From Methylobacter luteus IMV-B-3098 (GTDB lineage Bacteria > Pseudomonadota > Gammaproteobacteria > Methylococcales > Methylomonadaceae): a DNA stretch of 64,000 nucleotides. Positions 1 through 64,000 of the stretch are shown one piece after another (position 1 is the stretch's first letter; each line of letters begins with the position of its first letter). The notes beneath the pieces were generated by a model, which did not search any database, was not told the origin of the DNA, and was given only the letters and a program-made list of their open reading frames with translations. The DNA lies in the NCBI RefSeq assembly GCF_000427625.1, contig NZ_KE386569.1, forward strand, positions 3,294,674-3,358,673. The letters run 5' to 3'. The position numbers and the translations under genes are program-made.

Positions 1-53
1 CTTCCCGTACTAAAGTGGAAGAATGCATTAAGCTTTATCCGACTTTGTTTTAA
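1..53 (+). CDS. 3' end of an upstream gene (partial)
   Basis: An open frame enters from the left edge (frame starting at base 3) and ends at TAA 51-53, giving the C-terminal residues SRTKVEECIKLYPTLF. Only 16 codons are visible, so nothing can be said about function. It lies 18 bp before the next start and could share its transcript. Confidence 0.35.
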   Translation, partial: SRTKVEECIKLYPTLF

Positions 54-71
54 CCCATACGGAGCCTAATC

Positions 72-818
72 ATGTCGAACATGTTCACAGTCAGCCCAGA
101 TTTCTCCCCCGATCATATTTCCGGCTGGTATATCTTTAATACCTGGCTTCAAAAACAGAGTGGGGAAGCTATTCATTTGCAAATGTATGACAATTTTCCT
201 ACGCAGAGAGAAGCTATTAATCTGGATAAAATTGATTTGATTTATGCTAATCCATTTGATGCTGCTATGTTGGTGCGTGAAAAGGGTTTTTTGCCTTTGG
301 TAAAGCCAACTGGCGTTGCTGATGAGGCTGTTATTGCCATTAATGCCAAAAACACCGTAGAAGATGTGTCACATTTGTCGCCAGGCATTCGAGTCGCTGT
401 CACTGAGGATCCTGATGTCCACTTGATGGGCATGATTATGCTGGAGCCTGGGGATTTGGATGATAGCAATGTAGAGACAATGGTGTGTGATTCATATGTG
501 CTAATTGCAAAACAGTTGCTGCGCGAAAATGCAGATGTCGGTATTTTTTTGGCTGAAGCTTATGACAATTTATCGAATATCATTAAAAATCAGTTAAAAG
601 TGCTAGTTCGCAGCCAGATTAGTGTTGTCCATCATTCACTGATGATCGGGCCGAAGCTGGCTGATAAAAGAGACGTCTTTCAAGAGTTGTTGGTTGATAT
701 GAATAATGATGAGAAAGGACGGGGGGTCTTGGAAAGTTTGGGCTTTGATGCCTGGATGCGTGTTGATGATGAGGAAATGGAATTCATGATTGATCTGATG
801 GATACTTTAAATACATAA
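72..818 (+). CDS. PhnD-like substrate-binding-fold protein without signal peptide
   Basis: This 248-residue protein resembles the phosphate/phosphonate ABC transporter binding family (PhnD-like), with the typical stretch IDLIYANPFDAAMLVREKGF at residues 57-76 and a later region describing a two-lobed binding fold. It begins directly with the folded domain and shows no signal peptide or lipobox, so it is probably cytoplasmic and may be a sensor or ligand-binding regulator rather than a transporter component. A GGAG ribosome site sits 7 bp before the ATG. No permease or ATPase gene is adjacent. The family call rests on sequence pattern, and the ligand is unknown. Confidence 0.6.
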   Translation: MSNMFTVSPDFSPDHISGWYIFNTWLQKQSGEAIHLQMYDNFPTQREAINLDKIDLIYANPFDAAMLVREKGFLPLVKPTGVADEAVIAINAKNTVEDVSHLSPGIRVAVTEDPDVHLMGMIMLEPGDLDDSNVETMVCDSYVLIAKQLLRENADVGIFLAEAYDNLSNIIKNQLKVLVRSQISVVHHSLMIGPKLADKRDVFQELLVDMNNDEKGRGVLESLGFDAWMRVDDEEMEFMIDLMDTLNT

Positions 819-870
819 ATATAAAATGGACTAAGGTTACATATTTTCCTAAGGTTATTTCCATATCTGC

Positions 871-1612
871 TTTCTCTGCTGTGCTTGAGAAAGTGGCCCG
901 TGAAGCTGGATCTGTCGCTTTGAATCATTTCAGAAATCTGAAGTATTTGGAAGTCTATAAAAAAACTGCGTGATTTTGTGATTGAGGCCAATGTTGCTGG
1001 GGAGGCTTTTTAAAAGAGGCATTGGTTAAAGGGTATCCGCAACTCGGTTTTGGGGAGAATAGAGCGGTCAGACTGAAAGCCAGTCCAGTTGTTGGGTTGT
1101 CGATCCGGTAGACGGCACGCATTCGTTCTCGCACGACAGTATTTTTAGGCATTCAGCATGGCGCTGGAAATTGATCGGGAATTGATGGTCAATGCAGTCT
1201 ATGCGCTTGGCGATTATTGTTGCGTCGAGAAGGCTAGAGGGCATGGAAAATGGTCAGCCCATCACTGCTTTCATCGGAAATCGAATTGGCTACCGTGATA
1301 GTATTCACGGGATTTGCCTGTTTGCGCAATAATCCGGAACAAAATCTCTCGAACGCTCTTGTCGCATTGCACAGGCTACTACAGGGCAGCGTCGTTCGGT
1401 TCCGTCGCACTCGAAGTGGGTCTGGTTGCGTCGGTCAAGTCGATGCACTCTGGGAACAGGAATTGAATCTGTATGATATTGCGGCTGGTGCGTTGATTGC
1501 CAGGCAGGTGCGACCGTGACGGGTTTTCAGGGTAACGAGGGTATTTTTCCGAAGCAGATTTTAGTCACAAACGGGAAGATTCCTGATCAAATCCTCCCGC
1601 TTATGAAAGGGT
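871..1612 (+). pseudogene. decayed inositol monophosphatase family gene
   Basis: Pieces of one inositol-monophosphatase-family protein can be read in order but in different frames. They are an N-terminal piece (AVLEKVAREAGSVALNHF), the metal-site piece related to VVDPVDGTHSF near 1092-1130, the GDYCCVEKARG region near 1210-1240, and a C-terminal piece with VDALWEQELNLYDIAAGAL near 1435-1500. At least four frame changes and stop codons separate them and no intact start is visible. The gene would have encoded a cytoplasmic sugar or inositol phosphatase (SuhB/HisN-like). It is inactive as it stands unless sequencing errors are responsible. It sits between the PhnD-like gene and convergent rpe. 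Confidence 0.75.
1572..1599 (-). terminator. hairpin after rpe
   Basis: An inverted repeat has arms 1572-1581 and 1590-1599 with one mismatch and an 8-nt loop. It lies 21 bp downstream of the rpe stop on the minus strand. The T-rich tail is weak, so termination is likely but not certain. Confidence 0.4.
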
Positions 1613-1620
1613 TTAAACGC

Positions 1621-2292
1621 TTATTCCGCTTTAGCCAATTCAGAACGCATCGCGTCGATCACGGCTTTATAGTCAGGCTGGCTGAAAATAGCCGAGCCGG
1701 CCACGAAGGTGTCGGCGCCGGCGGCTTTGATTTCGCGAATATTGTCGACTTTAACGCCGCCGTCGATTTCCAGTCGTATATTCAGGCCGCTGTCATCGAT
1801 GCGTTTTCTGACTTCGCGCAGTTTGGGCAATGCGGATGGGATGAAAGATTGGCCTCCAAACCCCGGATTGACCGACATCAATAAAATCATATCGATTTTA
1901 TCCATCACGTAGTCCAGATAATGCAATGGCGTAGATGGGTTGAATACCAGACCGGCTTTGCAGCCGCAGTCGTGAATTAGTTGCAGGGTTCTGTCGACAT
2001 GAATCGATGCTTCCGGATGGAATGTGATATAGCTGGCGCCAGCTTTGGCGAAATCAGGAATAATGCGGTCTACTGGCTCAATCATTAAATGAACGTCAAT
2101 TGGTGCGGTAACGCCGTGCTTTCTTAACGCTTCACAGACCAGCGGACCAATGGTCAGGTTAGGCACAAAATGATTATCCATGACATCAAAATGAACCACG
2201 TCGGCGCCGGCTTTTAAAACATTGTCGACTTCTTCGCCCAGTTTGGCGAAATTTGCGGATAGAATGGAAGGTGCAATCCAGTTTTCATTCAT
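1621..2292 (-). CDS. rpe: ribulose-phosphate 3-epimerase
   Basis: This enzyme interconverts ribulose 5-phosphate and xylulose 5-phosphate in the cytoplasm and helps regenerate the formaldehyde acceptor of the RuMP cycle. The 223-residue length is normal for the family. Visible signatures are [13 protein letters not shown] at the N-terminus, the metal-binding [17 protein letters not shown] stretch near residues 35-51, [13 protein letters not shown] near 139-151 and the phosphate-binding LEIDGGV and FVAGSAIF segments. The ATG at 2292 is the only sensible start. rpiA lies 130 bp upstream on the same strand, so the two pentose-phosphate isomerising enzymes are paired. Confidence 0.95.
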
Positions 2293-2340
2293 TTTTTTAC
2301 CCTCTTATAATAATTTTTAAATTGATTTTTTGAAAATAGA

Positions 2341-2362
2341 GGCCGCCTGAAGCTGGGCGGCC
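2341..2362 (-). terminator. hairpin between rpiA and rpe
   Basis: Arms GGCCGCC (2341-2347) and GGCGGCC (2356-2362) form a 7-bp all-GC stem with an 8-nt loop, 60 bp after the rpiA stop. It is followed on the minus strand by a T-rich stretch (TTTTC). It may partly terminate rpiA transcription ahead of rpe. Confidence 0.45.
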
Positions 2363-2421
2363 GCGCATTATGATCTAATAGCGGGGGAGGAGACTGTAAT
2401 AGTAGCCTTCCGGCATGAGTT

Positions 2422-3075
2422 TTATAAAGTAACGACTTCGGTACCTTTGCCAACCAATACGATATCGGCACCTCTCAACGCGAACAAGCCGACGGTCACA
2501 ACGCCCGGAATATTATTAATGGTTTTTTCCAGCTCGACAGGATTGGTAATATTCAGGTTGCGGATATCAATGATCTCATTTCCGTTATCGGTAATGAAAT
2601 TTTCTCTCCAAACCGGCTGGCCGCCCAGTTTGACCATTTCACGAGCGACAAAGCTGCGAGCCATAGGAATGACTTCAATAGGCAGTGGGAACGCGCCTAA
2701 TACATCCACGCATTTGGTTTCATCGGCAATACAGACAAATTTTTCGCTGGCTTCGGCAATGATTTTTTCCCGTGTCAAAGCGCCACCGCCACCCTTGATC
2801 AATTTTTTGTCGGGATTGACTTCATCCGCACCGTCTATATAGATTTTAAGATCGCTGACAGCATTCAGGTCCAGGACCGGGATACCGACTTTTTTCAAAC
2901 GTTCGGTAGTGCCAATGGAACTGGAGACTGCGCCTTCGATATCAGCTTTATAGTCGGCCAACATTTCGATAAAGAAATTAACCGTTGAGCCGGTGCCGAC
3001 ACCGATAACGGGAATATCTTTAACATATTGCAGAGCAGCTTCGGCAACTTTTTTTTTCAGTTCGTTTTGAGTCAT
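2422..3075 (-). CDS. rpiA: ribose-5-phosphate isomerase A
   Basis: It interconverts ribose 5-phosphate and ribulose 5-phosphate. The 217-residue length matches the RpiA family. Motifs seen are [15 protein letters not shown] near residues 24-38, the active-site [10 protein letters not shown] near 79-88 and [14 protein letters not shown] near 92-105. The ATG at 3075 is followed by a lysine-rich first helix, as usual. The next gene, rpe, runs in the same direction, and the product of RpiA, ribulose 5-phosphate, is the substrate of both Rpe and the hexulose-phosphate synthase encoded at 13.5 kb. Confidence 0.95.
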
Positions 3076-3349
3076 AGGTCGTTTTTAATGTGAATGGTTA
3101 ATGGTGTCGCGTTTAGGCGATTCGTGTTTTTCGTATTTAAAGCAATAACCGATAATCGGCTTATTTAACAGCAAGGGTGGGAAATTATATAAAAAATAAC
3201 ACCGTTTGAGTAATGTAAGTAAAGAATTATAAGCATTTATGAGTGATTATCGGTCTTAAAGCCAATCGCCGGGCTGTTATGAAAGTCGGGTGCCGCTTTA
3301 TAATCACAAGGTCTATATAAAGTCTTTATCACTATTTTAGGAGGAAAGC

Positions 3350-3913
3350 ATGGTTGCAACCGCTTCAAACATGATGCCTTTAGGCACTATTGCACCGGAT
3401 TTTGATTTGTTCAATCCTGTCACGGGCTCGCATAATAGCCTGCAGGAATTGAAAGGAGAAAAGGGCACAGTAGTGATGTTTATCTGTAATCACTGTCCTT
3501 ATGTGCAGCATGTCAAGGATCAGCTGATCGATATCGCTAGACATTATGCTCCGCTTGGCATTAGCTCTGTCGCGATCAGCGCCAATGATATAGAAAACTA
3601 TCCGCAAGATGCGCCTGATAAAATGAAGGAAATGATGGAAGCTTGGGGGCATCCTTTTGCCGCTTATTTATATGATGAAAGCCAGGATACCGCCAAGGCC
3701 TATCAGGCGGCTTGCACACCGGACATTTATGTGTTTGACCGGAATCTGGCCTGTATTTATCGAGGTCGTCTGGATGGCTCAACGCCTAAGAACGATGTGC
3801 CATTAACCGGTAAGGACTTGCGCAATGCGTTGGATAATCTGCTGGCAAGCAAGCCTGTCAATGCAGAACAGATTCCCAGCGTTGGCTGCAACATCAAATG
3901 GAAGGAAGCATAA
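3350..3913 (+). CDS. thioredoxin-fold (AhpC/TSA-like) protein
   Basis: A 187-residue cytoplasmic protein with a peroxiredoxin/thioredoxin-like fold. The N-terminal part (LGTIAPDFDLFNPVTG, residues 10-25) matches AhpC/TSA proteins, and a CxxC pair lies in the segment CNHCPYVQHVKD (Cys46 and Cys49). This CNHCPYV group is a widespread uncharacterised family, often annotated as thioredoxin family protein or putative thiol-disulfide oxidoreductase. No signal peptide is visible. A strong AGGAGG site precedes the ATG. It faces eda across a strong bidirectional terminator. The substrate is unknown. Confidence 0.8.
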   Translation: MVATASNMMPLGTIAPDFDLFNPVTGSHNSLQELKGEKGTVVMFICNHCPYVQHVKDQLIDIARHYAPLGISSVAISANDIENYPQDAPDKMKEMMEAWGHPFAAYLYDESQDTAKAYQAACTPDIYVFDRNLACIYRGRLDGSTPKNDVPLTGKDLRNALDNLLASKPVNAEQIPSVGCNIKWKEA

Positions 3914-3924
3914 CCGCTGGTATT

Positions 3925-3959
3925 GCTCCAGGGTACGAATGATGTTCGTACCCTGGAGC
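3925..3959. terminator. bidirectional terminator
   Basis: A perfect 15-bp stem (3925-3939 with 3945-3959) and a 5-nt loop sit between two convergent genes. A T-rich run follows on the plus strand. It should stop transcription from both sides. Confidence 0.8.
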
Positions 3960-3971
3960 GATTGACTGGTG

Positions 3972-4601
3972 TTATTTTTTTAGCGCAGCCGCTTCAGTGG
4001 CGCGGCGTTTGATTTCATCCCAATCTTCCTTGTCCACGAGATCGGCAGGCGCCATCCATGAGCCGCCGATACAGGCGACATTGCTCAACGCCAGGTAATC
4101 GGCTGCATTCTTGAGGCTGATGCCGCCGGTCGGGCAGAAGGTCACTTGAGGCAGCGGGCCGCCGATCGATTTCAGCATCGGGATGCCGCCGGCCGCTTCC
4201 GCCGGGAAGAACTTCATCTCCGTGATGCCTTTTTCCATCAAGCGCATGACTTCGCTGGGGCTGATGACGCCGGGCAGGATAGGCACGCCTGATTTGATTG
4301 CCGCATCGATCAGGCTTTCGGTGACGCCTGGGCTGACCAGAAATTCAGAGCCGACATCAATGGCTTTTTTCAATGTGTCCAGGTTGATGACTGTGCCGGC
4401 ACCGACAATAGCGCCAGGCACTTCGGCTTTGATTCTTTTGATCGCATCCAGGGCAATCGGCGTGCGCAAAGTGATTTCCAGTACTTTCAATCCGCCTTCA
4501 ACCAGTGCGTGCGCCAGCGGTACGGCATGTTCCAGTTTGTTAATTACCATCACCGGCACGACCGGGGACGTATTCATAATCTCTTTAATGGATACAGTCA
4601 T
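3972..4601 (-). CDS. eda: 2-dehydro-3-deoxyphosphogluconate (KDPG) aldolase
   Basis: The last Entner-Doudoroff enzyme cleaves KDPG to pyruvate and glyceraldehyde 3-phosphate. The predicted protein has 209 residues, normal for the family, starting at the ATG at 4601 (an in-frame TTG at 4613 is less likely). It shows the conserved LEITLRTP segment, the GAGTV strand, the SPG loop and MKFFPAEAAGG containing the Schiff-base lysine, then FCPTGGI near the phosphate site. It follows edd on the same strand with a 90-bp gap that contains a hairpin. In RuMP methanotrophs this step delivers C3 compounds from assimilated formaldehyde. Confidence 0.95.
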   Translation of the reverse strand: MTVSIKEIMNTSPVVPVMVINKLEHAVPLAHALVEGGLKVLEITLRTPIALDAIKRIKAEVPGAIVGAGTVINLDTLKKAIDVGSEFLVSPGVTESLIDAAIKSGVPILPGVISPSEVMRLMEKGITEMKFFPAEAAGGIPMLKSIGGPLPQVTFCPTGGISLKNAADYLALSNVACIGGSWMAPADLVDKEDWDEIKRRATEAAALKK

Positions 4602-4654
4602 TATAAATTCCAATTTATAAAATAAAAGATAGCCGTTCAGGCTTCGTAAAGAGT

Positions 4655-4678
4655 AGGCCCGGACTGATTACCGGGCCT
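4655..4678 (-). other. hairpin between edd and eda
   Basis: An 8-bp perfect GC-rich inverted repeat (4655-4662 with 4671-4678, loop 8 nt) lies 13 bp after the edd stop. No T-run follows, so it could protect or process the mRNA rather than terminate it. Confidence 0.4.
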
Positions 4679-4690
4679 GTGCAGTACTGA

Positions 4691-6511
4691 TTAGTCTTCA
4701 ACCCACAGGTTTGAAGCGCCTGTTTCGGACGATGATGCGCCGCGGCGGAAAGCGCCGAACAGCTCGCGTCCCATGCCGTAGTGATGGTTGGTAGCTGTAT
4801 TGACGGCGGGTGTACGCGCGTTGAATTCGGCTTCATCAACCAGTACATTGATTTCGCCGGTTTGCGTGTTCAAATGAATGACGTCGCCGTCACGCACTTT
4901 AGCCAGCGGGCCGCCATCGGCACATTCAGGGCACATGTGTATCGCTGACGGCACTTTGCCGGAAGCACCGGACATACGACCGTCAGTAACGAGCGCGACT
5001 TTAAAGCCCTTATCCTGAAGCACGCCCAGCGGCGGAGTCAGTTTGTGCAACTCGGGCATGCCATTCGATTTAGGGCCTTGAAAGCGGATGACCGCAATAA
5101 AGTCTCTTTCCAGTTCGCCACGTTTAAACGCAGCCATCATGTCATCCTGATCGTCAAATACGACCGCTGGCGCTTCAACAATTTGATGCTCTTCCGCCAC
5201 AGCAGAAATTTTAGAAACGCCACGGCCCAGGTTGCCGTGCATGACATGCAGTCCGCCGCTGGTTGCGAACGGCTTGGCAACAGTGCTGAGCACTTCAGTA
5301 TCCAGCGGCGCTTCAGGACAAGGAGTCCAAGTCAGTTTGCCGTCTGTCAGGCGAGGCTCCTGCATGTAATTCTTCATGCCGCGTTCGTCCGCAACGGTCA
5401 GGAGGTCTTCATGCAACAGACCGCCTCGCAACAGTTCGGCAATCAGGACGCCCATGCCGCCTGCAGCCTGGAAGTGGTTGACGTCGGCCTGGCCGTTCGG
5501 ATAAATGCGCGTCAGCAACGGAATGATGCGGGACAGCTTGTCAAAGTCATTCCAGTTGATGATGATGCCGGCGGCGCGCGCAATAGCGATCAGGTGGATT
5601 GTGTGGTTGGTCGAGCCGCCTGTGGCTAACAAGCCAATGATGGCGTTGACAATCGCTTTTTCATTGATCATATGCGCGATCGGACGGAAATCATTGCCTT
5701 GGGCCGTAAATTTCAGGACCTGTTCGGCGGCAGCTTTAGTCAATTCATCGCGCAATGGTGTGTAAGGGTTAATGAATGAGCTGCCCGGCAGGTGCAGACC
5801 CATGATCTCAACCATCATCTGATTGCTGTTGGCCGTGCCGTAGAAGGTACAGGTGCCGGCGCTGTGATAAGACTGTGACTCCGATTCCAGCAATTCCTTA
5901 CGGCCGACTTTGCCTTCTGCATACAGTTGGCGAATGCGGACTTTTTCCTTGTTAGGCAGGCCGCTGGGCATGGGGCCTGCCGGTACGAATACAGCTGGCA
6001 ATTGACCGAAACTCAAGGCGCCGATCAAAAGGCCCGGCACGATTTTGTCGCAAACACCCAAGTATAGAGCGCCGTCGAACATGTTATGGCTCAAACTGAT
6101 AGCTGTGGCCATGGCGATCACATCGCGGCTGAACAGTGACAGTTCCATGCCGGGTTGGCCTTGCGTGATGCCGTCGCACATGGCCGGTACGCCGCCGGCA
6201 AACTGGGCGACACCGCCTGCTTCCTTAATGGCTTGTTTGATCAGCGCCGGCGCGTCTTTAAACGGCTCATGAGCGGATAGCATGTCATTATAAGAAGAGA
6301 CAATCGCAATATTGGGTTTCTCGCTGCCGGCCAGATCGGCTTTTTCACTGACTGAGCAGGCGGCGAAGCCATGCGCAAGGTTGCCGCACGCCAGTTTCGC
6401 GCGATGAGGGCCTTTTTCAATGGCCGCGTCGATGCGTGCCAGATAAGCGCTACGCGTTTCACGGCTGCGCTCAATGATTTCTTCAGTAACTTTTTCTAAT
6501 ACGGGATGCAT
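4691..6511 (-). CDS. edd: 6-phosphogluconate dehydratase
   Basis: It dehydrates 6-phosphogluconate to KDPG. The 606-residue protein belongs to the IlvD/Edd family of iron-sulfur dehydratases and has the usual length. Family segments include [13 protein letters not shown] near residue 72, [21 protein letters not shown] near 103-123 with a cluster cysteine, [15 protein letters not shown], and the C-terminal [19 protein letters not shown]. It lies 53 bp downstream of pgl and upstream of eda, giving the order zwf-pgl-edd-eda in one direction, which follows the reaction sequence. Confidence 0.96.
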
Positions 6512-6564
6512 AATATTCTCTTTTTACGACAGCTTATAATGACGGCTTAACATTTAATAATACC

Positions 6565-7275
6565 TCAAGGTGCCCAATACAGTTCAACCGGCGCTTTGTT
6601 CTGACGCAGCACGGCGCGCACAGGCATGTCTTCTACAGGGCCTTCGGTCATGGCTTGACGGTATACGGCGAGTTTTTCCTCGCCTGTCAATAAAATGATC
6701 AAACGTTCGGATTGCAGCAGGCCGTTTAGCGTCAGTGTTAAGCGTTCAGTGTTAGGGCCTGTAACCTCGCTCTGCTTGGCCATGATAGCGGCGGTGAGTT
6801 GCCGGTTATTGTCTGCCAGCGCTTCGTCCAGTCCGTCCGCATGCGGGAATAAGGAAGCCGTATGACCATCATTGCCCATGCCCAAGATGGAAATTGCAAA
6901 CGGTTTCGGTAATGCCTGGTACAAGACTTCTGTTTCAGTGCAGCCTTCAACGGCGCTCTTGGCGGCCGTTTTCATGCTCACGAAGGAAGCTTTAGCTGCG
7001 TTGTTGATCAAAAGCGAGCGATAAATAAGTGCTTCATTGCTGGCGCTGTGCTCCTTGTCCACCCAGCGTTCGTCGACCAGGGCGACATTGATGTTATCCC
7101 AGTCCAGATCGGACAGGGACAAGGCTTCATATAATGGCGCGGGAGTGCTGCCGCCTGAGACCATGAAGGTTGTTGCGCCTCTGTCGGTCAGGGCTTTCGC
7201 CAGATGCGCCCGGCAATCGCTTGCCAGTGCGGCAAATAAGCTGGCGCGGTCTTCAAACAAAAATTCTTTAACCAT
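6565..7275 (-). CDS. pgl: 6-phosphogluconolactonase
   Basis: It hydrolyses 6-phosphogluconolactone between Zwf and Edd. The 236-residue protein is of the DevB/Pgl type related to glucosamine-6-phosphate isomerases. It has the substrate-binding MVSGGSTPAPLYEAL near residues 38-52, NVALVDERWV near 62-71 and the catalytic-region ISILGMGNDGHTASLFP near 129-145. Start ATG at 7275 matches the family N-terminus. It lies 69 bp after zwf, with a hairpin in the gap, and 53 bp before edd. Confidence 0.94.
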   Translation of the reverse strand: MVKEFLFEDRASLFAALASDCRAHLAKALTDRGATTFMVSGGSTPAPLYEALSLSDLDWDNINVALVDERWVDKEHSASNEALIYRSLLINNAAKASFVSMKTAAKSAVEGCTETEVLYQALPKPFAISILGMGNDGHTASLFPHADGLDEALADNNRQLTAAIMAKQSEVTGPNTERLTLTLNGLLQSERLIILLTGEEKLAVYRQAMTEGPVEDMPVRAVLRQNKAPVELYWAP

Positions 7276-7309
7276 GAAGTGTATGCTCTTTGATTCTTTA
7301 TTTATAGAC

Positions 7310-7329
7310 CTCTCTGTCTATACAGAGAG
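7310..7329 (-). other. hairpin between zwf and pgl
   Basis: Arms CTCTCTGT and ACAGAGAG form an 8-bp perfect stem with a CTAT loop in the zwf-pgl gap. It is probably a transcript-internal structure, because the genes look like one operon. Confidence 0.4.
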
Positions 7330-7344
7330 AGCACGAAATACCTT

Positions 7345-8823
7345 TTATTTATAGCAAGGTTCTTCCCAGGCCCTGCCGTCCCGAGCAAGCAGTTCGTCAG
7401 CTTCGGTAGGCCCCCAAGTGCCTGCTGGATAAGGTTTGGGAGTCGCATCAACATGCTTCCAAGCATCTTGTATGGAATCAATCCATGTCCATGCCTGTTC
7501 AATTTCCTCACGGCTGATAAACAGCGTAGGATTGCCCCGCATGGCTTCCAGCACCAGTTTTTCATAGCCGCCGAAAAGGCTGCTTTTCCTGAAGGTCTCG
7601 TCAAAGCTTAAGTCCAGCTTGGTCTTGTGCAACTTAATGTGTTCATCAATTCCCGGTATTTTATTCAGCATTACAAAATCGATGCCTTCATTCGGCTGAA
7701 GGTGGATAATGAGCTTATTAGGCGGCAGGACGTTGAAGCTGTCTTTAAAAATATTGTGCGGCAGCTGCTTAAAGTAAATAACAATCTCGGTGCGCTTGCC
7801 CGCCATGCGTTTGCCTGTGCGCAAGTAGAAAGGCACATCTGCCCAACGCCAGTTATCAATATCGACGCGCAGAGCTACAAAGCTTTCTGTCGTGCTGTCT
7901 TTATTGGCGCCTTCTTCGTCCAGATAACCTGGCACTGCGCTGCCTTTGATAACACCGGTGGAGTATTGCCCGCGCACGGTTTTTTCTTCGACGTTGTCGA
8001 TGGTAATGGGACGCAACGCTTCAAGTACTTTGATTTTTTCTCTATGGATGTTCTGCGCTTCGAGATCGACCGGCGGATCCATGGCGACAAAAGTCAGAAT
8101 TTGCAACAGGTGATTCTGCAGCATGTCACGCAATTGTCCGGTTTTATCGAAATACTCCCAGCGACCTTCAATACCGACTTCTTCACCGACCGTAATCTGA
8201 ACATGGTCAATGGTATTATGATCCCAGTTAGAGGTAAAAATGGAATTGGCAAAGCGCAGCGCCAATAAATTCAGTACGGTTTCTTTACCTAAATAATGAT
8301 CGATACGGAAAACCTGATCTTCACTGAAAACTTCAGCGACGACATCATTAATTTCCTTTGACGATTGAAGATCATGGCCGATAGGTTTTTCCATGACCAT
8401 GCGCGATTCTTTATTTAAGACCCCTGATTGATCGAGCCCATGACAAATGCTTTTGAATAAAAACGGTGCGACGGCGAAATAATTGACCAAAACCCTCGAG
8501 GCTGGATCAAGGATGTCATGCAGCTTCTTGTATTGATCCAGTTGAGCCAAGTCTATTTGCAGATACGAAAGCCTCGCTGACAGCGTCTTCCATACGCTGC
8601 TATCGATTTCTTCATTCAGAAACTCTTGCAGGCTTTTATAAGCAATATCGATATAGGCTGCGCTATCTTGAGCAACTCTGTCCACGCCTATGATCTTCGT
8701 ATCGGGTTCAATCAAATTGGCTTTTTCAAGCCGATACAAAGAAATGAGCAGCTTGCGGCGGGATAAGTCTCCCATGGCCCCATAAATGACTAAATCGCAG
8801 GGTTTATATGTTATTGTTTGCAT
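7345..8823 (-). CDS. zwf: glucose-6-phosphate 1-dehydrogenase
   Basis: It oxidises glucose 6-phosphate to the lactone and reduces NAD(P)+. The 492-residue length is typical. Features are an N-terminal dinucleotide-binding motif (VIYGAMGDLSRRKL, where most family members have GASGDL, so serine is replaced by methionine at residue 17), the active-site RIDHYLGKE near residues 173-181 and the EKPIGHD segment near 146-152. It is the first gene of zwf-pgl-edd-eda. In a RuMP organism the set serves both dissimilatory formaldehyde oxidation and KDPG cleavage. Confidence 0.96.
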   Translation of the reverse strand: MQTITYKPCDLVIYGAMGDLSRRKLLISLYRLEKANLIEPDTKIIGVDRVAQDSAAYIDIAYKSLQEFLNEEIDSSVWKTLSARLSYLQIDLAQLDQYKKLHDILDPASRVLVNYFAVAPFLFKSICHGLDQSGVLNKESRMVMEKPIGHDLQSSKEINDVVAEVFSEDQVFRIDHYLGKETVLNLLALRFANSIFTSNWDHNTIDHVQITVGEEVGIEGRWEYFDKTGQLRDMLQNHLLQILTFVAMDPPVDLEAQNIHREKIKVLEALRPITIDNVEEKTVRGQYSTGVIKGSAVPGYLDEEGANKDSTTESFVALRVDIDNWRWADVPFYLRTGKRMAGKRTEIVIYFKQLPHNIFKDSFNVLPPNKLIIHLQPNEGIDFVMLNKIPGIDEHIKLHKTKLDLSFDETFRKSSLFGGYEKLVLEAMRGNPTLFISREEIEQAWTWIDSIQDAWKHVDATPKPYPAGTWGPTEADELLARDGRAWEEPCYK

Positions 8824-9223
8824 TTTTATTATGTTGAGAAATAAGATGAAATTTAATGAATATCAGTTGTTGCTAGGGGAATCAGGCTGAACACGCGCTA
8901 TTTGTGTCTGCTAGTGAAAAACAAATATAGTGAAATTTTGAGAGTAATTCCGGCACTGGCTGGAAAAACTGAAAAGTATTATCGAACCCGATTTTTTTAC
9001 CTAAAAGAAGATAGGCATTACCTGTGCGTCGGGTAATGATAGAAAATAATTGCTTCATGGACTTTCTGACAAGCAAATAGTTGATTATGTTTCCAAGGAA
9101 TAGTTGACGTGTCAATACTTTTCAGCTCTTTATTCTTTTATGTCGCTTTAATACATATAATAATGGACAGCTCTTATCTATTGATTAAGTGTCCATAATC
9201 CAGATAACTGGATCAGCCAAACA
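8824..9223. other. 400-bp gap with promoter region of zwf and small palindromes
   Basis: No convincing gene is present. The palindrome TTGACGTGTCAA lies at 9104-9115. A perfect 6-bp hairpin at 9198-9213 and an imperfect inverted repeat (9161-9169 with 9190-9198) lie just after the PfkB-kinase stop on the minus strand and could form its terminator. The zwf promoter should lie near 8830-8900 but no consensus boxes are clear. Confidence 0.35.
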
Positions 9224-10135
9224 TTATACATGAAGGTTTTTATGCTGCTCGAGCCAAGCGCAGTGTTCTTCCTGCGAAGGGATTCCCAGACGAGCGCCTG
9301 TTTTTGTACAACAAAGCGCCCCGGCAGCGCTAGCGTAACGCAGAAGCTCAAGCCATTCCATATCTAAAGCTACAGCAGCGGCAAATGCGCCATGAAAGGC
9401 ATCGCCTGCGCCGGTAGTATCGATTGCGACGATCGGAAAAGCAGGCATGATGCCATGCTTTTTGCCTCGTTGCCAAAGCAGTCCTCTTTCGCCCAGCGTG
9501 ATGACGACGGAAGGGGCGACTTCCGCCAAGCGTGTTAAAGCTATTTCCGCGTCTCCGGCCCATTGTCGGGCGAATTTTTCCGAACAGACCAAATAATCGA
9601 CCTGGTTCATCAGGGCTAATGTGCCTTCATGGAGAGAACCCGCGTCTAATACGGTGGGAATGCGATCGCGGCGTGCACGCTCGGTCAAAGCTACGGATAA
9701 ATGCGGTTCATGGCCATCGAACAGAATCACTTTGGGCTTGACTGAAGAGAAGTCCACCGCGTTTGCAGGCAAGGCCTGGGTGCCGCCTTTGTAATTGATC
9801 AGGGCTCTTTTTCCATCCGGCTTGACCAATATTGTCGACAGCGGCGTAGGCGATGGTCCTCGCATGATGAAGCGGGTATCGACATCGCTTTCAACGAACT
9901 CACGGCTATGCTTGTCTCCATACAGGTCCTGGCCCAGATAGCCGGCGAAGGCTGCTTTGAGGCCCAGTCGCGAAACCATTACGGCCGCGTTAGCGGCCGG
10001 TCCGCCGCCACAGCCGACAAATCCGTCCGCAAAAATCTTTTCGTCTTCGGCCGGATGGTGCGAAACTGAGAAGATCAGATCATAAGAAGCATGGCCTACG
10101 CACAGTACGTCCACTTTCATTGGGCAAGTCGTCAT
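9224..10135 (-). CDS. PfkB-family carbohydrate kinase
   Basis: This is an ATP-dependent sugar kinase of the ribokinase/PfkB family. Seen are the N-terminal VLCVGHASYDLIF, the GGGPAANAAVMVSRLG motif with a glycine-rich substrate site, and the C-terminal signature DTTGAGDAFHGAFAAAVAL containing the catalytic Asp. The length of about 304 residues is normal. Starts at 10135 (ATG) or 10120 (ATG, MKVDVLCVG) are both possible, and neither has a clear ribosome site. It is divergent from dhaL. The substrate cannot be told; fructose, a sulfosugar or a nucleoside are all possible for this subgroup. Confidence 0.85.
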   Translation of the reverse strand: MTTCPMKVDVLCVGHASYDLIFSVSHHPAEDEKIFADGFVGCGGGPAANAAVMVSRLGLKAAFAGYLGQDLYGDKHSREFVESDVDTRFIMRGPSPTPLSTILVKPDGKRALINYKGGTQALPANAVDFSSVKPKVILFDGHEPHLSVALTERARRDRIPTVLDAGSLHEGTLALMNQVDYLVCSEKFARQWAGDAEIALTRLAEVAPSVVITLGERGLLWQRGKKHGIMPAFPIVAIDTTGAGDAFHGAFAAAVALDMEWLELLRYASAAGALCCTKTGARLGIPSQEEHCAWLEQHKNLHV

Positions 10136-10374
10136 TAAGTCAAAGTGATTCGATGTCAAAGAGGCCCTATATCAAGGGGTAATTTTGCAGGTTATCATTT
10201 CAGTGTATTTACTGGCAAGCCGGCGTCTTGATGGCCCAATAGCCAAGTTTTTTGCCCGCTTAATCGAAATGTCCTGATTTGCTTATTCGAGCATGGATCT
10301 GATATCTCAACTGGACAGACCCATAAATTGCACGCTATTCTCCAAGCTATCAATATTCTGAATTGGAAACAGTT

Positions 10375-11022
10375 ATGCAACTCACTCCTCAATTATTGCC
10401 GAACCTGATTCAGGCCATAGCAGATGTGATCGAAAATAATGCCGAAGAGGTAACCGCTCTGGACCAAGCTATTGGCGACGGCGATCATGTAATTAACTTG
10501 CAACGTGGCATCCAAGCCCTCATAGCGCAAAGCGTCGAATTAAGCCAGTCGGATTGGGCTACTGCCTGGCAGAAAATCGGCATGACATTGATGACGACTG
10601 TAGGTGGTGCGTCGGGCTCGCTATATGGCACCCTGTTTATGGCCATGAGCAAAGCCTCTCGCGAGCGGTCTTTGACTCTATCTACTTTTGCAGAGGTTTA
10701 TGCTCAGGGAGTGGAAGCCGTCAAGCAAAGAGGGAAGGCTGACGTCGGGGAAAAAACCATGCTCGATGTTTTGATCCCTGTGGCGGATAGCTTGCGGCAA
10801 TCATCGGTGGAGGCTGTTGAGCTGCCTGTGGCGCTGACCAAACTGACAGATGTTGCGCTCGCTGGCATGGAGTCCACACGCGACATGCTGGCGACTAAAG
10901 GGCGCGCCTCTTTTCTGGAAGAGCGGAGCAGAGGACATGTTGATGCAGGCGCTAAAACTGCTCAGTTAATGATTTGCGCGATAGTCGCTGTGCTGGTCGA
11001 GCGCTTAACAACCCCAGCGTAA
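10375..11022 (+). CDS. dhaL: dihydroxyacetone kinase subunit DhaL
   Basis: This is the nucleotide-binding subunit of a two-part dihydroxyacetone kinase. The 215-residue protein has Asp30, Asp35 and Asp37 in LDQAIGDGDH, at the same positions as the metal-binding aspartates of E. coli DhaL, followed by a glycine-rich TVGGASGSLYG loop near 71-81. The ATG at 10375 gives the family N-terminus. The gene runs toward dhaK and its last 18 bp overlap the end of dhaK, so the two subunits are convergent rather than co-transcribed. No DhaM phosphotransfer subunit is visible in the window. Confidence 0.85.
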   Translation: MQLTPQLLPNLIQAIADVIENNAEEVTALDQAIGDGDHVINLQRGIQALIAQSVELSQSDWATAWQKIGMTLMTTVGGASGSLYGTLFMAMSKASRERSLTLSTFAEVYAQGVEAVKQRGKADVGEKTMLDVLIPVADSLRQSSVEAVELPVALTKLTDVALAGMESTRDMLATKGRASFLEERSRGHVDAGAKTAQLMICAIVAVLVERLTTPA

Positions 11023-11994
11023 AGCCGCGGTATGGACTGGCGCATCCCATAGATGAATCAGTTCGTCATCAAGCAGTGTCAGTGTAACCGAGCAACCGGC
11101 CATATCGAGTGACGTGGTATAGTTGCCGACCAAGGAGCGGCAAATGTTGATGCCGTGTTTTTCAAAGAAACTGGCGGCCAAGTCATAAACCAGATGCAAT
11201 TCCATCAATGGTGTAGCTCCGAACCCATTGATATGTAATAACGCGGGCTGGCCTTTTTGCGGCTTCAGCTCTTCATCAATGGCTTGAGCCAGATGTTCGA
11301 CAATTTCGGTGGCGCTGGCTAATGCCATTGTTTCACGCCCACGCTCGCCATGTATGCCGACGCCCATTTCCATTTCGTTGTCGCCGATAGTAAATGTAGG
11401 CTTGCCGAGAGCCGGCACTGTGCAGCTGCTCAGTGCCACGCCCATGGATGCCGTAGCTAGATTGACGCGCTCGCCGAGCGCTTTACAGGTAGCCAAGTCT
11501 GCACTGTTTTCCGCCGCCGCGCCGACGATTTTTTCCACGATTAATGTGCCTGCTACGCCGCGCCGTCCGGTGCTGTGAGTTCTGGGCAATGATACATCAT
11601 CGTTTATCAAGACGGTTTCGTGAGGACAATCCAGTATTTCCGAAGCAATCTCGAAATTCATGACATCCCCGGCATAATTTTTGACGATGAACAAGACACC
11701 GCCGCCATTTTCGACAGTCTGTGCGGCGGCCAGCATTTGATCAGGCGTAGGGGAGGTGAAAATCTGACCGGGACAGGCAGCATCCAGCATGCCCCGTCCG
11801 ACAAAACCGGTATGCAGAGGCTCATGGCCTGAGCCGCCGCCGGAAATCAGCGCGACCTTGCCAGGGGCAGTAGCGGTTATGCGTCTGACAAAATGCGGCT
11901 GGGCATTGAACTGGATGATATCAGCATGAGCCCTAGCGAAACCGCGTAGACTTTCGTCGAGCAGCGTGTCAGTACTGTTAATGAATTTTTTCAT
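11005..11994 (-). CDS. dhaK: dihydroxyacetone kinase subunit DhaK
   Basis: This is the substrate-binding subunit that forms a hemiaminal with dihydroxyacetone. The ATG at 11994 (MKKFINSTDTLLDESLRGF) gives a 329-residue protein, matching family length. An in-frame start at 12054 would add 20 unrelated residues. Key features are VALISGGGSGHEPLHTGFVG near 43-62, IVKNYAGDVMNFEIA, and the catalytic His in GVGIHGERG. The C-terminus LWDAPVHTAALRWGC is typical. It is tail-to-tail with dhaL and overlaps it by 18 bp. Dihydroxyacetone or another C3-C4 ketose is the expected substrate. Confidence 0.88.
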   Translation of the reverse strand: MKKFINSTDTLLDESLRGFARAHADIIQFNAQPHFVRRITATAPGKVALISGGGSGHEPLHTGFVGRGMLDAACPGQIFTSPTPDQMLAAAQTVENGGGVLFIVKNYAGDVMNFEIASEILDCPHETVLINDDVSLPRTHSTGRRGVAGTLIVEKIVGAAAENSADLATCKALGERVNLATASMGVALSSCTVPALGKPTFTIGDNEMEMGVGIHGERGRETMALASATEIVEHLAQAIDEELKPQKGQPALLHINGFGATPLMELHLVYDLAASFFEKHGINICRSLVGNYTTSLDMAGCSVTLTLLDDELIHLWDAPVHTAALRWGC

Positions 11995-12052
11995 TGCGGC
12001 GACTCCGGTGTTTTTTGTTTTACTTATGGTAGCGTGTGCCGATAATACGATC

Positions 12053-12075
12053 AATCAGCTTCCGAGAGGCTGATT
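12053..12075. terminator. hairpin between dhaK start and HAD gene end
   Basis: Arms AATCAGC (12053-12059) and GCTGATT (12069-12075) form a 7-bp stem, with TTTATT following on the plus strand. It lies 29 bp after the stop of the HAD phosphatase gene, which reads on the minus strand. In that direction the T-run is short. Confidence 0.45.
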
Positions 12076-12103
12076 TTTATTATAGTTACAGGAGATGTTC
12101 GGC

Positions 12104-12937
12104 TTAACCAAGCAATGCCTGGGTTATAGTGCGGATATCGGGCATGATCCAGGTCGGCTGATAATCCGACTTTTGCAGGTCATCTTCGGTAGAGATGCCC
12201 GACAGCACTAGGAGACTGCGTATGCCGGTACGAACAGCACCCAGAATATCCGTCTCCAGCCGGTCGCCAATCGCCACCGTTTGCGATGGATCAGCACCCA
12301 GTAAAGAGAGGGCTTGTTGATACATGATCGGTTCCGGTTTGCCTATGATGGTGGGCGTCACGCCGGTGGCAACCTTAAGGGCGGCCAGAATGGCGCCATT
12401 GCCATGTGTGATGCCGTGCTCTGTCGGTAATGTGGTGTCGGCATTCGTTCCTATGAAGGCCGCGCCTGCCCGAATATTTAATGTCGCTGTCGCCAGTTTG
12501 TCCCAGGTCAGCGTTTGGTCCTTGCCACAGACAACAATGTGAGCCCCCAGGTTGGGTGTTTCCTTGCTGCTATCGTTGACTTCATAAAGTCCTGTAAGTG
12601 TAAAGCCTTGATCCAGAAGTGGTTGCCTGAGTCCGTCTTCGCCGACAATAAATACTCGGGTTGTCTCCGGGTTGTTATGTTCAGCCAGGTACAGTGCCGT
12701 TGCAGTGGCTGAAGTCAAAATATTATCGCGGGTAACGGTCGTCACGCCCATGCGTGCGAGTTTCGTTACATATTGTTCTCGAGTCAGGCTAGCGTTATTG
12801 GTTGCCAGAATGAATCGGATCTGATGATCATGCAAGGCTTGAAAAAAGTCCTGTAATCCTGGTTGCGGTTGTTCGCCGTGCCATAAAACGCCATCCATAT
12901 CGATGATAAAGGCGCGAATATTAGTAAAAGGTTCCAT
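12104..12937 (-). CDS. HAD-superfamily hydrolase, NagD/IIA subfamily
   Basis: A 277-residue cytoplasmic phosphatase. It has HAD motif I as FIIDMDGVLWHG (nucleophile and acid/base Asp in DxD) near residues 11-22, motif II in FILATNNAS near 38-46, and a late IIGKPEP with VAIGDRLETDI (motifs III and IV) near 195-228. The cap arrangement and spacing fit the class IIA group that includes NagD, 4-nitrophenylphosphatase and phosphoglycolate phosphatase. It sits upstream of dhaK on the same strand, which would suit a triose or glycolyl phosphate substrate, but this is inference. Confidence 0.85.
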   Translation of the reverse strand: MEPFTNIRAFIIDMDGVLWHGEQPQPGLQDFFQALHDHQIRFILATNNASLTREQYVTKLARMGVTTVTRDNILTSATATALYLAEHNNPETTRVFIVGEDGLRQPLLDQGFTLTGLYEVNDSSKETPNLGAHIVVCGKDQTLTWDKLATATLNIRAGAAFIGTNADTTLPTEHGITHGNGAILAALKVATGVTPTIIGKPEPIMYQQALSLLGADPSQTVAIGDRLETDILGAVRTGIRSLLVLSGISTEDDLQKSDYQPTWIMPDIRTITQALLG

Positions 12938-13460
12938 CAGAAAATCTCTCGATAGTAAATTGTGTTGAATCGGTTCTGCAATACTGAAGTTAGGTATAGT
13001 CTAGTGCTTTGCCGTAAGAAAGGATTGGGTACAATATAATGAAAGCGAGCCAAGCCGTTCCGGATATTCTCCTGCCTCAATTCATTGGCTGTCATTAAGT
13101 AGTTTGTTCAAAGAGTATGGCGGTCGTCTTGTTTCGGATTGCATTTTCAAGACATTTTACTTCATAGTCCAAAGTCTTGCGCATTAGGCTCATTCAATTT
13201 GTTTGCATGAAAATGTATAAAGGGATGGTGTCGACCCTTGGTTGCGAAATTTTTTAGAATAGCTGGTGCAACCAAGCTGATCCATATGTAAAAAATGCGT
13301 AATTGCATAATTAATATTATTAGTCTAAATACGCTCGACCAGTTCTCATCCTTACACTGCCGTCGGGATTGGGCATTGACAGCCGTCCCCTTTCTAATTT
13401 ACAGTTAGCATCGCATTAAATTTATGTAACCAAACTATAAAAACATATCGGAGCACGATC
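12938..13460 (+). promoter_or_regulatory. 523-bp upstream region of hps-phi
   Basis: No gene is visible. A TTGACA hexamer at 13376-13381 is followed 16-17 bp later by a weak TTTACA/TTACAG element, a candidate sigma-70 promoter. GGAG at 13450-13453 is the ribosome site of hps. The segment 13180-13330 is AT-rich. The long leader suggests regulation of this highly expressed pair, but no operator is recognisable. Confidence 0.4.
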
Positions 13461-14108
13461 ATGGCAAAACCATTAATTCAAATGGCATTAGATTCATTAG
13501 ATTTCAACGCAACAGTTGCACTTGCAGAGCAAGTAGCGCCACATGTTGACATTTTTGAAATCGGAACACCATGCATTAAGCATAACGGCATCAATCTGGT
13601 TAAAGACTTGAGAAACAGATTTCCAGATAAATTGCTTTTAGTTGACCTGAAAACAATGGACGCTGGCGAGTACGAAGCAACACCTTTCTATGCAGCAGGT
13701 GCTGATATTTGTACAGTTCTGGGCGTATCTGGTCTTGCAACTTGTGCTGGTGTTATCAAAGCGGCTAATGCTCACGGTGCGGAAGCCCAAATCGACTTGA
13801 TCAACGTTGAAGATAAAGTAGCATGTGCACGCGCTACTGCCGAAATGGGTGCTCACATCATGGGTATCCACACTGGTCTTGACGCACAAGCAGCAGGCCA
13901 TACTCCATTCAGCGACTTGAACGATATCGCTAGATTAGGCTTAAACGTCAGAATTTCAGTAGCCGGCGGTATTAAACAATCTACTGTTCAAGATGTTGTA
14001 AAATCTGGCGCAAACATTATTGTTGTCGGCGCAGCAATCTACGGTGCTCCTTCCCCTGCTGAAGCAGCTCGTGAAATTCGTCAATTGGTTCATGCAGTTA
14101 GGGTATAA
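13461..14108 (+). CDS. hxlA: 3-hexulose-6-phosphate synthase
   Basis: This key RuMP enzyme condenses formaldehyde with ribulose 5-phosphate to hexulose 6-phosphate. It is a 215-residue TIM-barrel protein of the orotidine decarboxylase/HPS family, with the family motif LLVDLKTMDAGEYEA near residues 59-73 containing the metal and catalytic residues, GIHTGLDAQAAG near 134-145 and SVAGGIKQ near 172-179. It is followed after 2 bp by the isomerase gene, so the two are co-translated. Codon use is smoother and less GC-rich than in neighbouring genes, which suits high expression. Confidence 0.97.
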   Translation: MAKPLIQMALDSLDFNATVALAEQVAPHVDIFEIGTPCIKHNGINLVKDLRNRFPDKLLLVDLKTMDAGEYEATPFYAAGADICTVLGVSGLATCAGVIKAANAHGAEAQIDLINVEDKVACARATAEMGAHIMGIHTGLDAQAAGHTPFSDLNDIARLGLNVRISVAGGIKQSTVQDVVKSGANIIVVGAAIYGAPSPAEAAREIRQLVHAVRV

Positions 14109-14110
14109 GT

Positions 14111-14644
14111 ATGCATCAGCAACTTATCATAGATAAAATTTCCGGTATTCTGGCAGCTACAGACGACTCATACGATGAAAAGCTGACTGCAATGCTTGAT
14201 AAAGCATCCCGCATCTTTGTTTCAGGCGCAGGCCGGTCAGGTTTGATCGGAAGATTTTTCGCCATGAGACTGATGCACAGCGGTTATGATGTGAGTGTCG
14301 TTGGTGAGATTGTTACACCGAGCATTAAAAAAGGTGACCTGCTGATCATTATCTCAGGCTCCGGAGAAACTGAACAATTGGTGGCCTTCACCAAACGCGC
14401 TAAAGAAATAGGCGCTCAAATTGTTTTAATCTCGGCGAAAAGCGACTCAACTATTGGCGATATGGCAGATGCGGTATTCCAAATCGGCAACCCTGAACAA
14501 TATGGTAAAGTTGTCGGTATGCCAATGGGAACGGTATTTGAATTGTCCACGTTATTCTTTTTGGAAGCTTTAATTTCTCATGTTATACATGAAAAAGGAA
14601 TTCCTGAGGAAGAAATGAGGTCAAGGCACGCTAACTTAGAGTAG
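14111..14644 (+). CDS. hxlB: 6-phospho-3-hexuloisomerase
   Basis: It converts hexulose 6-phosphate to fructose 6-phosphate, the second RuMP step. The 177-residue SIS-domain protein shows FVSGAGRSGLIGRFFAMRL near residues 36-54, IISGSGETEQLVAF near 80-93 and a C-terminal glutamate/histidine tail (EEEMRSRHANLE) typical of the family. It begins 2 bp after the hps stop and ends just before a strong terminator. Both enzymes act in the cytoplasm. Confidence 0.97.
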   Translation: MHQQLIIDKISGILAATDDSYDEKLTAMLDKASRIFVSGAGRSGLIGRFFAMRLMHSGYDVSVVGEIVTPSIKKGDLLIIISGSGETEQLVAFTKRAKEIGAQIVLISAKSDSTIGDMADAVFQIGNPEQYGKVVGMPMGTVFELSTLFFLEALISHVIHEKGIPEEEMRSRHANLE

Positions 14645-14651
14645 CGATAAA

Positions 14652-14684
14652 AAAACGAGTGGCCGCAGTCTCACCACTCGTTTT
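14652..14684 (+). terminator. terminator of hxlA-hxlB
   Basis: An 11-bp perfect stem (14652-14662 with 14674-14684) ends in TTTT and begins 7 bp after the hxlB stop. This closes the two-gene RuMP operon and separates it from tkt. Confidence 0.85.
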
Positions 14685-14887
14685 AACCGTATCAGATGTC
14701 AGATATCGAAATTATTTCGTGACAAAGTTGATAGGGCTGATTAATTCATCATTTATACTCAACGCAGATCAAAATTCGGATATTTTATTCTCTTAATCAT
14801 AACCGCAAAATAGACGGTAAGAAGAGACATAATGATCCGAGTTTTGGTCTGTAAATATTTTAGAAATTTATCTCTAAGGAGAAGAAT

Positions 14888-16882
14888 ATGACTTCGCGCC
14901 GAGAATTAGCGAACGCCATACGCGCTTTGAGCATGGATGCCGTACAGAAAGCAAACTCTGGTCACCCAGGTGCCCCTATGGGCATGGCGGACATTGCTGA
15001 AGTTTTGTGGAATGACTTCATGCGTCATAACCCGACCAATCCAAAATGGTCAAACCGCGACCGCTTCGTTCTTTCTAACGGTCATGGTTCAATGCTGATT
15101 TATTCCCTGCTGCATCTGACCGGGTATGATCTATCTATCGAAGATCTGAAGAACTTCCGTCAACTTCATTCTAAAACAGCAGGCCATCCTGAATACGGCT
15201 ACGCACCCGGCGTTGAAACCACTACCGGTCCATTAGGTCAAGGTATTACCAATGCTGTGGGCATGGCAATCGCTGAAAAAGCATTGGCTGCTGAATTTAA
15301 TAGACCCGACCATAAAGTTGTTGACCATCACACTTACGTGTTTATGGGAGACGGTTGTTTAATGGAAGGTATCTCACACGAGGCTTGTTCCTTGGCAGGT
15401 ACCTTAGGCTTGGGTAATCTGATTGCATTCTGGGATGACAATGGCATTTCCATTGACGGTCATGTAGAAGGCTGGTTTACCGATAATACGCCAATGCGTT
15501 TTGAAGCTTATGGCTGGCATGTAATTCCTGATGTTGATGGCCATGATTCTCAAGCTATTTTGAAAGCGATCGAGATGGCTAAAGCGATGACCGATAAGCC
15601 AACGTTAATCTGCTGCAAAACAACAATTGGCTTTGGATCGCCTAATAAAAAAGGTAGTCATGCATGTCACGGAGCTCCTCTGGGCCAAGATGAAATCAAC
15701 CTGACCAAGGCCGCTTTGGGTTGGGATCATGATGCGTTTGAGGTTCCGGCTAATGTTTATGCTGGTTGGGATGCGAAAGCTAAAGGTGCTAAAACTGAGC
15801 AGGAATGGAATGAAAAATTTGCCGCTTATAAGGCGGCCTATCCTGAATTGGCAGCTGAATATGAGCGTCGTATGTCTGGTGAACTGCCAAGTAACTGGAC
15901 TGCGGAAGCAGATAAATTTGTTAATGCTGTCAATGATGAAGCTAAAACTACGGCTACACGTCTTTCTTCATTGGCTTCGATTGAAGGTTATGCAAAAGTA
16001 CTGCCTGAGATTTTCGGTGGTTCAGCTGATTTAGGTTGCTCTAACATGACCGAATGGTCAGGTTACAGACCGATGCGTGCAGATAAACCGCATGCCAACT
16101 ACATCAACTATGGTGTGCGTGAATTTGGTATGTCGGCTATCATGAACGGCTTGGCATTGCATGGCGGCGTTATCCCATTCGGTGCGACTTTCCTGATGTT
16201 TTCAGAATATGCACGTAATGCACTGCGCATGGCAGCATTAATGAAGATCCGTTCGATCTTTGTTTATACGCATGACTCTATCGGATTGGGCGAAGACGGT
16301 CCAACGCATCAACCGATCGAGCAAACCGCTACATTGCGTATGATTCCAAATATGCAGGTATGGCGTCCATGCGATGCGGTGGAAACCGCCGTATCATGGA
16401 GATCTGCTATTGAGCGTAAAGACGGGCCTTCAATTTTGGTATTCTCACGTCAAAACCTTCCACATGTGCCTCGTACTCAAGAACAAATTAGCGCTATTTC
16501 TCGTGGTGGCTATGTTCTGAAAGACAGCGATGGCCAGCCCGAAGCCATCATCATCGCTACCGGTTCTGAAGTTGAACTGGCGCTGAAAGCCGCTGAGGAG
16601 TTGACAGCTAAGGGCCGGAAAATTCGTGTGGTCTCTATGCCTTCTACTAACATTTTCGACGCTCAAGATGCTGCATATCGCGAGTCGGTATTGCCATCTG
16701 CTGTAAGCAAACGTGTAGTAGTCGAAGCTGGAGTGAGCAATGGCTGGTGGAAATACGTTGGCACCAACGGCAAGATCGTAGGTCTTGATCGTTTTGGTGA
16801 ATCGGCACCAGCGGGAGTACTCTTCAAAGAGTTCGGCTTCACCGTTGAAAACGTAGTCAAAAACGTAGAAGCAGTACTTTAA
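14888..16882 (+). CDS. tkt: transketolase
   Basis: It transfers two-carbon units between sugar phosphates with thiamine diphosphate and regenerates pentose phosphates for formaldehyde fixation. The 664-residue length is standard. Motifs are the substrate-loop [19 protein letters not shown] near 24-42, [14 protein letters not shown] near 115-128, the ThDP motif beginning GDGCLMEG near 155, and the C-terminal-domain signature [12 protein letters not shown] near 464-475. AAGGAG lies 8 bp before the ATG. It is separated from hxlB by a terminator and a 200-bp leader and from the next gene by a structured region. Confidence 0.97.
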
Positions 16883-16916
16883 TTTAAAAGTAAATATACA
16901 CTATAAATTTGGCGAG

Positions 16917-16969
16917 GGGCTCCCTTTATATCCGGAGGAAACTAATTGTCCTCCAGTCTTAGGGAGCCC
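16917..16969 (+). other. two-stem RNA structure between tkt and the repeat protein gene
   Basis: An outer 9-bp stem (GGGCTCCCT 16917-16925 with AGGGAGCCC 16961-16969) encloses an inner 6-bp stem (GGAGGA 16934-16939 with TCCTCC 16949-16954). There is no T-run, so it may be an RNA-stability or leader element rather than a simple terminator. It also presents a GGAGGA sequence in a base-paired arm. Confidence 0.5.
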
Positions 16970-17001
16970 AATTCGCTTATTACGACTCATAGGTGAACAA
17001 C

Positions 17002-17694
17002 GTGAAAATGAATAATTTGACGACAGGTGTGCTTGCGGCACTGCTGCTAGCCAGTCCCATAGCGGGAGCAGAAACTGAATATCCTGCATCCGACTTCAAA
17101 CCGAAGGTTCTTTATAAGGATGCTGAATACAAACATACTCAGTCTTCTGCATCATCCGCTTCAGCCGAAAAATCCAAACCAGCTGCCGCAGAAACTACTA
17201 AACCAGATGCAAAATATCCTGCTGCAACTTTCAAGCCGGAAGTTGTTTATAAAGATGCTGAATATAAGCATACTCAGTCCGCTCCTAGTGCTCCAGCATC
17301 AAAATCAGCTTCTACTGAAGAATCAGGATCAACTGGCGCGGTAGCTACCACAGAAAAGAAAGAAGAACAATCAATGACTAACTATTTGGTCGGTTTAGGT
17401 GCTTTTGCACTGGCTGGACTGTTTTTCTTTGGTAGAAAACCTAAAGACCAAGTTGAAAAAGCTGCTCCTGTATATTCCAGAGACGCTAGTGGACTTACCG
17501 GTGTTGCCAGATATCTGAACGAGCAAGAAGCTGCTTCAGCAACTGGAGTTACCAAATATCTGAATAAACAGACTGCGTTTGAAGAACCAGCTGCAACTGC
17601 TACAGCTTCAGTAACTGGTGTTGCTAAGTATTTGGATAAAAAGTCAGAAGCAGATGTAACCGGAGTAGAAAAATATCTGCGCAAGCAAGGTTAA
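17002..17694 (+). CDS. unknown exported, membrane-anchored protein with two repeat types
   Basis: The predicted product has 230 residues. GTG at 17002 has AGGTGA 5 bp upstream and gives a lysine before the hydrophobic signal segment; ATG at 17008 and GTG at 16993 are alternatives. Numbered from 17002, a signal peptide covers residues 1-23. Two near-identical repeats of about 22 residues (FKPxVxYKDAEYKHTQS) lie at 27-48 and 72-93 with Ala/Ser/Pro linkers. A membrane helix spans about 128-144, followed by GRKPKD. Four copies of TGVxKYLxKQ lie at 166-175, 181-190, 205-214 and 220-229. The first repeats should be periplasmic and the TGV repeats cytoplasmic. No function is known to me. Its place between tkt and tal suggests a link to one-carbon metabolism or membranes. 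Confidence 0.8.
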   Translation: MKMNNLTTGVLAALLLASPIAGAETEYPASDFKPKVLYKDAEYKHTQSSASSASAEKSKPAAAETTKPDAKYPAATFKPEVVYKDAEYKHTQSAPSAPASKSASTEESGSTGAVATTEKKEEQSMTNYLVGLGAFALAGLFFFGRKPKDQVEKAAPVYSRDASGLTGVARYLNEQEAASATGVTKYLNKQTAFEEPAATATASVTGVAKYLDKKSEADVTGVEKYLRKQG

Positions 17695-18156
17695 TAACAT
17701 ACCTGAAATCCGGGGCATATCCGCTGCCTCAAATCCAAGAGAACTAGGTCCTTACTTATACAAGAGTGCCTTAAAGTGCTCGACTGGTGTGACTGCCCCC
17801 GAATATTCGAGGGCAGTGGCCTTCTTCTTGACGCGAAGCGGAAGAAATAAAAAGCGCTCAAGTTGCGTTGAGTTATCATCGACTGATATCAGATTCGTGT
17901 CAGCAGCATTCTATAAATAGATGCAGCAATCGTCGTCATATTTCGATTGAAATCGAATGGCTCCATTCCGGAAACATCGCTAATAAAATTGCAATTCCCG
18001 ATATTTCTTAACTTAGGATTGAGGTAAGATATACGCCCGGATTTACTTCAATGGTGAATTCTCCGCCCACAGTCTAACTACTGCATTCCAATACGTTTAG
18101 ATTATAATGAGCGGCTCTACGGATTTTTTTAAATTTGAAAACGAAAGGTACCATTT
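17695..18156 (+). other. gap before tal with a hairpin at 17792-17817
   Basis: No gene is visible. ACTGCCC (17792-17798) pairs with GGGCAGT (17811-17817) around a 12-nt loop containing CGAATATTCG, followed by a pyrimidine-rich tract (CCTTCTTCTT). This is a probable terminator for the preceding gene. The tal promoter should lie in the AT-rich stretch 18000-18130. Confidence 0.45.
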
Positions 18157-19143
18157 ATGGCAAAGAATTTACTTGAACAACTGAGGGAAATGACTGTGGT
18201 TGTAGCCGATACCGGCGATATCCAGGCCATCGAAACTTTTAAACCACGCGATGCTACAACCAATCCCTCGTTGATTACTGCCGCCGCTCAAATGCCGCAA
18301 TATCAAGGTATCGTTGATGATACGCTCAAAGGTGCTAGAGCAACATTGGGTAGCAGCGCATCGGCAGCAGAGGTAGCTAATCTCGCTTTCGAACGTCTGG
18401 CCGTTTCTTTTGGACATAAAATACTCGAAGTTATTCCAGGTCGTGTTTCCACTGAAGTAGACGCTCGTCTCTCTTATGATACCGAAGCCAGCATTGCTGT
18501 CGGCCGCGAATTAATTAAGATGTACGAAGAACAGGGCGTTTCCCGCGAGCGAGTACTTATCAAGATTGCTTCGACATGGGAAGGTATTCAGGCTGCGGCG
18601 GTTCTGGAAAAAGAAGGTATCCACTGTAACCTGACCTTATTGTTCGGTATTCATCAAGCGATTGCTTGCGCCGAGAATGGCATTACGCTGATTTCTCCGT
18701 TTGTCGGACGTATTCTTGACTGGTACAAAAAAGATACCGGCCGCGATTCTTACGCGCCTGCTGAAGATCCAGGCGTACTTTCAGTTACAGACGTGTATAA
18801 CTATTACAAAAAATTCGGTTATAAAACTGAAGTCATGGGAGCCAGTTTCCGTAACATTGGCGAAATTACCGAGTTGGCAGGTTGCGACTTGTTAACTATT
18901 GCTCCGTCTTTATTAGGTGAATTGCAAGCTACCGAAGGTGAGTTGGTGCGTAAACTGGACCCGCAAAAAGCAGCCAGTGCATCTATCGAAAAAATCACTA
19001 TGGACAAAGCTACTTTTGATCGCATGCATGCGGAAAACCGTATGGCTTCGGAAAAACTGTCAGAAGGTATCGAAGGTTTTACCAAAGCATTGGAAACGCT
19101 TGAGAAACTGCTTGAAGACAGATTGGCGGTACTTGAGGGCTAA
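18157..19143 (+). CDS. tal: transaldolase
   Basis: It transfers dihydroxyacetone units between sugar phosphates in the cytoplasm and completes the rearrangement arm of the RuMP cycle. The 328-residue protein is of the classical TalB type. It has the substrate-region DATTNPSLI near residues 31-39, [10 protein letters not shown] near 97-106 and the Schiff-base lysine in [13 protein letters not shown] near 127-139. The AAAGGT site precedes the ATG. It is a single-gene unit with a terminator hairpin at 19202-19232. Confidence 0.96.
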
Positions 19144-19543
19144 TATCCCTGAGTTATTCGGCTGTAGGTAGCTCATATCAATCACAACCGGATAAAATTT
19201 TCATTGCTCCCATGCTTGACGTGGGAGCAATGAATCATATTGAATCTGCGTTCCAACACGTCATATAAAATTTAAATATAGTTAATTTTGCGCCTTAGTC
19301 ATTTAAGGCATGCCGAGTACTTTTGTCGTTTGCAATGACTATAAGCTTGCATTTCCGATCGCCGGGATAGTGCTTCGCTCAAGCATGGCATTAACTTCTT
19401 TATTGAGTTTTTCGCAATCTTTACCCGCACCGAAACATCGGATTAACCGGTTGTGGCTGCAAAGCCCTTTTCAATGCTGGTCATAATTTACTAGCCGGTT
19501 ATGTCTTTATAAATACAAACAAACATTGTTGATCCTTACTTCT
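19144..19543. other. 400-bp gap between tal and rnfH
   Basis: Apart from the terminator at 19202-19232 I see nothing gene-like. The sequence is of mixed composition, the two flanking genes are convergent, and no repeat element is present. Confidence 0.4.
19202..19232. terminator. terminator after tal
   Basis: An 11-bp perfect stem (19202-19212 with 19222-19232) and a 9-nt loop lie 59 bp after the tal stop. A-rich and T-rich flanks on the left side would also let it work on the minus strand for the convergent rnf operon. Confidence 0.7.
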
Positions 19544-19822
19544 TTAAGGTTGTGCGGTCTCATTGATTTTGCGCCGCTTAACCTGAGCAGGGTCTGCTGT
19601 GATCTGGCGGTAGATTTCCACTCGATCGCCTTCCTGAACAGTAGCGTCTAATTTGGCAATCTTGCCGAAAATGCCGACTTTTTGCTGGGTCAAATCGATC
19701 TCAGGATAATGCGTTAATACGCCGGACAGATAAATGGTTTCTTCTACGGTACTGTTATCGGGTACTTCCAGCCGCATCCATAACTGTCTATCAGCCTGCG
19801 CGTAACAAACTCCTACATTCAT
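19544..19822 (-). CDS. rnfH: RnfH family protein
   Basis: This small ubiquitin-fold protein of 92 residues is the last gene of the rnf operon. It matches the RnfH family (V-C-YA near the N-terminus, VGIFGKIAKLDATVQEGDRVEIYRQ near residues 49-73, the usual closing segment). Its start overlaps the rnfE stop by 4 bp (ATG inside), which implies translational coupling. The biochemical role of RnfH is not well established. GGAGGAAA precedes its ATG. Confidence 0.88.
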   Translation of the reverse strand: MNVGVCYAQADRQLWMRLEVPDNSTVEETIYLSGVLTHYPEIDLTQQKVGIFGKIAKLDATVQEGDRVEIYRQITADPAQVKRRKINETAQP

Positions 19823-20511
19823 TGTATTTCCTCCGGTATAGCTTCAGATAATAATGCTGCCTGAGCCTTGTTCGCGACTCGTTTCCGGTCCAGTAATCGT
19901 TTGCCAGCGATAATGAACGCCAGCATGATGAATCCGCCCGGTGGCAGTGCCATCAGCAGAAAGCCTTTGTAGTCAGGGATCAGGGTTAATTCGATAAATT
20001 TAAATCCATCGCCGAGCAACAAGGACGCGTTGGCAAACAATGTTCCGGCCGAGGAGATTTCCCGGGCTGCACCTAATACGACCAGAGCCATGGTGAAACC
20101 CAGCCCCATCATGAAGCCGTCCCATAAGGAGGGTGCGACAGGCTGTCTGGAAGCGAACGACTCGGCGCGCCCCAATATTGCACAGTTAGTGACGATCAGC
20201 GGGATAAAAAGGCCCAGTACTTTGTGCAGTTCATGCAGCCAGGCATTCATGACCATATCCACGACGGTCACTACTGCAGCGATTAACAGTACGAAAATGG
20301 GGATGCGGACTTCCGAGGGGATGAGTTGGCGCGTAACCGAAACGATGCCGTTAGTGCTGATCAGCACCGCTAATGTTGCCAGTCCCATGCCTAACCCATT
20401 AGTGGCGGTAACCGTAACTGCCAGCAAAGGGCACAATGCCAGGTACTGGCTGAATACGATATTATTGTCCCAGATGCCGTCCCGCATTATTTTTCGATAA
20501 TTTTCAGACAT
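19819..20511 (-). CDS. rnfE: electron transport complex subunit RnfE
   Basis: An integral membrane subunit of the Rnf complex, which couples ion movement to electron flow between NADH and ferredoxin. The 230-residue protein has about six hydrophobic segments and the RnfE N-terminal segment GIWDNNIVFSQYLALCPLLAVT, with a conserved Cys in ALCPL. RnfA has a homologous LGLCPFMGV site. The C-terminal tail (about 25 residues) is hydrophilic. In diazotrophs the complex supplies low-potential electrons to nitrogenase. Confidence 0.93.
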   Translation of the reverse strand: MSENYRKIMRDGIWDNNIVFSQYLALCPLLAVTVTATNGLGMGLATLAVLISTNGIVSVTRQLIPSEVRIPIFVLLIAAVVTVVDMVMNAWLHELHKVLGLFIPLIVTNCAILGRAESFASRQPVAPSLWDGFMMGLGFTMALVVLGAAREISSAGTLFANASLLLGDGFKFIELTLIPDYKGFLLMALPPGGFIMLAFIIAGKRLLDRKRVANKAQAALLSEAIPEEIQ

Positions 20512-20526
20512 ATAACCGCCTTATGT

Positions 20527-21237
20527 TTAAGAGCCGACTAATTCGCTACGGTGCCGGTTGAAAAACTGCAATCCCCGGTGCGTGGCCTTGACGACTGCGC
20601 GGGGCGTAATGGTCGCGCCGGCAAACTGGTCGAAAACGCCTCCGTCCTTTTTGACCGCCCATTGCGCATCAGTGAGATTCAGCAGGGAGCGGCCACTGAA
20701 ATCCAGTATCCAGTCTGATTTCACGACCTCGATCTTGTCGCCCAGGCCGGGCGTTTCGGCATGATTGATGACGCGCACGCCCAGGATTTGACCGTCGCGG
20801 TTTATGCCCATGACCATGCTGATCGCGCCCGAATAGCCGTCAGGCGCAGCCAGCTTGAAACAGACCGCAGTGGTTTGCCCCGCTTTCCTGGCGATATAGA
20901 CTGTCGTTTCATCCGCGCCCAGGTTGTCCTCACCGGAAGGGACAGTCACCGTATCCTGTAGCAGATCATTATCATGCAACGTTGACGGTACAACTTCCGC
21001 CAGCGATTTCTGCAAATCTTCATCCAGCCGCTCCTGAATGGCTTCCAACGTACTGCAGTGGGTGACACCAAGCAGCAAACTGGCGATCAGGGCAAATCCG
21101 GCCAGAACACCGGTCTGAAATTCCAGCCTGGGCCTCAGCCGTTCAAGATTCGACGGGTCCAGCCAGCGTTTCAAGAGTTCCTTATAGATGGCTGCTTCTT
21201 CGATCAGCCACTTGATGTGGCCAGGATCAGATCTCAT
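20527..21237 (-). CDS. rnfG: electron transport complex subunit RnfG
   Basis: This FMN-carrying subunit has one N-terminal membrane anchor (GFALIASLLLGVTH near residues 47-60) and a periplasmic FMN-binding domain. The flavinylation motif GATIT sits in FAGATITPRAVV near residues 204-215, where the second threonine would carry covalent FMN. The 236-residue protein is slightly longer than E. coli RsxG because of an about 35-residue N-terminal extension. Its start overlaps the rnfD stop by 4 bp. Confidence 0.92.
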   Translation of the reverse strand: MRSDPGHIKWLIEEAAIYKELLKRWLDPSNLERLRPRLEFQTGVLAGFALIASLLLGVTHCSTLEAIQERLDEDLQKSLAEVVPSTLHDNDLLQDTVTVPSGEDNLGADETTVYIARKAGQTTAVCFKLAAPDGYSGAISMVMGINRDGQILGVRVINHAETPGLGDKIEVVKSDWILDFSGRSLLNLTDAQWAVKKDGGVFDQFAGATITPRAVVKATHRGLQFFNRHRSELVGS

Positions 21238-22334
21238 TGTTCACGCTCCTGTACGGTAATTTTCTGCTCCAAAGGCTTTCCGTTGCGATTGCGGCCGTAT
21301 ATTCTCGGCCGTATGTAATGATCTATCAGCGGCGTCGCCGCGTTCATGAGCAGCACGGCAAAACCGGCGCCCTCGGGATAAGTGCCCCAGGTGCGGATGA
21401 CAAAGATCAACAGGCCGCACCCTGCGCCGAAAACGAGCTGTCCCGCCGGCGTGTTCGGCGATGTGACATAATCCGTGGCGATGAAAAACGCAGCGCACAT
21501 TAAAGCCCCCGAGCTCAAGTGCACAAGCGGGGAAATGTAGTGCTGGCTGTCCAGCAGATGGAACACGCTCGACAATAACGTGACAGTCAATAATAAAGAA
21601 ACTGGAATGTGCCATTTGATCACGCCCTGCCGGATCAGCCACACCCCGCCTAAGCCAAGCAGCAGCGCGGAAGTTTCGCCCAGACTGCCGCGTGTCCAGC
21701 CCAGGAAATTCAGAAAAATGGAATGATTCGCCAGGATGTCCGGCAGCCAGTGCTGTTGCGAAAATTCGGTCTTGATGTAGCCCAGCGTCGTTGCGCCAGT
21801 CATTGCGTCGGCAGAAGCAATGCTGCCCAGGCCGGAGAAGGTGATTGACCAGCTTTCGATAAAGTCGGGCGCCTGCGCTGAAAAAGCGGGCGCGACATTG
21901 GGCCATGTCGTCATTTCAATCGGAAACGAGATCAGCAGGGCGATTCTGGCTAGCATGGCAGGGTTGAACAGATTCTGCCCTAGCCCGCCATAAACCTGCT
22001 TGCCCAGGATAATCGCTATACCTGCGCCCGCGACGCCAATCCACCAGGGCGCCCACGGCGGCAACGTCATGGCGACCAGCCAGCCGGTCAATAGCGCAGA
22101 GCCGTCCATAATGGCAGGCTTGGCGATCCTGCCCGCCAGGCGCAGGCAGAAAGCCTCAAATAGAACGGCAGACAGCAGCGTGACGATGAACAGATTCAGG
22201 GCGGGCCAGCCAAAACAGAAAAGCCCGAACGCCGTCGCCGGCGATATGGCCAGTATCACCCGCCACATAATGTGCTGGACCGACGTGTTCGTCCCTATAT
22301 GAGCGCCGCTGCTGGGCTTTCTGCTTGCAATCAT
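21234..22334 (-). CDS. rnfD: electron transport complex subunit RnfD
   Basis: A membrane subunit of 366 residues with about nine hydrophobic helices, normal for RnfD. A second covalent FMN site is visible as MTGATTLGYIKTE near residues 180-192. The N-terminus HIGTNTSVQHIMWRVILAISPA is typical. It overlaps rnfC by 4 bp at its start and rnfG by 4 bp at its end, so the operon is tightly coupled. Confidence 0.93.
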   Translation of the reverse strand: MIASRKPSSGAHIGTNTSVQHIMWRVILAISPATAFGLFCFGWPALNLFIVTLLSAVLFEAFCLRLAGRIAKPAIMDGSALLTGWLVAMTLPPWAPWWIGVAGAGIAIILGKQVYGGLGQNLFNPAMLARIALLISFPIEMTTWPNVAPAFSAQAPDFIESWSITFSGLGSIASADAMTGATTLGYIKTEFSQQHWLPDILANHSIFLNFLGWTRGSLGETSALLLGLGGVWLIRQGVIKWHIPVSLLLTVTLLSSVFHLLDSQHYISPLVHLSSGALMCAAFFIATDYVTSPNTPAGQLVFGAGCGLLIFVIRTWGTYPEGAGFAVLLMNAATPLIDHYIRPRIYGRNRNGKPLEQKITVQEREQ

Positions 22335-23827
22335 GCCAATGTTCCTTGTTCGGTTTGTAAACGTTCTCTTTCGGCTTTGGCCGCCAGGCGCGCTTGTTCT
22401 TCTTCCTGTTGCAGTTTTTTGATGCGGGCCATGCGCTCATTGCGTTCATCCATCAGACGCTTGGTATGTTCCGATTTGTGTTGCGCCTGCTGTCTGGCCG
22501 CGAGTTCGCCGGTAGCGTATTTAAAATATTGCACCAGCGGAATGTTGGAGGGGCAGACATAAGAACAGGAGCCGCAACTGATACAGTCTCTAAGACCGAT
22601 ATCGACGGCCGCATCCAACTGATTGTTGCGAATCCGGTTGGCCATATCCAGCGGCAGCAAGCCGGCCGGGCAGGCGCTGACGCATTGCGCGCAGCGGATG
22701 CAAGGTTGCTGGGTCGTGTTTCTGATCTCTTCCTGAGTCAATGCCAGGATGCCGCTGGACGCCTTGACGACAGGCAGACGGCTATGCGGCAGGGCATCTC
22801 CCATCATCGGTCCGCCCATGACAATGCGTTTGGTTGCCGCTTGATTAACGCGGCAGAAAGCAAACAATTCGCTGATCAAGGTGCCGATGGGCACTTCGAT
22901 ATTCATAGGCAAGGCCACGGCGCCGCCCGAGACCGTCACGACGCGGCTGACCAGCGGTTGGCTGAAGCGGATGGCTCTGTGCACCGAATAGGCCGTGCCG
23001 ACATTATGCATGATCACGCCGACATCGGCGGAGCGGCCGCCGGCCGGCACTTCTCTGCCTGTAAGATAGCGGATCAGCTGTCTGTCCCAGCCCATGGGGT
23101 AGCGGGTCGGCACTTGTTGCACTTTGATAAACGGGTAGGGGCCGGCGGCGTCCAGCATGGCCGCGTAGGCTTCGGGCTTGTTGTCCTCAATGCCGATAAT
23201 CGCCTGTTCGGTCTCCATGCCATGCAGCATGAGTCGTATGCCATCGATAATGCCCAAGGCCCGCTCTTGCATCAGCCGGTCATCGCAGGTCAAATACGGC
23301 TCGCATTCACCGCCGTTGATCAGCAGCGTGTGTATCTTGCTTTCACGGCCCAGATTCAATTTGACGGCCGATGGAAAGGCAGCGCCCCCTAAGCCCACGA
23401 TACCAGCCGCGCCGACGCGCAGGCTGATCTCTTCGGGAGCCAGCTGAAACGGGTCATCAATAGAAGAATATTCGATCCACTGGTCCTTCCCATCGGTTTC
23501 CACTACGACCGTGCGTATCGGCAGCGCGGAAGGGTGCGGCGCTGGATAATCATTGATATCGACAATCACGCCCGAACTCGATGCATGCACCGGCGCGGAA
23601 ACCATGCCCTGGCTGTGGGCCAGCAGTTGCCCTTTCAGGACATGGTCGCCGACCCTGACCACCGGCTCCGCGGCTTTGCCGACATGCTGCTGCAACGGAA
23701 TATAGAGCTTTTTGGGCAGCGGGAAATCAACCGCGATAGGTTTGCAGGACGTGTCGGCTTTATGTTCTTCGGCATGAACACCGCCGCGAATGCGCGGCCC
23801 TTTAAACAGACTGGATAGATTCAGCAT
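22331..23827 (-). CDS. rnfC: electron transport complex subunit RnfC
   Basis: The NADH-oxidising, membrane-associated subunit, 498 residues. An N-terminal NQRA/RnfC-type beta domain begins near GPRIRGGVHAEEHK. A flavin/NADH-binding region contains GLGGAAFPSAVK near residues 145-156 and INGGECEPYLT near 170-180. Two 4Fe-4S motifs follow, CIRCAQCVSACP and CISCGSCSYVCP. A charged Lys/Glu/Arg coiled tail of about 60 residues closes the protein. That tail is shorter than the long repeats of enterobacterial RnfC. Confidence 0.94.
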   Translation of the reverse strand: MLNLSSLFKGPRIRGGVHAEEHKADTSCKPIAVDFPLPKKLYIPLQQHVGKAAEPVVRVGDHVLKGQLLAHSQGMVSAPVHASSSGVIVDINDYPAPHPSALPIRTVVVETDGKDQWIEYSSIDDPFQLAPEEISLRVGAAGIVGLGGAAFPSAVKLNLGRESKIHTLLINGGECEPYLTCDDRLMQERALGIIDGIRLMLHGMETEQAIIGIEDNKPEAYAAMLDAAGPYPFIKVQQVPTRYPMGWDRQLIRYLTGREVPAGGRSADVGVIMHNVGTAYSVHRAIRFSQPLVSRVVTVSGGAVALPMNIEVPIGTLISELFAFCRVNQAATKRIVMGGPMMGDALPHSRLPVVKASSGILALTQEEIRNTTQQPCIRCAQCVSACPAGLLPLDMANRIRNNQLDAAVDIGLRDCISCGSCSYVCPSNIPLVQYFKYATGELAARQQAQHKSEHTKRLMDERNERMARIKKLQQEEEQARLAAKAERERLQTEQGTLA

Positions 23828-24372
23828 GTGGCAGCTCCCTCGGCAACAGCCGGCTTGGGCCAGCGCCAGCTCCGCAAGGTGACTTCAACCGGATGCATTT
23901 GCAGACATTCGGTCGGGCAGACCGCCACGCATTTCTTGCAGCCGATACAGGCATCAGCGATGACGGCATGAATTTGTTTAGGCGCGCCTACGATCGCGTC
24001 GGTCGGGCAGAGCTTGAAGCAGCGCGTGCAACCGATGCAAGTGTCTTCACTGACACGGGCGACCAGCAGCTCAGGGTCCTGGACATCGTTCAGGTCGATT
24101 TCCACGCCGAGCAGTTTTGCCAGCTGCTCGGCTAGCGAACTGCCTCCGGGCGGGCACAACGTGGGCGGCGCCTCGCCTGCGGCCAGCGCTTCCGCGGCCG
24201 GTCTGCAACCCGGGTAACCGCATTGGCCGCACTGAGAGCCGGGCATTAACGCTTCCAGTTCATCGACGATCGGGTTGCTTTCAACTTTCAGATACCTGGC
24301 GGCGATACCGAGCAGCAAACCTAAAACAAGTCCTAATGTCGTTAAACTTACAATGGCAGTTAAAATGTACAT
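23821..24372 (-). CDS. rnfB: electron transport complex subunit RnfB
   Basis: An iron-sulfur subunit of 183 residues with an N-terminal membrane anchor. It has a GSQCGQCGYPGC cluster motif near residues 46-57 and two ferredoxin-type motifs, CIGCTRCFKLCP and CIGCKKCVAVCP, in the C-terminal half. It passes electrons between RnfC and ferredoxin. It overlaps the rnfC start by 7 bp and lies 18 bp after rnfA. Confidence 0.94.
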   Translation of the reverse strand: MYILTAIVSLTTLGLVLGLLLGIAARYLKVESNPIVDELEALMPGSQCGQCGYPGCRPAAEALAAGEAPPTLCPPGGSSLAEQLAKLLGVEIDLNDVQDPELLVARVSEDTCIGCTRCFKLCPTDAIVGAPKQIHAVIADACIGCKKCVAVCPTECLQMHPVEVTLRSWRWPKPAVAEGAATC

Positions 24373-24390
24373 GGTGTCCCCTCAAGCAGG

Positions 24391-24969
24391 CTATTTGTAC
24401 AATCCAGCGAAACCCATGAAGGCCAGCGATAAAATCCCGGCCGTGATAAAAGCGATCGGCGTGCCGGCAAACAGGGCTGGCACGCTCATCAATGCCAGCC
24501 GCTCGCGCAGGCCCGCAAACAGCACCATGACCAGCGTAAAGCCGACAGCCGATCCGAAACCGAAAATCATACTTTGCATGAACCCGTACTGCGCCTGCAC
24601 ATTAAGCAAGGCCACGCCCAGGACCGCGCAATTGGTGGTAATCAAAGGCAGGAAAATGCCCAGTATCTGATACAGCACCGGACTGGTTTTATGGACCACC
24701 ATCTCGGTGAACTGAACGACGGCGGCAATTACCAGAATAAAGGCCAGTATGCGCAGGAACTCAATATGGAACGGAGCCAGAATGAAATGCTCGATCATCC
24801 AGCTGGCGATGGCCGCCAGCGTCAACACAAAGGTGGTCGCCATCCCCATGCCCAATGCCGTATCCAGCTTATTGGATACGCCCATGAACGGGCAAAGTCC
24901 CAGGAACTTAACGAGAACTACGTTATTGACCAGCGCGGTGCCCAATAAAAGTAACAAATATTCACTCAC
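24391..24969 (-). CDS. rnfA: electron transport complex subunit RnfA
   Basis: A membrane subunit of 192 residues, which matches the family when translation starts at the GTG at 24969 ([16 protein letters not shown]). GGA lies 8 bp upstream of that codon. A longer frame open to 25077 would overlap the sigma-54 promoter and is rejected. The conserved [13 protein letters not shown] carries the cysteine proposed to hold a membrane iron-sulfur centre. It is the first gene of rnfABCDGE-rnfH, driven from the shared regulatory gap with nifL. Confidence 0.93.
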
Positions 24970-25000
24970 TGTTTTTTCCAAGCTGTTTTTCACGCAATAC

Positions 25001-25017
25001 AGCATCAAGCATGCCAA
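25001..25017 (-). promoter_or_regulatory. sigma-54 promoter of rnfA
   Basis: On the minus strand the sequence reads TTGGCATG-N4-ATGCT with the invariant GG and GC separated by exactly 10 bp. Transcription would begin near 24990, about 20 bp before the rnfA GTG. Confidence 0.75.
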
Positions 25018-25070
25018 ATTGACAAAAGCAGTGATTCTATAAGCAATATGGCTAAAAAAAGTGCGGTTAT

Positions 25071-25085
25071 GCACCATATTGGTGC
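25071..25085. promoter_or_regulatory. inverted repeat GCACCA-TAT-TGGTGC
   Basis: A perfect 6-3-6 palindrome lies between the rnfA sigma-54 promoter and the nearest NifA box. It is a candidate operator for an unknown regulator of rnf expression. Confidence 0.35.
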
Positions 25086-25093
25086 GTAAATTC

Positions 25094-25109
25094 TGTCGGA
25101 ATTAAGACA
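25094..25109. promoter_or_regulatory. NifA upstream activator site 1 (rnf side)
   Basis: TGT-N10-ACA is exact. It lies 77 bp from the rnfA sigma-54 promoter, a usual enhancer distance. Confidence 0.7.
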
Positions 25110-25133
25110 TAACGACACGGGCTGGAATTTCTG

Positions 25134-25149
25134 TGTCGTAAATCCTACA
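25134..25149. promoter_or_regulatory. NifA upstream activator site 2 (nifL side)
   Basis: A second exact TGT-N10-ACA lies 40 bp (about four helical turns) from the first and 79 bp from the nifL sigma-54 promoter. Confidence 0.7.
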
Positions 25150-25175
25150 TAGATCCGGGCCGACAATCGAGGCGC

Positions 25176-25197
25176 CAAAGATGATGGCGCATCTTTG
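25176..25197. other. hairpin before the nifL promoter
   Basis: CAAAGATG (25176-25183) pairs with CATCTTTG (25190-25197) around a 6-nt loop, with a T-rich tract downstream. It lies upstream of the nifL promoter, so it may insulate nifLA from upstream transcription. Confidence 0.35.
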
Positions 25198-25227
25198 AAG
25201 GTTCATTTTTTAATAACCCTACAAAAA

Positions 25228-25244
25228 TTGGCTTCATTTTTGCT
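25228..25244 (+). promoter_or_regulatory. sigma-54 promoter of nifLA
   Basis: TTGGCTTC-N4-TTGCT has GG and GC exactly 10 bp apart. The start site would be near 25255, about 38 bp before the nifL ATG. NifA may therefore activate its own operon. Confidence 0.7.
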
Positions 25245-25292
25245 TGAGTGTGGAAGATATTGTTCAATTCCCTATAAAGCGTATGAAAACGT

Positions 25293-26894
25293 ATGAAAAA
25301 AACTTCGTTGCAATTTTTGTGGACTCACAGTAATAAGGGCAAATGCATCAATGAAGAACTTGAAGCCATTATGCTCGGAGAGGACGTTGACAACAGAGGG
25401 CCTTGCGGGCTGTTCATTGAAACGGTCGAGCAGGCGCCCATCGCTATTTCCATTACCGATAGGAAAGCCCGCATCCTCTATGTGAATGAAGAATTCACCC
25501 GTGTCACCGGCTATGTGCCGGCCGATATTCTGGGCGAAAACGAATCCCTGCTATCGGACAAGTCCACGCCGCGTCATGTCTATTATGATCTATGGCATAC
25601 CATCAGCGGCAAAAAAATATGGCACGGCCGGTTAATCAACCGACATAAGCTAGGCCATCGCTATCTCGCCGATTTGATTATTACGCCCATGCTGAACAGT
25701 CAAAAGGAAATCACGCACTATATCGGCATGCACCGGAATGTTACCAACGACTATGAGTCCGAGAAAAAAGTAACCAATCAAAAACTGCTGATTGAATCCG
25801 TGATCAATTCATCGCCTATTGCCATGGTTGTGCTCGATGATCAGGATCGGGTCATTCTGGATAATCAGCTGTATAAGGCACTGGTCAGCGATCTTGATAA
25901 AGGCGAGCCGGCGATCTATTTTTTGGAGTTGCTGCGCAATGAGATGGGAGAGTTATGGGAGCAATTGCAACTCGCCGAGCAAGGCTTCAATAACCGGGAA
26001 TTCAGGGTGGAAACCCGAGGCCATCAAGGCGCGCGCTGGTTTTCCTGCGCCGGCAACTGGTTCGTGGAAAAGGAAATCAATGCCGACGCTTTTTTCGAAG
26101 ACAATGCGAAACGCTATCTGGTACTGACCTTGACCGATATCACCAAGCAACGTCGTCAAATGGAAGAACTGCATATCCAGACCCTGAAAACCATGATGGT
26201 CGAAGATGAACGGGTGCGAGGCATCCGGGAGACACTGCTGGGTGCCATGCACCAGATTCAGATGCCGATGAATCAGATCAGAGCCGCGGAGCAGATTTTC
26301 CGGCACAAAGGTGACGCCCAGCATGACGGCCTGTTGCGGATTTTGCAGCAAATTCAGGCCTCGGGCGAAGAGGCCGTGTCCATGATGAAAAAATGCATTC
26401 CCCAGATTTACCAGGCGGCCGTTGTCCCGGTTAATCTCAATAAAATACTGCACGAGATGATGCTGCTCAGCGAGCCGCGTTTTCTGAGCCACGACATCGA
26501 AGTGCATTGGCAGCCCATGCAGGCGCTGCCGACGATTCTGGGTTCCGAAAATCGCCTGCGCATCCTGTTCAAGCAACTCATCGACAATGCGGTCGAAGCC
26601 ATGGTTCAGTCCGACTGCGAGGAGCAGCGGCTTAGAATCATAACCGATTCCGATGCCGATCTGGTTTACGTCAGCATTGAAGACAGTGGGCCGGGAATCC
26701 CTGCCGACAAACGCGCCAAAGTATTCGAACCCTTTTATACGACAAGGCCCATGGGCGGCAATCAGGCCGGTATGGGACTGGTCATGGTCAAGGAAATCAT
26801 CAACCAGCATCAGGGACTGATCGAGATAGACCCTAATTACAATCAGGGCTGCCGCTTTATTATCAGTTTTCCCATGCGCAGAGTATCGGCATAG
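25293..26894 (+). CDS. nifL: nitrogen fixation regulator NifL
   Basis: This flavoprotein inhibits NifA in response to oxygen and fixed nitrogen. The 533-residue protein contains a first PAS domain (VEQAPIAISITDRKARILYVNEEF onward, residues 43 to about 145, including the GENESLLSDKSTPR FAD-region motif), a second PAS domain (about 170-290), an H-domain and a C-terminal GHKL ATPase-like domain with DSGPGIP and a GMGLVMVKEI G-box. Where sensor kinases carry the phospho-acceptor histidine, the sequence reads LGAMHQIQMPMNQIRAAEQI, consistent with NifL acting without phosphotransfer. ATG 25371 is an alternative start. nifA follows after 12 bp. Confidence 0.94.
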   Translation: MKKTSLQFLWTHSNKGKCINEELEAIMLGEDVDNRGPCGLFIETVEQAPIAISITDRKARILYVNEEFTRVTGYVPADILGENESLLSDKSTPRHVYYDLWHTISGKKIWHGRLINRHKLGHRYLADLIITPMLNSQKEITHYIGMHRNVTNDYESEKKVTNQKLLIESVINSSPIAMVVLDDQDRVILDNQLYKALVSDLDKGEPAIYFLELLRNEMGELWEQLQLAEQGFNNREFRVETRGHQGARWFSCAGNWFVEKEINADAFFEDNAKRYLVLTLTDITKQRRQMEELHIQTLKTMMVEDERVRGIRETLLGAMHQIQMPMNQIRAAEQIFRHKGDAQHDGLLRILQQIQASGEEAVSMMKKCIPQIYQAAVVPVNLNKILHEMMLLSEPRFLSHDIEVHWQPMQALPTILGSENRLRILFKQLIDNAVEAMVQSDCEEQRLRIITDSDADLVYVSIEDSGPGIPADKRAKVFEPFYTTRPMGGNQAGMGLVMVKEIINQHQGLIEIDPNYNQGCRFIISFPMRRVSA

Positions 26895-26906
26895 AGAGTC
26901 AATAGA

Positions 26907-28448
26907 ATGATTGAGCGTACAGATTTAATAGAAGCGGAACTGGACACTTTGTACTTGATCAGCCAGGTCTTGAACAGTACCCACGACTTGCAGGCCAAGC
27001 TACAGGGCGTGCTGGAAATTCTGCATAAGAGATCGGGCATGCGCTCCGGCATGATCACGTTGCGCGAGACAGAAAACAACGTGATGGTCGTCACGGCCGT
27101 ACACAGCGACAGTCCCGTCAAACAGGTCCAGCCTGTCAGATATCAGCCCGGAGAAGGTCTGATCGGCGCCATACTGGACGCCGGCAGCACCATTGTCGTC
27201 GAAAAAGTCGCCGATGAGCCGCGTTTCCTGGGCAAGCTGGGACTGTATGATCCTGAACTGCCGTTCATTGGCTCGCCCATTTTCGTGGAGAAAAGTGAAC
27301 TGGTCGGCGTGCTGGCCGCGCAGCCCACCAACAGCCTGTTCCTGGGCGAGCGCTCCCGGTTCATGGAGATGGTCGCCAATCTGATCGCGCAAAGCGTCAA
27401 GATGCTCCGGGTCATGGAACGCAAGCAGCGGGATCTGCTCAGCGAGCGGGATCACCTGAAACAGGCGCTGATCAAGAACTACAGCTTTGAAAACATCGTC
27501 GGGCACTCGCCGTCGATGCTGAAAGTGTTCGATTTGATCCGCCAGGTCGCCAAGTGGAATACTACTGTTCTGATACGCGGCGAGTCGGGCACGGGCAAGG
27601 AAGTCGTCGCCAACGCCATCCATTTCAACTCGGGCTGCGCCAGCGGGCCGTTCCTGAAACTCAACTGCGCGGCCCTGCCCGATACGCTGCTGGAGTCCGA
27701 GCTGTTCGGCCATGAGAAAGGCGCCTTCAGCGGCGCTCTGACGCAGCGCAAGGGGCGTTTCGAACTGGCTGACAACGGCACCCTGTTCCTCGACGAAATC
27801 GGCGAGATATCGGCCTCGTTCCAGGCCAAGCTGCTGCGCGTGTTGCAGGAAGGCGAATTCGAACGTGTGGGCGGCACCAAGACCATCAACGTCAACGTGC
27901 GCATCATCGCCGCGACCAACCGCAACCTGGAAGAGCAAGTCACCGAAGGCACGTTCCGGGAGGATTTGTATTACCGGCTGAATGTCATGCCCATACACAT
28001 GCCGGCTTTGCGCGACAGAACCGAAGACATCCCGCAACTGGCCGAGTTTTTGCTGGGCAGAATCTCAGCCCAGCAAGGCGGACGTTACCTGGAAATCAAA
28101 GACAGCGCCATCCGAATCCTGATGAAGCACAACTGGCCCGGCAATGTCCGGGAACTGGCCAACCGCCTCGAGCGCGCCGCGATCATGAGCCCCAACGGCA
28201 TTATCGACAGGGATGTCATGGTCAATACCGGACTCGAAGATGAAATCGGCCACCACGTCGTGCTTAAATCCCAGAAAACCCCGCCGGTCGATATCAACGA
28301 TGAAACGCTCGATGACCGCGAGCGGGTGATCGCAGCGCTGGAGCAAAGCGGCTGGGTGCAGGCCAAGGCCGCGAGGCTGCTCAACATGACGCCGCGCCAG
28401 ATCGCCTATCGTATCCAGGTGCTGGATATTACCATGAAGCAAATTTAA
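26907..28448 (+). CDS. nifA: nif-specific transcriptional activator NifA
   Basis: This sigma-54-dependent activator of nif promoters has 513 residues. It has an N-terminal GAF domain (about 15-175), an AAA+ domain with Walker A GESGTGKE near residue 226 and DEIGEIS in the Walker B region, and a C-terminal Fis-type helix-turn-helix (AKAARLLNMTPRQIAYRI). The sigma-54 contact loop, normally GAFTGA, reads GAFSGA here with Ser at residue 275. It is co-transcribed with nifL. Its predicted sites (TGT-N10-ACA) are found upstream of rnfA/nifL, nifB and iscA in this window. Confidence 0.96.
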   Translation: MIERTDLIEAELDTLYLISQVLNSTHDLQAKLQGVLEILHKRSGMRSGMITLRETENNVMVVTAVHSDSPVKQVQPVRYQPGEGLIGAILDAGSTIVVEKVADEPRFLGKLGLYDPELPFIGSPIFVEKSELVGVLAAQPTNSLFLGERSRFMEMVANLIAQSVKMLRVMERKQRDLLSERDHLKQALIKNYSFENIVGHSPSMLKVFDLIRQVAKWNTTVLIRGESGTGKEVVANAIHFNSGCASGPFLKLNCAALPDTLLESELFGHEKGAFSGALTQRKGRFELADNGTLFLDEIGEISASFQAKLLRVLQEGEFERVGGTKTINVNVRIIAATNRNLEEQVTEGTFREDLYYRLNVMPIHMPALRDRTEDIPQLAEFLLGRISAQQGGRYLEIKDSAIRILMKHNWPGNVRELANRLERAAIMSPNGIIDRDVMVNTGLEDEIGHHVVLKSQKTPPVDINDETLDDRERVIAALEQSGWVQAKAARLLNMTPRQIAYRIQVLDITMKQI

Positions 28449-28453
28449 CGAAC

Positions 28454-28494
28454 GTAGACTGGGTTGATAAACCCAGCCTTCGAGACTAGCCTAC
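28454..28494. repeat. partial family A palindromic repeat
   Basis: A GTAGACTGGG...CTAGCCTAC fragment contains a 7-bp hairpin (28459-28465 with 28470-28476, loop GATA). It matches the arms of the repeat copies at 33.3, 34.2, 34.8, 53.3 and 59.2 kb and directly follows the nifA stop. Confidence 0.7.
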
Positions 28495-28505
28495 AAGGAA
28501 AAACA

Positions 28506-28766
28506 ATGACCATTTTATACGTGCAACACGATTATGCCGTTTTCGGTTTCGGTGAAACCCGGCAGGAAGCTATCGCCATGGCCGCGCAATGGCTAAAGGA
28601 TGAAACCGGCAAGCAAGGCTGTTCGGTGGATTATGCGGAAAGCCTGTTGGTAACATCACCCAAACCCGGACAAATGACACTCTACCAAACGGCTGAAACC
28701 ATCCCCGCAGGCGCCGAAAATTGGGGTGGTGAAGAGCTTCTGGAGTGGTATTTTGATGTAGCTTGA
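28506..28766 (+). CDS. small unknown protein between nifA and nifB
   Basis: An 86-residue acidic protein (MTILYVQHDYAVFGFGE...) with a well-placed AAGGAA site. I do not recognise a family. It has no cysteine pair (one Cys at about residue 39), no membrane segment and several Trp/Tyr residues near the C-terminus (NWGGEELLEWYFDVA). Its position directly between nifA and the nifB promoter, on the same strand and followed by a terminator-like hairpin, suggests it is read through from nifLA and has a nitrogen-fixation role. Confidence 0.7.
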   Translation: MTILYVQHDYAVFGFGETRQEAIAMAAQWLKDETGKQGCSVDYAESLLVTSPKPGQMTLYQTAETIPAGAENWGGEELLEWYFDVA

Positions 28767-28788
28767 GGGCTGCTTGCGGTAATGCTGG

Positions 28789-28807
28789 AGCGGGTTTGTA
28801 ACCCGCT
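28789..28807 (+). terminator. hairpin after the nifA-linked orf
   Basis: AGCGGGTT (28789-28796) and AACCCGCT (28800-28807) form an 8-bp stem with a TGT loop, 22 bp after the stop codon and just before the nifB activator sites. It probably ends the nifLA transcript. Confidence 0.55.
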
Positions 28808-28811
28808 TCAT

Positions 28812-28827
28812 TGTCCGGTTGATTACA
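28812..28827. promoter_or_regulatory. NifA upstream activator site of nifB, distal
   Basis: An exact TGT-N10-ACA lies 95 bp upstream of the nifB sigma-54 promoter. Confidence 0.65.
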
Positions 28828-28844
28828 AAACCTGCCTGCATACC

Positions 28845-28860
28845 TGTTGCGTTTGCGACA
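28845..28860. promoter_or_regulatory. NifA upstream activator site of nifB, proximal
   Basis: An exact TGT-N10-ACA lies 33 bp (three helical turns) from the distal site and about 61 bp before the promoter. Confidence 0.7.
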
Positions 28861-28921
28861 TCTCCCGCGTAAACAAGGCTAAAAATCAATAAAAAACTAT
28901 ATAAATCAATAGTATGAAATA

Positions 28922-28938
28922 TTGGCACGGCCTATGCA
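28922..28938 (+). promoter_or_regulatory. sigma-54 promoter of nifB
   Basis: TTGGCACG-N4-ATGCA is close to the ideal sigma-54 consensus, with exact GG-N10-GC spacing. The start site would be near 28950, 27 bp before the nifB ATG. An AT-rich spacer that could bind a bending protein lies upstream. Confidence 0.85.
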
Positions 28939-28976
28939 TTTACTTTATGCAAACATAACTTACGAGGTCAAATATT

Positions 28977-30467
28977 ATGGAATTGCCAGTACTCAACGAT
29001 ACACCCAAAGCAGCAGGTGGATGTTCAGCAGGTTCCTGCGGTTCAACCGATGACCAAATGGATCAATTGCCCGACTCGATTCGGGAGAAAGTACAGAATC
29101 ATCCCTGCTATTCGGAAGACGCGCACCACTATTTCGCCAGAATGCACGTGGCGGTGGCGCCGGCTTGTAACATTCAATGCCACTATTGCAACCGTAAATA
29201 CGATTGCGCCAATGAATCGCGCCCTGGCGTGGTGTCCGAACTGCTGACGCCGGATCAGGCCGTTAAAAAGACCATGGCCGTGGCTGCCACGATTCCGCAA
29301 ATGACGGTCCTGGGCATTGCCGGTCCCGGCGATCCGCTGGCCAATCCGGAACGCACATTCGAAACCTTCCGCCGTTTAAGCGAGGAAGCGCCCGATATCA
29401 AACTGTGCGTATCCACTAACGGCTTGGCTCTGCCCGATGCGGTTGAAGAGTTGTCCAAACACAATATCGACCATGTCACGATTACCATTAACTGCGTTGA
29501 TCCTGAAATCGGTGCCAAGATTTATCCGTGGATCTTCTGGAACAACCGCCGTATCCATGGCGTCAAGGCTGCGAAAATCCTGATCGAACAGCAGCAAAAA
29601 GGTCTGGAAATGCTGATTGCCAAAGGCATCCTCGTCAAGGTCAACTCGGTCATGATTCCGGGCGTCAATGACAAGCATCTGGCGGAAGTCAGTAAAGTCG
29701 TCAAATCCAAGGGCGCGTTTTTGCACAACGTCATGCCGCTGATCGCCGAAGCCGAGCACGGCACGTTTTACGGTGTAATGGGGCAACGCGGTCCTACGCC
29801 CGACGAGCTTCAAGACCTTCAGGATGCCTGCTCCGGCGACATGAACATGATGCGCCACTGCCGCCAGTGCCGTGCCGATGCCGTAGGGTTGCTCGGCGAG
29901 GACCGCGGCGACGAATTCACACTGGACAAAATCGAAGAGATGGAAATCGATTACCAGGCGGCGATGGAAAAGCGCAAGGTTATTCATGAAGCCATACAGG
30001 CTGAAATGGACAGCAAGCGCCTGGAAAAGGCATCCAAGGCCGAACAGTTCAAACAGGAACCCAAGCTCGATACGCGTCCGGTGCTGATGGCCGTGGCGAC
30101 CAGCGGACAGGGCCTCATTAACGTGCACTTCGGTCACGCCAAGGAATTTCTGATTTATGAGGCATCACCCGATGGCGTGCGCTTCATCAGTCATCGCAAG
30201 GCCGATCAGTATTGCGGTGGCGATACGACCTGCGGCGAGACTGAATCGACCCTGATGCGCACGATCAGGGCGCTGGAAGGCTGCGAAGCGGTGCTGTGTT
30301 CGAAAGTCGGCTATGAGCCCTGGGAGATGCTGGAAACGGCCGGTATCCAGCCGAACGGCGAGCATGCCATGGAGCCGATCGAGGATGCGGTCATGGCCGT
30401 GTACAAGGAAATGGCGGCGGCAGGCAAGCTGGATGCAAAACCTGACGCAGTTAGAGCGAGTGCATAA
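28977..30467 (+). CDS. nifB: nitrogenase FeMo-cofactor precursor synthase NifB
   Basis: This radical-SAM enzyme builds the NifB-co (8Fe-9S-C) precursor. The 496-residue protein has a Gly/Ser/Cys-rich N-terminus (GGCSAGSCGS), the HPCYSEDAHHYFARMHV motif and the radical-SAM motif CNIQCHYCNRKYDC near residues 63-76. Later cluster cysteines are seen in MMRHCRQCRADAVGLLGED. The C-terminal NifX-like cofactor-binding domain (about residues 365-470) includes the INVHFGHAKEFLIYE segment. A near-consensus sigma-54 promoter and two NifA boxes lie upstream. Confidence 0.97.
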   Translation: MELPVLNDTPKAAGGCSAGSCGSTDDQMDQLPDSIREKVQNHPCYSEDAHHYFARMHVAVAPACNIQCHYCNRKYDCANESRPGVVSELLTPDQAVKKTMAVAATIPQMTVLGIAGPGDPLANPERTFETFRRLSEEAPDIKLCVSTNGLALPDAVEELSKHNIDHVTITINCVDPEIGAKIYPWIFWNNRRIHGVKAAKILIEQQQKGLEMLIAKGILVKVNSVMIPGVNDKHLAEVSKVVKSKGAFLHNVMPLIAEAEHGTFYGVMGQRGPTPDELQDLQDACSGDMNMMRHCRQCRADAVGLLGEDRGDEFTLDKIEEMEIDYQAAMEKRKVIHEAIQAEMDSKRLEKASKAEQFKQEPKLDTRPVLMAVATSGQGLINVHFGHAKEFLIYEASPDGVRFISHRKADQYCGGDTTCGETESTLMRTIRALEGCEAVLCSKVGYEPWEMLETAGIQPNGEHAMEPIEDAVMAVYKEMAAAGKLDAKPDAVRASA

Positions 30468-30475
30468 CAACAGTT

Positions 30476-30504
30476 AGGGTGGGCGGTGCTTTTACACCCA
30501 CCCT
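30476..30504 (+). other. hairpin after nifB
   Basis: AGGGTGGG (30476-30483) pairs with CCCACCCT (30497-30504) around a 13-nt loop, 8 bp after the nifB stop. There is no T-run. It may stabilise the nifB transcript or attenuate expression of fdxN and later genes. Confidence 0.45.
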
Positions 30505-30519
30505 GCCAATTGGAACATT

Positions 30520-30571
30520 GTAGGGTACGCATCGCGTACCTTTTAAAAATGGTACGCGATGCGTACCCTAC
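30520..30571. repeat. family B palindrome, complete copy
   Basis: A 21-bp perfect inverted repeat (30520-30540 with 30551-30571, each arm starting GTAGGGTACGC inward) encloses a 10-nt AT loop. It lies between nifB and fdxN. Related copies lie at 51.4, 53.4, 56.5, 59.3 and 63.2 kb. Confidence 0.9.
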
Positions 30572-30589
30572 GATTCAGGAGTTTGTTTT

Positions 30590-30868
30590 ATGGCAGTAAA
30601 AATTATTGAATCCTGCGTTAACTGCTTTGCCTGCGAACCAGTCTGTCCCAGCAAAGCCATTTATGAAGCCAAACCGCATTTTCGGGTCAACAGCAAGAAA
30701 TGCACCGAATGCGAAGGCGACTATCCCGTTTATCAATGCGCCAGCATTTGCCCGATTGAAGGAGCGATACTCAACTCGCTGGGTGAGGCCATCAATCCGC
30801 CGGGGTCTTTGACCGGTATTCCGCCGGAAAAAATGGCCGAAGCGATGGCCGAGTTGCAGGCCCATTAA
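30590..30868 (+). CDS. fdxN: 2[4Fe-4S] ferredoxin associated with nifB
   Basis: A 92-residue soluble ferredoxin. The first cluster motif is CVNCFACEPVCP (residues 9-20). The second is an expanded CTECEGDYPVYQCASICP with eight residues between the second and third Cys, typical of the FdxN group. It lies between nifB and nifO, as in Azotobacter, and is thought to deliver electrons during NifB cofactor synthesis. A palindromic repeat separates it from nifB. Confidence 0.92.
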   Translation: MAVKIIESCVNCFACEPVCPSKAIYEAKPHFRVNSKKCTECEGDYPVYQCASICPIEGAILNSLGEAINPPGSLTGIPPEKMAEAMAELQAH

Positions 30869-30881
30869 AAGGACGACAACT

Positions 30882-31322
30882 GTGGCTACGGTCTACTTCT
30901 ACGAAAAACCCGGTTGCATCAACAACACCCGGCAAAAGAAGTTACTGACAGCGGCGGGTCATCAGGTTATCGCGAAAAATTTATTGACCGAGCCCTGGCA
31001 AAAGGAACGCTTGCGCGCCTTCTTCGGCAGCGAGCCCGTGCATCAGTGGTTTAATTACAGCGCGCCGGCGGTAAAAAACGGCGCGCTTGACCCTAATCAG
31101 ATCTCTGAAGAGCAGGCTCTGGCCTTAATGCTGAAAGATCGGCTATTGATTCGCCGCCCCTTAATGCAGGTAGGCGATGCCAGGGTCGTGGGATTCGATC
31201 AGCACAAGGTCCATAACTGGATAGGGCTGACGGAAATTCTGGCCGGCTCGGACCTGGAAGGCTGTCCCCGGACATCCGGGACCGAACCGCACGACTGTCT
31301 GTCCGGTACAGTGGAAAAATAA
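30882..31322 (+). CDS. nifO: ArsC-fold nitrogenase-associated protein (NifO-like)
   Basis: A 146-residue thioredoxin-fold protein of the arsenate reductase (ArsC/Spx) superfamily group annotated as nitrogenase-associated protein or NifO. The N-terminal VYFYEKPGCINNTRQKKLL carries the single cysteine at the ArsC active-site position (Cys12). LLIRRPLMQVGDARVVGFD near residues 88-106 is the conserved RRPL loop. It starts with GTG, 13 bp after fdxN, behind an AAAGGA site. In Azotobacter NifO influences molybdenum use and nitrate effects; the exact reaction is unknown. Confidence 0.88.
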   Translation: MATVYFYEKPGCINNTRQKKLLTAAGHQVIAKNLLTEPWQKERLRAFFGSEPVHQWFNYSAPAVKNGALDPNQISEEQALALMLKDRLLIRRPLMQVGDARVVGFDQHKVHNWIGLTEILAGSDLEGCPRTSGTEPHDCLSGTVEK

Positions 31323-31346
31323 TCCCGGTTTTTCAAGGAATTGCTT

Positions 31347-31433
31347 ATGTCCTCAGTCAGCCTTTCAAGTCCGCAACACAGAATCCTCCCTATCGTGGTC
31401 GGCCGGACTTGCCGGAAGCCGGCCCGGGATTAA
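31347..31433 (+). CDS. possible 28-residue orf before nifQ
   Basis: ATG at 31347 has AAGGA nine bases upstream and opens a 28-codon frame (MSSVSLSSPQHRILPIVVGR, then TCRKPARD). It may be a leader peptide or chance. It fills most of the 130-bp nifO-nifQ gap. No homologue is known to me. Confidence 0.25.
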   Translation: MSSVSLSSPQHRILPIVVGRTCRKPARD

Positions 31434-31452
31434 GCCATACGAGGCCAATATC

Positions 31453-32028
31453 ATGTCTATAGCGCTCAAACTTCAGGACAACAGGGAAATCCTCTACGCC
31501 CGGCTGAAATCGCAAGCGATAGCGACGCCTAACCACGAATGGCTGGCCTGCATGGTTTCCAGCTGGTGTTTGGGCAAAAGCGCTCTGCCGGACTACCTGG
31601 GGCTGGAGCCTTTACAGTTTAACGAACTGATCAGCCACTATTTTCCGGACTGCGGCATACCCGAACAGGCGCCCTCGGGCATACGGCAGGATTTCACCCG
31701 CATGCTCGAGAGAGATGATCTGGTCAACCTGCTCAAGCATTACAGCCTGCCTCATACTTTCGAAAACGACTACATCATCTCCATTATCGTGGCCGGCTGT
31801 CTGGGGAGCGATCACCTATGGCAGGATTTGGGCTTATGGAGCCGCTCCCAGTTGAGCGCCATGCTGTGCTGTAACTTTCCCGAACTGGCTGGCAAAAACG
31901 ACAAGGACATGAAATGGAAAAAATTCCTGTATAAACAGCTCTGCGAAGCGGAAGGGCTGTATCTCTGCCGTGCGCCGTCCTGCGATGTCTGTAGCGATTA
32001 CTCAAAATGCTATGGTCCTGAAGACTGA
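31453..32028 (+). CDS. nifQ: molybdenum-processing protein NifQ
   Basis: NifQ supplies molybdenum in an iron-sulfur form for FeMo-cofactor assembly. The 191-residue protein has the family core (LACMVSSWCLGKSALPDYLGL near residues 31-51, HYFPDCGIP near 63-71) and the C-terminal cysteine cluster LCRAPSCDVCSDYSKC (Cx4CxxCx5C) that binds the Mo-Fe-S unit. It is the last recognised gene of the first nif block, as in Azotobacter. Confidence 0.94.
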   Translation: MSIALKLQDNREILYARLKSQAIATPNHEWLACMVSSWCLGKSALPDYLGLEPLQFNELISHYFPDCGIPEQAPSGIRQDFTRMLERDDLVNLLKHYSLPHTFENDYIISIIVAGCLGSDHLWQDLGLWSRSQLSAMLCCNFPELAGKNDKDMKWKKFLYKQLCEAEGLYLCRAPSCDVCSDYSKCYGPED

Positions 32029-32389
32029 ATAATAAATTGCGTGGGAATGTGGGGCGACGCCTAAAGCGTCTGTTGGCAGTCGCCTCCACAAATATTCACC
32101 CAAGCAAATTAACTGATCAACCGCGAAGTTCATGAAGAACATGAAGTTTTTATCCTGAGTTTCTTCGTGCTATTCGTGTCCTTCGTGGTTTTATGTTTTA
32201 ACTTGACGCGGCAAAAGGCGACTGGAGTTGCCCCACACTTAATTTCCACCCAATACCCGCCAAAATTAGGCTTTCAACAAAGGCCACAATTATCGTAGAC
32301 TTTTCCCTGCTGGGGCCAACCTCTTACAGTCGGTTTGGCTTGCCATACCAGATCAATAACCCGTCCTGACTTTTTTGGAGTGGAAAATA
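32029..32389. other. gap after nifQ
   Basis: No gene is visible. The stretch 32110-32200 is a low-information sequence rich in TTCGTG and GAAG blocks that resembles dispersed non-coding repeats. GGGGCGACGCC near 32052 could form a small hairpin. Confidence 0.3.
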
Positions 32390-32572
32390 GTGGACAGAGA
32401 GAATTTACAGAAAAAACTGGATGAATTGTTGCCGGTGATAGAGTCCTTCAGGTTTGACGAACAATATGACAATGAAGAGCTTTACACCAATCTCAATATT
32501 CTGGAAGCCGATATCCGGGCCATACTGAAAGTACTGGCCAATCCCAAGCCCAACCCCTTCATGGTCGTTTAA
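32390..32572 (+). CDS. small acidic unknown protein
   Basis: A 60-residue, probably helical protein (MDRENLQKKLDELLPVIESF...). The GTG at 32390 has GGAG 9 bp upstream; a TTG at 32375 is an alternative. It is rich in Glu, Asp and Leu with a heptad-like pattern and ends in NPKPNPFMVV. No family is recognised. It lies 360 bp after nifQ, so it could be the last member of the nif block or an independent gene. Confidence 0.55.
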   Translation: MDRENLQKKLDELLPVIESFRFDEQYDNEELYTNLNILEADIRAILKVLANPKPNPFMVV

Positions 32573-32623
32573 AACGCCATGCCACGTAACGCGCCGGTAA
32601 AACGGTGCGTTAAGCCTGCCTTC

Positions 32624-33061
32624 CTATAGCCGCAAGGGCGCGACTTGGCCGGTCAGCCGGTAATTGCGGTAATCATCCAGCACCATCGCATGATCGAACG
32701 CCAGCTCGGCGGGAAGATTGTCGAACGTAAAAATGCCGCAATTTTTGGCGTCATCAGCCGCCACGGGCATGCCGTGCGCTTCGGCGACATAACAGGCCGT
32801 CACGGTATGATTGCGCGGATCGCGCTTGGGATTGGAATAGAGACCTAACAAAGCCGTCAGCCGGATATCGAGGCTGATTTCCTCCTTTGCCTCGCGCACG
32901 GCCGCCGATTCCATCGTCTCGCCGACATCGACAAACCCGCCCGGCACGGCCCAGCCATAAGGCGGATTGGCGCGCTCGATCAAAACAAACGGCCGCCCGG
33001 GCAGATCGATCAGCTCAATCAAGGTATCGGCGGCGAGCAACGGCGTAACGGGTTTGTACAT
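32624..33061 (-). CDS. Nudix hydrolase
   Basis: This 145-residue pyrophosphohydrolase starts at the ATG at 33061 with GGAG upstream. The Nudix box is GGFVDVGETMESAAVREAKEEI near residues 43-64, matching Gx5Ex7REUxEE except that the following glycine is replaced by serine. Surrounding segments (PPYGWAVPGG, and LLGLYSNPKRDPR near 72-84) fit the ADP-ribose pyrophosphatase-like group. The true substrate is unknown. It stands alone on the minus strand between the nif block and repeat DNA. Confidence 0.88.
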   Translation of the reverse strand: MYKPVTPLLAADTLIELIDLPGRPFVLIERANPPYGWAVPGGFVDVGETMESAAVREAKEEISLDIRLTALLGLYSNPKRDPRNHTVTACYVAEAHGMPVAADDAKNCGIFTFDNLPAELAFDHAMVLDDYRNYRLTGQVAPLRL

Positions 33062-33311
33062 AATGGCTCCTGACAGCAAACGGTAGTGAATAACGGCCGG
33101 CTTGATCGGGCCGTTTTGGGAAGTGTTGAGTATAAAGTATTCGAAGCCGGGGATGGTGGCGAATTGCTCTGATCATGCATTGGCTTAAAGGGCCTCGTTT
33201 GCTATTAAGCGAAGTAAATTGTTTAATAAGCACCAGCTAGCTGTTTAGTCTTAAGATAATATGAATTTTATCGTTCATCTGAGCACATTTCTGGAGATGG
33301 CGATGAAGCGC

Positions 33312-33387
33312 GGTAGACTGGGCTGATAAACCCGGCAATTCACCGCCTCGATATGCCGGGTTTCCGCAAAGCTCCAACCCAGCCTAC
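33312..33387. repeat. family A palindromic repeat
   Basis: This 76-bp element has ends GGTAGACTGGG and CCCAGCCTACC-like. Inside, GATAAACCCGGC pairs with GCCGGGTTTCC. It is about 90% identical by eye to the copy at 34151-34226. Confidence 0.85.
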
Positions 33388-33416
33388 TTTCGCCCCAACG
33401 CGATAAGGCGCAATTC

Positions 33417-33503
33417 ATAGGGCGCAATAGGCTCTAGCCGTATTGCGCCGCATGTTGGCCTTTAACCATTCGGCGCATTACGCTGACGCTAATGCGCCCT
33501 ATA
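33417..33503. repeat. inverted repeat of a third type (ATAGGGCGCA arms)
   Basis: The arm ATAGGGCGCA near 33417-33427 is matched by TGCGCCCTAT near 33494-33503, with a GCGCATTA/TAATGCGC inner motif. One copy is seen in the window, just before the acyltransferase gene. Confidence 0.6.
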
Positions 33504-33531
33504 CGCTGAAATCGCCATATTGACAACTACA

Positions 33532-34155
33532 ATGAATACCAAAGTTCGCGCATCCTCTTCAAAATCATCGATTTTCATCCTTGTGCTGAAAACTTTGTTG
33601 TCTCGCCTAGGAAAGGTCACGGTGAGTGGCGTTGAGTACTTGGACGGTCAGGAAGGAAAAGTCGTGGTATGCAATCACATAGGCTGGGCAGATCCGCTGT
33701 GGATGGGGTATTCCGCCATGCCGCACACTTTGCATCAAATGGCCAAAAAGGAACTCTTCAAGAACCCTGTCATCGGTTGGCTCGTCCGGAGTGGCGGTGG
33801 GTTCCCGATCGATCGTGGCCGGCCTTCCGCCGCGACCATCAAGCAAGTGATTTCGCTCGTGGAACAAGGCAAACTTGTTCTCGTTTTTCCTAATGGCACG
33901 CGCACCCGCGATCAAGTCGAAGCAAAGCGAGGCGCAGCAACCATAGCCTTGCATGCCAAGGCGCAAATTATCCCCGCGCATTACGAAGGGCCGGAACAAA
34001 TCCGCTTCATTCATCTACTTCGCCGTCCAGCTATTCGCGTCACGTTTGGGGCTCCCGTCGTAATACCCTCGGACGAGCCCATTGATAGACAGACGGCTTT
34101 AAGGTTAACGACAGAACTCGATGAAGCCATGAATAGCCTCTCTCAAGCACGGTAG
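33532..34155 (+). CDS. 1-acyl-sn-glycerol-3-phosphate acyltransferase-like protein
   Basis: A PlsC-family acyltransferase of 207 residues that adds an acyl chain to a lysophospholipid or similar acceptor at the membrane. Catalytic motif I is NHIGWADP (NHxxxxD) near residues 47-54. Motif II is GGGFPIDRGRP near 82-92, and motif III is FPNGTRTRDQ near 117-126, where most relatives have FPEGTRS. An N-terminal amphipathic segment may bind membrane. No good ribosome site precedes the ATG at 33532. Flanking repeats abut both ends, and the stop overlaps the next repeat. Confidence 0.88.
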   Translation: MNTKVRASSSKSSIFILVLKTLLSRLGKVTVSGVEYLDGQEGKVVVCNHIGWADPLWMGYSAMPHTLHQMAKKELFKNPVIGWLVRSGGGFPIDRGRPSAATIKQVISLVEQGKLVLVFPNGTRTRDQVEAKRGAATIALHAKAQIIPAHYEGPEQIRFIHLLRRPAIRVTFGAPVVIPSDEPIDRQTALRLTTELDEAMNSLSQAR

Positions 34156-34226
34156 GCTGGGTTGATAAACCCGGCAATTCACCGCTTCAATATGCCGGGT
34201 TTCCGCAAAGCTCCAACCCAGCCTAC
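34151..34226. repeat. family A palindromic repeat
   Basis: This 76-bp copy (GGTAGGCTGGG to CCCAGCCTAC) begins inside the stop codon region of the acyltransferase gene, so the final codons and TAG are contributed by the element. Confidence 0.88.
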
Positions 34227-34333
34227 TCAGTCAGAAAATGTGGCACGCGGCGCGTATCTTACTGACTATCCCTTGATGATTGAGCGCAGATGAATAAAAT
34301 TGTTAGATCTCAACAAAAAAGGAAACACAGTCC

Positions 34334-34675
34334 ATGAATGAAATAACAGAAACAGCCGAACGCCCGACATCAATAACAGCCATCTGTGTGCTTGGCTTCA
34401 TTGGGGCATTAATATCAGTACCTTTGATTTTCTCACCCGTAGCGCAGCAAATTGGTTTTGGGTATCTGCTATACCTGGGGCTTTCGTCCTTCATGGCTCT
34501 AGTGTGTATGCTCGGGTTGTGGATGATGAAAAAATGGGCCGTTTATACCTACACAGGTCTTATAGCGCTCAACCAGATTTTTTTGCTTGCAATGGGACTA
34601 TGGAGCGCCATGGCGCTGCTTATGCCGGCTGTGGTTATATTCTTTGCACTAAAGCATGCTTCCAAAATGTCATGA
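34334..34675 (+). CDS. small membrane protein, unknown
   Basis: A 113-residue protein with three to four hydrophobic helices (about 14-40, 42-67, 71-88 and 90-107) separated by short loops with MKKW near residue 65. No enzymatic motif is visible. It is typical of short uncharacterised inner-membrane proteins. An AAAGGAAAC site lies before the ATG. Confidence 0.7.
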   Translation: MNEITETAERPTSITAICVLGFIGALISVPLIFSPVAQQIGFGYLLYLGLSSFMALVCMLGLWMMKKWAVYTYTGLIALNQIFLLAMGLWSAMALLMPAVVIFFALKHASKMS

Positions 34676-34834
34676 TCTTCAAATAGCCAAGCATCCCGGG
34701 AAGGCGGCTCCCAAGCGTTTTCGACGGCCGGCAAGGCGTCCCACTGGTCCGGCGATGTCATAACGCCAGATGTTGTCGATCACGTCGCCGGCAACCTTCG
34801 GCACCAGGTTGTTCACCGCCGGCGCGATCAGCAC
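34676..34834 (-). pseudogene. possible coding remnant
   Basis: On the minus strand an open stretch without a start codon reads VNNLVPKVAGDVIDNIWRYD and then continues in a second frame as SPDQWDALPAVENAWEPP. The composition looks coding, but the frame is broken and both ends are lost. The parent gene is not recognised. Confidence 0.3.
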
Positions 34835-34910
34835 GGTAGGCTGGGTTGATAAACCCAGCAATTTACCGCTCCGATATGCCGGGTTTCCGCAAAGCTGCAA
34901 CCCAGCCTGC
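34835..34910. repeat. family A palindromic repeat
   Basis: A third 76-bp copy in the 33-35 kb region. It is the upstream part of the block that is also found (more degraded) before the permease gene at 50.2 kb. Confidence 0.85.
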
Positions 34911-34917
34911 TTTCGCC

Positions 34918-35019
34918 CCAAGGCCGCACTTTCACCCCAGCCCTTTGTCTTAACAGTAATAATGACACTGAAGGCGGGCAATGAAACACATAGTATGGTA
35001 TTCGAACCTGGCTCACTGG
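34918..35019 (+). repeat. copy of the leader and first codons of the 50.2 kb permease gene
   Basis: About 102 bp match 50132-50234 with few differences, including the untranslated leader (GCCGCACTTTCA, GTCTTAACAGTAATAA) and an ATG followed by codons for KHIVWYSNLA (KHMVWYSNLA at 50.2 kb). Here that frame stops at about codon 28. The match ends within codon 13. Confidence 0.85.
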
Positions 35020-36047
35020 ACTTTGACGCTTACAGGAAAATGTGTGCCATGCATATCGAGGAAAAGGTAGCCTTTCTCCGACGGCCGGAGATCTATCCGG
35101 ACAGACCGGAACGCGTGGAGGTCATCAAAACCCACATGTCCTGGGTTTTTTTAACCGAAAGGCTGGTTTACAAGCTGAAGAAGCCCGTTCGATATGATTA
35201 CCTGGACTTCAGCACCCTGGAGGACAGGCGCAGGAATTGTGAAAACGAGGTGCGCCTCAACCGGCGGTTGGCCGAACACGTTTATCTCGGCACCGTGCCG
35301 CTCACGCTAGAAGCGGATGGCGGCCTGAAACTGGATGGTGAAGGCCGGGTGGTGGATTGGCTGGTCAAAATGCGCCGCTTGCCTGCCGATCGCATGCTCG
35401 ATGTTACGATTCGTGAAGGCACGGTCGATGCCGAGGACGTGCGGAAGCTGAGCCAGGTGCTGGCCAGCTTCTATCGGCTTTCTCCTTCCTTAGCCATAAG
35501 CCCGGCCGAATATCGGCACAGCTTCGAGGCGGATATTCAAAGCAATCTGATCGAATTGAGCGACAGCCGGTACGCTTTGCCCAGAGTGCTGGTGGACCGT
35601 CTCATGGCGGCGCAAAGGCAATTTCTATCGGAACAGGGGTGTCTTCTTGAGCAACGGGCAGAGGACGGGCGCATCATCGATGCGCACGGCGACCTCAGGC
35701 CGCAGCACATCTGCTTGACCCCCGAGCCGGTGATCATCGATTGCCTGGAGTTCAACCGGCAGTTCCGCATCCTCGATCCAGTCGATGAGTTGGCCTATCT
35801 GGCCCTGGAATGCGAGCGTCTGAGTGCGCCCGCCATCGGTGACCACGTACTGAGACACTACAAGAAAGCAGCCGGCGATGCTTGCCCCATTGAGCTGATA
35901 GTGTTTTACAAGGCTTTCCGCGCCTGTTTGCGCGCCAAGATCGCGGTATGGCACACCGTGGACCATGATGTTCAGGATCATCAGCATTGGCTCCGCCTTG
36001 CCCGAACCTATCTCGACCGGGCAGAGCAGTATATGCGCCGTTGGTAA
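34995..36047 (+). CDS. COG2187-type aminoglycoside-phosphotransferase-like protein
   Basis: The predicted 350-residue protein matches the N-terminal half of the COG2187 family (YPDRPERVEVIKTHMSWVFLTERLVYKLKKPV near residues 25-56, then NEVRLNRRLA). It has a kinase-like motif IIDAHGDLRPQHICL near residues 220-234 and IIDCLEFNRQFRILDPVDELAYLA after it. The C-terminal P-loop kinase domain found in longer relatives is absent. Starts at 34995, 35040 or 35049 are possible. The first lies out of frame inside a duplicated leader. It converges on the PRPP-synthetase-like gene, with 3 bp between stop codons. Confidence 0.75.
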   Translation: MVFEPGSLDFDAYRKMCAMHIEEKVAFLRRPEIYPDRPERVEVIKTHMSWVFLTERLVYKLKKPVRYDYLDFSTLEDRRRNCENEVRLNRRLAEHVYLGTVPLTLEADGGLKLDGEGRVVDWLVKMRRLPADRMLDVTIREGTVDAEDVRKLSQVLASFYRLSPSLAISPAEYRHSFEADIQSNLIELSDSRYALPRVLVDRLMAAQRQFLSEQGCLLEQRAEDGRIIDAHGDLRPQHICLTPEPVIIDCLEFNRQFRILDPVDELAYLALECERLSAPAIGDHVLRHYKKAAGDACPIELIVFYKAFRACLRAKIAVWHTVDHDVQDHQHWLRLARTYLDRAEQYMRRW

Positions 36048-36050
36048 CGG

Positions 36051-37031
36051 TTAAAGGAACTCTACGATGGAACCGCTGGTATGGATATGTCGAATGGCGT
36101 CCGCCAGTAATGGCGCAACATCCAATACCGTCAGCCGATTGCGCGCGAGTTCCGGATCGAGCCGGAACGGCGGGAGCGTATTGGTGACCACCAGGCTATC
36201 CAGGGCGGGATCGGCCACGACCTGATCGGCCTTGCCCACGAAAATGCCATGGGAAGCGGCGGCATAAACACTTTGCGCGCCCTGTCTGCGGCAGGCGTGT
36301 GCGGTACGTGAGATCGTGCCGCCGGTGCTGATCATGTCGTCGATGATGATGGCGGCTTTGCCGTTGACGTCGCCCACCAACGCTTCGCCGCTGACGATCC
36401 CGGCGCTGCGCTGCTTCTCCATGAAGGCGCTGCCTGCGGGCCTGCTCAGGCGTTGGTTCAGAGCCTCGCGAAACAATTCCGCCCGTTTGACGCCACCCAC
36501 GTCGGGCGAGACCACGACCACCTCCGCGTTGCTGATGTGGGCGGCAAAATAGTCGACGAACAACTCCTTGGCTTCCAGATGGTCCGTCGGGCAGCGGAAG
36601 GCGTTTTGAAAAGCGGCCAGGTTATGCACGTCGAGGGTCAGCACCCGATCGGTTCCCACAGCCTCCAGCAGTTGCGCCACGTAGCGGGTCGTCACCGGAT
36701 CACGCGTTTTGGTTTTTCTGTCTTTGCGCGCATAGCCGAGGTAGGGCAGGACGGCGGTCACCGATCGCGCCGAGGCATCCTTCAGGGCGCCGATGAAAAA
36801 CAGCAGGCGGCACAGCTTGTCGTTGACGCTTTTTCCAGGCTCGCTGTACAGCGACTGGATCACGAAGACATCGCAACCTCGCACGCTTTCCAGGGGGCGC
36901 GTCTTGTGCTCGCCGTCTTCGAAGTCTCTTTCCTCGTGCGGACTCAGCGGTATACCGAGAGCCGCTCCGATGCTCTCTCCGAGCGATCGGCTTTCGCTCA
37001 ACGCAAACAGTCGCATCGCATCGAGATTCAT
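36051..37031 (-). CDS. ribose-phosphate pyrophosphokinase-like protein
   Basis: This 326-residue protein of the PRPP synthetase family makes 5-phosphoribosyl 1-pyrophosphate from ribose 5-phosphate and ATP, if active. It has the N-terminal [17 protein letters not shown], an ATP-loop-like [20 protein letters not shown] near 94-113, a [17 protein letters not shown] segment near 171-187 and the PRPP-binding loop [14 protein letters not shown] near 226-239. It is divergent from housekeeping Prs and probably a second, specialised copy. Its start overlaps the stop of the hydrolase gene by 4 bp. Confidence 0.87.
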
Positions 37032-37696
37032 GAGCCGGCCAGATAGCGCAGAAACCAGTCGCGGGTGAGCTCTGCCACCTGTTCCAGTTTGCCTGGTTCC
37101 TCGAACAGATGTGTGGCGCCGGGAACTATCTCCAGGCGATGTCTAACCAGCAATTTCGCGGCTGCCTGCTGATTGAGCTCGATCACCACACTGTCCTTTC
37201 CACCCACGATCAACAGCGTAGGCGCCCTAACCCGCGCAAGATGGCGCAAGGCCAGATCCGGCCGTCCGCCTCGCGAGACCACAGCGGCCACTCTGCCGGT
37301 GCGCGCCGCGGCTGCGCCCAGTGCCGCGGCCGCGCCGGTGCTGGCCCCGAACAGCCCAATGGGAAAACCGGCTGTTTGGGCATTTTGTCTTGCCCAATCG
37401 ACCACGCCAATCAGCCGGCCGGTCAGCAAATCGATATTGAAGCGAAATTCGCGTGTGCGCAGATCAATGTCTTCCTCCTCCGAAGTCAAAAGATCGAACA
37501 GCAACGTGGCAAGCCCGGCCTCGTTCAGGAATTCGGCCACGAAACGATTGCGCTGGCTGAACCGGCTGCTGCCGCTGCCATGGGCGAACACGACCAGGCC
37601 CTTTGCAGGTTCAGGAATGGTAAGGCTGCCGTCAAGTGAGATCTTTTCAAAGGTTATGCTGACATCAATGGAGGCCGGCGGTGCGGGATTAGTCAT
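37028..37696 (-). CDS. alpha/beta hydrolase, dienelactone hydrolase-like
   Basis: A 222-residue cytoplasmic hydrolase. The nucleophile elbow is [13 protein letters not shown] (Ser in GAST, where most relatives have GxSxG), [15 protein letters not shown] forms the oxyanion side near residues 32-46, and a late DSVVIEL and HLFEEPG supply the Asp and His candidates. This group is often found next to, or fused with, a COG1926 phosphoribosyltransferase, and here both lie in one overlapping cluster (4-bp overlaps on both sides). The substrate is unknown. Confidence 0.8.
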
Positions 37697-38373
37697 GGCT
37701 GCTCCGTGAAGTTTGGGGAACCGAATTCCGTAGCCCAGGCGCGTGTGAGCAGAGATTTGACTTCATCATCGCTGGTCTGCGAAAAATCCCCGTACCAGCG
37801 ACCGACGGCCAGAAATGGCTCGGGCATGGCCAGGCAGACCACCTCATCGGCCTCCTCTTTTAGCACCTCTACCGTATCAGGCGGGGCTACAGGTATGGCG
37901 ACTATGATGGAAGCGGGATTTCGTCGCTTCAAGGCGGCGACAGCGGCGCGCATGCTGGCTCCAGTAGCCAGACCGTCGTCCACCAGAATCACGTGGCGAT
38001 TCTGAACTACGGGCGGCGCATGATCGCCCCGATAGGCCCGTTCGCGCCGCTCCAGTTCTTGTTGCTCTCTTTTAGTGACGGCGGCTATGAGCTCCGGATC
38101 AATAAGAAGTCTCCCCACCAAATCGGAATTGAGCACGCTCACGCCGCCGCTGGCGATTGCTCCCATGGCCAATTCCTCATGGCCGGGCGTTCCCAGTTTG
38201 CGCACCAGCATGATATCCAGCGATGCGTTAATCACCTTGGCGGCCTCGAACCCTACGGGGACTCCGCCGCGGGGCAAGGCAAGGACAATCACGTCCGGCC
38301 GGTTGGCATACTTGGCCAGCGCCTGTCCCAGCAGACGTCCGGCGTAGACTCGGTTTTCAAATGGCAGTTTCAA
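37693..38373 (-). CDS. COG1926-type phosphoribosyltransferase
   Basis: This 226-residue protein is a phosphoribosyltransferase with the PRPP-binding loop VILVDDGLATGASMRAAV near residues 128-145 and an N-terminal VLALPRGGVPVGFEAAKVI near 31-49. The start is a TTG at 38373 preceded by AGAGGAAA at good spacing, and no nearby ATG fits the family N-terminus. It is the first gene of a three-gene unit (transferase, hydrolase, PRPP-synthetase-like) with 4-bp overlaps. The base or acceptor it uses is unknown. Confidence 0.85.
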   Translation of the reverse strand: MKLPFENRVYAGRLLGQALAKYANRPDVIVLALPRGGVPVGFEAAKVINASLDIMLVRKLGTPGHEELAMGAIASGGVSVLNSDLVGRLLIDPELIAAVTKREQQELERRERAYRGDHAPPVVQNRHVILVDDGLATGASMRAAVAALKRRNPASIIVAIPVAPPDTVEVLKEEADEVVCLAMPEPFLAVGRWYGDFSQTSDDEVKSLLTRAWATEFGSPNFTEQP

Positions 38374-38537
38374 GGTGGTTTCCTCTACGCAGCACCAAAG
38401 ATGTCTCTATGACCGCTACAACCCCTTTACCTATCCCCACACGATGAAACTTATCGGATCGCTTTACGAACTAATATGCCAAGCTTTTTGATTGGAATGA
38501 CGGCCAATGAAGCATAAACCAACTACTATCGCCGACG

Positions 38538-39812
38538 ATGAATGATTATCGGCCAAAACTGAGAACGCGAAGGGACTTCCTGAAACTGGCCGGGATCACG
38601 ATGGCCGCTTGGGGTATGACCGAAACGCGTTCGGCGCCGGATAGGAAAGACAGGGTGTCCGATCAAGATCTTTCACCCCGGACGGCTTCCCGCGATAACT
38701 CAACGATTATGCTGTTCCTGTGCGGCGATGTGATGACCGGCCGGGGCATCGACCAGGTGCTGCCTAACCCTTCTCACCCGCGTATTCATGAATTTTATAT
38801 GAACTCCGCCCGGGGGTATGTGCAGCTCGCGGAGGATGCCAACGGCCCCATTCCGAAACCGGCCGGATTTGACTATATCTGGGGCGATGCGCTTGAAGAA
38901 CTGCGGCGCACGGCCCCCGATGCCCGCATCATCAACCTTGAGACGGCCGTGACGGCCAGTTCCGACTTCTGGCCTGACAAGGGCATCAATTACCGGATGC
39001 ATCCGAAGAACATCCCCTGCATCACGGCCGCGGCGATCGACTGCTGCGTGCTGGCCAACAATCATGTCCTGGATTGGGGCTATAACGGCTTGACGGAGAC
39101 TTTGACCACATTGGCCGACGCCAACCTCAAGGCCGCGGGCGCGGGCCGAAACCTGCCGGAAGCCGAAGCGCCGGCGGTTATCGATGTGGCAGGAAAAGGG
39201 CGCGTGCTGGTGTTCGGTTTCGGCGATGACAGCAGCGGCATCCCCTGGCTATGGGGCGCCCGCAGCCACAAGCCGGGCGTGAATCTGCTGCCGGACTTGT
39301 CGGAGCACACGATAAGCCGTATCGCTGAACGGATCTCGGATCTTAAGCAGAAAGGCGATTGCGTGGTGGCCTCGATACACTGGGGCGGCAACTGGGATTA
39401 TAAGATAATAAACGCGCAAAGGGAATTTGCGCACCGGCTGATAGACCTGGCCCATGTGGACGTGGTGCATGGTCACTCATCCCATCATCCCAAGGGCGTC
39501 GAGGTCTACCGGGGAAAGCCGATCCTCTACGGCTGCGGCGACTTTCTGAACGACTATGAGGGCATTTCGGGGTACGAGGAGTTCCGGGGCGATCTCTCTT
39601 TGATGTACTTCGTCACCCTGGATGTCGCGACGGGAGAGTTGGTCAACTTGATGATGGTGCCTATGCAAATCAAGCGCTTCCGGTTGAGTCACGCATCGCC
39701 TAAAGATGCGCTCTGGCTGCAGCAAGTCCTGGACAGGGAAAGCCGGTTGCTGGGTACGAAGGTCGAATTGGTCGATAGATACGGTCGTCTGGCCTTGTCA
39801 GTCAGTTGTTGA
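38538..39812 (+). CDS. CapA-family protein with twin-arginine signal
   Basis: This 424-residue protein begins with RTRRDFLKLAG (residues 9-19), a twin-arginine export signal, so the protein is exported folded. The rest matches the CapA/PgsA metallophosphatase-like family: MLFLCGDVMTGRGIDQVL near 58-75, INLETAVTA near 133-141, VLANNHVLDWGYNGL near 170-184, SIHWGGNWDY near 279-288 and VHGHSSHHPKGVEVYRG near 308-324. CapA proteins take part in poly-gamma-glutamate or related polymer synthesis. No capBC genes are adjacent. It is divergent from the phosphoribosyltransferase unit. Confidence 0.85.
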   Translation: MNDYRPKLRTRRDFLKLAGITMAAWGMTETRSAPDRKDRVSDQDLSPRTASRDNSTIMLFLCGDVMTGRGIDQVLPNPSHPRIHEFYMNSARGYVQLAEDANGPIPKPAGFDYIWGDALEELRRTAPDARIINLETAVTASSDFWPDKGINYRMHPKNIPCITAAAIDCCVLANNHVLDWGYNGLTETLTTLADANLKAAGAGRNLPEAEAPAVIDVAGKGRVLVFGFGDDSSGIPWLWGARSHKPGVNLLPDLSEHTISRIAERISDLKQKGDCVVASIHWGGNWDYKIINAQREFAHRLIDLAHVDVVHGHSSHHPKGVEVYRGKPILYGCGDFLNDYEGISGYEEFRGDLSLMYFVTLDVATGELVNLMMVPMQIKRFRLSHASPKDALWLQQVLDRESRLLGTKVELVDRYGRLALSVSC

Positions 39813-39895
39813 GGACTAATGGCTTGATTGCCGGAGCATTATCGTTAAAGGTCATGATGAGGGGATAGCAGGATGACTTCGCTCAATCATTGAAA

Positions 39896-40111
39896 TCAAC
39901 GCAATGCCAATTCGTGTTCATCCAGGACCGGTTCCATCGTATCAGCATCGGCATGCGTTCTAATGTCCGGAACGTTGATGATGGGGCCGGATAGCTGATC
40001 AACCATTTCAAAGCTTAAGGCAAAATCAAACCCGATATCAAACTCATCGTAATCGATCGCTTGATTGTTTAATCCGAATTTCGTTTTTTCTCTAATCCAG
40101 TCCAGCAACAT
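39896..40111 (-). CDS. small acidic protein resembling an acyl carrier protein without its serine
   Basis: A 71-residue protein. The stretch FDIGFDFALSFEMVDQL near residues 25-41 can be aligned with the DxGxDSL...E.V..L core of carrier proteins, but the phosphopantetheine-bearing serine position holds Phe. The tail is Asp/Glu-rich. It could be a real small gene with no carrier function. An adenylate-forming enzyme gene lies 560 bp away on the other strand. The assignment is speculative. Confidence 0.4.
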   Translation of the reverse strand: MLLDWIREKTKFGLNNQAIDYDEFDIGFDFALSFEMVDQLSGPIINVPDIRTHADADTMEPVLDEHELALR

Positions 40112-40365
40112 CTCTACACCTGTCGTTTTTTAAGCTACTGACGCTAGCTTAGAGCAGCCAGATGACAGCCGTATGACAGCAGGCGTGATGAGCGGACTTT
40201 TATTGAAGGATGAGGCTGTCTGTTCTGCATTGGTTTGCTGTACAAGTAGCGGATAATGCGGTAAAAATGGCTGGACTTCGTTAAAATGAAGCGTAAAGGC
40301 TTTAAAAGCTGAACGCTTAAACAAATCCTGTAAATTCCATAAGTTAAAAGTTAAGTGAAATAAAT

Positions 40366-40584
40366 ATGTCATCAGCATGGGCAGGCGGCACCGATGCCAT
40401 CATGGAGCGAATGGAGCAAATGACCTCGCTCTTTATCGAAGAAACGCGAAAATCGATGTACGCCGGTGAGTCGGCTATCGAGTGCGAAGAATGTGGCGAA
40501 CCGATACCGGAAAGTCGCCGGAAGGCTATTGCCTGCAAATATTGTTTAGCCTGCCAAACGGCACTGGAAAAAAATTCAAGATAA
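40366..40584 (+). CDS. DksA/TraR-family zinc-finger protein
   Basis: A 72-residue protein of the short TraR/YbiI type. The zinc finger CEECGEPIPESRRKAIACKYCLACQ (C-x2-C-x17-C-x2-C) lies at about residues 41-65 after a helical N-terminus beginning MSSAWAGGTDAIMERMEQM. Such proteins bind the secondary channel of RNA polymerase. This length is common in phage and mobile DNA, which suits the accessory nature of the region. Confidence 0.85.
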   Translation: MSSAWAGGTDAIMERMEQMTSLFIEETRKSMYAGESAIECEECGEPIPESRRKAIACKYCLACQTALEKNSR

Positions 40585-40672
40585 AGGGCGGGCAGAGTGG
40601 TTTTACTGCTAATCCCTCCATCGAAAGCCAGGCGTTTTATCAATATGAGCACATTGTTCCGAGGTATCTTTC

Positions 40673-42177
40673 ATGTCCAGCCCGCTTATGCCGCCATCCG
40701 CCGAAGTTTATAATCGTTTTATCTCGACGCCTCTGGATACGCTTCTGGCAGAATCACAAGCCGTAAATCCCGAAGACAAGGTTCTGGCCCTGTTTCACCG
40801 ATGCGCAGCCGAGGTTCCCGCTTATCGCCAGTTTCTGGAGGCGCAAGGGGTAAATCCCGCCGGGATCACCTCGTACCAGGCTTTTCAAACGTTACCGCTG
40901 ATGAGCAAGGCCAATTACATGCAGGCTTATCCGCTGCCGGAGCGCTGCCTGGGCGGCAGTCTCGGGAGTGCCGACCGTGTGGCGGTCTCTTCCGGTTCTA
41001 CGGGGCAGCCGACTTTCTGGCCGCGGTCTGTCGCCCATGAACTGGATGTGGCCCAGCGTTTCGAGCAGGTGTTTCATGACAGTTTCCGTGCCCATGAACG
41101 CAGCACCCTGGCGGTGGTCTGCTTCGCCTTGGGCAACTGGGTGGGCGGCCTGTACACGACGTCTTGCTGCTGGCATCTGGCGCGCAAGGGTTATCCGCTG
41201 ATGGTGGCGACGCCCGGCACAACAAGGCGGAAATCTTCCGCGTGGTGCGCGAACTGGCGCCCCATTTCGAGCAAACGGTGTTGCTGGGTTACCCGCCTTT
41301 CGTCAAAGACGTTATCGACGCCGGCGCCGCCGAAGGCATCGACTGGTCCGGCCATAATCCCAAACTGGTCTTTGCCGGCGAGGTGTTCAGCGAGGAATGG
41401 CGCAGCCTGATGGGGCAGCGCATCGGCTCTGACTCACCCTGTTTTGATTCCGCTTCGCTGTACGGCACGGCCGACGGCGGCGTACTCGGCAATGAAACGC
41501 CGCTCAGCATTGCTGTCCGTCGCTGGCTGGGGGCCCATCCCGATGCGGCGCGAACCTTGTTCGGCGAATCAAGGCTACCGACGCTGGTGCAATACGATCC
41601 CGTCCGGCGGTTCTTCGAAGTGCACGCAGGCACGCTGGTGATTTCGGCAGACAATAGCGTACCCCTGGTGCGCTATCACATTGCCGACAAAGGCGGCGTG
41701 CTGGGTTTCGATGAGCTGTGGCGTTTCCTGCAGGCGCAAGGGGTGCGCTCGCTCAGCGATTTAGGACTGAACGAGGATTTTCAGCCGCGCCATTTGCCGT
41801 TTGTGTATGTGTTCGGGCGGGCCGATTTCACCGTGTCCTATTATGGCGCCAACATCTATCCGGAAAACGTCGCGGTCGGCCTGGAGCAGTTGGAGATCAT
41901 GCAGTGGCTGACCGGTAAATTCGTGCTGGAAACAGCGGAGACCGAACAGGGCGACAGCTATCTGCACATTGCCGTGGAATTGTTGCCCGGCGTCGAGCCC
42001 GATGAAGGGATAGCGTCCGTGATAGCCGAATCCATTCGCGCGCAGTTAATTCGCCTGAACAGCGAATTCGCCAATTACACGCCTCCGGAGCGGCAATTGC
42101 CCCGGATCACCCTGCACCCGTTTGCCAGCCCGGCATATTTTCCGGCGGGGGTGAAGCATCGGTATACCCGTCGATGA
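40673..42177 (+). pseudogene. phenylacetate-CoA ligase-like adenylate-forming enzyme, frameshifted
   Basis: Two overlapping frames together encode one protein of about 500 residues. The first part (from ATG 40673) contains the AMP-binding motif VAVSSGSTGQPTFWPRS, and the second contains LVFAGEVFSEEW, FDSASLYGTADGG and YYGANIYPENV. The reading frame must change between 41213 and 41225. Restoring one A in the GGCACAACAAG context rejoins VATPG and NKAEIFRVV. The family makes acyl-adenylates or CoA esters. Either this is a recent pseudogene or the assembly has one missing base. Confidence 0.82.
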
Positions 42178-42356
42178 GAAGGCGGCTCACTCTGCTTTCC
42201 TGACAAGATCTTCAGGATTGGAATCTGTATGCATTCCTGAACGCTTCGCGGTTTCAGGCCGCTGAATTCAGGCTCTGGGGGCGGAGCGTACTATGCACCG
42301 CATCTTTGAAGGCGTATTAACTATACTTACAAAATGTTCTTCGATGGAAAAATGAC

Positions 42357-43139
42357 ATGACGGAAAATCAATACAACAATAAACCACCCCAGGCCAATAG
42401 CGATGAAAGAGCCAAAATCGGGAAAGGAATAATTTATTTTGCCATAACCGTTATTGCTATTCTTGGCGTAGCGGCAATGTTGGTGACAGGGCTGGCTCCT
42501 AAAGATGAATTCCCGCTTCGGGCCAATCTGGTAAAAGATATATTGACGGCGCTTCTGCCGGTATTGGGCACATGGGTGGGCACGGTGCTGGCCTTTTATT
42601 TCTCAAAGGAAAATTTTATCGCCGCGGCGGAGCAAACATCGAATCTTGTGCGTCAGTTAACGCCGGATCAAAAACTTCAGGCAATTCCTGTCGTGGAAGC
42701 CATGATTTCGATGACTGACCCAAACACCACCAAAATGATTATTGACAAGCCAGAGGATCAAATCAATTTAAAAACAGCGTTACTGGCTTTGTTTAATAGC
42801 TCCGGAAGAAACCGTCTGCCACTCATCGATGCCGATGGAAAGATTAAGTACATGGTACATCGCAGTATTATCGACAAGTTCATTACCGAGCAGGTACTTT
42901 CCGGGAATAAAGAGCCAGAGAAATTAACTCTGAAAGAACTGTTTGCGGACGATCGGTATAAACTGGTTTCAACGGCTTTTGGCGCAGTAAATAGAGATAC
43001 CAAACTCAATGCTGTAAAAGCTTCAATGGATGGCAACCCGGACTGCTCGGATGTTTTTGTAACTGAAGACGGCACCAGGAACAGCAAAGCGCTAGGCTGG
43101 ATAACCAATATCATTCTGGCCGAGAAATCAAAAGTCTAA
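42357..43139 (+). CDS. membrane protein with CBS-like C-terminal domain
   Basis: A 260-residue protein. Two membrane helices lie near residues 24-46 and 60-84 (GWAxxxAF-like turn at WVGTVLAFYFSKENF). A cytoplasmic region follows with two CBS-like halves: RLPLIDADGKIKYMVHRSIIDKFI near 153-176 and DVFVTEDGTRNSKALGWITNIIL near 232-254. CBS pairs usually bind adenine nucleotides. The gene is solitary and its role is unknown. Confidence 0.65.
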   Translation: MTENQYNNKPPQANSDERAKIGKGIIYFAITVIAILGVAAMLVTGLAPKDEFPLRANLVKDILTALLPVLGTWVGTVLAFYFSKENFIAAAEQTSNLVRQLTPDQKLQAIPVVEAMISMTDPNTTKMIIDKPEDQINLKTALLALFNSSGRNRLPLIDADGKIKYMVHRSIIDKFITEQVLSGNKEPEKLTLKELFADDRYKLVSTAFGAVNRDTKLNAVKASMDGNPDCSDVFVTEDGTRNSKALGWITNIILAEKSKV

Positions 43140-43237
43140 CGCATCATTAACGGTACCGTAGGCGCTGGCCGGTGCTCACCTGGCCAACGCCTGTCACGCA
43201 GATTGGACCCGACCTGTTTACCCAGACCGTGCCCGTC

Positions 43238-44752
43238 TCAAAATTCATTAGCTTTAGCAAACAACCGCGCCTGGATAAGCACGTGGCTTTTCGGAAAATA
43301 TTTTTGCAGCAGGGCGACGGCTTCGGCACATCGGGTTGGGTTTGCCCGTCGCCGCCAGGCGACAGCCACGGCAAACAGGGTTTTGTCCAGATCCGCCAAC
43401 TCCGGATTGCAGCGCAATAAGGCAAGCACGATCCTTTCGGCGTTTTCAGGATAACCGTATTTCGCGAACCTGATCGCGAGATGGTGCAGACAGGTGGATT
43501 CCAACGCCATTTTTCCGGGTTGCGCCTTGAGATAATACCCGAAGGCGTCGTTGAGTTGTTTCAAGGTTTGCGTGTCGTTGTCGTTCAGGCTCAGGATCTC
43601 GACAAGGATGCGGTAAAAATCGGCGCTGCCCGGGTCATGTTTCAAGGCATGATAAAGTTGCCAAAGGATATCCCGGTCGTTCGGATATTCGGCGTGCAAT
43701 TCCTGAAATAATTTTTGCGCTTTGGGGATGTCCAGCGCGCCCAGGAATTGCATGGCCTGCCGGTAGCGCTGCTGTTTGTCTTCGTCGCGTTTCGCCGCAT
43801 CAAGGTAAGCCGTGTCGATATTGGCGCTCCCAAAACGCTGCAACAATGCCGCCAGCAAACCGCCGGACAGCAAGCCGCCGATATGCGCAATGAAAGCGAC
43901 GTTGCTGTCGGGCATGGTCAGCATGTGGTAGGACTCGTTCGCCAGCCAGGCGGGCAACATGATCAAGGCCGGAGCGCGTACATAATCGAAATAAAACAAC
44001 AGCGAATAAAAAAAGCGGATCCTGCGCAGCCCGAAGATGCCCGCATATAAGCCCATGAGGCCGGCTATCGCGCCCGACGCGCCGACCAGCGGCACTTCAC
44101 TGGCCGGGTTAACCGCCCAGAACAGTCCGACCGCAGCCAGGCCGGTCAACACATAGCAGAGCAGATAAAGCGCCGAACCCAGCGCCATTTCCACGGTAAA
44201 CCCGACCAGGAACAGGAATAGCATGTTGCCGATCAGATGTCCGGTATCGCCATGCAGGAACATGTGGGTCAAAAAGGTTAACGGCTTGTGCTCTGCCGGC
44301 GTGAAACCGTACATTTTATTCACCGGCTGGAATGTCAACGCATCGAAACGTTTGCGTTGGACTTGCCAATCGCCGAATTCGGCATTGTCGGCGGTGACGA
44401 TTTTTCCGTCGTGCAGGCGCGCCATGAATCTGGCGTTGTTTTGCATGTGCAACAGCAACCCTTGCAGGAAATATTGCCGGGGCTCGTCCAGTTGCCGGTA
44501 ATCCGTGTTCAACAATGCCTGTAAGGACTCGGGATCGATATCCTCTTCTTCGTCATTCAGCATAGTGGCATACCGCGGCAATTCGAGGTGCGGCAGGCTG
44601 GAGGCAAAATAAAAATCGAACTGGGCAGCGTATTTCCTGTTTTCATAGTGCTGGCCCCCGAAAAGGATCGCAGCACAGCCTAAAATCAGCAACAGGGTAA
44701 CCAGCGGTGGCCGTTTCCAGTCGATGGCTTTTTCCAGCGGAATAATGAACAT
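43238..44752 (-). CDS. rhomboid-family intramembrane protease with C-terminal helical repeats
   Basis: Translation from the ATG at 44752 (MFIIPLEKAIDWKRPPLV) gives 504 residues; an open frame further upstream lies inside the neighbouring gene. A membrane domain contains LTHMFLHGDTGHLIGNMLFLF, the catalytic GASGAIAGLMGLYAG with the nucleophile Ser, and AHIGGLLSG with the catalytic His. The C-terminal 200 residues carry TPR-like helices. A long loop before the core (about residues 45-150) should be periplasmic. It starts 8 bp after the next gene upstream, so the two are co-transcribed. Confidence 0.88.
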   Translation of the reverse strand: MFIIPLEKAIDWKRPPLVTLLLILGCAAILFGGQHYENRKYAAQFDFYFASSLPHLELPRYATMLNDEEEDIDPESLQALLNTDYRQLDEPRQYFLQGLLLHMQNNARFMARLHDGKIVTADNAEFGDWQVQRKRFDALTFQPVNKMYGFTPAEHKPLTFLTHMFLHGDTGHLIGNMLFLFLVGFTVEMALGSALYLLCYVLTGLAAVGLFWAVNPASEVPLVGASGAIAGLMGLYAGIFGLRRIRFFYSLLFYFDYVRAPALIMLPAWLANESYHMLTMPDSNVAFIAHIGGLLSGGLLAALLQRFGSANIDTAYLDAAKRDEDKQQRYRQAMQFLGALDIPKAQKLFQELHAEYPNDRDILWQLYHALKHDPGSADFYRILVEILSLNDNDTQTLKQLNDAFGYYLKAQPGKMALESTCLHHLAIRFAKYGYPENAERIVLALLRCNPELADLDKTLFAVAVAWRRRANPTRCAEAVALLQKYFPKSHVLIQARLFAKANEF

Positions 44753-44760
44753 GCAATCCC

Positions 44761-46218
44761 TCAGCCGATAATCGAAGACACCAGTTGGTGATATTCCCTG
44801 ACTTGCGGGGTCACGGCGTGATCGGGATAGCGCTTCAGCAAGGCATCCAATATTTTTTTCGCCTGGGCATCGTCCTGCTTGTGTTCTACCATCACTTTGG
44901 CGACCATCAAATACGCTTCCGGCAGCAATTCGCTTTGCGGGTAGCGTTTGTGGTAGCCGTTCAGGATCGCCAGGCAATCGTCGAATTGCCGGTTTTGGAA
45001 AGCGGCTTCGCCCAAGTCGTAAACCACTTGCGGGTCTTGAAAGTCGAATGCCGGATCGGCGCGCGTGCAATCGGCATAAACGCCGGCGGCTTCGTGCAGG
45101 CGCTTGAAGCGTGGCATGGCTTCATGTTTTAACAAGCGTTTCAGGTAGGCTTCGCCATATCGGCATAGCTCGGCGTTGCGTCCCGTCGATTGCAACAACC
45201 TGTGCAGCTTGGCGTAATATTCCGGCTTGGGGTCTCGCGTGACCGCCTTTTGCAGGCGCTTGATCGCCGCATCCTGCATTCCTTCAATGTTCAGGATATA
45301 AATTTCGTTCAACAGCGGATCGGCGGAAAGGCCGGGAATGGGTTTACGCGGGCTTTCCTCGACTTTCTTGACTTCGTCAAACCCCAGGGGCTCGTGGTAT
45401 TGATAGATCACGTAACCCATCATTGCGTACATGGCGACGGTAAAGTACGCCTGTAAAAAAAATACTGCCGGCATAATCAAGAACTCGGGAATATGTTCGA
45501 GCATCGTCTGTTCCAGCATTTCATAACTGCCGAGCATCAGCAGCAAAAACAGGTAAAGAACGAAATAGGGGCGGCCGATGGCCGCCATGGTGCGAAAGAT
45601 GCTGACCGGGTTGACCGCATCGAGGATGCTGCCGTTGATCGCCAGCAGGGTGGTGGAGGCCGGAATGCCCAGCAGGAAAAATCCCCCGGTGACGATCAGG
45701 CCCGGCGCGCCGAACAGCCGCAGTGCAAACAGCGACGCCGACACCACCAGGAAATATACCATCGATTGCTTGAAGATAAGGGATGATTTGAGCACCTTAT
45801 AATCGACCATCAGGCCCGGCGCTTCCAGGTGGCCGCGGGCGACATGGTTCAGGCATTTATAAGAGTAGAGCAGCAAGGCGTATGAAGTCGTCACCAACGC
45901 GATGATCCCCAATAATATATTGACCGCGAACAACAGGTTCAACAGCGACAGCAATGCTAAGTAAATCAAGGCATCGAGCCTTGCGGGATAAATGAAAAAT
46001 TCCGGGATGCGTTCCCAGAACGGTTTGATGGAATTTCCGATCCCCAGCGACTGTAGCGGTTCCAGGCAAATGGGGCAATCGCGGCGAATTTCGTAGCGGT
46101 CGTCGGCGCCTTCCGGGCGTTTCGCGCAAGCGTCGGAAATGTTGATCATACAACGCGGGCAACGCCAGCGCGCCGGAAGTTCGGGGAAATACTTACAGGA
46201 AATTTTTGCGTTGTCCAT
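44761..46218 (-). CDS. zinc-ribbon, multi-membrane-span, TPR protein paired with the rhomboid
   Basis: The start at 46218 (MDNAKISCKYFPELPARWRC) gives 485 residues. The N-terminus has cysteine pairs CPRC (residues 20-23) and CPIC (48-51) plus extra Cys at 8 and 30, a probable zinc-binding domain. About six membrane helices follow (residues 78-290). The last 170 residues form TPR-like helices (EIYILNIEGMQDAAIKRLQKAV, YDLGEAAFQNRQFDDCLAIL). No known family function. The gene precedes the rhomboid gene by 8 bp and may provide or present its substrate. Confidence 0.75.
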   Translation of the reverse strand: MDNAKISCKYFPELPARWRCPRCMINISDACAKRPEGADDRYEIRRDCPICLEPLQSLGIGNSIKPFWERIPEFFIYPARLDALIYLALLSLLNLLFAVNILLGIIALVTTSYALLLYSYKCLNHVARGHLEAPGLMVDYKVLKSSLIFKQSMVYFLVVSASLFALRLFGAPGLIVTGGFFLLGIPASTTLLAINGSILDAVNPVSIFRTMAAIGRPYFVLYLFLLLMLGSYEMLEQTMLEHIPEFLIMPAVFFLQAYFTVAMYAMMGYVIYQYHEPLGFDEVKKVEESPRKPIPGLSADPLLNEIYILNIEGMQDAAIKRLQKAVTRDPKPEYYAKLHRLLQSTGRNAELCRYGEAYLKRLLKHEAMPRFKRLHEAAGVYADCTRADPAFDFQDPQVVYDLGEAAFQNRQFDDCLAILNGYHKRYPQSELLPEAYLMVAKVMVEHKQDDAQAKKILDALLKRYPDHAVTPQVREYHQLVSSIIG

Positions 46219-46776
46219 TGTCGCGCCTTGCTCCGGATTAACTTGAAAGATACTGCGCAAAAGTATAGCTCTTCCGGCACTGACCGCATAGGGACGGGAG
46301 ATAAAGCGACTGCTCATCAACACGGCAACGGCCATTGTGACCCCGCGGTCTCAATGCGCCGGTTTTCATTCCTCAATCCACCCTATGGGATTACGATGGG
46401 ACTGATGCCGTTGGAAATTAAAAAGCCAGTGTTTTTAAGTGGTTATACGTATTTATTATGGTTTTAAAAACATGAAATACTGTTGCCTAATTTAATCGCT
46501 AGATCCTCCCTATTTTCAATCCAAGGCCCAGGTCGACTGAGTTGTCTTAATGATGTATTGAAACTGACAATGCGCCCTTAAAAAAGGGTGAAGTCATGAA
46601 TTTAGATAGCCAAACTCAAAGGCCCTATGCACTTGCACTGTCAGATGGTGAATCGATAAGCGATTGATGTCTCTAGCCAGCCTGACAAACTGCATAAAGG
46701 CAAGCATGTCGTTTAAATACGGGTGACTTGGATTTTGATCTCCATGGAGCGATAAACGTAGACACGGTAAATCAAG
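46219..46776. other. 558-bp gap with a short orf relic
   Basis: No full gene is visible. At 46596-46667 an ATG with upstream GGGTGAAG opens a 23-codon frame whose residues RPYALALSDGES resemble the N-terminus of small cupin proteins, and it is then cut by a stop. The promoter of the glycosyltransferase gene should lie in the right part. The remainder shows nothing recognisable. Confidence 0.35.
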
Positions 46777-48321
46777 ATGCGGGAATTAATAAATAAATGT
46801 CCTACAGGGTTCTTGTTTATATGCTCATTAGCGCTTTCATCAGGGGTATTGTTTTACCGGCTAGGGGAGTTGTCCATCGATTGCTGGGATGAGGCGCGCC
46901 TTGCCAATAATGCCTTGGAGATGGCTAACAGTGGCGGCCTGTCGCTGGTTACTACTTACGACGGCAGTCCGGATCACTGGAATACAAAGCCTCCCTTGGT
47001 TATCTGGCTGATGTCCTTATCAATAGCGTTTTTCGGATCTTCCGAACTGAGCGTTCGCATTCCCTCGGTCATGGCAGCTATGGCTACCCTCATCATGGTA
47101 TTTGCATTTGCCGCTTATTATTTGAAACGGCCGTTAATCGGTTTTCTTTCCGTCCTGATCCTGCTTTGCATTCGAGCCTATATTCACCTTCACGGCGCCC
47201 GTTCCGGCAATTACGACGCTATTCTGACCCTTTGGACTACCGGCTATTTGTTATCAGGCTATTTATATTTAAAGGATCACGATCACCGCATATTGTGGCT
47301 TTCATTGTGCATGTTGGGTATTTTGCTGGCTTTTTTTACGAAAACCGTACAAGGGCTGATTTTTGCCCCGGCACTTATCATATATGCCTTATACAAACGC
47401 CAGTATTTTGTGCTGAAATCCGCTCTGGTCTATTTCTATGGGCTATTGATTCTGGCGATATGCGCAGCCTATTATCTTTTGCGCAACCAGATTGATCCCG
47501 GCTATTTTGACTCAGCGATATTGAACGATTTGCTGGGGCGATTCGCAACGGTGATTGAAAACCATGCTGGCGGCCCGTTTTATTATGTAAAGCCTGCATG
47601 GATGATTTTGACGCTCGGGATAATCGGTTTTCAATTTAGCCGGCGCCATCCTTCAGAGCTTCGGGATTTCAGCATTTTTCTGGGCATGATGTTTTTATTT
47701 TATCTGCTGATCATCTCAGCGGCTTCCACTAAAATAGCTTGGTATCTGATACCCCTTTCGCCGCTGGCTTCCATGCTGATTGCCATTGCGCTTTATCAAT
47801 TAGCGGAAGATAAATTATTTAAAGTTAAAGCAACTTTGCCGGGCGCAAGACCGGGATTGATTATTTTTCCGGCGGCCATTTTCGCGAGCCTTCTGGTTTT
47901 TGCCTTTAACTTCAGGGAAATTGAAAAGCAGGAAGCGGATTCGAAAAATAGGGTGGCCGACCAATATAATTATTTTCTACGCTCGAAATTCATACAAAGC
48001 AAACAGATACCAAAGTTTGCCGTGGTGCATCCCGGTTATTATGAGGGCAATTTTTATGTTGCTCCTGCGCTTTTTTATATCAATACGCTCAGGAAGAAAG
48101 GCCTGGAAATAACAGTTTTGCAAACCGATGCCGCCATACCTGAAGATTATCAATATCTGCTGTTATGCGGTGAAAAGATTAAAAATCGCATGGAAATCCG
48201 GTCCGGCTTGCAAGAGGTCGATACCGATGGGCAATGTGGAATATACACTGTCGGGAAGGGTAAGGGCTCAGCTAAGCGGGGCGTGGAGCGTCCGGCCGGC
48301 CATGCGCCGGAAACCGGATGA
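46777..48321 (+). CDS. glycosyltransferase family 39-like membrane protein
   Basis: A 514-residue membrane protein of the ArnT/PMT-type superfamily, which moves a sugar from a polyprenyl-phosphate donor to a lipid or protein outside the membrane. It has about ten to eleven helices. The first periplasmic loop carries the catalytic-type acidic motif WDEARLANNALEM near residues 37-49 and then HWNTKPPLVIWL near 67-78. A periplasmic C-terminal domain follows residue 370. The next gene encodes a GtrA-GT2 fusion that could make the donor lipid. Confidence 0.87.
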   Translation: MRELINKCPTGFLFICSLALSSGVLFYRLGELSIDCWDEARLANNALEMANSGGLSLVTTYDGSPDHWNTKPPLVIWLMSLSIAFFGSSELSVRIPSVMAAMATLIMVFAFAAYYLKRPLIGFLSVLILLCIRAYIHLHGARSGNYDAILTLWTTGYLLSGYLYLKDHDHRILWLSLCMLGILLAFFTKTVQGLIFAPALIIYALYKRQYFVLKSALVYFYGLLILAICAAYYLLRNQIDPGYFDSAILNDLLGRFATVIENHAGGPFYYVKPAWMILTLGIIGFQFSRRHPSELRDFSIFLGMMFLFYLLIISAASTKIAWYLIPLSPLASMLIAIALYQLAEDKLFKVKATLPGARPGLIIFPAAIFASLLVFAFNFREIEKQEADSKNRVADQYNYFLRSKFIQSKQIPKFAVVHPGYYEGNFYVAPALFYINTLRKKGLEITVLQTDAAIPEDYQYLLLCGEKIKNRMEIRSGLQEVDTDGQCGIYTVGKGKGSAKRGVERPAGHAPETG

Positions 48322-48427
48322 GGCTTGGCCGGGTTTCTTTGAAGCCTGCGGACGTTCATCCCCTTGAAATCCGATGACCCTGATGGCAGGCAGATCCATA
48401 CAGCTTAATTAATTAATCAACGAATCT

Positions 48428-49807
48428 ATGACTATGACTTTTGGCAGATATCTACTTGTTGGCGTGGCCAATACCATTGTGGGATTAGGCACTATCTATA
48501 TCGCCATGTATTTTCTGCATTTGAACATTGTTCATGCCAATGCGGTCGGCTACACAATTGGCGTTTTATTCAGTTTTTTGTTGAATAAATCCTGGACGTT
48601 CAAAAGCGACGATCATCTTTTGTTCAGCTTTTTGCGTTTTATCACGGTGCTGGCCGTAGCTTATACAGCCAATCTTTACACGGTTTTGTTTTTCGATTCC
48701 CGTTTTCATGTTAATGCTTATCTTGCGCAGGCGGCGGGTATTTTTCCCTACACGATCATCGGATTTTTGGGGAACAAGTATTTCACCTTCCGTAATCAGC
48801 AACATGCGGCCCCGTCCGGCAGTCAACAGCCTGCCGAATTGCCGGAAAATCTGGCGCCAACGTCTTGTCAGCCCATACAGCTCAGTATAGTCGTGCCTTG
48901 TTATAACGAAGTAAGCGTATTGCCGGAAACCACCCGGCAATTGGCTGATTTATTTCAGACGCTCATCGCGGATCAGAAAATCACGGCAGACAGCGGCGTG
49001 TATTACATCGATGACGGCAGCCGTGACGGCACCTGGAGATTGATTGAATCCCTGGCGGAACAGCAGCAATTTGTGCATGGCATCAAACTGTCCCGCAACC
49101 GAGGACACCAAAATGCGCTGTTGGCCGGATTGCTGACGGTAGAAGGGGAGGCGATTATCAGTGTCGACGCCGATTTGCAGGACGATTTGTCCGCAATCGT
49201 CAAGATGATCGATTTGTATAGGGCCGGTTACGATATTGTTTATGGCGTCCGCGATTCGCGGCAATCCGACACGTTTTTCAAAAGATTTACAGCTCAATCT
49301 TATTACCGGCTGTTAAACGCGATGGGCGTGGAAATTATCTATAATCATGCCGATTACCGGTTAATGAGCCGCCCCGCCGTGGAAGCCTTGAGAGAGTTCG
49401 GTGAGGTTAACCTGTTTCTGCGCGGCATAATTCCGCAATTAGGGTTTTCGCATGCGCTGGCGTTTTACGAGCGGGCCGAGCGTTATGCCGGTGAATCGAA
49501 ATATCCGCTCAGACAGATGCTGGCTTTTGCATGGCAGGGGATAACCTCTTTTTCGGTACTGCCTTTGCGCTGTATTACCGGAATCGGCCTGCTGGTATCG
49601 CTGTTCAGTTTTGTAATTTCCGCCTGGGCAATCTCTGTCCGGCTGTTTACCCAGGACGCCATCCCTGGCTGGGCTTCCACGGTATTGCCCATTTATTTTC
49701 TGGGCGGCATACAGTTGCTATGCCTGGGCATCATGGGGGAGTATCTGGCGAAAGTCTATTCCGAAACCAAACGCCGACCTCGGTACGTCATCGAAAAAAC
49801 CATTTGA
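48428..49807 (+). CDS. GtrA-like flippase domain fused to a family 2 glycosyltransferase
   Basis: This 459-residue fusion has an N-terminal GtrA-like domain with four helices (residues 5-125, including GYTIGVLFSFLLNKSWTF). A GT2 domain follows (about 150-385) with SIVVPCYNEVSVLPET, YIDDGSRDGTW and SVDADLQDD, typical of dolichyl- or undecaprenyl-phosphate sugar synthases. Two C-terminal membrane helices (about 387-445) resemble those of GtrB/ArnC. One protein could thus make and flip polyprenyl-phosphate sugar for the upstream GT39-like enzyme. The gap to that gene is 106 bp. Confidence 0.88.
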   Translation: MTMTFGRYLLVGVANTIVGLGTIYIAMYFLHLNIVHANAVGYTIGVLFSFLLNKSWTFKSDDHLLFSFLRFITVLAVAYTANLYTVLFFDSRFHVNAYLAQAAGIFPYTIIGFLGNKYFTFRNQQHAAPSGSQQPAELPENLAPTSCQPIQLSIVVPCYNEVSVLPETTRQLADLFQTLIADQKITADSGVYYIDDGSRDGTWRLIESLAEQQQFVHGIKLSRNRGHQNALLAGLLTVEGEAIISVDADLQDDLSAIVKMIDLYRAGYDIVYGVRDSRQSDTFFKRFTAQSYYRLLNAMGVEIIYNHADYRLMSRPAVEALREFGEVNLFLRGIIPQLGFSHALAFYERAERYAGESKYPLRQMLAFAWQGITSFSVLPLRCITGIGLLVSLFSFVISAWAISVRLFTQDAIPGWASTVLPIYFLGGIQLLCLGIMGEYLAKVYSETKRRPRYVIEKTI

Positions 49808-50194
49808 TCAAGCCTTTGGAATGTCGTTTTTTACGCGGCAGGGCCGGCAGAAGATGGGGAAGGCTCAGCAACCGGTTTTTCAAGTCAGACTTTATGGTTT
49901 GGCCGGATAAGTTGATAACTGATGCCGCGCAGGAGGGCTGTTTATGCTTTAATGCGCGTATAGGTGCGAATTTGCTTGAGCCCTTCAGGGTATTCGCACC
50001 AGACAACAATACAGGCGTCCCGGGTCGAATGAATTCGACCCTACAACCGCGTAACACCCGTTGATACGCCCGGCGATTCACCCGATGCGCCGGGGTTTCG
50101 CAAAGTTCCAGCCCAGTCCGCTCAAACCGTTCCAAAGCCGCACTTTCAGCCCATCCCCTTGTCTTAACGGTAATAACGACACTGGAGGCAAGCG
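49808..50194 (+). other. gap with degraded repeat and permease leader
   Basis: A 9-bp hairpin (GGGTCGAAT 50022-50030 with ATTCGACCC 50033-50041) is present. A degraded family A element spans about 50058-50118. The leader 50132-50194 is duplicated at 34918-34980. GGAG at 50184 precedes the permease start. No gene is seen. Confidence 0.5.
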
Positions 50195-50632
50195 ATGAAA
50201 CACATGGTATGGTATTCAAATCTGGCTAAACTGGCGTCACGGATCAGCGGGCGTCCGGCTGCCTTTGCCGTAGCGGTAGGATTTATTGTTGTCTGGGGCA
50301 TCACGGGGCCTCTTTTTGATTTCAGCGATACGTGGCAACTGGTTGTCAACACGGCAACGACCATTGTGACGTTTCTGATGGTGTTCCTGATCCAGAATAC
50401 GCAGAATCGCGACACCGAGGCCATGCAGATCAAACTCGATGAATTGATCCGCGCCACCAAAGGCGCCCATAACGCATTGCTGGACCTTGAGGAAATGGAG
50501 CAGGCCCAGCTGGATGAATTCCATGCGCATTACGAGAAGCTGGCGAGGGAAGCCAGAGCCGGATTGAGGCCGGGGCATCTGAATGCGCCGGAGCCCGAAC
50601 AGGCCGCCACGGATAATACAGTAATACACTGA
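50195..50632 (+). CDS. low-affinity iron permease (Fet4)-like small membrane protein
   Basis: A 145-residue protein with two membrane helices (AAFAVAVGFIVVWGITGPLF near 22-41 and QLVVNTATTIVTFLMVFLI near 48-66). It has the family hallmark FLIQNTQNRDTEAMQIKLDELIRAT near residues 64-88 and then a hydrophilic helical tail. Such proteins are annotated as low-affinity iron permeases by similarity to yeast Fet4; transport activity of the bacterial forms is not proven. The neighbouring bacterioferritin gene supports an iron role. Confidence 0.85.
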   Translation: MKHMVWYSNLAKLASRISGRPAAFAVAVGFIVVWGITGPLFDFSDTWQLVVNTATTIVTFLMVFLIQNTQNRDTEAMQIKLDELIRATKGAHNALLDLEEMEQAQLDEFHAHYEKLAREARAGLRPGHLNAPEPEQAATDNTVIH

Positions 50633-50671
50633 CCAAAGCGGCGGCCGGGTTGATACACCCGGCACGGGCGA

Positions 50672-51139
50672 CTACATCTGCGATTGTAGGTAGTTTTGCA
50701 GTCCGATTCTATCGATCAGGCCCAGCTGCTTTTCCAGCCAATGGGTATGGTCGTCCTCGGTATCCTGCAGCATGCTTTCCAGAATTTCGCGCGTGACGTA
50801 ATCATTGACCGATTCGCAATAGGCAATGACTTCCTTCAGCGAGCTGATCACCTGCATTTCCAGCGCGAGGTCGTTTTTCAGCATGTCCGGAACCGTGCCG
50901 CCGACGGCCAGAGGATTGCGAACCGACAGGTTCGGTACGCCTTCAAGAAACAGGATGCGTTTGATCAGCGCATCGGCATGACCTGTTTCATCTTGCATTT
51001 CATGATTGATGCGCTCGTATAACTCATTAAACCCCCAGTTTTCATACATGCGCGAATGAATGAAATACTGGTCCATGGCGGTCAGTTCGCCGGCCAGTAA
51101 TTTATTCAGTTGGTCAACTACCTGATTGTTGCTCTTCAT
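50672..51139 (-). CDS. bfr: bacterioferritin, alpha-type without the haem-ligand methionine
   Basis: A 155-residue iron-storage protein. The ferroxidase ligands Glu18, Tyr25, Glu51 and His54, and the later DTEDDH segment, are in place. Residue 52, normally the Met that ligates haem, is Thr (DETGHAD). The protein resembles the BfrA subunits of Neisseria that pair with a haem-binding BfrB. No second bacterioferritin gene is in the window. It ends convergently with the Fet4-like gene, with a 39-bp gap. Confidence 0.92.
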   Translation of the reverse strand: MKSNNQVVDQLNKLLAGELTAMDQYFIHSRMYENWGFNELYERINHEMQDETGHADALIKRILFLEGVPNLSVRNPLAVGGTVPDMLKNDLALEMQVISSLKEVIAYCESVNDYVTREILESMLQDTEDDHTHWLEKQLGLIDRIGLQNYLQSQM

Positions 51140-51704
51140 AATTACCTCATATCAATTATTATTTTCATAAAGGATTTACATGCGGGGTCAACTTCGCCTG
51201 GGGCGCCTGCCTGAAGCGGGACAGGGTTTGCAACCCTGTCCCTAACGTTTCTGCAATGACTGGGCTTAATGGCTACACTTAACCAACCTCAAACGTTTCG
51301 GACGGGGCAACATGCCCTGTCCGGCTGCGGTCGCCTATATAGGCATACAAAACGACTGAAGCCGCCCCCACAGAATCCAAGCGCCGTAGGGTACGCACTG
51401 CGTACCTTTTCAGAGTCCTGATGAACCGGCAAATTTGAAAAAGGTATGCGATGCATGCCCTACAGAACTCTACCAAGTTCGAACGTTTCAAGGCAACAGC
51501 GCCGGCCGAGCGTATAAGGCAACTGAAGCCGCCCCCACAAGTTCCAAAACAGCTTTTTGCCTTCCTGGAACACCTCATTCCCTCCTTCTTCCGGCGGGCA
51601 AAATGCGCAAGCCCTGTTTATGATTGCCGGGCAGGCGTACTTTTCGGCATCAGGTCAGATTAGAGCGTATAAACCCCATCCTGTCAAAACAGTCGCGCGC
51701 CTTT
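51140..51704. other. 565-bp repeat-rich gap
   Basis: This holds an 11-bp perfect hairpin at 51218-51242 (loop TGC), an imperfect one at 51299-51323, a family B repeat at 51386-51463, and a direct repeat of about 20 bp (CTGAAGCCGCCCCCACA near 51356 and 51525). No coding gene is supported. Short open frames here are repeat-derived. Confidence 0.6.
51386..51463. repeat. family B palindrome, diverged copy
   Basis: Arms GTAGGGTACGCACTGCGTACC and its inverted partner (with three to four changes) lie 37 bp apart. The spacer differs from the 30.5 kb copy. Confidence 0.8.
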
Positions 51705-53288
51705 TCAGCCCTGCAAATGCCCGTAAGCCGGCAGAATCTGTAGCCGCGTGTCTTCCAGCGGCGTGCCCACGGTAAAATGGTACAGGCTCTGGAACCGGTC
51801 AGTCTCGATGCCGAGAATTTCATGCACACTGTCATCAAAGTAACAGCCGATGCCGGTGCCGCGCACGCCTGCTGCTTCGGCTTCCAGATACAGCACCTGG
51901 CCGATCAGGCCGCATTCCCAGAACAGCCGGCGGTAGAGCCAGGGTTGATCGCCGAAGGTGAACTCGGCGACCATCGCCAGGCTGAAGGCGCTATCGCTGG
52001 CGATCGCCTGGTGACAGGACAACGATTTGGCGATCGGCCGGCAATCGCCCATGTAGAGATGATAAAGCGGCAGGATGTCGGACACGGGCTGCCAGTCAAA
52101 ATCGGCAAGCGTGGCCGCCTGTAGCCTCTCAAGCGCTTCAGGATCGCGGGGCAGGGCATACACGCTTGGCACCAGGCTCTCAACGCGATGGACAAACAGA
52201 AACAGATGGATTTTCGCAGGCCAGCGCCACAGATCGAAAGGCGGCTTACGGGCCGGCAGGGCGGCGTTCAACAGCCGGTAAAAGTCGGCCAGCGGCAGAG
52301 TGGTCTTGCCGTCGAAATGCTGGGCGCTGCGACGCTGTCTGATGAGGGTCGTTGCAGTCTGCCGGCAAGTTAAGGCGACGACCGGTTGCGGGTCGGCCTG
52401 CCAGCGCGGCTCTTCGGTACGCGGCTTGGCGGCGGCTGCGGAGACTTCGTCTATGACCGGCCACTTGTACATGTGATAGGCCCTCAGACTGCTTGCCCGG
52501 CCTGACCAGGTGGCCGATTGTAGGGTTTGCGACAAAGTTTCGATTCCGAACGATGTGCCTGCCTCGGAGATTATGCGCATGCGGCAGAGCACGTCGGGCG
52601 ATTCCCGCTCGTCCGGCTTGAAATCATCGGACCGGTTGAGCCCCAGCAGCGCGGCTATGTCGTCATCGGCGCATTCGGCCAGCAATTCGACCGACCAGCC
52701 CAACGTCGCCGCGGCATAACGCAAGGCGCCCAGCGCATGGCCGATATCGTGCTGGCAGTAGCGGTAAGCTCTCTCTCCGTATTTCCAGGCTTCGCGCCAG
52801 TGCACTGAACTCAGGCCGATCAAAATGCCGATATTATCCACGTCGTCATTAAACAGGCAGCGCTGCTCAAGATGATGATCATGGCTGACATAGTGATAAA
52901 CGCCCGGTTTCATCAGCGCGCTGTCCGTGTTGATCAGATAAGCTTCGGTCGGATGCAGATTGCCGCTGGACGGGTTGCAGCGCAATGCCCAGCGGTCCGG
53001 GCCGTACTGTTTCCAGGCCGACAGGCCGAAGGACAGCTCCAGCAGCAATCCCAGCGTCTCCAGCGTCAAGGCCTGGGGTTCGATGGCCTGCGGAGTATCC
53101 AGTTCGCTGAACAGGACGGGCAGTTCGGCGCCCGGTTTAGGCAATGGTACTAATTCGCAGCCGGCAAAGCGCCGGAACGGATCGGGCTGGTCATCCCAGT
53201 CCAGCGTTTCGGGGCCTTTTGCGTAACGCTCCAGGTGGTGTTTGGTGCGGTGGTGGTAGTCGGTGACGGTCTGTGTTTGTTCGTTCAT
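51705..53288 (-). CDS. SagB-type dehydrogenase (tandem nitroreductase domains)
   Basis: The ATG at 53288 (MNEQTQTVTDYHHRTKHHLERYA) gives 527 residues, and an upstream in-frame extension is repeat DNA. The N-terminal nitroreductase-like domain has LRCNPSSGNLHPTEAYLI near residues 101-118 and the SagB-type YHYVSHDHHLEQR. A second domain (about 310-520) begins QTATTLIRQRRSAQHFDGK and ends with GIGCYFDDSVHEILGI. SagB enzymes are FMN-dependent and oxidise azolines in peptide natural products, but no precursor or cyclase gene is nearby, so the substrate is unknown. Confidence 0.85.
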   Translation of the reverse strand: MNEQTQTVTDYHHRTKHHLERYAKGPETLDWDDQPDPFRRFAGCELVPLPKPGAELPVLFSELDTPQAIEPQALTLETLGLLLELSFGLSAWKQYGPDRWALRCNPSSGNLHPTEAYLINTDSALMKPGVYHYVSHDHHLEQRCLFNDDVDNIGILIGLSSVHWREAWKYGERAYRYCQHDIGHALGALRYAAATLGWSVELLAECADDDIAALLGLNRSDDFKPDERESPDVLCRMRIISEAGTSFGIETLSQTLQSATWSGRASSLRAYHMYKWPVIDEVSAAAAKPRTEEPRWQADPQPVVALTCRQTATTLIRQRRSAQHFDGKTTLPLADFYRLLNAALPARKPPFDLWRWPAKIHLFLFVHRVESLVPSVYALPRDPEALERLQAATLADFDWQPVSDILPLYHLYMGDCRPIAKSLSCHQAIASDSAFSLAMVAEFTFGDQPWLYRRLFWECGLIGQVLYLEAEAAGVRGTGIGCYFDDSVHEILGIETDRFQSLYHFTVGTPLEDTRLQILPAYGHLQG

Positions 53289-53319
53289 ATTAATGTTACT
53301 GTTTGATGTTGCATCGTGG

Positions 53320-53390
53320 GTAGGCTGGGTTGGAGCTTTAGCGGAAACCCGCCATGGAAGGCCCGAAACGCCGGGTTTATCAACCCGCAA
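53320..53390. repeat. family A palindromic repeat, inverted orientation
   Basis: GTAGGCTGGGTTGGAGC at the left end and GGGTTTATCAACCC at the right end match the reverse complement of the 33-35 kb copies. It begins 32 bp before the SagB-like start codon. Confidence 0.82.
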
Positions 53391-53395
53391 GCTTT

Positions 53396-53461
53396 GTAGG
53401 GTACGCATCGCGTACGCATACCTTTTTCAAGTTTCGAAAAGGTACGCGATGCGTACCCTAC
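53396..53461. repeat. family B palindrome
   Basis: Perfect outer arms (GTAGGGTACGCATCGCGTAC and its complement) flank a spacer containing TTCAAG/TTTCGAAA. It directly follows a family A copy, so two elements are nested or adjacent. Confidence 0.88.
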
Positions 53462-53510
53462 ATTTCTGCATCCATGCAGTCATCCGTACTTTACTTATAC
53501 CAATGCAAGG

Positions 53511-53798
53511 CTACGAAAATTCCAGCCCGATCCGCACAGTCTCATGCCGCCTCTCCAGGCTCAAATCCTCAGGCCAGCATCCGATCGGGCTGCCCAGGTT
53601 CAGCTCCTTGTCTTCAAAGCGCACTATGAAAACTCTACGTTCAGGCTGCTCTTCCACATGGCCGATCATGGTGATGACGCCGCGGGCTCCGGTTTCGACC
53701 AGCACATCGCCTGCCATGCCGTGCGGCATGGAGCCGTCATCGGTGATAGCGTGAGCTGCATAAACAACATCGCCTATATCCAGGTCTTCTATTCTCAT
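53511..53798 (-). CDS. NifZ-like small protein
   Basis: A 95-residue protein with the pattern of the NifZ family: DLDIGDVVYAAHAITDDGSM (compare the NifZ start at 59.8 kb, GEGVRVTRNIRNDGTYPG), LVETGARGVITMIGHV near residues 33-48 and a closing IGCWPEDL. It is shorter than true NifZ and lacks the second half. It is divergent from iscA, with a NifA box in the shared gap, and probably serves nitrogenase maturation, although the similarity is distant. Confidence 0.65.
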   Translation of the reverse strand: MRIEDLDIGDVVYAAHAITDDGSMPHGMAGDVLVETGARGVITMIGHVEEQPERRVFIVRFEDKELNLGSPIGCWPEDLSLERRHETVRIGLEFS

Positions 53799-53828
53799 GT
53801 GTTATCTCCTCAATGCTTCCGATTATTT

Positions 53829-53844
53829 TGTAGCAAAGCCTACA
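53829..53844. promoter_or_regulatory. NifA upstream activator site of iscA-nifUS
   Basis: An exact TGT-N10-ACA lies 105 bp before the sigma-54 promoter. Confidence 0.65.
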
Positions 53845-53949
53845 AAGTTTAAGTGATTGTCTGTTTAGAACCTGCCCTAGCCATTCCCGCATATTATTCC
53901 TGCTTAATTTATTCTTTATTAAACAAGACATTAAATAATAAAAAAGGTG

Positions 53950-53966
53950 ATGGCATACAGGTTGCT
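53950..53966 (+). promoter_or_regulatory. sigma-54 promoter of the iscA-nifUSV operon
   Basis: ATGGCATACAGGTTGCT has GG and GC 10 bp apart. The start site would be near 53978, 34 bp before the iscA ATG. Confidence 0.72.
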
Positions 53967-54011
53967 ATAACTGTTTACAAGAACGATGCCAACCCTATTC
54001 AGGAGAATTAC

Positions 54012-54341
54012 ATGATTACATTAACTGAAAACGCTATTCACGCTGTCGGGCGTTTTATCGCCGGCTCCGATAAGCCGTCAGCCGGCTTACGGATTGAAGT
54101 AACCGATGGCGGTTGTTCCGGTCTGCAATACGGCCTGAAGCTGGAAGAAAATCAGGGCGCGGAAGACACCGTTATCGATTGCGGCAGCGTCAAGGTATTC
54201 GTCGATCCTGGCAGTATGCCTATGCTGGACGGCATGACTGTCGATTTTATCGACAGCCTGGAAGGCTCCGGGTTCAAGTTCAGCAACCCTAATGCCGCTA
54301 AAAGTTGTGCCTGTGGCACCTCGTTCAATACGTGCTCGTAA
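54012..54341 (+). CDS. iscA: nif-specific A-type iron-sulfur carrier (IscA-like)
   Basis: A 109-residue HesB/IscA-family protein with the three conserved cysteines in GGCSGLQYGL (near residue 36) and CACG (near 101-104), so an iron-sulfur cluster can be carried or transferred. AGGAG precedes the ATG at 54012. It is the first gene of the second nif block, directly before nifU, as in Azotobacter where it is called iscA-nif. Confidence 0.92.
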   Translation: MITLTENAIHAVGRFIAGSDKPSAGLRIEVTDGGCSGLQYGLKLEENQGAEDTVIDCGSVKVFVDPGSMPMLDGMTVDFIDSLEGSGFKFSNPNAAKSCACGTSFNTCS

Positions 54342-54377
54342 ACAGCCCTAATTCAATATTTTCTGGAGGATTAAACG

Positions 54378-55277
54378 ATGTGGGATTACTCAGAAAAAGT
54401 CCAAGAACATTTTTTCAACCCTAAAAATGCAGGGGCTGTCGCTGATGCCAATGCGATCGGCGAGGTGGGTTCGATCAGTTGCGGCGACGCGTTAAGACTG
54501 ACATTGAAAGTCAACGAAGAAACCGAGATCATCGAAGATGCCGGTTTCCAGACCTTCGGCTGCGGTTCCGCCATCGCCTCGTCCTCAGTGCTGACCGAAA
54601 TCATCAAAGGTCTGACCCTGGACGAGGCGCTGAAAGTGACCAACCAGGATATCGCCAACGAGCTGGACGGCCTGCCGCCTGAAAAAATGCACTGTTCGGT
54701 CATGGGGCGCGAAGCCCTGCAGGCCGCCGTGGCGAACTATCGCGGCGAGGAATGGAAGGACGATCATGAAGAAGGCGCGCTGATCTGCAAATGTTTCGCG
54801 ATCGATGCCGTCATGATCGAGGAGATGGTCGTGGCCAATAAGCTGCGCACGGTCGAGGATGTCACCAACTTCACGAAAGCGGGCGGCGGCTGCGCGGCCT
54901 GTCATGAAGACATCGAAGGCATTCTGGCAAAAGTGCTGGCCGAGCGGGGCGAGAAATTCGACCCGAGCGCCGCGCCGATCGAGGTGGCCGCGTCGGCCAA
55001 GGAAAAAATGCCGATGACCAACCTGCAACGCATCAAGAAAATTGAAGAGGTGCTGGATAAGTTAAGGCCGCAACTGATGGCCGACGGCGGCAATGTGGAA
55101 CTGGTCGAAGTCATCGGCAACACCGCCTATGTCAACATGACCGGCGCCTGCAGCGGCTGCCATATGGCCGCCATGACCATCGGCGGCATTCAGCAACGGC
55201 TGATGGAAGAACTGGGCGAATTCATCAAGGTCGTCCCTGCGTCACAAATGCCCAAAGCCGCTGCGGCAGGAGCGTAA
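54378..55277 (+). CDS. nifU: iron-sulfur scaffold NifU
   Basis: The 299-residue NifU has its three usual domains. The N-terminal IscU-like scaffold (residues 1-125) has Cys in [20 protein letters not shown] and HCSVMG. The central [2Fe-2S] ferredoxin-like domain carries CKCFAI and [11 protein letters not shown]. The C-terminal Nfu domain (about 215-290) has [10 protein letters not shown]. It assembles clusters for nitrogenase using sulfur from NifS, the next gene, which starts 3 bp after its stop. Confidence 0.97.
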
Positions 55278-55280
55278 GCC

Positions 55281-56489
55281 ATGAACGCCATCTATCTCGA
55301 TAACAATGCCACTACGCGGGTCGATCCGCTGGTGGTCGAGGCGATGCTGCCTTACTTCACCGAACAGTTCGGCAACCCGTCGTCGATCCACCGGTTCGCC
55401 GACGGCGTCGCCAAAGGCATCAAGCAGGCGCGTCATCAAGTGCAGGAACTGATAGGCTGCGAGCACGATTCGGAGATCATCTTCACGTCCTGCGGCACCG
55501 AATCCGATTCGACGGCCATCCTGTCGGCCATCAAGGCGCAGCCGGACAGAAAGGAAATCATCACGACGACCGTCGAGCATCCGGCCATCCTGAATCTGTG
55601 CGAGCATCTGGAAAAAGAAGGCTACACGATCCACCGGATGCCCGTGGACAAGGTCGGGCGCCTGGATCTGGACGCTTACAAAAGTCTGTTGTCCGATCGC
55701 GTCGCCATCGTCTCGGTGATGTGGGCCAACAACGAAACCGGCACCCTGTTCCCGGTCGTGGAAATGGCCGAAATGGCCCATGCCGCCGGCGTCATGTTCC
55801 ACACCGACGCGGTTCAGGCGGTCGGCAAGATTCCGATGATGCTGAAGGACACCAAGATCGACATGCTGTCGATATCCGGGCATAAACTGCATGCGCCCAA
55901 AGGCATCGGCGTCCTGTATCTGCGGCGCGGCACGCGTTTCCGTCCCCTGCTGCGCGGCGGCCACCAGGAGCGCGGACGGCGCGCCGGCACCGAGAACTCG
56001 GCATCGATCGTAGGACTCGGCAAAGCCTGCGAACTGGCGCTGGCGAATATTGAACACGAGAACACCTACGTCAGGGCCATGCGCGATAAATTGGAGCGCG
56101 GCATTGTCGAGCTGATCCCGAACTGTTTTATCACCGGCGACATCGACAACCGTTTGCCCAATACCACCGATATCGCGTTTGAATACATCGAGGGCGAAGC
56201 CATACTGATGCTGCTGAATAAAGCCGGCATCGCCGCCTCTAGCGGCTCGGCCTGTACTTCGGGATCGCTGGAGCCTTCGCATGTGATGCGGGCCATGGAT
56301 ATTCCTTATACGGCCGCGCACGGCACGATCCGCTTCTCGTTCTCGCGCTACAACACCATGGACGAAGTTGACGAGGTGCTGAAAGTGATGCCCGATATCG
56401 CCGCGACCTTGCGCAAGCTGTCGCCTTATTGGGACGGCAACGGACCGGTCGTCAATCCTGAGCAGGCATTCCAGCCGACTTATGCGTAG
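55281..56489 (+). CDS. nifS: cysteine desulfurase NifS
   Basis: A pyridoxal-phosphate enzyme of 402 residues that releases sulfur from cysteine. YLDNNATTRVD lies at the N-terminus, the PLP lysine is in SISGHKLHAPKGIG near residue 200, and the active-site Cys is in SSGSACTSGSLEPSH near 325. The TAG stop at 56487 lies inside the first bases of a family B repeat, so the element sets the C-terminus (...QAFQPTYA). Confidence 0.96.
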   Translation: MNAIYLDNNATTRVDPLVVEAMLPYFTEQFGNPSSIHRFADGVAKGIKQARHQVQELIGCEHDSEIIFTSCGTESDSTAILSAIKAQPDRKEIITTTVEHPAILNLCEHLEKEGYTIHRMPVDKVGRLDLDAYKSLLSDRVAIVSVMWANNETGTLFPVVEMAEMAHAAGVMFHTDAVQAVGKIPMMLKDTKIDMLSISGHKLHAPKGIGVLYLRRGTRFRPLLRGGHQERGRRAGTENSASIVGLGKACELALANIEHENTYVRAMRDKLERGIVELIPNCFITGDIDNRLPNTTDIAFEYIEGEAILMLLNKAGIAASSGSACTSGSLEPSHVMRAMDIPYTAAHGTIRFSFSRYNTMDEVDEVLKVMPDIAATLRKLSPYWDGNGPVVNPEQAFQPTYA

Positions 56490-56552
56490 GGTACGCATTG
56501 CGTATCTTTTCAGGTAACAGACGCAAATTACGGTACGCGGCGCGTACCCGAC
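56486..56552. repeat. family B palindrome in the nifS-nifV junction
   Basis: GTAGGGTACGCATTGCG at 56486 and the inverted partner ending at 56552 flank a spacer. The nifV start follows after 9 bp. The element supplies the nifS stop codon and separates genes that are otherwise tightly packed. Confidence 0.85.
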
Positions 56553-56561
56553 AGGTGAATT

Positions 56562-57707
56562 ATGAAATCTCAACATCGCACCATCATCATTGATGACACC
56601 ACGCTCAGGGATGGCGAGCAATCGGCCGGCGTCGCCTTTTCGCTGGACGAAAAGCTGGAGATTGCCACACGGCTGGCGGCTTTGGGTGTGCCGGAGCTGG
56701 AGATCGGCATTCCGGCCATGGGCGAGTTTGAGCGCGACGAGATCAAGGCCATTGCGGCCCTGGGGCTGCCCGCGAAACTGCTGGTCTGGTCCAGAATGCG
56801 GCGCGAGGATTTGCGCTCCTGCCTGAATCTTAATGTCGATAAAGTCGATCTGTCGATTTCGGCCTCGGACCAGCATATTCAGAACAAGCTGAAACAAAGC
56901 CGGTCGTGGGTTTTGAAGACTATTGCCACCTGCGTCCGCGAGGCGCGCGATCTGGGCCTGGAGGTCTGTGTCGGCATGGAAGACGCTTCGCGCGCCGATA
57001 CCGGCTTTTTGCTGGCCATGGCCGAAGCCGCGCAGCAGGCGGGAGCGAGCCGCATCCGTTTCGCCGATACCGTCGGCATCATGGAGCCGTTCGGCGTGTT
57101 TGAAACCATCAAGACATTGCGTGCGGCGACCGATCTGGAAATCGAGATGCACGCCCACGACGACCTGGGGTTGGCGACCGCCAATACGCTGGCTGCGGCC
57201 ATGGCCGGCGCCACGCATCTGAATACCACGGTCAACGGACTGGGCGAACGGGCCGGCAATGCCGCGCTGGAAGAAGTCGTGGTCGGCCTGAAGCAGTTGT
57301 ACGGTTTTGAGACGGGCATCGACCTGACCAACTTCACGGCCTTGTCGGAGCAGGTTGCCAGCGCCTCGGGCGATGCCATCGGCAGCCGCAAGAGCCTGAT
57401 CGGCAAGGACGTGTTCAGCCACGAGGCGGGCATCCATGTCGACGGCCTGCTGAAAGATCCGAACAATTATCAGGGCGTCGATCCGGCCATCGTCGGGCGC
57501 CGCCATCAACTGGTTCTGGGCAAGCACTCGGGCACGCGCGGGGTCATGCATGCCTATCAGCAACTGGGCATAGCGGTGACGCGCCTGCAGGCGCAACAAT
57601 TGTTGACGCAAGTCCGGCTGTTCGTCAGCCGCACAAAAACCTCGCCGACCGCTGCCGACCTGAACCGGTTTCATCAAAATCTCTCCGGAGGATATTGCTA
57701 TGAATGA
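56562..57707 (+). CDS. nifV: homocitrate synthase NifV
   Basis: It makes homocitrate, the organic ligand of FeMo-cofactor, from acetyl-CoA and 2-oxoglutarate. The 381-residue protein belongs to the IPMS/HCS family. It has [22 protein letters not shown] near residues 14-35, the metal-binding [16 protein letters not shown] near 197-212 and [19 protein letters not shown] near 220-238. The last codons overlap the start of the next small gene by 8 bp (ATGAATGA). Confidence 0.95.
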
Positions 57708-57870
57708 TCAATATAAACAACCCACAGCGGAAAAGATCGTGGAAACACCCCGGCCATCGCTACCGGCAGAGCCTTACAGACAAGAGCAGGACGATGATCG
57801 CTATCCCGGCTCCTTTTTCAGGATACCGGGGATGGCGGTGCCCGGCAAAACAAGCTGGAGCCTAAGCTGA
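57700..57870 (+). CDS. 56-residue unknown protein coupled to nifV and cysE
   Basis: ATG at 57700 lies in the nifV end, behind a CCGGAGGATATTGCT ribosome site within nifV. The frame ends in TGA at 57868-57870, whose last A starts the cysE ATG (TGATGG). The product ([20 protein letters not shown] at the start) is hydrophilic, Pro/Glu/Asp-rich, and ends [17 protein letters not shown]. No family is recognised. The double overlap and the strong ribosome site argue that it is translated and coupled to its neighbours. Confidence 0.7.
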
Positions 57871-58661
57871 TGGTTTCCGCCGCTTTCGACAAGCTCGGCA
57901 AGCACCCGGAAACGCCGCTGGGCCTCATGGCGCAATGGCGTGAAGACATTCACTGCGTATTCGCCCGCGATCCGGCCGCGCACAGTATCTGGGAAATTCT
58001 GCTGACCTATCCGGGCGTGCACGCGACGCTGTTTCACCGCGTCAATCACCGGCTGTGGAAAGCGGGCAGAAAACTGCCGGCCAGAATCCTGGCATCGGTC
58101 GCCCGCATGCTGACCAACGTCGACATTCACCCCGGCGCGACCATAGGCCGGCGCCTGTTCATCGACCACGGCCTGGGCGTCGTGATCGGCGAAACCACGA
58201 TTATCGGCAATGACGTCACGCTCTATCACGGGGTGACGCTGGGCGGGACGACCTGGAACAAGGAAAAACGCCATCCCACGCTGGGCGACAACGTGCTGGT
58301 CGGCTCCGGCGCCAAGGTGCTGGGCGCCATCACGCTGGGCGACAACGTGCGCGTCGGCGCCAATTCCGTGGTCGTCAAGGACGTGCCGCCCTGTTGCACG
58401 GTCGTCGGCATTCCCGGCCGCGTCATACAAAGCAAAGGCACCAAAATACAGAGCCGGAACGGCATTGATCTGGACCATCATCTGGTCCCCGATCCGGTCG
58501 GCAAGGCCATCAATTGCCTGATTGATCGCATCGACGAGCTGGAAGCCCGGCAGACCGAAGTCAGCAAGGCATTGCACGAACAACATTGTGAGTCCTGCGA
58601 AGCGGAAAGCATCTGCGCGACCGAGCAGGAAATCGTCATCAAGCGCGCCGTGGGGGAATAA
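57870..58661 (+). CDS. cysE: serine O-acetyltransferase of the nif cluster
   Basis: It makes O-acetylserine, the cysteine precursor, to feed NifS. The 263-residue protein has an N-terminal helical part, the left-handed beta-helix hexapeptide repeats ([25 protein letters not shown] near residues 88-112) and the acceptor loop [17 protein letters not shown]. The C-terminal tail of about 70 residues is longer than in many short SATs and includes Cys-rich [18 protein letters not shown]. It corresponds to cysE1 (nifP) of Azotobacter. Confidence 0.93.
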
Positions 58662-59183
58662 ATGGATCTGCTCGACTTTGAAGCCAAGGATTTGTATTTC
58701 GACCGGCCGGATGCGCCAGAAGTCGAGCGGTTGATCAAACAGGCGGCCGAAGACTATAGCAGTGAGGCCGAGTTGCCCTTGCTGAGGGCTTATTTTCTGG
58801 CGCCCGAATCGATGAATGTGCTGGTGGCCCTGAACCGTTTTTATTATTACCAGCACCGGCTGGAAGACGCCTTGAGCGCGACCGGCAAGGCTCTGGATGT
58901 GGTCAGGCCCGCGATCGGCTTTCCCGAGGACTGGCGCGACTTGCAGCCGCGGCATATCGAGGAGGTTCCGCCCGATTTGCTGACGCGGGTCCGGCTGTAC
59001 CTGTTCGCTCTGAAAGCCATCGGCTTTCTGAACATGCGCCTGCACAGGCTGGATGTAAGCCAGTCGATTTTCGAAAAGCTGGTCGAGCTGGACCGCATGG
59101 ACCGCATCGGCGCGAAGGGACTGCTGGAATTGCTGCAGCAGTGCAGGGCTGAAGTAGGCGAAGCTGCCACCACGGGACAATGA
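58662..59183 (+). CDS. TPR-like nif-cluster protein
   Basis: A 173-residue protein, apparently all helical, with one or two TPR-like units (VALNRFYYYQHRLEDALSATGKALDVV near residues 52-78 and FLNMRLHRLDVSQSIFEKLVELD near 121-143). It begins at the base after the cysE stop (TAAATG), so it is translationally coupled. There is no counterpart in the classic Azotobacter order between cysE and nifW, although similar TPR genes occur in nif clusters of other diazotrophs. A scaffold or chaperone role is possible. Confidence 0.72.
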   Translation: MDLLDFEAKDLYFDRPDAPEVERLIKQAAEDYSSEAELPLLRAYFLAPESMNVLVALNRFYYYQHRLEDALSATGKALDVVRPAIGFPEDWRDLQPRHIEEVPPDLLTRVRLYLFALKAIGFLNMRLHRLDVSQSIFEKLVELDRMDRIGAKGLLELLQQCRAEVGEAATTGQ

Positions 59184-59223
59184 AGGTGTTGCACCACGAA
59201 GGACAGGAAGCTTTGTAGCACAT

Positions 59224-59286
59224 GTAGGCTGGGTTGATAAACCAGCATGGGTGGCTTCGAATGCTGGGTTTATCAACCCAGCCTAC
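59224..59286. repeat. family A palindrome, short symmetric copy
   Basis: GTAGGCTGGGTTGATAAAC at 59224 and its almost perfect complement ending at 59286 enclose about 15 bp. This 63-bp version looks like the minimal form of the element. Confidence 0.9.
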
Positions 59287-59305
59287 AGCTCTGATTTCAT
59301 CAGGC

Positions 59306-59370
59306 GTAGGGTACGCATTGCGTACCTTTTCGGAACCGTAATATTAATAAAGGTACGCGGTGCGTACTAC
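59306..59370. repeat. family B palindrome
   Basis: Arms GTAGGGTACGCATTGCGTACC and GGTACGCGGTGCGTACTAC flank an AT-rich spacer. It lies 20 bp after a family A copy, so the order A then B is repeated here and at 53.3-53.5 kb. Confidence 0.85.
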
Positions 59371-59400
59371 TTCGTGGTTAATTTGTTTAGAGAGGCAGTC

Positions 59401-59514
59401 ATGTCAAACGAAAAACCCTATTCCATGCTGATGACCGTGACAACGACAGCCCTGTTCGTCCTGCTGGCGTTATACCTGCTGTTTCAGGATGTCTCGTTAG
59501 TCGGACCCATTTGA
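59401..59514 (+). CDS. 37-residue single-span membrane peptide
   Basis: ATG at 59401 with GAGG upstream encodes MSNEKPYSMLMTVTTTALFV plus 17 more residues. One clear membrane helix (about residues 10-28) is followed by FQDVSLVGPI. The stop is 15 bp before the nifW ribosome site and start. No family is recognised. It is probably a small nif-associated membrane peptide. Confidence 0.6.
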   Translation: MSNEKPYSMLMTVTTTALFVLLALYLLFQDVSLVGPI

Positions 59515-59531
59515 ATGTTTGGAGAAAAGCG

Positions 59532-59846
59532 ATGAGTTTTGAAGAAGAAATGGAAGAGCTGGAATCAGCCGAAGACTTCCTGCGGTATTTCGAACTGGAA
59601 TACGATCAGAGTGTCGTGCACGTCAACCGCCTGCATATCCTGCAGCGTTTCCACGACTACCTGCAAAAAGCCGCGGACAGCATGCCGGACAGCGAGGAGG
59701 CCAAACGGGCCGTTTACAGCAAATTGCTGATGCGCGCCTACCAGGACTTCGTCGAATCCGACGCCCAGACCGAGAAGGTATTCAAGGTCTTTTCCATGGG
59801 CGAGCCGCAAACCGCGTTTGTATCATTAAGCGATATAAAAACATGA
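59532..59846 (+). CDS. nifW: nitrogenase stabilising/protective protein NifW
   Basis: A 104-residue protein with the NifW signature LESAEDFLRYFELEYDQSVVHVNRLHILQRFHDYLQ spread over residues 11-46. NifW interacts with MoFe protein and helps keep it active in oxygen. GGAG lies 8 bp before the ATG. The stop overlaps the nifZ start by 4 bp (ATGA), as expected for nifW-nifZ pairs. Confidence 0.94.
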   Translation: MSFEEEMEELESAEDFLRYFELEYDQSVVHVNRLHILQRFHDYLQKAADSMPDSEEAKRAVYSKLLMRAYQDFVESDAQTEKVFKVFSMGEPQTAFVSLSDIKT

Positions 59847-60322
59847 ACCCCGAGCGCTTTGACGAAGGCCGGTTTGAATTCGGCGAGGGGGTGCGCGTGA
59901 CGCGCAACATCCGCAACGACGGCACCTATCCGGGCCTGGACGTGGGCCATCTGCTGATCCGGCGCGGCAGCGTCGGCAACGTGGTCGAGGTCGGCACTTT
60001 CCTGCAGGATCAGGTCATTTTCACGGTGCATTTTCTTGATCACGGCCGCATGGTCGGCTGCCGCCTGGAAGAGCTGATAAGCGCCGATGAACCCTGGAAT
60101 CCGAGCCGTTTCGAGTTCAGGGACAAGGTGGTCTGCACGATCGATTTAGGGATGCGGGGCGAGGTACTGTACCCGAAAGGCACGGAGGGGGAGATTTTCA
60201 AAGTCATCAGAGACAGCGAGATGATTCAATACCACGTCAATTTCACCGGCCGGATGCTGCAAGTGCCCGAATCCGCACTGGCGCCCGCCCATCCTGAAAC
60301 CTTTAACGAACCGGAGGTTTGA
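59843..60322 (+). CDS. nifZ: nitrogenase maturation protein NifZ
   Basis: A 159-residue NifZ. Two related halves are seen, FGEGVRVTRNIRNDGTYPGLDVGHLLIRRGSVGNVVEVG (residues 12-50) with VHFLDHGRMVGCRLEELI, and FRDKVVCTIDLGMRGEVLYPKGTEGEIFKVIRD (near 93-125). The protein aids P-cluster formation in MoFe protein. It overlaps nifW by 4 bp and ends 2 bp before nifM. Confidence 0.93.
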   Translation: MNPERFDEGRFEFGEGVRVTRNIRNDGTYPGLDVGHLLIRRGSVGNVVEVGTFLQDQVIFTVHFLDHGRMVGCRLEELISADEPWNPSRFEFRDKVVCTIDLGMRGEVLYPKGTEGEIFKVIRDSEMIQYHVNFTGRMLQVPESALAPAHPETFNEPEV

Positions 60323-60324
60323 CT

Positions 60325-61203
60325 ATGGAAACCCTTGAAAAACCCGTCCGGGCAGAGCCTTACGTTTTGTTGAGAGCCTCGCTGGCGCTGTTTCGGAAAG
60401 CGCCGGACAAGCTGACTCCGGCCGAGTTGAAGCAGGCCGAAGCGCAGGCCAGGAACGAATACCGGCTGGAAAGCCGCGTCCTGAACGCGCCGGAAGCCGC
60501 AAGCGTGATCATCCCCGAGCGCGAATTGCAGACGGCCTACAAGGAAATCCGCGACCGTTATGAAGACGAGGGCGCTTTCCTGAGCGAGTTGGCAAAAAAC
60601 CGGCTGACCGAAGCCTCTCTGCGCGAGGCGATATACCGGCAATGCAAGGTGAACGCGGTGCTGGAGTCGGTTGCCGCGCGTTCGCCCGAGGTCAACGAGG
60701 TGGAAATCGGCATTTACTACCATCTGCACGCCGAGCAATTCAACCGGCCAGAGCTGCGCGATGCCTGCCACATCTTCATCAGCATCAACCCCGATTTTCC
60801 GGAAAACACGCGCGAGAATGCCTGGGACAGAATTCAGGACATTTGCACCAGACTGCACAAGAAGCCCCACAAATTCGCCGAGCTGGCCTTGAAGTATTCG
60901 GAATGCCCGACTTCCCTGAACGGGGGATTGCTGGGCAAGGTGCCCCGCGGCAAGCTTTATCCCGAACTGGATGCCGTACTGTTCAGTTTGAAGGCCGGCG
61001 AAGTCAGCGATGTCGTGGAATCGGAAATAGGTTTTCACGTCTTGTTATGCAAACAGATACACAGAGCGGAAACCATTTCATTAAAAAATGCGACGCCGAA
61101 AATACGCCAGCTGATGAAGGAACGCTACAGGCGCAACTGCCAGCGCGCCTGGCTGGCCAATTTGCCGGTCGCGGAAACGGAGGGAAATAGTTATGGCGAA
61201 TAA
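60325..61203 (+). CDS. nifM: nitrogenase Fe-protein maturation peptidyl-prolyl isomerase NifM
   Basis: The 292-residue protein is needed for active Fe protein (NifH). Its C-terminal parvulin-type PPIase domain (about residues 150-265) shows [37 protein letters not shown] and [11 protein letters not shown]. The N-terminal half is helical (SurA-like). The ATG at 60325 is used instead of a TTG 6 bp before. Its end overlaps clpX by 11 bp. Confidence 0.92.
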
Positions 61204-62467
61204 AGAAACTAGACACTGTTCTTTTTGCGGTATCGAGCAATCGGCTTCCGTGCCGCTGATCGCCGGCGCCGAGGGCTGTATTTGCGAGGCCTGCGTGTTG
61301 CTGTCCAGTCAGGTCATATCGAGCTGGAGCCGCAGGAAGGAACTGTCCGAAATGCAAGGGCCGCTGCCGATTCCGGCCAAGATCAAGGAATATCTGGACC
61401 AATACATCATCGGCCAGCATCTGGCCAAGGAAATATTGTCGGTCGCGGTCTACAACCATTACAAGAGGCTCAAGCACGAAAGCGGCGACGCGGGGCTGGG
61501 CGAGTTCGACAAGGACGTGGAAATCGGCAAATCCAACATTTTGCTGATCGGGCCGTCCGGCACCGGCAAGACCCTGCTGGCCAGCACGCTGGCCAAGATC
61601 GTCGGCGTGCCGTTCGTGGTGGCCGATGCCACGACGCTGACGCAGGCCGGTTATGTCGGCGACGACGTGGAAAATATCCTGGTGCGGCTGCTGGACGTGG
61701 CCAACGGCAATATCGGCAACGCCGAGTGGGGTATCGTCTATCTCGATGAGATCGACAAGATCGCGCGCAGCCCGGAGCAGCAGACCGGCACGCGCGATGT
61801 CTCCGGCGAGGGCGTGCAGCAGGCCTTGCTGCGGCTGGTCGAAGGCTCCCAGGTAAAAGTGCCGTCCAAGGGCCGCGGCAAGGACGGCGGCGATACCATC
61901 GTCGATACGCGCAATATTCTGTTCATCGCCGGCGGCTCGTTTCCGGGCCTTGAAAAGCATGTCGAGCGGCGTATCGTGCCTACCGATACGGCCATCGGCT
62001 TCCATGCCGCCGTGAGCAATCCGAACAAAAAACCGGCGCTCGAAGAGATGTTGAACGCCACGCAGCCCAGTGATCTGCGCAAATTCGGTCTGATCCCCGA
62101 GTTCATCGGCCGCTTTCCGGTGCTGGCGCCTCTGGAGCCGCTGGATGTGGATGCGTTGATACAGGTTTTGACCGAACCTAAAAACGCGCTGGTCCGCCAG
62201 TATCAGCAACTGTTCGCCTTCGAAGGCGTGGAGCTGAAATTCGAACCCGACGCGCTCGTTGAAATCGCCAACAAGGCCATCGAAAGGGAAACCGGCGCGC
62301 GCGGCCTGCGCAGCATCCTGGAGCAGATTCTCAGAAAGACCATGTTCGAGATTCCGTCGCGCGACGACGTCGAGCAGTGCATCATCGATGCCGCTGTCGT
62401 CAAGGGCGAAGGCGAAATCAAAGTGATCGAAAAAGACGTGGTCAAAATCAGGCAGCAGGCATCGTAA
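61193..62467 (+). CDS. clpX: ATP-dependent Clp protease unfoldase ClpX, nif-linked copy
   Basis: The 424-residue AAA+ unfoldase has the N-terminal zinc domain ([10 protein letters not shown]...CICEACV, four Cys), Walker A GPSGTGKT near residue 119, Walker [11 protein letters not shown] near 182, and [11 protein letters not shown] second ClpX copy at the end of a nif operon is known from Azotobacter (clpX2), where it helps turn over NifB and NifEN. No clpP lies next to it. It overlaps nifM by 11 bp. Confidence 0.95.
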
Positions 62468-62506
62468 CAGCCGCTTCAGTCGTCCCCACAGGAATACAGG
62501 AACACT

Positions 62507-63121
62507 ATGAAAACCGAAGACAAAATCCGCCAGCAACTGGCATCCAACCCGATCATCATTTACATGAAAGGCATCCCGGCCAATCCGCAGTGCGGGTTTT
62601 CAGCCAAGGCTGTAAGCATTCTGAACAATACCGGCATCGACTATGCCTATGTCAATGTGCTGGAAGCGCCTTTCATCCGCGAGAAGCTGCCGAGCATTTC
62701 GCACTGGCCGACATATCCGCAGCTGTTCGTGAATGCCGAGCTGGTGGGCGGCTGCGATATTGTCGAGGCCATGGCCAATGACGGCAGTCTGCTGCCGTTA
62801 CTGCGGCAGGCGGCCGCCAATGACGTGCAGGCGGAAGGCGATGCCTTGAGTGTCGCCGAGGTCGAAAAACTCGTCAGACAGGGCATACCCGATGCGCAGG
62901 TTTATGTCGAAGGCGCCGGCTGCGACCTGTCCCTCGTGGTCGTCAGCGAGCAATTCACGGATCTGACTCCGGTAAAAGAACAGCAACAGGTTCTGGCGAC
63001 GCTGAAGGAACCGCTGGCCTCGGGCAAACTGCACGCCGTCAGCGTCAAGGCTTATACGCCCGACGAATGGCGGGCAAAGCAGGCGCATAATGACCCGGGA
63101 TTATTGCAGATACAGGGGTAG
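62507..63121 (+). CDS. monothiol glutaredoxin-BolA fusion
   Basis: A 204-residue two-domain protein. The glutaredoxin part (residues 1-105) has the monothiol CGFS motif in PQCGFSAKA and a WPTYPQLFV and GGCDIVEAM glutathione/cluster site. The second part (about 113-195) matches BolA: VEKLVRQGIPDAQVYVEG, then LHAVSVKAYTPDEWRAK. Grx4 and BolA normally form a [2Fe-2S]-bridged complex from separate genes. Here they are one chain, 40 bp after clpX, and probably deal with cluster delivery during nitrogen fixation. Confidence 0.9.
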   Translation: MKTEDKIRQQLASNPIIIYMKGIPANPQCGFSAKAVSILNNTGIDYAYVNVLEAPFIREKLPSISHWPTYPQLFVNAELVGGCDIVEAMANDGSLLPLLRQAAANDVQAEGDALSVAEVEKLVRQGIPDAQVYVEGAGCDLSLVVVSEQFTDLTPVKEQQQVLATLKEPLASGKLHAVSVKAYTPDEWRAKQAHNDPGLLQIQG

Positions 63122-63195
63122 GGGCTGGTTAACAACTACACAGGGGCGAAGTAATTCGCCCCTGCAAATGTTACTCATCGAAATTCAGGAAAACC

Positions 63196-63222
63196 GTAGG
63201 GTACGCACTGCGTACCTTTTCA
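63196..63222. repeat. family B half element
   Basis: GTAGGGTACGCACTGCGTACC is present without the second arm, ending 24 bp before the rseC start. It is probably a truncated copy. Confidence 0.75.
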
Positions 63223-63245
63223 AAGCGAGTTAATTGGAACAAACC

Positions 63246-63683
63246 ATGCTTGAAGAATTGGCCGTTGTCGTAAAAACGGAAAACCATCAGGTCTGGGTCG
63301 AAAGCCGGCAGAGCGGTGCCTGCGCGGGCTGCAAGCAAAAAACCTCGTGCTCGGTTTCGGCAATCGGCGGCGTGATCGGCAAAAAAGCCGTTGCCGTCGA
63401 CAGCCAGATCAATCTGCGCGTGGGCGATGAAGTCATCGTCGCCGTCGACGAAGGCCTGGTGCTGAAAGCCTCGTTGCTGTTGTACCTGCTGCCGTTGCTG
63501 GCCATGTTCACTGGCGCCGGCATGGCCGACTGGCTGCTGGCCGACACCAGCGCCCATGCCGATCTGTGGATGGCAGGCTGCGCCTTGTCCGGCCTTTTGC
63601 TTTCGACGTGGCTGATCAACAGGTGCCAGAAACTGTTTTTGATGACCTATTGCGCCAGGCCGATCGTGCTGAAAAAGCTGTAA
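63246..63683 (+). CDS. rseC: SoxR-reducing system protein RseC
   Basis: A 145-residue inner-membrane protein. The N-terminal domain has ACAGCKQKTSCSV (three Cys near residues 26-35), and two membrane helices (about 79-98 and 106-122) follow, matching RseC/MucC. RseC works with the Rsx/Rnf complex in reducing SoxR in E. coli. Here its link is probably to the rnf operon of the first nif block. The ATG at 63246 is chosen over an upstream TTG. Confidence 0.88.
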   Translation: MLEELAVVVKTENHQVWVESRQSGACAGCKQKTSCSVSAIGGVIGKKAVAVDSQINLRVGDEVIVAVDEGLVLKASLLLYLLPLLAMFTGAGMADWLLADTSAHADLWMAGCALSGLLLSTWLINRCQKLFLMTYCARPIVLKKL

Positions 63684-63685
63684 CC

Positions 63686-63988
63686 ATGATCAATGTCTGG
63701 GCTATCGATAAGGATATCGCGCTGAAGCTGTTGCTTCTGGAGCTGGTGCGTCTTTACGGCGAAAACACGCTGGCCTTGAAAACCCGGGAGCAGAACCGTC
63801 AGGCGGTCGAGCTGTGCCTGCCCGACGATCCGGCCACGTCCGCCTATGTCTATACCTTTGCGCAGAACCCCGGATGCTACGGCATCGATCTGAGATACCC
63901 GATTTCCGAACACAATATCATCGGCGAAAATGAAAACCTATCGCTGGACCGGACCCTGGAAATCATCGCCATCCATTTATTTTCCTAA
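63686..63988 (+). CDS. unknown protein after rseC
   Basis: A 100-residue, mostly soluble protein (MINVWAIDKDIALKLLLLEL...). Its start is 2 bp after the rseC stop, so it is coupled. It has a single Trp, two Cys (in VELCLPDD and NPGCYGIDLRYP) and ends DRTLEIIAIHLFS. I do not recognise a family. Co-transcription with rseC suggests an electron-transfer or nitrogen-fixation context. Confidence 0.65.
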   Translation: MINVWAIDKDIALKLLLLELVRLYGENTLALKTREQNRQAVELCLPDDPATSAYVYTFAQNPGCYGIDLRYPISEHNIIGENENLSLDRTLEIIAIHLFS

Positions 63989-64000
63989 CACCACCTTCAT

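Follow-up and report, generated by a model that had tools for sequence, protein, structure and literature searches.

How formaldehyde passes from its periplasmic producer to the cytoplasmic enzymes of the RuMP cycle is a basic question of methane biology. It is raised by a gene of Methylobacter luteus IMV-B-3098, here called X, which encodes a membrane-anchored repeat protein and lies between tkt and tal in the window (the whole stretch of 64,000 nt that was analysed): what does such a protein do among RuMP genes? The genes of the locus and the parts of X are as follows.

13461..14108, + strand: hps, 3-hexulose-6-phosphate synthase (HPS); TIGR03128 over cut-off at the matching G000:C1:3308149-3308763
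14111..14644, + strand: hpi, 6-phospho-3-hexuloisomerase; adjoins hps in relatives, named from sequence and position
14888..16882, + strand: tkt, transketolase; upstream of X in relatives, named from sequence
17002..17694, + strand: gene X, membrane-anchored TGVxKYL repeat protein, 230 aa, GTG start
17002..17073, + strand: predicted signal peptide of X, residues 1-24, ending SPIAGA before E; from hydropathy, with a model helix at 4-16 and the cleavage site placed by eye
17080..17145, + strand: outer repeat 1 of X, YPASDFKPKVLYKDAEYKHTQS, Y27-S48; from sequence and alignment
17215..17280, + strand: outer repeat 2 of X, YPAATFKPEVVYKDAEYKHTQS, Y72-S93; from sequence and alignment
17374..17430, + strand: predicted membrane helix of X, residues 125-143, followed by GRKPK; from hydropathy and model
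17497..17526, + strand: motif 1, TGVARYLNEQ, starting at residue 166; AlphaFold2 helix 167-178
17542..17571, + strand: motif 2, TGVTKYLNKQ, starting at residue 181; AlphaFold2 helix 182-194
17614..17643, + strand: motif 3, TGVAKYLDKK, starting at residue 205; AlphaFold2 helix 206-216
17659..17688, + strand: motif 4, TGVEKYLRKQ, starting at residue 220, at the C-terminus; AlphaFold2 helix 221-229
18157..19143, + strand: tal, transaldolase, candidate partner; downstream of X in relatives, named from sequence

The GTG at 17002 is the likelier start of X because AGGTG lies just 5′ of it at 16991–16995 and the resulting VKxNN N-terminus is conserved; an in-frame GTG at 16993 is a possible alternative. 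Hydropathy peaks at residues ~3–27 (signal peptide) and ~123–147 (membrane helix), and the topology is read from hydropathy and charge: the positively charged GRKPK after the helix places the tail in the cytoplasm. Two copies of YPAxxFxPxVxYxDxxY occupy the exported part. Signal peptide, two outer repeats, single membrane helix and four motifs, as described in the earlier note, are thus all confirmed from sequence and hydropathy, and the even spacing that it gave the motifs is approximate only (15, 24 and 15 residues). Its suggestion of a periplasmic sensor finds no support: no sensor or ligand-binding domain in X is matched in Pfam or NCBIfam.

Shuffling the 80-residue tail of X 200,000 times yields one TGVx[KR]YL motif in 60 cases and two in none, and a six-frame search of open stretches (30 aa or longer) in the remainder of the 64 kb finds the strict motif a single time. 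In an alignment of 28 X sequences (A1), V and Y of motifs 1 and 2 are invariant, as are Y27, P28, A29, P34, D69, P73 and A74; motifs 3 and 4 are less complete, with V207, V222 and Y225 at 90 % at least. The K/R position is invariant or nearly so and the linkers are variable. Motif 4 forms the C-terminus in 27 of the 28 and is missing from one (L041). Across 233 copies from 26 proteins the consensus is [TS]GV[A/S/E][K/R]Y[L/I/M]xxQ, with a spacing of 13–22 residues in 155 of 207 cases. The AlphaFold2 model of X (mean pLDDT 59, pTM 0.17) has few short helices in the exported part; four short helices coincide with the four motifs, and the chain is otherwise of low confidence. Docking motifs that are helical and carried on a flexible chain should look like this, though so weak a model proves little.

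Counting the genome of the window, 50 of 61 genomes have a match to X (E≤0.01 over any part). Loci were read for the best 80 of 319 X relatives, which are named records, mostly Methylococcales, from a ranking by similarity that favours close relatives. In all of these best 80 of 319 the gene is housed in a RuMP cluster, with tkt and tal on either side as far as the contigs extend, so that the neighbourhood remarked upon earlier is kept throughout; tkt is upstream in 75 (the other five begin at a contig edge) and tal is downstream of X, or of X plus a second protein, in 78 (the other two are cut by contig ends). Four motifs are found in 78 and three in 2 of the same set. The second protein, Y, is motif-rich (4–17 copies); it follows X in 66 of the best 80 of 319, lies upstream only in 2 and is absent from the available stretch in 12.

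Several loci vary this arrangement. In Methylotuvimicrobium buryatense 5G, hps-hpi-tkt-Y precedes hps-hpi-tkt-X-tal, with another Y before, and one genome (G013) has three HPS genes 5.2 kb apart. Two Methylococcus-like genomes (G039, G054) have tkt...X-hps-hpi clusters twice with tal between, hps-hpi separating X from tal; these doubled clusters match the RuMP duplication of M. capsulatus Bath, as described in the available part of PMC517821. In G060, X and Y adjoin hps-hpi with no tal or tkt within 15 kb, and three additional motif ORFs are present. In G046 the protein between tkt and tal has a signal peptide, a membrane helix and two motifs, without outer repeats (by eye). As a separate observation, X is split over two frames in RuMP cluster copies of G039 and G054 (L295, L297), by sequencing error or a true frameshift, and hps and hpi of G039 are also matched in several pieces.

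No curated family in Pfam or NCBIfam matches X over cut-off. In a full-text literature search, with most subscription journals outside its reach, the motif heptapeptides were absent and no description of a native RuMP scaffold or motif was found, which agrees with the earlier remark that no described function of the motif was known. Neither of the two sequence-based outcomes against which the earlier note had staked its reading, a characterised family and an unconserved neighbourhood, came true. The closest family candidate is PF14960 (ATP_synth_reg), which matches 5 of the 28 X relatives at E≤1 (best E 0.0018). We take it to be the DAPIT/USMG5 family, with its TGIKKYF stretch. In X (18.2 bits) and in one soluble relative (X′, below; 20.6 bits) it aligns 15–20 residues across a single motif copy and stays under its cut-off of 25 bits, and the likeness is judged convergent. 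An LPXTG anchor (TIGR01167) was rejected for X at 12.9 bits against 15.9. Of 17 Y proteins scanned, three pass the whole-protein cut-off of PF12220 (U1snRNP70_N; 27.8, 25.0 and 26.5 against 23 bits) and one that of PF19809 (DUF6292; 29.0 against 27.1); no single stretch passes in any, and the scores are judged compositional. Among solved structures searched by sequence, X weakly matches one designed repeat protein (E 0.058) and the motif profile none. A plasmid search gave no X relative.

A version without an anchor is found in family f10 of the same class, which is probably Methylophagaceae. This protein, X′, has 97–187 aa and 4–7 motifs, has neither signal peptide nor membrane helix (by eye), and lies between hps and tal in the three f10 loci read. 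The A3 profile matches 54 of 57 f10 genomes (E≤0.001), 46 of them with short ORFs (47 in all) and 8 in long ORFs only (1,288–2,065 aa). All but one of the 47 short-ORF matches are within 1.5 kb of HPS, and 44 are flanked on both sides within 2.5 kb. HPS itself (E≤1e-20) is present in 50 of the 57; a short motif ORF accompanies it in 46 of these 50 and occurs in 0 of the 7 HPS-negative genomes. The four HPS-positive genomes without a short ORF are G449, G450 and G469 (55–73 % complete) and G478 (94 %, HPS over cut-off). The earlier note suggested that the motifs might, for instance, recruit soluble enzymes to the intracytoplasmic membrane (ICM). An anchor with repeated docking motifs beside RuMP enzymes is still the best reading of the data, but the ICM is not essential to the motif because the f10 motif protein has neither signal peptide nor membrane helix.

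An assignment of f10 to Methylophilaceae was dropped, as its gene arrangement differs from those of G820 and of published Methylophilaceae. G820 (f206) has an hps among likely histidine genes and another next to tal and hpi, an arrangement like that given for Methylophilaceae in the available part of PMC4109929. The available part of a paper on Methylophaga thiooxydans (PMC6548844) lists RuMP enzymes and leaves transaldolase unmentioned; since f10 has transaldolase, this list is no help in naming the family.

Co-occurrence with HPS extends beyond f10. In the class sample of 369 genomes a two-repeat profile (E≤1e-3) matches six, and the same six are those in which HPS passes its cut-off; the chance of this overlap is 3e-13 if genomes are independent, which they are not, as the six come from two groups. 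The order sample comprises 27 genomes, 24 from other families and 3 from the window's family. Here the motif is present in 12 of 17 HPS-positive genomes (11 if G052 is contaminated) and in 0 of 10 HPS-negative ones. G052:C1 and G038:C285, from different families, are 100 % identical over 3 kb (L258/L259, L270/L271), so that one of the two assemblies is probably contaminated. The only motif carriers seen without HPS are long kinase-like ORFs in five f10 genomes, 75–89 % complete. Overall, the association comes from about two clades, in which common descent or the transfer of a cluster as a unit may account for it. Matches in G069 and G347 (A1 profile, E 0.004–0.008) and in G278 (A4, E 0.0087) were set aside as chance matches, and an HPS match in G310, below cut-off, was left out.

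HPS is not always accompanied by the motif. In the phylum sample it is over cut-off in 4 of 398 genomes, namely that of the window plus G628, G820 and G830, which belong to the same class, and the strict motif is absent from the 15–19.5 kb around the HPS genes of the latter three. The HPS proteins of G628 and G830 (f188) are 38–39 % identical to that of the window; the Methylophilaceae-like G820 has a tal beside hps that is 56 % identical to the window tal. The transaldolases of f10 are 77–84 % identical to it. Within the order sample, the HPS-positive, motif-negative genomes are G057 (f4) and four from f6 (G041, G047, G055, G058). The f6 four, Methylothermaceae-like, encode an exported, membrane-anchored X-like protein (L281–L284) with one or two YPA repeats and an acidic tail with a basic end and no TGV motif; its gene is far from hps-hpi or on another contig. 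By eye, this gene adjoins a mutS-like gene in G041, G058 and G047.

Two of these genomes bear on the partner of the motif. G041 corresponds to Methylomarinovum tepidoasis IN45 and G055 to M. caldicuralii IT-9, both with HPS and an X-like protein and no motif; in the available part of PMC10950024 RuMP genes are reported for both, and transaldolase is given as absent. That the motif is gone where transaldolase is gone, with HPS and the membrane part kept, is suggestive only, being seen in two species of one genus, and the comparison points on thin evidence to transaldolase over HPS. A transaldolase-only reading is countered by G060, where X and Y occur without tal in 15 kb. Comparison of enzyme copies cannot name the partner because tal offers one motif-negative copy and tkt none; for HPS, 24 motif-positive and 8 motif-negative copies are separated by a single position (residue 108) of 113 conserved, and hpi gave none. 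Transaldolase is put forward, tentatively, as the likeliest direct partner of the motif, with HPS as the second candidate. If the partner is transaldolase, the sugar-rearrangement branch, and not only HPS, would be central to the assembly.

Architecture, operon linkage and co-occurrence together lead to a reading to which we give about an even chance: X would be the membrane-anchored member of a multivalent docking-motif scaffold that gathers RuMP enzymes. A set of proteins sharing one helical docking motif, [TS][GSR]Vx[KR]Y[LIM]xxQ, on flexible linkers would bind RuMP-cycle enzymes. In Methylococcales X would keep the enzyme cluster at the membrane, at the point of formaldehyde entry into the cytoplasm, and the 4–17 motifs of Y would cross-link this cluster; in f10 the soluble X′ would gather the enzymes without an anchor. 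The motif would accordingly bind protein, its partner would be a RuMP enzyme, and flux or formaldehyde capture would be affected. As judged from its sequence, the motif protein of the methanotroph RuMP cluster fits such an enzyme-gathering tether. No RuMP enzyme carrying the motif itself was noticed, the enzymes not having been scanned individually. With its natural variants, i.e. membrane-bound, soluble, and tail-less where transaldolase is missing, a docking motif in a RuMP operon makes enzyme organisation testable.

The nearest known layout is that of the algal pyrenoid, a likeness of layout from which no membership is claimed. In the Chlamydomonas pyrenoid one Rubisco-binding motif is carried by the soluble linker EPYC1 and by the membrane proteins RBMP1 and RBMP2, an arrangement proposed to tie the enzyme matrix to membranes (available part of PMC10473226). 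Likewise, a short conserved motif is repeated along a part of X that is predicted to be flexible, and the motif is found on a membrane protein (X) and a linker protein (Y) of the same locus; some Y N-termini are hydrophobic, which leaves the solubility of Y unsettled. X and Y differ from EPYC1 and the RBMPs in motif, enzyme, pathway and kingdom, no sequence relation is claimed, and Rubisco binding is shown for the pyrenoid proteins, whereas enzyme binding by X and Y is a prediction. PYCO1 of the diatom pyrenoid is, like X and Y, a tandem-repeat protein, described as a linker with sticker motifs that binds Rubisco (available part of PMC10288592), and a sequence relation to X is not claimed.

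A further possibility, rather improbable as it stands, is that X and Y form a native formaldehyde-fixing assembly, the methanotroph counterpart of a pyrenoid. Y would cross-link transaldolase, HPS and their partners by way of its TGVxKYL motifs, X would tie them to the membrane, and the outer YPAxxFxPxV repeats would bind a protein in the periplasm, for instance methanol dehydrogenase; formaldehyde would then be both produced and fixed at a single site spanning the membrane. Work from the 1970s reportedly found particulate HPS in methanotrophs, for which an X/Y assembly might account. Engineered Mdh-Hps-Phi assemblies bring a formaldehyde producer and HPS together in order to aid formaldehyde use; they are man-made fusions or complexes, and a native scaffold is unmentioned in the available part of PMC8879981. 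The X/Y motif system could offer a ready-made scaffold for engineered methanol use.

The motif is carried by other proteins as well. Z proteins have 4–5 motifs and a small C-terminal domain with conserved Cys/His (C..C..C..H). The window's genome encodes one; Z proteins were noted at L013 5713–6633 (− strand), L228, L257, L289, L292 and L293, and one of the three additional motif ORFs of G060 is a Z. The C-terminal domain (~211–270 in the copy of the window's genome) is modelled with a mean pLDDT of 89–95 per ten residues, and a PDB fold search with the model gave no match at E≤0.001. No Pfam family matches Z over cut-off, nor does any NCBIfam family match the one Z searched there. Two Z proteins weakly match PF25195 (DPC2, diatom pyrenoid component 2) across the motif repeats; as the scores are 14.4 and 16.7 bits and the cut-off is 70, membership was rejected. 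There are no RuMP genes in the 9–12 kb read around Z. Furthermore, four ChpA-like hybrid kinases of f10 (L199–L202, in G219, G476, G421 and G457; 1,874–2,049 aa) have 2–5 clear motifs of TGVERYI type around their Hpt domains; the two that were scanned contain Hpt, HATPase, CheW and receiver domains. Such carriers suggest a general role in docking for the motif in these bacteria. The repeats that the earlier note saw X offering for docking are indeed present, but not on X alone: as they are common to X, Y, Z, X′ and the ChpA-like kinases, X forms part of a network of motif proteins.

Z and the kinases are the main reason for retaining a signalling or positioning role, in which a common adaptor or localisation factor binds TGVxKYL and places or links RuMP proteins and ChpA-like kinases. 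The motif on the f10 kinases argues against a metabolic scaffold, which predicts no such carriers. A profile search of three genomes of the window's genus (G000, G001, G003; E≤0.05), however, matched only X and Z and no such kinase, and both X and X′ go together with RuMP genes; we consider this role unlikely, if less so than the other alternatives.

Membrane shaping is an alternative that we hold to be quite improbable. The V..Y-L motif with its K/R is amphipathic, and such helices might bind membranes or each other and help to stack the ICM without recruiting enzymes; the membrane helix of X and the conservation of its outer repeats go with this, and most loci of the best 80 of 319 X relatives come from methanotroph genera, which as a group form ICM. 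The anchor-free f10 version weakens this account, as does Methylomarinovum, whose X-like protein is without the motif despite a type I ICM (available part of PMC10950024). That X is a passenger, kept in the operon for a non-RuMP reason such as periplasmic folding of methanol-oxidation proteins and with a tail that is a neutral expansion, is very unlikely: the outer-repeat part does exist without the tail, but from genus to genus it is the motif residues that are conserved and the linkers that vary, X′ has the motif and no outer part, and the G046 protein has two motifs without outer repeats.

Outer repeats also occur on their own. L014 5612–5875 (− strand) and similar short ORFs in relatives encode exported proteins that consist nearly entirely of YPAxxFxPxV repeats and lack both a membrane helix and a TGV tail. 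Neither Pfam nor NCBIfam gives a match over cut-off for this short outer-repeat paralogue, for the tail-less protein or for X′.

Two features of the locus lie outside the coding sequence of X. Between tkt and X, at 16911–16977 of the window, a strong RNA hairpin is predicted (z −3.5); when the tkt-X gap was folded in 17 named loci, 7 gave z≤−3.0, with differing hairpin sequences, and the other 10 lay above that value. A few kb upstream of hps, close to each other on opposite strands, are two genes that by eye resemble the L and K subunits of dihydroxyacetone kinase (10363–11022, + strand, and 11005–12054, − strand).
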